A stretch of DNA of 29,901 nt from Phellopilus nigrolimitatus (lineage: Eukaryota > Basidiomycota > Agaricomycetes > Hymenochaetales > Hymenochaetaceae): positions 1-29,901 of the forward strand of contig JAJOHG010000312.1 of assembly GCA_021029095.1 (NCBI GenBank). The letters run 5' to 3'. Made by a program: the position numbers and the translations under genes. Below are positions 1-29,901 of this stretch, one piece after another (within the stretch, counting starts at the first letter, position 1; the number at the start of each line of letters is the position of its first letter). The notes beneath the pieces were generated by a model, which saw nothing but the letters and a program-made list of their open reading frames with translations, had not been told where the DNA came from and made no database searches.

Positions 1-149
1 AGTCGTTGGCGCCGTCAGTATCCGAAACAGAGCACACCATAGCAAAGCAGCTCACCAGCTCCTCACGCTGGCCACAACGACGAGGGATGTCCCTCGCGGG
101 CGGGAGCGGGCTCGTCTCGGAGCTCATTCGGATTACCTCAGCTGCCATG
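1..149 (-). CDS. possible N-terminal fragment of an unknown gene running off the left edge
   Basis: Reading leftwards from an ATG at 147-149 the frame stays open to the window edge, about 49 codons beginning MAAEVIRMSSETSPLPPARD. A GTGAGC splice donor near codon 33 could end the first exon. I do not recognise the protein. The frame is short, and a competing open frame exists on the plus strand (6-287), so this may be chance. Sequence to the left of the window would decide it. Confidence 0.15.
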
Positions 150-568
150 GCCAGCGAGTGTCTGAGAACTAGGCGCGCTATCGTGCTCGAGCGGGCGTTG
201 GAGTCGGTGGTGGTTTGTGGTCAAGTGTCGGACAAGCTCGTGAGCGAGCCTTTTGAGTGCGTGCGCATGTGCAGCGCCTCGTCGTGAGAGGTCGTGTAAG
301 ATGTGCCGGTTGATTGCGTGGCCTCGGGCTCGGAGTGCGACGATCATGCTGACGTTGCGTGTCGGCCTGCCGACTGCACCAGCACAGCTCGCATTCACAG
401 CAACAAAAATAAAACCAAAATGTTTCATTCCCGCATAGCAGCGACAGCACAACAGAGAAAGACAAAACAATCAAGCTAATAAACTCAGCAAATAGCACAA
501 TCTAAAGATACACCTTGAGATCGACGGGAATTCGAACAATCATTCATCATACTCGTACAATCGCTGCA
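150..568. other. intergenic stretch at the left edge, downstream of the PKA regulatory gene
   Basis: No convincing gene here. The part next to 568 should hold the 3' UTR of the minus-strand PKA regulatory subunit gene. The stretch around 400-500 is A-rich on the plus strand. Short open frames on both strands have Arg/His/Cys-rich compositions typical of out-of-frame GC-rich DNA. Confidence 0.5.
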
Positions 569-2113
569 TCAGCGAGACATCCTGCCCAGCGGTCCGTAGT
601 TGGGCCCGTAGCTCTCGCCCGCCTTGCGCTCCATTATCTCGCGCAGAGGTCCGAGCAGGCGCGTGAAGGCGGCCGCGTCAAGCGCAGCGACCTTGAGCTT
701 GGATGCGGATGGGTCTGTGCGCTGGACAGCGCTGACCGTGGCTGCGCGTGGCGAGCGGCGGAGGAGGGACAATTCTGTCAAAGGAGATGCATTAATTTAA
801 TTAAACGTAAAAATGAACACGTCTGTCGTACCTCCGAAATATTCGCCCTTGCGAAGGAGCCCGACCTTGACCTCGCGTTCGCCGTCTTCATCAGGTTGCT
901 TTTTCGTCACAACCGCCTCGCCCTCTTCCACGAAGAAGAAAGTGTCGCCCAGTTCACCCTGCTTGACCACCGTGTCGCCATCCAAGTAGACCTTCGACGT
1001 CAGCGCATCCGCGATCTTGCTCCTTTCCTCTGCAGACAGGGAAGACAGCAGAGGCACGGTCGACAGGAAGTGCTCGTACATCGTGCGGCGCCTGTGCGCC
1101 GCCTTGAGAATGATCGTGCGGAACGTGATGCGATCCACGCGCCAGAGCGTCGAATGCTCGATCGCCAGCACCGTCGCAGCGCGCGGGTGGCCGTACATCA
1201 GCGCCAGCTCGCCGAACGACATGCCAGGCGTGCACTCGGCGACCTTGCGGCCAAAGTCCGGGTGGTAGCCCGGCGCGACGAACTTGTCCCCCGCGCCCCC
1301 GTTCGCTGATTTATCAGAGTCATGCGCAGTGACCGCAGGTGGCGGGAGCGCATCGGGCTGGATGAAGCAGTGCAGCAGCCCGCTCTCGACGACGTAGAAG
1401 TACTCGCCGACGTCGCCCTGGCGGATGACGACCTCCTGCGCGGCGACGGTGATCTCCTGCATCGCGTTGAGCACGCCCGTCTCCTGCTCCTCGTCAAGGT
1501 CGCGGAAGATGAAGTTGCTCGAGATGGACGACTTGATGCGCTTCAGCTGCTCGGGCGTCTTGGGGAACACGGGCGTCGGCTCGTTCGTGTCGCTGTCGAC
1601 CATGATCGACTCGGCGCTGACGGACGTGCGGCGCGCAAGGATGGTCGCCGAGGGCTGCAGGAAGCCGCCTGGTTGGGGGGTAGGGGACAGGTGGTCGTAC
1701 CCGCCGGGCGGGAAGCCGGAGACGGGCGACATGGGGTCGATCTGCAGAGCCGGCGGGGGCGGGGGCGCATGCGCGTTTCCGAGTAGCGCGTTACCCGGGA
1801 CGTTGAGCGTGCCGAACGGACTCGCTGCGGCGGCTATGGACGGCCTGTGGTGCGGAAAGGAGTGCCTGTGCGCCGGCGAGAAGGGCGAGATGCTCGTGAG
1901 CCCGCTGGTGCCGAGGGGCGCATCGACATAGAGCTCTGCGGGCAGGTCGCGTGCTGCGGCGGACGCGCGGCGCGAGAGGACGTCACGCGTCCTTGCCCGC
2001 TGCTCCTCGAGGCGGTTCTGGAACCAGTTTGCGCAGAACTGGAGGGCGTCCTTGGGCTGCACGCGGTGGACGTCGCGCGTGAGGTCGGCGACGAGGGCGT
2101 CGAATGTTGACAT
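569..2113 (-). CDS. bcy1: cAMP-dependent protein kinase regulatory subunit
   Basis: Holds the PKA catalytic subunit inactive until cAMP binds. Two exons, complement(569..774, 832..2113), with a 57-bp GT-AG intron, give 495 aa. Residues 1-40 look like the dimerisation/docking region. RRTSVSAES at 161-169 is the inhibitor/autophosphorylation site of a substrate-type R subunit. Two cyclic-nucleotide-binding domains follow, about 200-330 and 340-475. Both phosphate-binding cassettes are intact: FGELALMYGHPRAATV (from residue 300) and FGELSLLRRSPRAATV, the second created only by the splice. Residues about 70-160 are Pro/Ser/Gly-rich linker. An insertion of roughly 30 residues rich in Pro, Ala, Asp and Gly (about 253-283) sits inside the first domain. 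The start at 2113 is the ATG directly before the docking helix; the open frame further upstream crosses the TATA region. Identification is secure; exact ends are inferred. Confidence 0.96.
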
Positions 2114-2186
2114 CAAAGCAGGAATTGTGTGGCTTTCGAAAGCTTGGACTGAGTTAGTAGGAGAATGAGATGGAGACAAGCTGAGC

Positions 2187-2194
2187 CTTTTATA
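2187..2194 (-). promoter_or_regulatory. TATA box of the PKA regulatory subunit gene
   Basis: TATAAAAG on the minus strand, about 75 bp upstream of the chosen ATG at 2113. The spacing fits a transcription start near 2160 and a short 5' UTR. Confidence 0.5.
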
Positions 2195-3154
2195 TCGGAG
2201 AATGGAGAATGGAGAATGCTGCTTGCTGGTAGTGACTGGGTACAATGGGCAACGCGTCTGGCCGCCAATCCCTTTTCCACGTGCGGCGATCCTAAAATAT
2301 TAGGTAGTCCTACTTATCAGGGGATTTATTCACCTTGGTTTCGATGCTTCACTGTAACCGCAACCACATTCACCTCTTCGTCCGAGATGACTCACTCTCA
2401 GTACAAGGAAATTATGTCCACACGACCCTTGTTTCTTTCTCCGGTCGCTTGTTCAGACTCAATACCCGGAAGCATATTCCTTATCGAGAGCCCTTTGTTC
2501 TTTTTTCCTTTTTCTTTTTCTTTCAGGCTTCAGGCGGTGACTATCCTCAGTGCTGTAGGCCAGCTTTGCCGGACCCGCGACTCGCGAGACAGCTGTGAAA
2601 CTGCTGAAGACCGGTCCTCCGAGTCTGAAGGATGATCATGACGAGTGTACATGTATACCTGTGCTCATTGAATAACAACGCGATGTCCTCTTGTCAACTT
2701 ATTCTTTACGCCGATAATGCCGACCGCGGAGAGACACGCTATCATTCAGACTATTTCTCCATGTTGCAAATGTTGTCGCAACGTGTTGCTTGCGCTGTCA
2801 CTCCTCAACGGATCATTGTTTTTGGAATTTAACTTTTCCGCTACAGTGAACCACGTGACAGGATGGAGATATGACGCGACGCGCAGTGTCGGACTCCCAA
2901 AGTCAGACGCTGCCTTTGAGAACCGCTACGGTTTCTCAAGCTCTTTTTTTGGAAACATCAAGAGCACCTGAGCTGCACCTGAACGCTACTTGTGGCTTTG
3001 ACAAAGCATATTGACTTCCAAATTCAGGTAAAGATATCCTTGGGGTTACTCCACAGTGAGTAAATCCGAGTGGTGGTGACCCCCTCGATCTGAGGGTGAC
3101 ACGCGCAACGTCACGCTGACCTCATTCGTACGGCGGGGCTCCAGCTCGATTCGC
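2195..3154. promoter_or_regulatory. divergent intergenic region between the PKA regulatory gene and the first stress paralogue
   Basis: About 1 kb without a supported gene. It should carry upstream control regions for both divergent genes. A pyrimidine-rich T tract lies near 2500-2525. A CACGTG E-box core lies near 2850. A CCCCT motif, the core of fungal stress response elements, is at 3081-3085, about 75 bp upstream of the TATA box of the paralogue gene. Short open frames here match nothing I know. Confidence 0.35.
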
Positions 3155-3162
3155 TATATAAA
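3155..3162 (+). promoter_or_regulatory. TATA box of the first tandem paralogue
   Basis: TATATAAA, about 90 bp before the ATG at 3251. The surrounding TCGCTATATAAACC is nearly the same as the box in front of the second paralogue at 5062, which suggests that the duplication kept the core promoter. Confidence 0.6.
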
Positions 3163-3250
3163 CCCTGTTATTTTCGCATTCGAGAGCCCAGAAATCACGA
3201 AATTCTTACAACCTCCACCGAGATAAAACCTCTACATTAAGAACTTCACC

Positions 3251-4062
3251 ATGTCGTACACCAACAGTGCGTTCACGCCTATTCATGCGCACCGCCCGAA
3301 CTAACCTCAATCTGCCGCAGACTTCACCAACACCAACGACACCACCGGCCGTCGTGAGGGCTTTAACGACACGCAGGGTGGCACCGACTCATACGGCACC
3401 GGCACCGGCTCGGGTGCATACGACCCCGCCAACACCGGCCTCGGCGGCTACGGCGGGAGCCAGACCGGTGCTGACACGCGCAACCAGGGCCAGGGCCAGA
3501 ACCGCAACCCCAGCAGCGGCAACCCGGGCTTCGGAGACTCGGACTCGGCGTACGCGCGCACCGACTCCGGCGCGACGTTCGCGCGGGGGCAGAGCCAGGA
3601 CCAGTTCGACAGCAACGACACGACGACGGGCACTGGCGTCAACGCCGGCGCCGGCCAGGGTTTCGGCCGCTCCAGCTCGGGCACCGGTGCGCGTGGGGGT
3701 TACGACCAGGGCCAGGTTAATGACGAGCTCGACCAGGCGCACCGCGAGGGCCAGCAGTCGCAGCAGTCGCGCGGCGATGCGTACGGCGGCGAGTCCCAGC
3801 GCGAGCGTGGGGGTGGAAAGCCGACCTTCAGCGACAAAATGCGCGGTACGCTCGAGTTTTAGGTTCATTTTTAAAAACAGAAAAAAGATGCTCATTAAAT
3901 TCGACATTAGGAAACGCGGAGAAGCTTGCAGGCTCCGTCGCAGGCAAGGGCGACTTGAAGGAGCGCGGCGAAGAGCGCAAGGTTTGTAATATGATTATAT
4001 ATCCCGTCAGATTCGTTAACTGCTGTTGGTTATAGGCTGGAGGGTTCGACGATCAGTACTAG
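3251..4062 (+). CDS. low-complexity presumed stress protein, tandem paralogue 1
   Basis: Four exons, 3251..3266, 3321..3845, 3911..3981 and 4036..4062, give 212 aa. The first exon is only 16 nt (MSYTN plus one base). The body is hydrophilic and rich in Gly, Asn, Gln, Ser, Thr and Asp, with no signal peptide or membrane segment, so probably disordered and cytosolic. The 71-nt third exon encodes the only compact part, RGNAEKLAGSVAGKGDLKER, a charged amphipathic segment like the short CsbD-like or hydrophilin-like modules of fungal stress proteins. Every intron position and phase matches the neighbour at 5176, which also shares blocks such as NPGFGDSDS.YARTD.GA.FA and GDAYGGESQRE. Function is not known; a stress or desiccation role is inference from composition and promoter type. 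Confidence 0.85.
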
Positions 4063-4206
4063 ATCCACTGGACACATTGGCGCCGGCCATAATTTGTAGC
4101 ATTAGCATGATGAAGCTCGTATATTTGTATGAGTAACTGGAAGAAACAAACGAAGTGTACTACCGTCTTGATGTATTCGAAAGCCCTATTATTTGAAGCA
4201 CAGGTG

Positions 4207-4713
4207 CTAGAGAACTATCTTGTGTGTCTGTAAGATGAATTGAAGTGTAAGAGAATACTTCTCGGGTGTATCATAATCATAAGTATGCAAACTCCTAGAA
4301 ACATAAGTGCCTTCGAGATTGAGCACTTCTAAGATAAGAGAAGAAGAGAGGTCACAATCGTGTTGTCCTTTCTCTAGTAGGTCAGAGGGGTGAGTGTCCT
4401 TGATCTCAGCAGCTACGTATCCAAAAAGAACACCAGAATCGACCCGTAATTTCACTGCGCGAAGTTGTAGTGTAGAAAGGAGAGTAGTTGTCCTGTGGGC
4501 AGCGAGACGTCGCGCCAGTATATTTTTTATTAAGAGCGTTAGGAAACGTTCAATGAGTTCAAGAAGAAAAGATAAAGACTTATCCGCCATGCGAATTTCT
4601 ATATCCACATGTACAACATACGGAATAGGAGCTTCCGTCAAAAACGTTGGAGACAAATCGGACGAGCTCAAGCGCCGATGTCGGGCTCGAGATGAAGCGA
4701 GGTGGCTCACCAT
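4207..4713 (-). CDS. doubtful hypothetical protein antisense in the spacer between the paralogues
   Basis: An intronless frame of 168 aa starts at an ATG at 4711-4713 and converges on the first paralogue. It is unusually long for this gene-free spacer and has a fairly protein-like middle (for example VHVDIEIRMADKSLSFLLEL) with leucine-rich amphipathic stretches. I recognise no family. Against it: an overlapping ATG-initiated mini-frame lies just upstream, no TATA box is seen, and a plus-strand frame of similar length overlaps. It could be a decayed gene or chance. Confidence 0.25.
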   Translation of the reverse strand: MVSHLASSRARHRRLSSSDLSPTFLTEAPIPYVVHVDIEIRMADKSLSFLLELIERFLTLLIKNILARRLAAHRTTTLLSTLQLRAVKLRVDSGVLFGYVAAEIKDTHPSDLLEKGQHDCDLSSSLILEVLNLEGTYVSRSLHTYDYDTPEKYSLTLQFILQTHKIVL

Positions 4714-5061
4714 TCTTGCATTACCCGCATCACGTGAAATGACGCGTATGGTAGACGCGCTCCGGACTTTTAAATTCAAAGCCAGACACTGCTTTAGGCC
4801 TAATAAAACTGCGCAATCACGCCACGCCGAAGTTACTCCCACACTCTGGAGCACCGAGCCATGCCTAATTTTGCAGCCTGAGCTTACTCCACATCCATAG
4901 ATTGCGCACAGCTATTTGTTCCCTTATGCATTGTTGCTCTATCCCCAAGTGGCCCAAGTGACTTCCACTGGCCATCTGTCTTGATCAAATGGTCGAAGAG
5001 CGTCATGGCCGACGTCATCATTTCTGCGGCTTGACTCTGCGTAAATAAAATCGTTGATCGC
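4714..5061. promoter_or_regulatory. upstream region of the second tandem paralogue
   Basis: No supported gene. This holds the proximal promoter of the gene at 5176. A CACGTG core lies near 4731 and a CCCCA stretch near 4943. No longer element shared with the upstream region of the first paralogue was seen by eye beyond the TATA area. Confidence 0.3.
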
Positions 5062-5069
5062 TATATAAA
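5062..5069 (+). promoter_or_regulatory. TATA box of the second tandem paralogue
   Basis: TATATAAA inside GATCGCTATATAAACC, about 107 bp before the ATG at 5176, closely matching the box at 3155. Confidence 0.6.
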
Positions 5070-5175
5070 CCACGTCTTCTTCGCGTTGAAGTGCAGACAA
5101 TCACAGTACTATCGACTTCATTCCATCAACACCTACACTTCCGCGACTTCACTCTTCCACATAAATCTCGCCACC

Positions 5176-6121
5176 ATGTCGTCCATCCAAAGTATGTATG
5201 CGTCTTCTCATGTGCCCTGCCCAAACTTATTTTCTCCTCCCGCAGACACCAACGATTACTCTAACACCGACTCGGAATCCAACGGTGCTAGGGGCGGCCT
5301 CAACAATTCGATAGGCGGTGGTACCAAGTCTTATGGCAACGGCAACGGCACCGACTCGAGCGCGTCCGACCTCGCCAACTCTGGCACCAACAATCAGAAC
5401 CAAGGCTATACCCAGAGCCCGAGTTCCGGACCTCAGGGCGGTTACGGGAACGACAACACCGACACGCAGGACCAGGGCTCCGACCAAAACTCCAACAACG
5501 TTCCTGGTGCTTACACGGACAACAACGGCCCCAGCGCCAACACGCAGGACCAAGGCTTCGACCAAAAGTCGAGCAGCGCCTTCGGCAGCAAAGGCTCCAG
5601 CAACCCTGGGTTCGGAGACTCGGACTCCTCGTACGCTCGCACCGATACCGGCGCCAAGTTCGCGGGAGGTCAGGACGGCCAGAACCAGAACCAGTTCGAT
5701 AACAACGACTCGACGACGGGCTCAGGCACGGGCACGAACGGCGCGGACGGCTTTGGGCAATCCACCAACGACTACGACTCGACGCAGCAGTCGACGCAGC
5801 AGTCGACGCAGCAGTCGAACCAGCAGTCAGGCGACGCGTACGGCGGCGAGTCACAGCGCGAGAACGCTGGCGGCAAGCCATCCTTCGGTGACAAACTTCG
5901 TGGTACGTTCGGACTCTCGATTGGTCTTTTAATACAGTCATTAAAATCGCGTCTTTAGGCGGTGCGGAGAAGCTTGCCGGTTCCGTTACGAGCAACCCCG
6001 ACTTGAAGGCGAAAGGCCAGGAGCGGAAGGTTCGTGGTTTGCATAATTTGTTCTTGTCCTAGATGCTGACGGTTGCTGGTTGCAGACTGGAGGCTTAAAC
6101 AACAACTCCGACCAGTTCTAA
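5176..6121 (+). CDS. low-complexity presumed stress protein, tandem paralogue 2
   Basis: Four exons, 5176..5191, 5246..5902, 5959..6029 and 6086..6121, give 259 aa. Exon 1 (16 nt), intron 1 (54 bp) and exon 3 (71 nt) have exactly the lengths seen in the gene at 3251, so this is a tandem duplicate. The body is Asn/Gln/Ser/Gly/Asp-rich with internal repeats (TQDQG.DQ twice, and STQQ units). The C-terminal segment GGAEKLAGSVTSNPDLKAKG is the conserved module, followed by ERK and a short Asn-rich tail. It has about 47 more residues than paralogue 1, all in the low-complexity region. There is no targeting signal. The role is unknown; a hydrophilin-like protective function is a guess from composition. 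Confidence 0.85.
5779..5826 (+). repeat. 12-bp coding minisatellite (STQQ units)
   Basis: Three perfect tandem copies of TCGACGCAGCAG at 5779-5814 and a fourth imperfect copy to 5826. They encode Ser-Thr-Gln-Gln repeats in the second tandem paralogue. The first paralogue has only a short QQSQQS stretch at the matching place. Confidence 0.9.
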
Positions 6122-6429
6122 ATTACTGTGCATCAACGTCGATTTAGCGGGATATTTGACTTTCTGTTTTCTGGTAGGATTAGGATGAATCAATTGCATG
6201 TATAGTAGCCAACAAAGCGAACAAAGTGTAGCATTGGAAACCCTACTTTTGTGTGATTGTCTGGATTTCACAGCCTAAAATGCCAAAGCAGCCGACCAGT
6301 GCAGAAATGAGCATTCAAACAAGCACCTGTCTCGTTCACAACGTGCGCGTACAAGTAGTTCGGGAAATGCTACATCTGAAGTGCCGTTGAGCGATGATAA
6401 GGTACGCGTTTCTTAGAGGCGTGATTCTT
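6122..6429. other. 3' flank of the second paralogue
   Basis: Nothing recognisable. It probably contains the 3' UTR and terminator of the upstream gene. No stem-loop or repeat stands out. Confidence 0.4.
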
Positions 6430-6509
6430 TCACCCAGGCCCCCAAGCGCATTGGCAAAGAAATGCCTCCTTGGAGCTAAGGCAGATATGTCTGACAGAAT
6501 GATTTAAGG

Positions 6510-6741
6510 AGTTTGGGTGTTGAACCTGCGTTGATGAGCTGGGTGTTCCTCTGTGAGCTCGCGCAGAGTCAGCAACTTCATTATATGAGCACTCACCAAA
6601 CAAGTCGGAAAAGTCTGGGATGTTCTTCATCCCTTGAACATTGTAGTCAGAACGGAACCTGTCGAATAGGTCCAGGTGGTCCTTTGGCCATAGGCATTTC
6701 GAGTCTCTAAACGTTGGCAAGCAAGAATAAGTCGATTTCAC
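6510..6741 (-). pseudogene. possible gene fragment, unknown family
   Basis: On the minus strand a short frame (LDLFDRFRSDYNVQG, then KNIPDFSDLF) runs into a good GTGAGT donor near 6593. Splicing out a 46-bp intron ending CACAG continues as EEHPAHQRRFNTQTP and a stop near 6510. Frame, donor and acceptor together look gene-like, but no start, promoter or family could be found. It may be the last two exons of a degraded gene, or chance. Confidence 0.2.
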
Positions 6742-6907
6742 CAGCAGAGTAAATCTCTTTCCGTTTGAACTAAACGTGAGACAGCCAAGAAACTAATATC
6801 TGTTCAATGCATGTATACATAATTTATGCCCGAAAACACAAGAATCTGAAAGGCGGCCCAGATCAGAAAGAACTCAAATATGCAAAAGAACAGAACTACT
6901 TACACTA

Positions 6908-7753
6908 TCATCTTCTCTTCTTCTGCAGCCTGACGCCTCCAATCCTAATCGGCGTCTTGTCCGTCAATCTCGTCACAACATCCCTCACGCCCTCTCCCTC
7001 AGACATCGACAACGCCTTCAGCAGTGCCATCCTGCTCTGGCCAAAGCCGTTGATAAATATTTCGAGTTTCACGTCCTCTCGGCGCGCCTGTACTTCGGCG
7101 CGTATCCTGTCAAAGATACGCAAGGCGCACTGATAGCCCGCCTCGTACGTCCCCTCACCCACGTTGCGGAAGCCGCACTGGCCGCTCGACACGCTTGCAC
7201 GCGGGTTCGCGTTCTCGTCGATGAGCGTCATCAGACAGTTGTGCTTGCGAGCAGTGACATACAGGCGGTAGTTCACGCTCGTCGACGACGACACCACGGA
7301 GCTCTGGGTCAACGGATTCATGTTCGTCCTCGCGCCGCGCCCGCCGGTCTTTTCGAAGCTCATGGGCGGAGAGTCGTCGCTTCCTGAGCCTGCGTGACCC
7401 GTGCGCCGGGGAGACGTGTACATGGGTCCGGGCGCGGCGAGCGGCGCAGGCGCGAGCCTGGGTGCTGTCGACTTCCTGTTTTTTGGCGCCTGTGGCTGGC
7501 GGTAACTAAGGAGGTCGGAAATGGTTTTCTTGTCATTTTCGTCTGTCAGGTGCTTTGCGAAGGGGTCGGATGCGGAGTCGGGCTTTCGAGCAGGGTTCTT
7601 CGTGCTGAGCGCGTCGAGGAGGGTCAGCGTCTCATTGCTTTTTTTGCTGTCGTCCGAGTAAAGACGGTGCGGCGGGGGCGCTACAGCAGGGTAAACATGG
7701 TGACTGGACGACGCCCGAGAGAAAGAGGGGATGCCGCGTTTAAGAGCAAGCAT
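6908..7753 (-). CDS. mrps11: mitochondrial small-subunit ribosomal protein uS11m
   Basis: Single exon, 281 aa. The C-terminal half (about 150-281) is a clear bacterial-type S11 domain: NYRLYVTARKHNCLMTLID, then ASVSSGQCGFRNVGEGTYEA, FINGFGQSRMALLKAL and the end TPIRIGGVRLQKKRR. S11 lies on the platform of the small ribosomal subunit and contacts the rRNA near the mRNA exit. The N-terminus (MLALKRGIPSFSRASSSHHV) is rich in Arg and Ser and lacks acidic residues, as expected for a mitochondrial presequence; about 120 residues of linker follow. The ATG at 7753 starts that presequence. The gene is head-to-head with Qcr9, 167 bp away. Confidence 0.95.
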   Translation of the reverse strand: MLALKRGIPSFSRASSSHHVYPAVAPPPHRLYSDDSKKSNETLTLLDALSTKNPARKPDSASDPFAKHLTDENDKKTISDLLSYRQPQAPKNRKSTAPRLAPAPLAAPGPMYTSPRRTGHAGSGSDDSPPMSFEKTGGRGARTNMNPLTQSSVVSSSTSVNYRLYVTARKHNCLMTLIDENANPRASVSSGQCGFRNVGEGTYEAGYQCALRIFDRIRAEVQARREDVKLEIFINGFGQSRMALLKALSMSEGEGVRDVVTRLTDKTPIRIGGVRLQKKRR

Positions 7754-7920
7754 GTGTGCAGATGCTCGAACGTCGGGCGTCGGACGACGAGTGAAGAGAA
7801 CAGTAACGCTCTGAGTTTGAGTGGTCGGCCCAAATCGGCAGTGCCCGGGTTCCCTCGCTCGTCCGCGCTCTGTCCAAAGTCTGCTCTGCCTTGTCTACAC
7901 ATTTATTCATCTCGTCCCCC
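7754..7920. promoter_or_regulatory. compact bidirectional promoter between uS11m and Qcr9
   Basis: Only 167 bp separate the two divergent start codons, so both promoters and both 5' UTRs must fit here. No TATA box was seen in either direction. Both products work in mitochondria, so shared control is plausible but inferred. Confidence 0.5.
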
Positions 7921-8324
7921 ATGGCGGTGAGTACATCTCCAAAAATGCACAAAAATATGTGACGAAATAGCCTTCTAGCTGTCAACTACGGTCTACAACA
8001 CCCTCTTCAAGAGAAACAGTCAGTCTCTTCCTCCGCTTCTCTCCGCCAACACTTTCCATCCGTGTCGAACTAGCAAGCTAAACTCTCCGTCTTTCTTCTC
8101 CTTTCTTTCCTTTACATTCAGGCGTTTTCGTCACTGGCGTCTTTGCGACCGCCTTCGGGTTCGGAATAGGCTTTGACCTCGCCGTCAACTCTTTCTGGGA
8201 CCGCTGGAACCAAGGCGTGAGTCCGCTAGTTCTGGCTTGACGTGGACAACGGTAATGATAACAAGGCACTTCGCAGAAACAATGGAAGGACATCCGTAGT
8301 AAATACGTCGAGCAGGAGGAATAA
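7921..8324 (+). CDS. QCR9: cytochrome bc1 complex (complex III) subunit 9
   Basis: Four small exons, 7921..7926, 7979..8018, 8122..8216 and 8277..8324, give 62 aa. Exon 1 is just two codons (Met-Ala). The product contains VYNTLFKRNSVFVTGVF, a single membrane helix through GVFATAFGFGIGFDLAV, then FWDRWNQGKQWKDIRSKYVE. This matches the fungal Qcr9 pattern (LYKTFFKRN near the start, NKGKLWKDV near the end) and the usual length of 55-66 aa. Qcr9 is a small inner-membrane subunit needed for a stable bc1 complex in the respiratory chain. Introns are 52, 103 and 60 bp. No single continuous frame covers the gene, so simple gene finders are likely to miss it. It is divergent from uS11m. Confidence 0.93.
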
Positions 8325-8775
8325 GATGCTGGGCGCTGTGACTTGTCGCTGTCGTTGTGCTGAATCGAGGCTGGGTTCACGCGAATTGTCGGCCGTTCAC
8401 ATATCGGACCGTAGGAAATGTACCCATTGCGCTTCAGAGTTTGACGACCAATAGAGCTCATAAACCAGACGGTTGCGCACAAAGTCCGAACGTTTGAGAC
8501 TGAAGCAGATTTATCGGCTGGACACGCGTGTATACATGACTTTCATAGTTGCAGGTTTAAAAAAATGCAGGTCTAAGATTAACTTGAGGGGAAAGGGAAA
8601 ATGACATTGAATGAGAGGGACATGGAAAGAATAAAGAAAATGAGCAAAAATGCACAACAAGATACTAGAAAGAAAGATGTCGAGGAATGATGAGTGCACT
8701 ACTGAAGCAGCTACTATGGAACAATGTACAAGAGACAGAGAGACCGTTGAGTAAACGGCCGAAAATGAGTGTCGC
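8325..8775. other. convergent spacer between Qcr9 and Kcs1
   Basis: About 450 bp holding the 3' ends of two converging genes. The centre (8560-8700) is purine-rich on the plus strand. No gene or repeat is supported. Confidence 0.5.
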
Positions 8776-11700
8776 TCAGGTCGAAACCATCCCCAAATCC
8801 TCCTCGCCCCGTGGCCCAAAAATCTCCTCGAAGATAACCTTGCCGTCTGTATTCACAGGCGGCAGCTGGCGCGCCACCGCAGACGGATCGTCGCGCGACG
8901 CCTTCATACGGCGTACGCGCTCCTCGTCCCACAACCGCTCCAATACGTCTGCAAGATTCTTCAGCCCGAACAAAAACCCACGATCAGGCTGCTCAGAATA
9001 GTGCGGAGGGAAGCGCGCGTAGATCAGGCCTGACATCACGTCCACGTCTGCCTGGTAGCCCTTCCCGCTCGTGACTTCCCCCGCGAGGCGCTCGCGCTCA
9101 ACATGCGCAGGAGGGGAGTATGGCAGGTAGTCACGTCCTGTTGTCGTGTGCGCAAAATCCACAATACGCACGTTCACCTCCCCGCGCCGCCGCAATCGTG
9201 CGGGGCTCGCTGTGCTCGATTCTGACTTCTCCAGCGGACTGAGTACGATGTCCGCGCTGTGGGAGCGTCGTAGCGCACGAGCTTCCGTGCGCGAGTCGCG
9301 GTGGCGTCGATCAAGAGACTCGCCACGCTTTTTACGAGATGAAGGGCGGTCAGACATGATAGCTCGGCAGTCATCTTGCGTCTCTGGGTCGCCATCGTAG
9401 ATAAAGAGCAAGCTGCAACCGTAAAAGCGGTACCCAACGAGTCGGTTGATGATCTCGGCCAATGCGTACAGCTTCTGCAAGATACCCGGAATATGGTATA
9501 CCATGAGGCCCTCGCCATCATTCAGGAAAGACGCAAGCACAGAACGGAAATCTTCTGTCTTTATTTCTCGCCCTTTGTACTTGTCCTGAGTACGATACGT
9601 GTCCGATACACGATCCCAGACCTATTTAGAAAGTTAAAATCAAAGAAAAATCGCAGACAGAAAGAATCATACCTGCATCCCGCACATCCTACATCCGAGC
9701 GTCCTGCTCGTCGTGCGATCGCATTTCTTGCGCTGACTCCGCTTCTTCGCCGGTGTCGCGTCGATTCCATACTGCCTGGATCCCATCTTCAAATCGAGAA
9801 CGCACGGCTTCTTCAACCGACCGGTCAGGTCCTCCATCAAAATGAAGTGCTCCTGCCGGGAGAATTGCCCATCCGTAGAGTTCACTGATGAATGCATCCC
9901 ATGAAGCGAGGGCGATTGTGCACCGCTAGGAAGGTATCCTTGGATGGAGCGCGAGCGGCTCCGCCTGATAGTGCGGAAGGAAGACGCCTCATTAGTCAGC
10001 GCCGGGCGTCTGAGGGGCTGCGCAAACGCATCATCCTGTTGCGGATAGGGGCGTTCAAAAACCGGGTCGTGGAAGCTATCTCCCACCTCTTCCTCTTCCT
10101 CCGAGCGCACGCGGCGTACCTGGCTCGAGAACGCATCTTCGCTTTGTACGCGGCGCAATGCAGGCAGCTCCTCTGCCTTGAGGCGGTCCACGGCCGACGG
10201 ATAGTGTCTATGTATCCGGCGACGACGGCCCTTTGGCCCACGCCCGTACAATGACACACTCTCGAGCTCGCCATCTGCTATGTCGCCCTCGTCCTCCGTA
10301 CGCACCGCGCGGCGGTCCAGCTGACTGCGTGTACGCCGACGGAAGCGGCGCAGAATCGCACCGAAGACGTGGTCCTTAAGCTTCGTGTTCACAACCGTTG
10401 AACCCGTCCCGCCAAAAAGACAGTTCCCACCCCCGGTCGAGAGTCCTTGGCAAGTCATAGCAGAGTGCAGCGCCGGGCGCGGCCCCGATGCATCGCCTTC
10501 ACTCGCAGAGGCACGAAGGGCCAGCGGGCCCGCACCACGCCCCTCATTTGGCGAGTTCGCCGGGGTTGGCGCATCGTTACCCTCCTGGTCCTCATCCTCG
10601 TCTGCACAAGAGCCCATCACAGAAAGCAGCGGACTATGTCCTGCACACAGACGTCCTCGTGAGCCGAAAGCCTCGCCATTAGGTGCAACCGCGTAATGAC
10701 TGGCGGGCAGCGCCAGATCGGGACTCGATGCCGTCCCACGATTGAAATGGTCACGAAGAAACCGGCGGTTCACAAGGTCAGAAGGCGCGCCGCTCGTCGA
10801 GAGCGAATGACGCAAGAGACCACTACGCCCCCCGCCGCTCCGTAAGAGCCATTCAGGAACAATGTGACGATTCTTGTCAAGCACGACCTCGGGCAACTCC
10901 GTATCCGTTTCCTCTTCCTGCAATTCCGAGAGATTATGTTCGCGGTGCTCACGAGAGGAGGGCGAAACGTGCTGAAGGCCCTGCGAAGTCACTGCGCGTG
11001 GCATCGGTGGTGCTTGCGGGAACTGGATTGCATTCTGACGTGAATCAGATTCAGAAACGTCATGGCTCACGTCGTGGCCATTCACTTGCTTTGGAGGAGG
11101 AGGCGGGTTATGCTGATTATTCGACGCTTTGCGGACACGCCGGTAATTCACAAGCATGACCCCCAAATACCTCGGAATAAATTCCAACAGCTCCGGCGCT
11201 TCGCGCTCAACTGCTTCATAGAAGAGATTCTCGCGAGACACGAGCGGCTAATAAAGAAGGAGAGAGAATAAGAAACGTGTCAATAAATTAGAAGGGGGAT
11301 CTGGGATACGCATAGATACGCAGACGAGAAATTGCACGAATGAAAGTGTACCACATGAGGATAGAATTTCTTGACATGTTATAACTCGGTAGATCAACGG
11401 ATGAAGATGCAGACAATGACAAACATGCCAAATGAACGGGAATAAAAGAACACTCACTTTGCAGACCGCGCGCTTCGTGAACTTATAGATCGCGCTGTGC
11501 CCGCCAACCTGGTTACGAAACGGTCGAAGCGGAATGTGCGGCAGTTGCCCATCAAGATCAAGTTCGTCCGCGTCATGCGCAAGAGCGTCTAACCCTATGT
11601 GCTGCTGGCGCTTGCGCCCGATGATCTCGTCGTCATCACTTGCCGGCATGCCCGCGCTGCTTCGCGCGGCACGTGAGCCCGGAGAGAACGCGCGCGAGCG

Positions 11701-13446
11701 TTCAAGGCTACGCAACCCCACGCGTAGCCCCACGCGTCCGAAGGTCCCGTAATCGTCATCCTGCGCGGCTATAACCGCGGGATGATGCTGCGCCCCGTTC
11801 ATATGCGGAAGGTGTGAGAGCGGGAAGTCGGGAGAAGGCAAAGGCGGCGATGTGCGCGTCGATGCAGATGTCGTGACTGACGCGGTATCCCATTCCGAAT
11901 CGAAGTCGAAGTCCGGATCCTGATCGAAGTCGTCATCGTCCGTGAAAAAAGGCGTTGGCGTCGGTGTGGGAGTCACTGGGGCAATATCAGCAGCGGGAAG
12001 CGTCGTTCGACGGCGAGGATGAGGTATGGGGACAGGGGGGACAGTTGGTGTCGGGGCGGAAGAAAGAGATTCGGGTCTGGCACGGGATATAGGGACGGAA
12101 AGCCGAGAAGAGCGATATGAAATGGGTCTGGAGCCAGTATTTGCGGAATCGTCGCCTGAAGAAGCGGACGGACGGTGAGGAGGAGCAAGAATAAATGGTA
12201 CCGGCGTCCTCTGAGAGGGTGAGGAGGACGGCGAAGAAGACGAAGGATAGGTTCGTCGACCATTCCTGGAGAAAGGGCGGCCATTCGAAGGTTCAACCGC
12301 ACGCCGATGCCCGTGGAACGTGCGCACACTCGACGCGGATGCGGATGAAGAATCTGAGGAGGGAAGCGCGGACAAGGTCTTGTCAGCTTCGGCTGCAGGA
12401 GTGGAGGTCGGGCCCTTCCATGAAGACCGCTTGTACGGCCTACCGCGAGACAGAGCGCTGCCTGAGCTCCCACTAACCGCACCACCCAAGTCTTTCCCCC
12501 ATGGCCGAAGATCATTAACGCCATTTTCCTTCATCGAACCGCGTCGTTCGTTTCCACTACTCTCATAATATCTCGTTGTCCCTTCGCGATCCCGCTCCCT
12601 CTCTCGCTCTCGCGCACCAGCTACACTTGACACACTCTCGCGAGTCCGCACTCGTTCAAGAGCAGTCGTGCTCTTCTCCCTCCTGAGCGCAGCCTGTTCA
12701 CGATCCGGCCACTGTGAGCGTTTCACAAACTCATACTCCGGTTCAGCCTCTCCGATGTCTTCTCCTTCCCCGCCGCCGTCTCTGAGAAGCATTTCCCTGC
12801 TTGCCTTTCGCTTCTTACTGACCGAGCCATGGCGAGCGATTGAGAAATGTGCAACCTCCTCCGTCGGAGAATGCGCTGTTTCCTTGAAGAGCTGGAGCGT
12901 CTCGGCGACCTTCCGACTAACTCCGGAGGACGTCGATGGGCCAGGGTTCGGACTCCCTGGCGCGTGACCGGGGGAAGAAGGAAGGGATGAAGATCCGGAC
13001 CCCGAAGACAAGGGTGAAGAGGACCGGGACCTTGGGAGGGCAGCCTGGGGCGTGTCATGAAGCGAAAGGCCCTGAAGGAAGGAAGGTCGTGCACTGGGTA
13101 AGGTAAGTGCCCGAACGGGCTGGTGGCGAGAGGTATAGCTTTCTGTGCGTTGACGGTGAGGAGAGGGTGCATTTACGTAAGGTAATTCGAGGGCAGAGGA
13201 GGTACGAGGGTGGTTATCGAGTGTGTCGGCGTCCGAAAATGCGAAAGGGTCGGATTTACTCGAAGACGGTTGTTGTAAGGTTGGCGTGCTCGCAAATGTC
13301 TTCCTGGAAATGAGTGAAGACTTGGGGTCGAGTCGGAGAGGGTCAGAGGTCAGCCCGCTCACGTCTCCAGGTGAGGACGGGAAGGGGCAGAGAACGTCAC
13401 GAGTAAGTTGGCGCTGCACTGGGCTAGCGTCTGGGTGCGCCGTCAT
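8776..13446 (-). CDS. KCS1: inositol hexakisphosphate kinase (Kcs1 type)
   Basis: Makes inositol pyrophosphates from IP6. Exons complement(8776..9621, 9673..11247, 11458..13446) give 1469 aa. Residues 1 to about 630 are Ser/Pro/Arg-rich and presumably disordered. A Kcs1-type motif, PLRPFRNQVGGHSAIYKFTK, ends exon 1 and continues across the splice as PLVSRENLFYEAVERE. The IPK kinase signatures follow: PCVLDLKMG (about 1144, the PxxxDxKxG inositol-binding motif), CGMQVWD across intron 2, GCSLLFIYDG (about 1256, SLL motif) and VRIVDFAHT (about 1339, catalytic Asp). Intron 1 is 210 bp, long for this window; intron 2 is 51 bp. The frame extends upstream to 13629, but that codon is GTG; the first real ATG is at 13446. 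A GTAAGT donor at 13617 suggests a 5'-UTR intron ending near 13507. Confidence 0.95.
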
Positions 13447-13506
13447 GGACGACGAGCAAAAAACAAATTGCGGGTGGGTGAAAGGTCGGCGACAAGAGGT
13501 TCGGGA

Positions 13507-13617
13507 CTGAGACAATTGCGAGGAATTCAGACAATTGACGAAAATGATAGCCGCGGCCTTGTCTGTCGCCGAAAAAAATCGTAAAAAAGGGCCATAATAG
13601 GGAGAAGACGGACTTAC
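13507..13617 (-). other. probable 5'-UTR intron of Kcs1
   Basis: A consensus GTAAGT donor at 13617 and a TTGTCTCAG acceptor ending at 13507 bound a 111-bp segment upstream of the Kcs1 ATG. No ATG lies between the likely transcription start and 13446, which fits a spliced leader. RNA data would be needed to confirm. Confidence 0.4.
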
Positions 13618-13738
13618 CGATTCTGCCACTCTTCGCAGACGGATAATGTACAGACGAAGTCGGGATGGCGAGGGGGAAGGCGGAGAGGGTAGGTAGAGGT
13701 AGAGTTTGTAGGTGTGGATCGCGTTACTCCGTCACTAC

Positions 13739-13746
13739 TATTTATA
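13739..13746 (-). promoter_or_regulatory. TATA box of Kcs1
   Basis: TATAAATA on the minus strand, about 120 bp upstream of the 5'-UTR splice donor. It is the only TATA-like element in the near upstream region. Confidence 0.45.
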
Positions 13747-13795
13747 CACACGCTATGACTCTTGAGTCTCTTGAACTTGGTTTGCTTCAGCGCTC

Positions 13796-13828
13796 GGAGA
13801 CTGGAGACTGGAGACTGGCGACTGGCGG
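13796..13828. repeat. short 7-bp tandem repeat
   Basis: CTGGAGA twice (13801-13814), then the variants CTGGCGA and CTGGCGG, preceded by a partial copy. It lies about 50 bp upstream of the Kcs1 TATA box. Confidence 0.7.
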
Positions 13829-16200
13829 TCGTTCCGCTTTGCTTTCTTGATTCTGGGTATTAAGTAGGTATAGGACGGTCACTACGCTCGCTCGAACTCG
13901 TCTTTTAATATCGCGCCAAACGCACGTTTGCCTACGCTTGCGCTTATACATAGATATCATTGACGCCCACCAATGTCGCCACACGTCCCGTCGTGTCTGC
14001 TCGTGTCTGCCTTGCTCGTGTCTGGGCTGCATTCATTCATCTCTTGCTTTCAAAAATCTCGGAATCGGAATGACAGCACGCACAGTCTTCTGGCATGGGC
14101 AAACTTTGAGTCTGCTGTCCATTCCGGGCCGACCCTCGCTCCCCGCGCAGAACGCCGCACACTTCACACTAGTCCCAGCAACGTGCGCGTATTTATTCGT
14201 TCGCCGCTTCCCGACCTCTACATCATACGAGCTACTTTTCCCCGCTGCTTCTTCCTTCTCCCTTGTTCTGTACAACGCGTTCTCAGGCTGATCGTTATCA
14301 AGCTTCAGCCCATCCTCCACGTCATCTTCTGTCTACCCCTGGTTTCCTGCTCTCGTCTTCTTCGCAGACGGAATCAGAAATGAGGCTTACCCGTGCAGTA
14401 CCTGGGACGATAGCTCTTACTCATAACCAACTTTAATCGAATCTTTCCCCGCTCGCCATCGCTTCTTGATCACCCAGAACATCGCTGGTGCAAATCTTCG
14501 TCGACTTAATGTGACGCCGGCATGCACGTTCAACAGGAACTATCACGAATTCTGGCTCCGCGGATACAGCGGTCAGAGTCGGGATCGGTGCTTTCCTTCC
14601 GGCGTTCGATCCTTTTTGTCGTTCAATGTTGTAACGCGATTCGCTAGCTGTCGAGCTTTGAATATGCTGAACTGTGAGAGTGTCTTTACTTGTCTTGCAC
14701 TGAATCATCGAAAACACGCCGATGTCCAGCCGGCACATCGATCAATAGTACGTCCGCTATGTCCTCTCTGAGCCTCCCCTTTTCATAAAATTTACAGGGG
14801 TACTCAAAATAAACGATCTATATCGTACTTTGCTTTGTTAGCGCTATTTTCGCTATGGTTTAAAGATAATTTCGTCGTGAAGCATTTCATATCTAGTATC
14901 TGCCATCTGCCGGGCACCACGCACGACTATGATTTTTTTACCGATTACCCAATACCCCTTTTCTGACGGTCTGGAGCAGCCCTTGCATCTGTTACTCTGA
15001 CTGGACGATAGAAGTTTTCCCGGTTTCTGCTCCGCTCATCGATCCCATTTTATGAAGAGCCTTTCTGAGTTGAAAAGCGAGCATGTTCTTCTCGAGCAAC
15101 CCTATCCATAATCAAGCTATACGTCGTGAAGACCGATATACGAGTATCTGGGAGACGCTTGTGCTTCTTAATCTTGTTTTCTGTGAATGAACTTTCGGCG
15201 CACGGAGGCTTAATTAAATGTTCGGCGATGTCACGTTCAGCAGTCTTCTGCGCTCATGCCCCTCTTCAAAGCTGTTCTTACTGTTGGGCTGCCCGACTCG
15301 CCTTAGGACTTCCGATCTATTCTGCAGATTATCTAATAATGTCTCTTAAAGAGATGTTACGTTTGAAGCAAGCTCGTGTACTTCCTTTCGTGCTCTAGAA
15401 TGTCTCGGACTGTGCGCTCGATTCGCGCTTTAGTGAACGCGGGACCTGACCGTATAAGAACCTTATGAGCGACGTCACGTTCAGAGTTCTTATGCTTTCT
15501 CTGCTTTCGGCTAACATACCCCGTTCTTTATTGAAATTAATCGGTCTCGAGGAGGATCTGCTGACCTCTTCTTATGTTCCTTATGACCTCTTGACGTCTT
15601 CTTCTGAACATATGCATCATAATGACGCTCAAAAGTGTTCGCATTGGCGATGCCCGCGTCGGAACTCGAGCGCGTGTGTGGCTGGCTACATCATGACCTC
15701 GTTTGAAGGCGCTTACGCTCCGGATCTAGTCCGCTCTGTAGAAACGATTTGGGTTATCGGGGGCAAAGGAAAATTCAAAAATGTAAATCATTTCAAGAAT
15801 CTAGATTGTGGTGCCGTTTTCTAGAACGTGCGATGTATTGAATTTGGATTTGAGGGCGCACACGAAAGCCAAACGCTCGAGTGTGAGGTGGACGATTTGC
15901 GCTACCGAGGATGAACGTTCTCAAGGGCATGCATGCAATGTTTTACGCCCGCCTCCGCCGCTCTTTCACCGATGCCTTCCGAGAGCATCGGGTCCGTCAG
16001 CGCGAATCTGTTGGTGCCGCCTCCGCATCGGTACAGCATATGTGATCCCGGCAGCGCTGCTGAGAATCAAGATTGACCGTCTCTGGACAGGGACAAGCTA
16101 AGTAGTATATGCTACACTAAGCCCCTGTATTCGTTTCTGTATAATTGGCCACTTTTTCAAATATACATATGTGTATAGTCTTTTCTTTTTTTGGAGAGAC
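13829..16200. other. gene-poor stretch upstream of Kcs1
   Basis: No gene could be supported. Competing short frames exist on both strands, for example 14033-14320 minus (95 codons) and 15465-15824 plus (119 codons), but none has recognisable motifs or a matching promoter. A GC-rich island at about 15945-16060 is open in all three plus frames. One of them starts at an ATG and reads FYARLRRSFTDAFREHR, which looks protein-like but was not identified. The stretch 14780-15000 is AT-rich. No long terminal repeats or inverted repeats were seen by eye. Confidence 0.4.
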
Positions 16201-16201
16201 A

Positions 16202-16220
16202 GGGGGGGGGGGGGGGGGGG
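16202..16220 (+). repeat. poly-G tract, 19 G
   Basis: An uninterrupted run of 19 G directly after a T-rich and GGAGAGACA segment. It could fold into a G-quadruplex, and its length may be unreliable because homopolymers are hard to sequence. Confidence 0.9.
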
Positions 16221-17633
16221 ACGTGCCTTAAAACAAGCTCTATGAATTGTAATTTGCTTCCACTTCCACAACTGGGTCAATGTAAAATCGGTTTGATATT
16301 TCAGCCATTTTGCTTTTGTGGTTTGCGAAATCCATCATACAGTAAATGCGCATCTTTGATCAAAACAGTCAAATTTGTTCGTCTGCCAGAGTCCCTATCG
16401 AGCTAACCAGAAAATGCGGTTTGTTTTTTGAAAGTCTTCGACAGGAAGAGGGTTTAACCTTCAAAACAATGCATTCACCCATCTTTGTCAGCTCATTCAG
16501 CAAAATATGTTATATTGCATTATGGCCGCGAAAGCGGTGAGCAGAATTGTCACTAGGCAGAAACTGCGGCTGGTTGGATTATTTGTGCAGCTTTCGCAGC
16601 ATGCTGGAGAATCTCTTGAGAGCGAAAGGGAAATGTCGTTTGAGTTTCAACGGGGTTTTCTTACCCCGGTTGCCAGTACGTACTTAGTCGCCATTATATC
16701 TTCGAAGCAATGTGAGCGTTGCGTACGTCTGTCGCTATTTGTCTTGGAAGCTCTCTGGCCAGGTGGGAGGGGGGGGGGGGAAATACCGCGATTCAGAATA
16801 TCGACTCCGCGCCATGCAGGAGGCGCCTTCGAGCCCATTTGGATCCGAGCCTTCGTCTTCGAAAGCCTCCAGTGGTGAGTAATTTCGCGGCCATGAAAAC
16901 CGGCGTACCTAAACACGAATTCAGAACAGCATATAATATCCACTGCTAACACTAAAAAGAACTCATTGTCATAGTCTGTTTCTCCCTCCTCTCCTTTCGT
17001 GGCCGCTCCCACTCTTTCGTGCAGGCAGTACAAAGTGCCTTCTTTTCTCCGCTGTTCAGCCGAGTTGCGGATATACTCTTGGTAGATAGGGAAAGGACGA
17101 CAAACCTGTACGGTGAAAGGATTTTTGTGTGAAAGGGCATTCACCTAAGTTGTCTTCTATCATCGGCAAATCGACATCCCTGTGGAAAACGTCATAATCC
17201 TTGACAGGCATCAGGTGAACTGTACATCTCGATTCAGCACAAGTGGACTTCAGAATATGAGGGAAAATACCCACCTTCTATTAGGTCGTATACGTTGCCT
17301 TGAGAAAAACCTTTGACGGATTTGCAGGACCTCATGACTTAACGCTAGAAGAACAGATAACGTATTTGTCTATCTCCATTTTGCAGGTGATGTGTGATGT
17401 TGGGAATCGGGGTTTCACGACGCCCGGGACAAGGTCATTGGCCTTGAGTATTTCTCTGTTTTGTTCGATCTTCGACGTAATTCGCCCCACTGGTCCTGCG
17501 TATTAGAGTCTGTCGCGAGTTTGAGCCGATCATCCCCCATCCTAGTTTTGCATCCGCCGGCATGTCTGCTTCACCGTAGCCGACATTGACGTCTATGACG
17601 CGTGGCAGGTATTTCTGTTTCCCTTCTGAATCT
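16221..17633. other. gene-poor stretch with unassigned open frames
   Basis: An open frame at 16507-16878 (+) ends at a stop beside a good GTGAGT site, and an overlapping minus frame (16647-17144) has compositionally plausible stretches such as YQEYIRNSAEQRRKEG. The two exclude each other as genes, and neither is recognised. No transposase, reverse transcriptase or integrase motif was found. Relics of an old insertion or gene are possible. Confidence 0.35.
16769..16780 (+). repeat. poly-G tract, 12 G
   Basis: A second G run, about 550 bp from the 19-G tract, preceded by GGTGGGA. Such long G runs are not seen in the coding parts of the window. Confidence 0.85.
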
Positions 17634-17672
17634 CAAGTAGAGTACGCCCGTAAGGCGGGAGGCTACTACTTG
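17634..17672. repeat. imperfect hairpin
   Basis: CAAGTAG (17634-17640) pairs with CTACTTG (17666-17672), and an inner CGCC (17645-17648) pairs with GGCG (17654-17657). It lies in the gene-poor zone upstream of the H3-tail kinase; no function is assigned. Confidence 0.5.
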
Positions 17673-17721
17673 AAGCAAGTCTGGCCAGTGTATGACGATC
17701 CTAATGTCAGAAGACATTGTT

Positions 17722-17749
17722 AAATTATTGTCCCGAAATTATTGTCCCG
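17722..17749 (+). repeat. perfect 14-bp tandem duplication
   Basis: AAATTATTGTCCCG occurs twice back to back (17722-17735, 17736-17749), followed by a partial third copy (ATATTGTTC). Probably simple slippage. Confidence 0.85.
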
Positions 17750-17864
17750 ATATTGTTCTGATAAGGGCTGTCGTTGCTGCTCGATCCCAGACTGTTCATG
17801 TCTGTTCCCAGACTCTGCGTGTTCTCGTCGCAAGAGGTCTCCGTCGTTGATAGGATGAGGTTGA

Positions 17865-18359
17865 TCATATCTTCGTGGCGGTGTTCCATGTGTTCAAGCT
17901 CTCACGAGGAGGCGAGGAACTCGCTATCTCACAGCGGAACTTACAAGACTTGAAGACGCCGGGCGTAGATTTTCCACTGTCCTCGATAATTTCATCGACT
18001 ATACACTCGGATTGAGCCTGCGGAGCGCGATACACGGATCTACTGTCAACTACTCCATGCAGACTCGCAATACCTGATCTCCGCCGTACTATACGGCTGT
18101 GCTTCCTGGCTGAGAAAGCACCCCGGCGTTCTGGCAACTTCTAGGATGTAATTCAATCGCTTTGATCTGCGGTGCACCATGGCCGCGTAGGTGGCCTTAC
18201 ATCCCGGCACTTTCTATGATTTTCCTCAACGACGCAATCGCCTCTAATCTGCAGTGCGCACCGCACAGCGAAAGCGCTGCGCGTCGTTATCTCAGTACCG
18301 GTGAAGAAGTTTTCGATTGCGATCCGCGGGCGCCTGGTTTTATGCGCGAAGATGTATAA
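17865..18359 (+). pseudogene. possible coding relic upstream of the H3-tail kinase
   Basis: Two open plus-strand segments look protein-like. One is 17865-18074, 70 codons without a stop, including RYLTAELTRLEDAGRRFSTV and DNFIDYTLGLSLRSA. The other is an ATG frame at 18216-18359 (47 aa) ending GEEVFDCDPRAPGFMREDV. No splice joining the two was found, and no family was recognised. The second overlaps the TATA box of the next gene. This may be the end of a decayed gene, or chance. Confidence 0.2.
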
Positions 18360-18362
18360 AAA
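18355..18362 (+). promoter_or_regulatory. TATA box of the H3-tail kinase gene
   Basis: TATAAAAA, about 150 bp upstream of the ATG at 18504. A pyrimidine-rich leader (about 18430-18470) follows. A CTAG directly before the ATG, and CTCAG 19 bp earlier, could be 3' splice sites of a 5'-UTR intron. Confidence 0.45.
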
Positions 18363-18503
18363 CACTTGCTAATTAATGTATGTATTTGAATTGTGTCTGG
18401 AGCGTGTTTGCAGCCCATCACCCACATCACCCACTCTCTTTCGTTCCCCCGCCTGCCTCCTGTTCTGAACGACGCTTGTCTCAGGTCATTGGACTAATTC
18501 TAG

Positions 18504-20624
18504 ATGGCGAGAACAAAGCAGACATCGCGGCGCACGAGCTTGAGCAAACCTGCTATCATGCGCCTCCAGCTAGCTACGAAGGAACTCCAGGCGCGCGTCA
18601 GCGCACCTAAAAATAAATCGACGCGCAAATCGACGCGCAAAAGGCCTGTGAGGAAGTACTCCTCGTCCTCCGACACGCCGTCTCCCAGCGATTTTAAACC
18701 GAACAGCTTAAATGTCGAATCCGACGCGGTCACGAGGGATATCGTGGCCCGCCTATCACCGGCAACGGAGTCCGATGAGGACGCCCATCTTATCTCACGT
18801 ACGGTTACCGCCCAGGCGCTGTGGTCGCGATATTACGAGCATGGCTCATTGAAGGATCTCGAGGAGGCGATCCAACTCGATCGCGAGAGCCTTGGTCTGA
18901 GCCGCGCCCGGAAGGCCATGGGAGCTGGCGCAGACGTCCTGGAGGTCCAAGCGAATCTCGGGGTGTCACTTCTCGACCTCTTCTCGTCTACGCGCAGACC
19001 GGAGGCCCTCGCGGAGTCTGTCACACTACTCGAACAGGCGCTGGAGGCAATGTCCGCGCCAGGCGCAGGCGGCGAGGGAGGCGGCGCGCACAAGTCGCTC
19101 GCACGCACGATGACGAACCTAGGCAATGCATACCGCGCACGCGCGGAGCTGAACAACGACGAGCTGGACCTCGATCGCGCGATTGACATGCACGAGGATG
19201 CGCTGTACATTACCCCATCCGACCACTCGGAGTGGGACTTGGAGATGCGCCAGAACTGCTTGGCGAGGAGCTTGATGGCCCGCGGCTCGACCCGAGACAT
19301 CGAGCGGTCTATGGACTTGATGTCTCTTCGTCGGCGCTTTTTGAGTGAGAAGTCTACCACGGATGCTGCTCCATTGAGAGTGAACTGGACCAGAGGATAT
19401 GACGCGGACGTCGGATTGCCAGGTATATAATACCTATTCACTGGCCATGAAACGACTTGACAACTCTCATTCAGTCCCTGACCTGAGTAACCTGATCGCA
19501 AGGTTGACCAGCTTCCCGAGTGGATGTGGTGGCTTCGCGGATATTTACATGGGCGAATGGAACAAGACACGCCGTATAAAGCAGAAGGTTGCTATCAAGG
19601 TCCTTCGGCACCATGCTGTCAATGCGACGGACACTAGCGTCAGTGAACGTGTGAATAAGGTAGAGATTTATCCGATGGTTTAAAAAAAAAACTTTGTTGA
19701 GCTTCTTTCCAGATGTTGCGAGCAGAAATAAGAATTTGGCACGCGCTTGATCATCCGAACATCATTAAACTGTTGGGTACGAGCAGGGGATTCAGCCCGT
19801 ACACGTCCATGATCCTTCCGTGGCTCGCGAATGGCTCGTTGCCATCTTTCCTGAATAGACATAAGTCGTTAATTTATCCTGAGCGGCTACGCCTAGTAAG
19901 TATTATGCACGTTTGAGACTCGAATTTGTTCCTGATAAGTTCGCGTTTGTGCCAGGCTCGCGAAGTCGCTACTGGGTTGGCTTATTGTGCGTCACTTATC
20001 CTCATTTCGCAAATTCTCTCTGACATCTGAATAGTGCACTCTCATGCCATCATTCACGGCGACTTAACTGGTGTATGCATTATCTAGCCAAATGTTCTAG
20101 ATCATAACCGACCCATTTAACTTATATAACAGGCAAACGTGTTGATCAATGACGACCACGGCGCTTGTCTCTCAGATTTTGGTCTTTCCGTGCTTGCAAG
20201 AGACTTCGATATACCGTCCATGTCAAGATTCACGTCTGGCGTGGGTGGATCCGTACGCTGGACGGCGCCCGAACTATACGTCTTCGACGAGGACTCTCAG
20301 CCGTGCCTCACTTTACATAGTGACCTGTACTCGTTTGGGTCTGTTGCACTTGAGGTAAGCTGAAGAGCAACGTCTCGTGATTCCTCGAAATCGTGTGCTC
20401 ACTAGTTTTAGATATTCTCCGGCGAACTGCCGTATCACAACATCCAAAATGAGATGGAGGTGTTGCTGAAGTACGTTGTGCCTGGAATCACACCTGAGCG
20501 ACCTATGGGAAGCAAGTACGTGAAGGACAAGCATTGGGAAGCGGTGGAGCAGTGTTGGTCGAGAGACCCAAAGTCCCGACCGCCGAGCAAGACTTTATCT
20601 GCCTTGTTCGAAGAGGAAGTGTAA
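18504..20624 (+). CDS. histone-H3-tail-mimicking TPR protein kinase
   Basis: Seven exons, 18504..19422, 19475..19659, 19713..19895, 19956..19986, 20035..20072, 20133..20354 and 20412..20624, give 596 aa; all introns are 48-60 bp GT-AG and all phases fit. Residues 1-7 are MARTKQT, identical to histone H3; QLATK (22-26) and AR.SAP (30-35) follow in H3 order. Residues 35-52 are Lys/Arg-rich with a doubled STRK. Residues about 100-280 carry TPR-like helices (KDLEEAIQLDRESLGL, TMTNLGNAYRARAE, LDRAIDMHEDALYI). Residues about 317-590 form a complete kinase domain: Gly loop SGCGGFADIY, VAIK Lys348, Glu373, HGDLTGAN (Asp449, Asn454), DFG 467-469, APE 497-499. The catalytic loop is HGD, so non-RD, as in mushroom TKL-like kinases. 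There is no histone fold. Kinase activity is likely; the role of the tail is inference. Confidence 0.9.
18618..18641 (+). repeat. 12-bp coding duplication in the H3-like tail
   Basis: TCGACGCGCAAA at 18618-18629 is repeated exactly at 18630-18641. It doubles Ser-Thr-Arg-Lys just after the H3-like segment and extends the basic patch. Confidence 0.9.
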
Positions 20625-21514
20625 AATATATATTGTAATACAACCATGTATTTAGTACTTGCGTTTTTATAGCAAACACATCTGCGAGTTACCCGCTCTT
20701 GATGTGGCTTCCTTCGCTCTCGAGGTCCGAAAGCCGATCCTGTTCGCTACTTATGGAACGATGCTTGCCTATTTGGTCAGTGTCAATCGCTTTTAAATCG
20801 AAACAGCCTTCAAGCTACGTGATTAGTGATGAAAGGTTTGCACACTGATTCAGAATGGATGTGGACGCCCGTGTTCTCATTTCATTATCCTTGATCGCGG
20901 CCGGGAATCTGTAGGCAGACCGAAAAAAAAAACTGATGACATTCAAACACGAGTCCGAATGCTTCCCTCGACAAAAAATTAATACCGAGCACAGCTGTTT
21001 GTTCCTCACGCGATGGAAATCTTGGAAGCTGACATACAGCGAGTTATCGAATAATGACTTCAGTTATAATCTTATTTTCAAGTTGTAGACCCAGCATATA
21101 TTTCCGATTGTTAGATGGAGTCTATTTGCCAAGCCAGGAGGGTCCGAACACGAATAAACGACAACTATTTGATGGTATATGGGAGTGTGAAACAATGCTA
21201 GGGAAACCCCTAAAAACTGAATATTGCGAGTCATTATGGTTGGAGCACGCATGCAAACGCAGCGTGCTCAAAGCTCCAGAGTTCTAATCAAATCGTACAT
21301 CTATGATACCCAACGAAATGTGAATGGTGATACATTGCGTTTATCAGACAAGGAATGATATTATGGCTTGTCGATGGCACTGATGCATTGACAGCGGAGA
21401 AGCACGGGTGCACAAGTAACGGAAACGACCGCGGAAGATGAAATCGAAGACATGGAACTGAGTTGGGGCTGAAAAGTCGGTGCTGAACGGAAGCTCGAAA
21501 CACGTTAAAGTAGT
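20625..21514. other. convergent spacer between the kinase gene and Fhl1
   Basis: About 890 bp with no supported gene. It should contain both 3' UTRs; AT-rich sequence follows the kinase stop codon immediately (AATATATATTG). Frames at 21054-21287 and 20815-21009 are short and unrecognised. Confidence 0.45.
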
Positions 21515-23822
21515 TCACGCTTGCACTTGTCCAGTGTCCAGCCTCCTTCTCTTCATCACAGGCTCGTCAAAGTCGCCCATGATATCGATCTCATCGCTGG
21601 ACTGTGGGCCTAAAGAGGAAGTAGGTGGCGTTGATATGCGAAGAGGCCCTACGGCGTTAATCATATCCGACGTGGGCGAAAGCGCCTGAGCTGGAGATGC
21701 CCCCTTTGCCGTAGTAGGATTTGTAGGCATAGGTTCAACGATAGAAATAGTAGTCCGGTGTTGACCACCCTCACTCGCAGTCCCTGCATCCGCACCGCTC
21801 GCCGCCGTAGTAGTATCGTCCTTGCCGTCCTTCTTCTTCAACACTTTATTTTTCTTCTTCCCTTTTGACTTCGAGCCCTCTGACTTGCGCTTCTCCTTGA
21901 GAAACCGCACGATGTAGCTTTGCAATATTTCAATGGCCTTCTTTGCGCCGAGCCTCTCAAGCTCCTTGAGCTGCTCTGGCGTAAGCGATGAGAAGATTAC
22001 GGGGTTGAGAATGATGGTATCGCGATGAAGGGCGATCGGCGGCGAAGATAGGTCGAGCGCGAGCGGGACTTTACTGGATGTTGCATCTGAGGGACCTGCC
22101 GAAGGAATGGAACCAATAACAATAGGTATGACGATGTCGGAGGGGATAGCAGGCAAATTAGAGTTTGGAGTAGAATTAAGTCGTGCGGTTGAAGATGCTG
22201 GGGAGCCGCCTTGCTGTCGAGTGGATGGTGCAGATACTGGTTCCGATTTTGGATGGAGCGGGACGTCTACCGGAGGCATCAACGACATAGTTTCCTGCTC
22301 GACTTTGACGGATGCTGCATTAGAGACTGCTGACCGTGCGTGAGCTGGCGCACTGTTTGTAGCGGCTGTCGTAGGAGGTAGAGATGAGCTGGTGGAAGGT
22401 AAAGATGTCGATAACAGACGTGGAGGAAGGGGCGAAGTCAGGTCCCCCTTTACGCTCCGTTTCAGCGGTGGTTCAAGCATCTTCTTTCCTTTCCCCTTTG
22501 CGTCTCCAGGTCCTTTCCCTTCTTGGTCTTTTACCAAGTGCTCAAAACGAGGGTCGATACTCCAAAAAAAGCCTTTCCCTCTTTCACCTGCGCACCTCTC
22601 CATTTTCTTGAAGGCCCTGTTGGAAGACAAATTGTGACGAATAGAACTCTATAGAATGATTAGATGGGCGGAATTTTTGCAGCAGAGAAAGAATGTCTCA
22701 CCTCCCACCCTGTTCCTTCATGGTAGCGATACCAATCAAAGCTCTCTGACACCCATATGCATATTTCCTGGAGCGTCGCCTTCCCATTTAGAGAGCTGAT
22801 AGCTTTATAGCACAATTGCGCATAAGTAAGTTGTGGTCGAGGAGGCATAATTTCTGGAGGTGGAGGTCGAGCGTCGCCGGGTTTCTTCCGCTTCTTGCCA
22901 ATCGCCTTCTGTGAAGCCTTTCCATTTTCGCTGAATTCTGGAGGTGACTTTTCGGTAACATCAACAGATGGCAACTCAACATTTGCAGCGGTTGGAGAGT
23001 GGATGGATGAGTCGGGGGAAATGGAAGTTATATCAATGGAAGGAGAAAGATGACGCGTAGTGGAGGAAGGCGAACTCGGAGAAGGCGAATCTTCGGGTGC
23101 AGGAGGCGGAGGAAGAATGAAGTGGAAAGTTCGAGTAGCAATTTGGATTTGAGACCTGTCAAAAACATCGCGGATAAAAATCAGCACATCTCGTTCAGTC
23201 ACGTGACATCGATCCAACGTTAACACCAATGTTTTGTGAGGAAGGTGGCCAAAGAGCATGCAACAGATAGTGGATAGCGGTAGCGAAAGCGAGAAAGGTC
23301 TATAAATTCATCTCCAAGTCCTATCGCAGTAGACCTTCTCTACATGCTTCCGAGTTGCGGCCGACAGGTGCCACATGGCGAAAACAAAACAAGCAAACAA
23401 AACATTTTGAAGGGGCAGAAAGCTCACCTGGCTGCCAAAGGTACTCTGCTTCCACTTCCAGACCAGATGCCATCCACCCAAGCGCCATTCCTGCCCATAA
23501 CCACAAGAACAAAGCGTTCCTGGCTTTCTTCATACTCAATTTTCGCGTGTAACCGAGATACACTCTTTAAAGGGCCCAAGTCGACGTCGACCTGTTGCGT
23601 ATCTGACGACGAAGGAGTGCCGGGTCGAACAGATCGACGACCAATAGTCACAGCGACAGTTTGTACATAGTACGTGAAGCTGGGAAAAGCGAGGCTAAAG
23701 TAGGCGCTGATCTTGTCCGGAAGCTCCTCTGGGCCAGCCTGCTCATCAGGAAGGGGTGTAACTGCCATAATGTGGTTCATGAAATCGTTGGCCTGAGATG
23801 CATGAGAATACTCCATCGCCAT
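21515..23822 (-). CDS. FHL1: forkhead-associated plus forkhead transcription factor Fhl1
   Basis: Exons complement(21515..22648, 22702..23155, 23428..23822) give 660 aa. In yeast, Fhl1 sits on ribosomal protein gene promoters and couples their transcription to TOR signalling. An FHA domain spans about 55-145: IGRRSV, the phosphopeptide-binding core SRLHAKI (89-95) and RNGAWVDG (111-118), finishing with RSQIQIATRTFHF across intron 1. After a Ser/Pro linker and a basic patch (KKRKKPGD), the forkhead domain spans about 238-319: RPQLTYAQLCYKAI, then GWESSIRHNLSSNRAFKKME and GKGFFWSIDPRFE. The splice at 22649-22701 rebuilds SSIRHNLS. The C-terminus is Ser/Thr/Pro-rich with a Lys-rich block. Intron 1 is 272 bp, the longest here. 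The first true ATG is at 23822; upstream in-frame codons start with TTG. Confidence 0.94.
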
Positions 23823-24015
23823 AATCGACGGGTGTGTCGGTAACGCGAGCAGGTTGTGTTGAAGGGAGATGATAGTCAAGAGTCAGGAAGACACATCGGC
23901 AATTTCGGCAACGGCGACTGCTTATTCGAGACACGTGGCTTCCCCACTATTGCCGTCATGTAACCCGTCGCGTCGTCCACGTTCGTTCATTCCACGCTTC
24001 TACAGCGTGCTCGCA
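23823..24015. promoter_or_regulatory. bidirectional promoter between Fhl1 and Ime4
   Basis: 193 bp separate the divergent start codons. No TATA box is visible. A CACGTGG E-box-like core lies near 23932-23938. Confidence 0.45.
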
Positions 24016-25966
24016 ATGGCTAGCGATGAGCTCAAACAACTTGCGTCTCGAAATTTGCAGGAGCTCGTCTCTGCGGGCGCCATGCAAACACCCATTAGCG
24101 CGTTTGAGCTGCTCGCTAAATTCATCTCATCGCCAGTGGTCCCTTCGAGTAGGGGTCCTAGCTTTCGCCTGACAGACCTTTGCAAACTCGAGGGCATTCT
24201 GGAAGAATTCGCGGAGAGCTGGGACGCAGGCGTAATCTCGGTGCTTCGGGACGACAATGGATTGTCTCTGATGCAGGTTAACTTGGATGCAAAGCTGCTC
24301 GATGCATCCAATCCAAAGAAACGAAAGAGATTGGTTGATGAGGACGCAGATTCTGCCGAGGAGGAGGAGGCATCTTCTAGCGCACTCTCTTCTAAGCCGA
24401 AGAGCGCCGCAACTTCGTCGTTAAGTAACTTGAGCAAGAACATGCAAGAAATTTATGCTCTCTTGCAAAGAGGAACTGCTCGTCGAAGATTGCTTGCTGA
24501 ACAGGTACGCTACTTAACTGGGTGGATGCTGCAATTATCGGCTGAATATACTGCTATCTTCAGCATCAATCGGTTGGTGTTGCATTCGAGCCTATCTGCC
24601 CGAATATCACGAAGGATGAATGTGCAAAAGCAGGACTAGCAAGTCAGAAAACACCGCGCTCATCCTCAATACCGTCCATATGCCCCCGAGTACATTTTCG
24701 CCCTCTCATGCGTCCACATACTGACCCCACACTCGGACACTGCTCGTATCTCAACACCTGTTATTCTGAGCCTACGTACGCACAATCGCCTTCAATTCCG
24801 CCATTTCCGTCTGCGAACCTCCCTCGCCCTCCAGGGAGTGTAACATTACCAAATGGCCTTGGTGCTGGTGGCCGCGGGAAGGAGAAGGCACCTTGCCGGT
24901 ATTTGCATTTCGAAATCGATTGGGATGGTGGTGATGGCGAGCCGGCGCCGACGAATACAATAACGAAGAAAAAACCACATAAGCTAGGGATTGGTCTCGG
25001 ACCTAGTGGAAAAGAAGAACCTCTTGTGGGAGCTTCTCTGCGACTCCTTTTATTCGCCATATTAAAGCAATCTTTTTTTTAGCTTCCTCCTCAATGGCTA
25101 AATTGCGACCTTCGTCGGTTTGATTATTCTGTCCTGGGTAAATTCCATGTCATTATGGCTGATCCTCCTTGGGATATACACATGAGTGTAGGTATATTAT
25201 AGTGTTACTCCCTCCTTCATTTCTCACTATCGTGCACCTATTTTCAAAGTTGCCATATGGGACGATGACGGACGATGAAATGAAGGCCATGCCAATCCCG
25301 GCGCTACAGGATGAAGGTCTCCTTTTCCTCTGGGTCACTGGACGTGCGATGGAGATCGGAAGAGAATGCATGCGTGTTTGGGGTTATTCGCGTGTAGACG
25401 AGGTTGTATGGGTGAAAACGAACCAGGTTAATTCCCTCGCCCTTTCAATTTTCATGCCTATCAAGAGATCCATCATACTCATGTTTCATTCATCTAGCTT
25501 CAGCGCGTCATCCGTACCGGTCGTACAGGCCATTGGCTTAACCACACAAAGGAGCACATGCTCGTGGGCGTCAAGTCCCATTGGGACGGGAACGGAAACT
25601 TAAAATTCCCCGCCTGGTGCAACCGCGGGATTGATACGGATGTGATCGTCTCCGAAGTGCGCGAAACGTCTCGCAAACCGGACGAGGTCTACGGTCTCAT
25701 TGAGCGTATGTGTCCTGGGGGACGCAAGGTGGAAATTTTCGGACGCAAGCACAATTCGCGCCCAGGATGGCTGACGCTGGGTAACCAGCTGGGAGGAGAT
25801 CAGATTTATGACGAGGACCTGAAGACGCGGATCAAATCCAGGTGCGTGTTCACCATAAAAATTAGTCAATTTGGGTCTCACATTAAACAGATATCCCGAT
25901 AGGATGATAAATTCGAATCTCTCTCTACCACCTAACCCTTCCTTGCCTCAAGTGCCTCGCTTCTGA
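24016..25966 (+). CDS. IME4: mRNA N6-adenosine methyltransferase catalytic subunit (METTL3/Ime4)
   Basis: Six exons, 24016..24504, 24564..25025, 25083..25187, 25250..25426, 25498..25841 and 25891..25966, give 550 aa. It transfers methyl from SAM to adenosine in mRNA and in fungi is tied to meiosis and development. The MT-A70 domain is complete: [20 protein letters not shown], catalytic DPPW (344-347), [76 protein letters not shown] and the family ending KSRYPD. Upstream lies the Cys/His zinc-binding region ([35 protein letters not shown]), with about 44 residues inserted between two zinc ligands normally about five apart. A KKRKR nuclear signal lies near residue 101. The ATG at 24016 begins a conserved-style helical N-terminus. 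Confidence 0.95.
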
Positions 25967-26291
25967 GTGTGCGCAGGCTTTTGTCTGTCATCTTAACTTA
26001 TTTTATTCCTTTGTTTTGTACTTAATTGCTCATTCAATCAAAGAGATGGCTGTGCATGTATTCAAAACTAGCTACCTTCTTCATGGCCGCAGAAACTCGA
26101 TGAGTCTCGATACGTCGATACTGACTAAAGTACGGACTTGCAGCTGACGGCCAATGAGACATCGCCGTCGATCACTGCGAATGACGTCGCGCCAATGCTG
26201 CTTCCAATTATTCACAGCACTTTAGACTGGAACCACAACTGTCAAGAGGTCTTTCCAGTTTGATACCCACATTTTAAATTCCTCAAATCTC
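25967..26291. promoter_or_regulatory. spacer between Ime4 and the dehydrogenase
   Basis: 325 bp containing the Ime4 3' end and the dehydrogenase promoter. No clear TATA box was seen; TTTTAAAT lies about 20 bp before the next ATG, too close to be one. Nothing else stands out. Confidence 0.4.
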
Positions 26292-27131
26292 ATGATGGCG
26301 AACCGTTTCATTCTTGTTACTCCAGCAACTAGAGGTCTTTCGCTTGCGTTGACCCGCCACTTCCTGCGGACGACAGACTTACCTGTTTATGCCACCCACC
26401 GTTCTGGTTCTCCAAAAGAAGTCCACTCGAACATCTTGTCTACACTATCTGGGGTTGATGGCGACCGTCTCAAGCTACTGCCCCTTGACTTGACTTCAGA
26501 GTCCAGCATCAAAGACGCCGCATCTACTCTCGCGGACAGCCTGCCCGACAAAGCATATCTCCACACTGGATTCTTCACAGGTGGCATGCTATACCCTGAG
26601 AAGCATCCCGGCGACATTGACGACGAAAAGCTCAAGGAAACGTTTCAAATCAACGTTCTTTCTCACATGCTTCTCATCAAGCATTTTTCGCGCTTCCTGC
26701 CTAGTGCTGCAACCAAGCTCGACGCAGCCGGTCCCGCGAAGTGGGTACATGTATCCGCACGCGTTGGAAGCATCTCGGACAACCGAAAAGGCGGGTGGTA
26801 CTCGTACCGCGCATCCAAGGCGGCGCTGAATCAGGTACGCCCAAGTTTTGAAGAGGAGTTCGTCCAAGCCGATTCTGAAAGCTCACTGTTCTAGGTGATC
26901 AAGACGTTTGACAACCAGCTTCTTTTGCGCAAGACACCGAGCATCTGCGTCGGAGTGCACCCGGGAACTGTGAAGACGGAATTGAGCAAGGAGTTCTGGA
27001 ACAGCGCGTCAAAGAATGAATTGTTTGAACCAGAATATGCAGCAGAAGCACTCATCAACGTTGTCGGAAAACTGACCGAGGAGCAGAGAGGACGTGTCTG
27101 GGACTATGCTGGCAAGCAGGTTCCATGGTAA
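26292..27131 (+). CDS. short-chain dehydrogenase/reductase family protein
   Basis: Two exons, 26292..26834 and 26895..27131 (60-bp intron), give 259 aa, the normal SDR length. The Rossmann start is ILVTPATRGLSLALTRHFLR, where the usual TGxxxGIG is replaced by TPATRGLS. LKLLPLDLTSESSI carries the conserved Asp of the adenine pocket. INVLSHMLLIKHFSRFLP is the dimer helix. The catalytic set appears intact: HVSARVGS (Ser) and WYSYRASKAALNQ (Tyr-x-x-x-Lys). VGVHPGTVKTELSKEF follows after the splice. It resembles the C-factor-like SDR subgroup. The substrate cannot be told from sequence. Two ATGs are adjacent (26292, 26295) and either could serve. It ends KQVPW at 27131, followed closely by possible 3' UTR. 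Confidence 0.92.
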
Positions 27132-27897
27132 GCCAACCGCTTTGTTGGCTCTCGTAGCCGTAATACTGAGGAGTCTTTTTCACCAGGTGAGACAGGATAC
27201 ATATCCCAAAGGACAGAAATATGTTTGTCACCGGCATCGTATGTATTACATGGGCCCCAGTGTGGAAATTATCGGATGGAGTCAATGCGTATGCGCACAG
27301 CATCACCGAGAGACAGGAACGAATCAGTAAAGTTTGGGCTACATAGATCAGCAGTGTTGTAACGAATAATTATAAACCACGAACGGCCATGACGTCGCAT
27401 CCTTGTAGCAGCTTTGGAAGCCGTCCTTTTAATCGTGTTAGCAAAAAAATGCGGTGGAGCTTGTTGGAAAGTACACGCTGGACTGCGGCGCTTTTCCCAC
27501 GTCGTCAATCAGAGGCAAATATACATACAGGACTGCCAACGGAAGGGCTCTGATGACGATGGCCCACGCCGCTGACTGACTCTGCCTGACCATCCAAGGT
27601 ACGGGGCGTTAAGGGAAGTGCCAATCCTGAGAACTAGAAGCTCAATGTGCAAAGATCTACAGGAGCAGAGTAAGCCCGCATTTGATGATCGGTGGAGCGA
27701 TGTTGGGAAAATACCCGGATGAGGTATTTCCCTCGACTGCGATTATCAATCCTGAAGATGTCTCGCATCTGCAAATGCAAAGGCACAGTGAGCAGTGCAA
27801 CCCGGTGAAGGTTCGCAAGCTTGTGCTGCCTCGAGGGATATTCGAACAAAGCTGACATCTCGGAGCGCGTCAGTGGGAACTGCGCGACGAAGACACA
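27132..27897. other. spacer between the dehydrogenase and the third stress-type gene
   Basis: About 770 bp. No gene is supported. A minus-strand frame (27634-27948) overlaps the promoter of the next gene and has no recognisable content. The right end is the control region of the gene at 27947. Confidence 0.4.
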
Positions 27898-27904
27898 TAT
27901 AAAG
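27898..27904 (+). promoter_or_regulatory. TATA box of the third stress-type gene
   Basis: TATAAAG about 49 bp before the ATG at 27947. The spacing implies a very short 5' UTR if this box is used. Confidence 0.45.
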
Positions 27905-27946
27905 ACAGCCGGTAAGTGCGAGTCTTCAGCAAAAACAATTATCGGC

Positions 27947-28600
27947 ATGTCGTCTCATCAAGTTTTGAACGCCCCTAATTCTGTACCTTCAAGTGAGTTA
28001 CTCCTGAAGTAATCGCGTGTACTGGGAGTGCAACTTACAGAAGCTGCTCCTCGCGTAGGAACACAGACCAAGAAGGATGGGCTCCCTCACTACAACGAGC
28101 TTCATTCAACTCCAAATGGCGACCGTCAGCCTGTTCACTCCGAACAGCTCTTTGAAGAGAACGAGTTTGGGGAGATCACTCCAGTGAAGCGAGATGACGA
28201 CGCGGTGCCCACTCAGGAGGAACATTCGCCATACGACACGGGATTTCTCGACAATGAGCATGGAAAGACTCACCGCGGCCGCGAAGATGGCCCAGCGGAC
28301 GATGCCTACGCCGAGAATAGGTTCGGAGAGCTTGGGAGAGCCGATACGTTTTATCCAGACGACCATTCGCACCTGTCAGACAAGATAAAAGGTACTATCT
28401 CGTCATGCAACACGTCGGTTCTGTATGCTAAACCTGTTGTCAACTTGCCCAGGAACGGCGGAGCAGATGATCGGAAAGCTCACCCACAACAAAGACTTGC
28501 ATGACAAAGGTATTTTGCGGAAGGTTAGTCACTGTCATTACTACAGCTTCGGATGTGACCTTATGCCCCCATGATGTAGAGCCACTCTCCAGCTCGATAG
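27947..28600 (+). CDS. acidic hydrophilic protein with the same C-terminal module as the tandem pair
   Basis: Four exons, 27947..27992, 28041..28391, 28453..28523 and 28580..28600, give 162 aa. The body is hydrophilic and acidic with repeated NE.G/NRFGE-like elements (EENEFGEITP, LDNEHGKTH, AENRFGELGR). Exon 3 is 71 nt, entered in phase 1 and left in phase 0, and encodes GTAEQMIGKLTHNKDLHDKG after SDKIK. It is the counterpart of the 71-nt exon in the genes at 3251 and 5176 (RG.AEKLAGS...DLK..G). A short last exon (SHSPAR) mirrors theirs; without the last splice the frame would instead end about 13 residues after ILRK. There is no signal or membrane segment. It is likely a stress-type hydrophilin; the function is unknown. 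Confidence 0.8.
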
Positions 28601-28864
28601 ACAAATGGCCCCTGCATTTTTTTTAGAGAAACAAATCTTCATTAATCCGTTGATACTAGTACATTGGTCCCGAGAGGATATTTGCTTCTGTACATATTAA
28701 TTCGAGAGCATTTAGTATACCGGTACAACATCGACGGAGAAACTTAGCAGTCATATGCGCATCAAATGCTTACAGGGACGCGAAAGCGAAAGGACGTGAT
28801 GACAATGAGTAACAAGAATAACAGTAGGACTGAATCACTCAGCGAAAAGAAAGTAGACAGATTC

Positions 28865-29901
28865 TCAGGAGTCAACAAAATCGCCTTCATCCTCTACCCA
28901 GCCGAGAGTCTCGTGAGCGATACCGATTTGAAGGAGCATAGTGCCCAGGCTTTTCGATGGATTCAACGGCTTAGACGAGTCCTGGTCTTCCTTATCCTCT
29001 TCTTCTTTGCCCTCTCCAGACCCACAGTCGTCGTGAGGGTAGACTTCCTGATCTGTCTCGACTCGCTGCTGTTCGTAGTACGCGCCGCGTGGCGTCGGCG
29101 GTAACATCGAAGAGCGAGGCACAACAGGCTTCTTGCTGAGAGATTGGTACAGCTTATTTTCTAGTTTAGAAGGCGATTCCAGCTCGGAGTCGTCATCGTC
29201 ATTATCCTCATGTTTCTTTGCCTCTAAAGGCGCATCCCAGCCCCAGTTGTCTCGACCATTAGAACCGTTTCCTATCCCGCTGCGTTTCTCGCTGGAAGAA
29301 TCGGCCCATCCCCAACTTCCCGAGAACATCCCTCCCGAAGATTTTGAGTTCGTTCCGGGATACGGTGCATCAGACGATTCATCATTATCACGCACGATCT
29401 GCCAAAGCTCCCAAGCAGCCTCACGTCCGGCCTCCTTCCACTTCTTGACAAGCTGCTTGAGCTTCTCCTCGTCGTTGTCTCTCGTGATTTTAATCGCGCG
29501 TTTGAGAAGTTGTACTTCACGCTCTAGCTTCTGAGTTGTACGCGAAGAATTCACGCGCGAAGGCGTAAAGGAAGAGGAAGCAAAGGAGGACATGATTGGG
29601 GATTTGAACTGAGAAGTAGCTTTCGCACTGGAAGCCCAGAGGCCTTTAGAAGGGCCTGCCTTGAGAGGACGCGATCGGGGTAATGTAGCAGGTAAAGCGC
29701 GATCTATTGCTTTCAAAGGGGTTGAAGGACGTTCCTCGTCACTGTTTCGCCGAGGTGAAGACGAAATGGGAGATGGTCTACTCGGTTTTGCGCGTGAGCG
29801 ATCGGGGGTGCCTACATTTCCTAAATTTGACTTGGACAACAAGGGCGACCGGAACGGCGTTGAGAGCTTCTGATGTTGCTTCTTCTGTGAAGCGAGCGTC
29901 A
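28865..29901 (-). CDS. SFR1: Swi5-dependent recombination accessory protein, Sfr1/Mei5 type (5' end off the window)
   Basis: An open frame of about 345 codons from the right edge to a stop at 28865; the start lies outside. Sfr1 partners Swi5 to stimulate Rad51/Dmc1 strand exchange. Seen here: a basic Ser/Pro-rich N-terminal part with a TPFRSPLL motif, as in the DNA-binding N-terminus of Sfr1. A coiled-coil core follows, KLEREVQLLKRAIKITRDND and LKQLVKKWKEAGREAAWELW, which is the Swi5-binding, Mei5-like region. A long acidic Ser/Trp/Gly linker comes next, then the C-terminal signature GTMLLQIGIAHETLGWVEDE and GDFVDS. The codon at 29842 is TTG, not a start; the frame continues to the edge. It converges on the gene at 27947, 264 bp away. 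Confidence 0.85.
   Translation of the reverse strand, partial: TLASQKKQHQKLSTPFRSPLLSKSNLGNVGTPDRSRAKPSRPSPISSSPRRNSDEERPSTPLKAIDRALPATLPRSRPLKAGPSKGLWASSAKATSQFKSPIMSSFASSSFTPSRVNSSRTTQKLEREVQLLKRAIKITRDNDEEKLKQLVKKWKEAGREAAWELWQIVRDNDESSDAPYPGTNSKSSGGMFSGSWGWADSSSEKRSGIGNGSNGRDNWGWDAPLEAKKHEDNDDDDSELESPSKLENKLYQSLSKKPVVPRSSMLPPTPRGAYYEQQRVETDQEVYPHDDCGSGEGKEEEDKEDQDSSKPLNPSKSLGTMLLQIGIAHETLGWVEDEGDFVDS

Follow-up and report, generated by a model that had tools for sequence, protein, structure and literature searches.

Why should a gene for a predicted protein kinase open with the letters of the histone H3 tail, and over what length and in which relatives does the likeness hold? The window, i.e. 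the whole stretch of 29,901 nucleotides analysed here, constitutes the entire contig C238 of the 56.4-Mb Phellopilus nigrolimitatus assembly. A frame running from 18504 on its forward strand reads MARTKQTSRRTSLSKPAIMRLQLATKELQARVSAPKNK, and the protein is laid out as a tail, followed by TPR-like helices and then by a TK-like kinase. The features on which the argument depends are the following.

18504-20624, + strand: TPR-kinase gene, 596 aa; seven exons with GT-AG borders and an open frame (gene model from sequence)
18504-19422, 19475-19659, 19713-19895, 19956-19986, 20035-20072, 20133-20354 and 20412-20624, + strand: exons of the kinase gene
18354..18503, + strand: TATA-like box GTATAAAAA (18354-18362) and pyrimidine-rich leader, to 18503; putative promoter (sequence, second allele aligned)
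18504..18545, + strand: H3-like N-terminal motif, residues 1-14, MARTKQTSRRTSLS (sequence, Sanghuangporus comparison, model)
18528..18542, + strand: R-R-T-S-L (residues 9-13), corresponding in position to H3 R8-K9-S10-T11 (the three Sanghuangporus orthologues have RRSSL)
18546..18602, + strand: predicted helix, residues 15-33, containing QLATK (18567-18581) (AlphaFold2 model)
18591..18608, + strand: AR.SAP stretch ARVSAP, residues 30-35 (sequence; absent from the Sanghuangporus orthologues)
18609..18656, + strand: KNKSTRKSTRKRPVRK, residues 36-51, a cluster of basic residues that on inspection resembles an NLS (sequence; relatives P0007-P0010 likewise have basic clusters in their tails)
18762..19352, + strand: eight predicted helices forming a TPR-like repeat, residues 87-283 (Pfam, AlphaFold2 model)
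19522..20597, + strand: kinase domain, residues 323-588, exons 2-7 with introns between (PF07714, E 2.6e-44)

The first point to settle is whether the protein really starts at this ATG. The window is collinear with C79:331426-361268 at ~97-98% identity outside one diverged stretch (~16.2-17.7 kb), and the two contigs were therefore taken as two haplotypes. The C79 allele is intact, identical exon borders keeping its frame open, and MARTKQTSRRTSLS is the N-terminus in both. Twenty-eight synonymous and nine replacement codons distinguish the alleles, with one synonymous difference and no replacement in residues 1-77, and four replacements in residues 78-115. An in-frame stop precedes the ATG in both alleles, a TAG directly 5′ of it in the window allele and, at a distance of three codons, a TGA in the C79 allele. 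An additional upstream exon was considered and rejected: a cryptic acceptor (CTAAT...TAG/ATG) precedes the ATG in the window allele only, and since the C79 allele lacks both this acceptor and its GTATGT donor, the ATG at 18504 was kept as the start. The start codon and first exon of the original prediction hold in the two haplotypes and in the named orthologues. No site was returned by a promoter scan, which is built for bacterial sites. The sole P. nigrolimitatus protein among the matches (best 120 of 735), P0013, follows the C79 allele where the alleles differ and, being only a 159-residue fragment of the kinase gene, does not include the tail. A paralogue search of the genome gave the two alleles, the next matches being TPR repeats with E values no better than 6e-10; the tail alone retrieved the two alleles only.

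Other features of the window may be recorded here. The flank upstream of the kinase gene, at ~16.2-17.6 kb, has 89-91% identity between the haplotypes as compared to 97-98% elsewhere, and the ~130 bases after it are unalignable between C238 and C79. Segments 3519-3631 and 5598-5721 are each ~80% identical to the allelic region of the other, hence a diverged internal repeat. RIIa and cyclic-nucleotide-binding domains mark an open frame on the minus strand (797-2299) as that of a protein kinase A regulatory subunit. On the same strand there are an inositol polyphosphate kinase domain that closes a 526-aa frame (9667-11247), and FHA and forkhead domains over three adjoining frames (21515-23882), likely a single intron-bearing FHA-forkhead transcription factor gene.

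The body of the protein is that of a kinase. The Pfam scan gave PF07714 at E 2.6e-44 and a weak TPR_10 match (E 1.3e-4, below the family cut-off), and there was no histone family among the nine Pfam families listed up to E 10. The models likewise place TPR-like helices and a kinase after the tail, where no histone fold is present, so that scan and models agree with what had been proposed from the letters. With the model of relative P0007 as query, the 50 Foldseek matches listed were all tyrosine-kinase structures. The catalytic motifs are intact, i.e. the VAIK lysine (VAIKVL), the catalytic D (HGDLTGANVL) and DFG (SDFGLS), and judging from their presence the kinase is likely to be active.

Is the likeness to H3 more than a coincidence of basic residues? 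MARTKQT matches H3 at 7/7 residues, R8 and K14 stand in H3 register, and QLATK and SAP are offset by 2 and 4 residues, respectively, as originally described. Hydroxyl residues occupy H3 positions 3, 6, 10 and 11 of the tip, and R and V the positions of K9 and K27. When 11 residues were drawn at random, 100,000 times, from residues 2-61 of the Phellopilus protein, its H3(1-11) score was never equalled; the corresponding score was reached by at most 5 in 100,000 draws for Phellopilus, P0007-P0010, P0003 and P0004. At the genome level, the DNA pattern for ARTKQT is found eight times versus 11 for a reversed control, and seven of the eight follow an ATG, namely those of five histone H3 genes and of the two alleles of the kinase gene. 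A looser pattern, M[AG]RxKx[TVIA][AS]R, has 11 matches in the genome, the same seven plus four in frames that end after 25-39 residues, these extras being judged on unspliced frames where spliced genes are possible. When the 48-aa tail was compared with PDB sequences, the best match had an E of 0.13 and the 60 listed out of 72 were all H3 types; with the Sanghuangporus tail no H3 was found up to E 10.

Relatives were collected by an exon 1 search (6 matches) and an alignment search (best 120 of 735), which together gave 123 proteins to examine; the 14 called relatives below are those whose match to exon 1 has an E of at most 1e-20. A start of the form M[AG]R[TVIL]K occurs in 8 of these 14 and in none of the 109 other fetched proteins, among the matches listed. 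As to the six relatives that do not have the tip, P0002, P0006 and P0011 begin within the TPR part, P0017 (MTARRSSLS) at a position corresponding to residue 6 or 7, and P0016 and P0048 in the linker; P0002, P0006, P0011 and P0017 seem to be cut short. Beside that of Phellopilus, the starts are these.

ARTKLTSRRSS: Sanghuangporus vaninii, S. sanghuang
ARTKFTSRRSS: S. baumii
GRIKTTARKLA: Rickenella mellea
GRVKAIARKSS: labelled Schizopora paradoxa
GRVKAVARKSS: P0004
ARTKAVAVRTP: P0005
GRLKAVSNPLL: P0001

The label of the fourth line should be taken with care, as a title cited in PMC10410303 has the genome called Schizopora paradoxa KUC8140 as misidentified. Matches to H3(1-11) number 7/11 in Phellopilus and Sanghuangporus, 6/11 in Rickenella, Schizopora and P0004, 5/11 in P0005 (p 0.002) and 2/11 in P0001, the last being at chance level (p 0.22). 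R2 and K4 are present in 9/9 tails (Phellopilus and eight relatives), a count that is partly circular because the tails were selected for carrying M[AG]RxK. A1 and T3 are kept in Phellopilus and Sanghuangporus, while A7 and K9 are kept in Rickenella and Schizopora and replaced by S and R in the former two. ART occupies positions 1-3 in Phellopilus, P0005 and P0007-P0009; the other four of the nine tails begin G-R-[VIL].

Over residues 2-14, Phellopilus and each of the three Sanghuangporus orthologues (P0007-P0009) are identical at 11 of 13 positions (85%), as against 28-33% in residues 15-54, 26-33% in residues 55-97, 57-59% in the TPR part and 76-77% in the kinase. In the comparison with Rickenella and Schizopora the values are 31% for residues 2-14, 12-23% for 15-54, 7-9% for 55-97, 40-42% for the TPR part and 52-60% for the kinase. 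The tip is therefore more conserved than the adjoining linker and, within Hymenochaetaceae, more than the kinase too. The motif is thus kept while the linker varies (85% versus about 30% in Sanghuangporus), the pattern proposed as a check on the original prediction, and close orthologues do have H3-like residues over 1-11. A tree of the TPR part, with 2 of 8 inner branches well supported, puts Rickenella, P0005, Schizopora and P0004 on one side and P0001, P0016, Phellopilus and Sanghuangporus on the other; A is found at position 5 on both sides, and the Q5 of Phellopilus therefore looks derived. R2 and K4 look ancestral, both of these states being read by eye from tails picked for R2 and K4. 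With M[AG]R[TVIL]K opening 8 of the 14 relatives, sequence comparison makes an H3(1-10)-like start a trait of a Hymenochaetales kinase family. The short claim, that a kinase family conserves an H3-like tip, is on these alignments stronger than the original prediction knew; imitation of the whole tail is unsupported by the relatives.

What could such a tip be good for? The reading that we favour, tentatively and with a probability placed somewhat below one half, is that a short H3 mimic would dock the TPR-kinase on a reader of unmodified or K4-methylated H3, PHD fingers and the Set1 complex being candidates. An initiator Met is removed when Ala or Gly follows, and for this reason the first Met is expected to go, leaving a free A/G-R-x-K end, which in Phellopilus would be the peptide ARTKQTSRRTSLSKPA. 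An H3 reader that recognizes the free start, R2 and K4 would then bind the tip, the kinase would be nuclear, and docking would direct it to chromatin complexes or chromatin-bound substrates. The predicted order of parts is flexible residues 1-13, a helix, a disordered basic linker, the TPR-like repeat and the TK-like kinase; residues 1-13 have a pLDDT below 50 and are predicted to be disordered in both the Phellopilus and the P0007 models, the latter drawing a low-confidence helix at residues 2-9. With K9 replaced by R and K27 by V, the tip could mimic H3 at its K4 end but would lack the two silencing lysines. A Set1-type homologue (N-SET and SET on C124, C8 and C231) and PHD fingers (15 matches) are encoded in the genome, but this is general machinery and no evidence of tip binding. 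Of the nine tails, four carry V, I or L instead of T at position 3 and four carry G instead of A at position 1, and H3 readers may tolerate either change poorly.

The strongest rival is that the tip is a conserved basic signal, probably part of an NLS together with a basophilic R-R-[ST]-S-L site, its resemblance to H3 being a convergence on basic, small and hydroxyl residues. We regard this as possible, if doubtful. R-R-T-S-L resembles a basophilic (PKA-type) phosphorylation site, and RRTSL/RRSSL is conserved across Phellopilus and Sanghuangporus; a second basic cluster exists in the tails of P0007-P0010; residues 1-50 of Phellopilus have a net charge of +15 with one acidic residue; and the H3-like motif is weaker in P0001 and P0005. 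However, the phosphorylation serine is missing from Rickenella, random draws from the same tails rarely attain the H3 score, and the strictest positions in the motif-bearing tails are R2 and K4, counted from the start, behind a small first residue, which suggests reading from a free N-terminus.

An extended form of the docking idea would have the tip serve, in a kinase family of an entire fungal order, as a functional stand-in for the start of H3, methylated at K4 by Set1 and then read by PHD fingers, which would wire a TK-like enzyme into H3K4 signalling. In that case the Phellopilus tail, an elaboration of the tip which keeps the activating K4, K14 and a K23 match and does not have the silencing K9 and K27, would be a tail that cannot be silenced. 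We consider this unlikely.

Another possibility, lower still in our estimate, is that the tail is a substrate or pseudosubstrate, with this kinase or another H3 kinase acting on T3, T10 or S11 and activity being controlled in cis. The hydroxyls at H3 positions 3, 6, 10 and 11 in Phellopilus and the intact VAIK, HGDL and DFG motifs of a likely active enzyme would suit it; against it, four of the nine tails have V, I or L in place of T3, and residues 1-13 of the P0007 model, with their pLDDT below 50, give no sign of docking to the kinase.

The likeness of the second half of the tail, on which imitation over the whole length was originally based in part, fares differently. Compared with human H3, the score of QLATK/AR.SAP was reached by 0 of 20,000 shuffles; compared with the two own H3 types (spliced genomic sequence), which read QLAAKSAARKTATATT and QLAAKSQARKTAAATT there, it was reached by 353 and 42 of 20,000, so that some likeness remains. 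The own H3 tails (genes on C1, C213, C222 and C224) have QLAAK..ARKTA, not QLATKAARKSAP. A centromere-type H3 candidate, L058 (C79:143300-144600, KKVRYRPGTVALREIRRYQKSTDLLLRKLPFARIVR), was also noted, whose N-terminal frames read without an ARTK start. In two Sanghuangporus orthologues tested, no H3 likeness was found in the second half (2742 and 10,096 of 20,000 shuffles), and Q5, K14, QLATK and AR.SAP are missing from all three. QLATK falls within the predicted helix 15-33, for which the Phellopilus AlphaFold2 model (14 sequences) has mean pLDDT values of 67, 87 and 63 for residues 11-20, 21-30 and 31-40, and the P0007 model (29 sequences) has a helix at residues 15-30 with means of 54 and 67. 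Since Sanghuangporus lacks QLATK and AR.SAP, a helix is predicted and the own H3 is poorly copied, with K9 and K27 absent as well, mimicry along the tail as one unit was rejected as the main reading. On the model, QLATK/AR.SAP is best read as part of a helix whose letters chance to recall human H3.

The same data bear on capture of the tail, residues 1-35, as a whole from an H3 gene followed by drift. The order of QLATK and AR.SAP and the 0/20,000 result against human H3 would favour it, but in the tail the own H3 genes are interrupted by an intron (within the G13 codon) and differ in codons and residues, the corresponding place in Sanghuangporus is taken by an unrelated helix, and Q5 looks derived, which makes capture highly improbable. 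A mitochondrial presequence, to which a basic N-terminus with one acidic residue in 1-50 and a helix at 15-33 might point, is hardly probable either, as presequences generally show poor conservation of individual residues, yet in the comparison with Sanghuangporus none of the other five stretches is as well conserved as residues 2-14; moreover, residues 1-50 of the Rickenella tail include five acidic ones.

Should readers take the tip for H3, as in the docking reading that we favour, H3K4 enzymes and readers would have in fungi a conserved client that is not a histone, and imitation of a histone would put a signalling kinase on chromatin. The natural series of tips, ART, GRV, GRI and GRL, would then show which H3 positions readers truly need. 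It would also call for caution, as antibodies against H3K4 may pick up a kinase in these fungi.

How does this compare with known systems? The SNAG domain (SNAI1, GFI1), with the sequence P-R-S-F-L-V, is an H3 mimic that enters LSD1. Both it and the fungal tip stand at the N-terminus of a protein that is not a histone and resemble H3 there, R2 included, but the SNAG domain has no K4. An exon-wise search with limited candidates found 16 SWIRM matches on 14 contigs, some apparently haplotype pairs, and 10 amine-oxidase matches; 16 seem many for a fungus. Because no SWIRM match adjoined an amine-oxidase match in the genome in that search, docking on LSD1 as by SNAG domains may be the less likely. 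The bipartite import signal of H3 for Kap123 is another candidate for comparison; its first pocket, according to PMC5677370, wants Gly or Ala beside K14. Phellopilus does have K14 and a K23-like lysine, but the surroundings read S13-K14-P15, and Sanghuangporus has T14, so that a conserved arrangement of small residues next to K14 plus a second lysine is not found and an import signal of this type fits poorly. As for the enzyme, FslK are presented in PMC3937382 as fungal kinases close to tyrosine kinases and expanded in Agaricomycetes. The TK-like fold matches and the Agaricomycete distribution of the Phellopilus kinase family are in keeping with this, and the kinase may belong to the FslK lineage, on fold and Pfam similarity only; the main text of PMC3937382, in contrast, contains none of the terms ‘TPR’, ‘tetratricopeptide’ and ‘N-terminal’. 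In the open PMC literature we found no paper combining ‘histone mimicry’, ‘N-terminal’ and ‘ARTK’ and, among the matches listed, no title on a fungal H3-like kinase.

The closest parallel is provided by PAF15 and DPPA3. PMC11187062 describes the UHRF1 PHD finger as holding [AV]RT of H3, PAF15 and DPPA3 at a shared site, a helix following in DPPA3. The fungal tip similarly offers ARTK with a predicted helix from residue 15; a small residue followed by R and T at positions 1-3 is found in Phellopilus, P0005 and P0007-P0009; and the motif outlasts its neighbourhood (85% versus about 30%; 8/14 relatives). It differs in that several members have V, I or L as their third residue and in that the motif is carried by a fungal TPR-kinase family. 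H3 mimicry of the PAF15/DPPA3 type is already known, and what is new here is a kinase family as its putative carrier.
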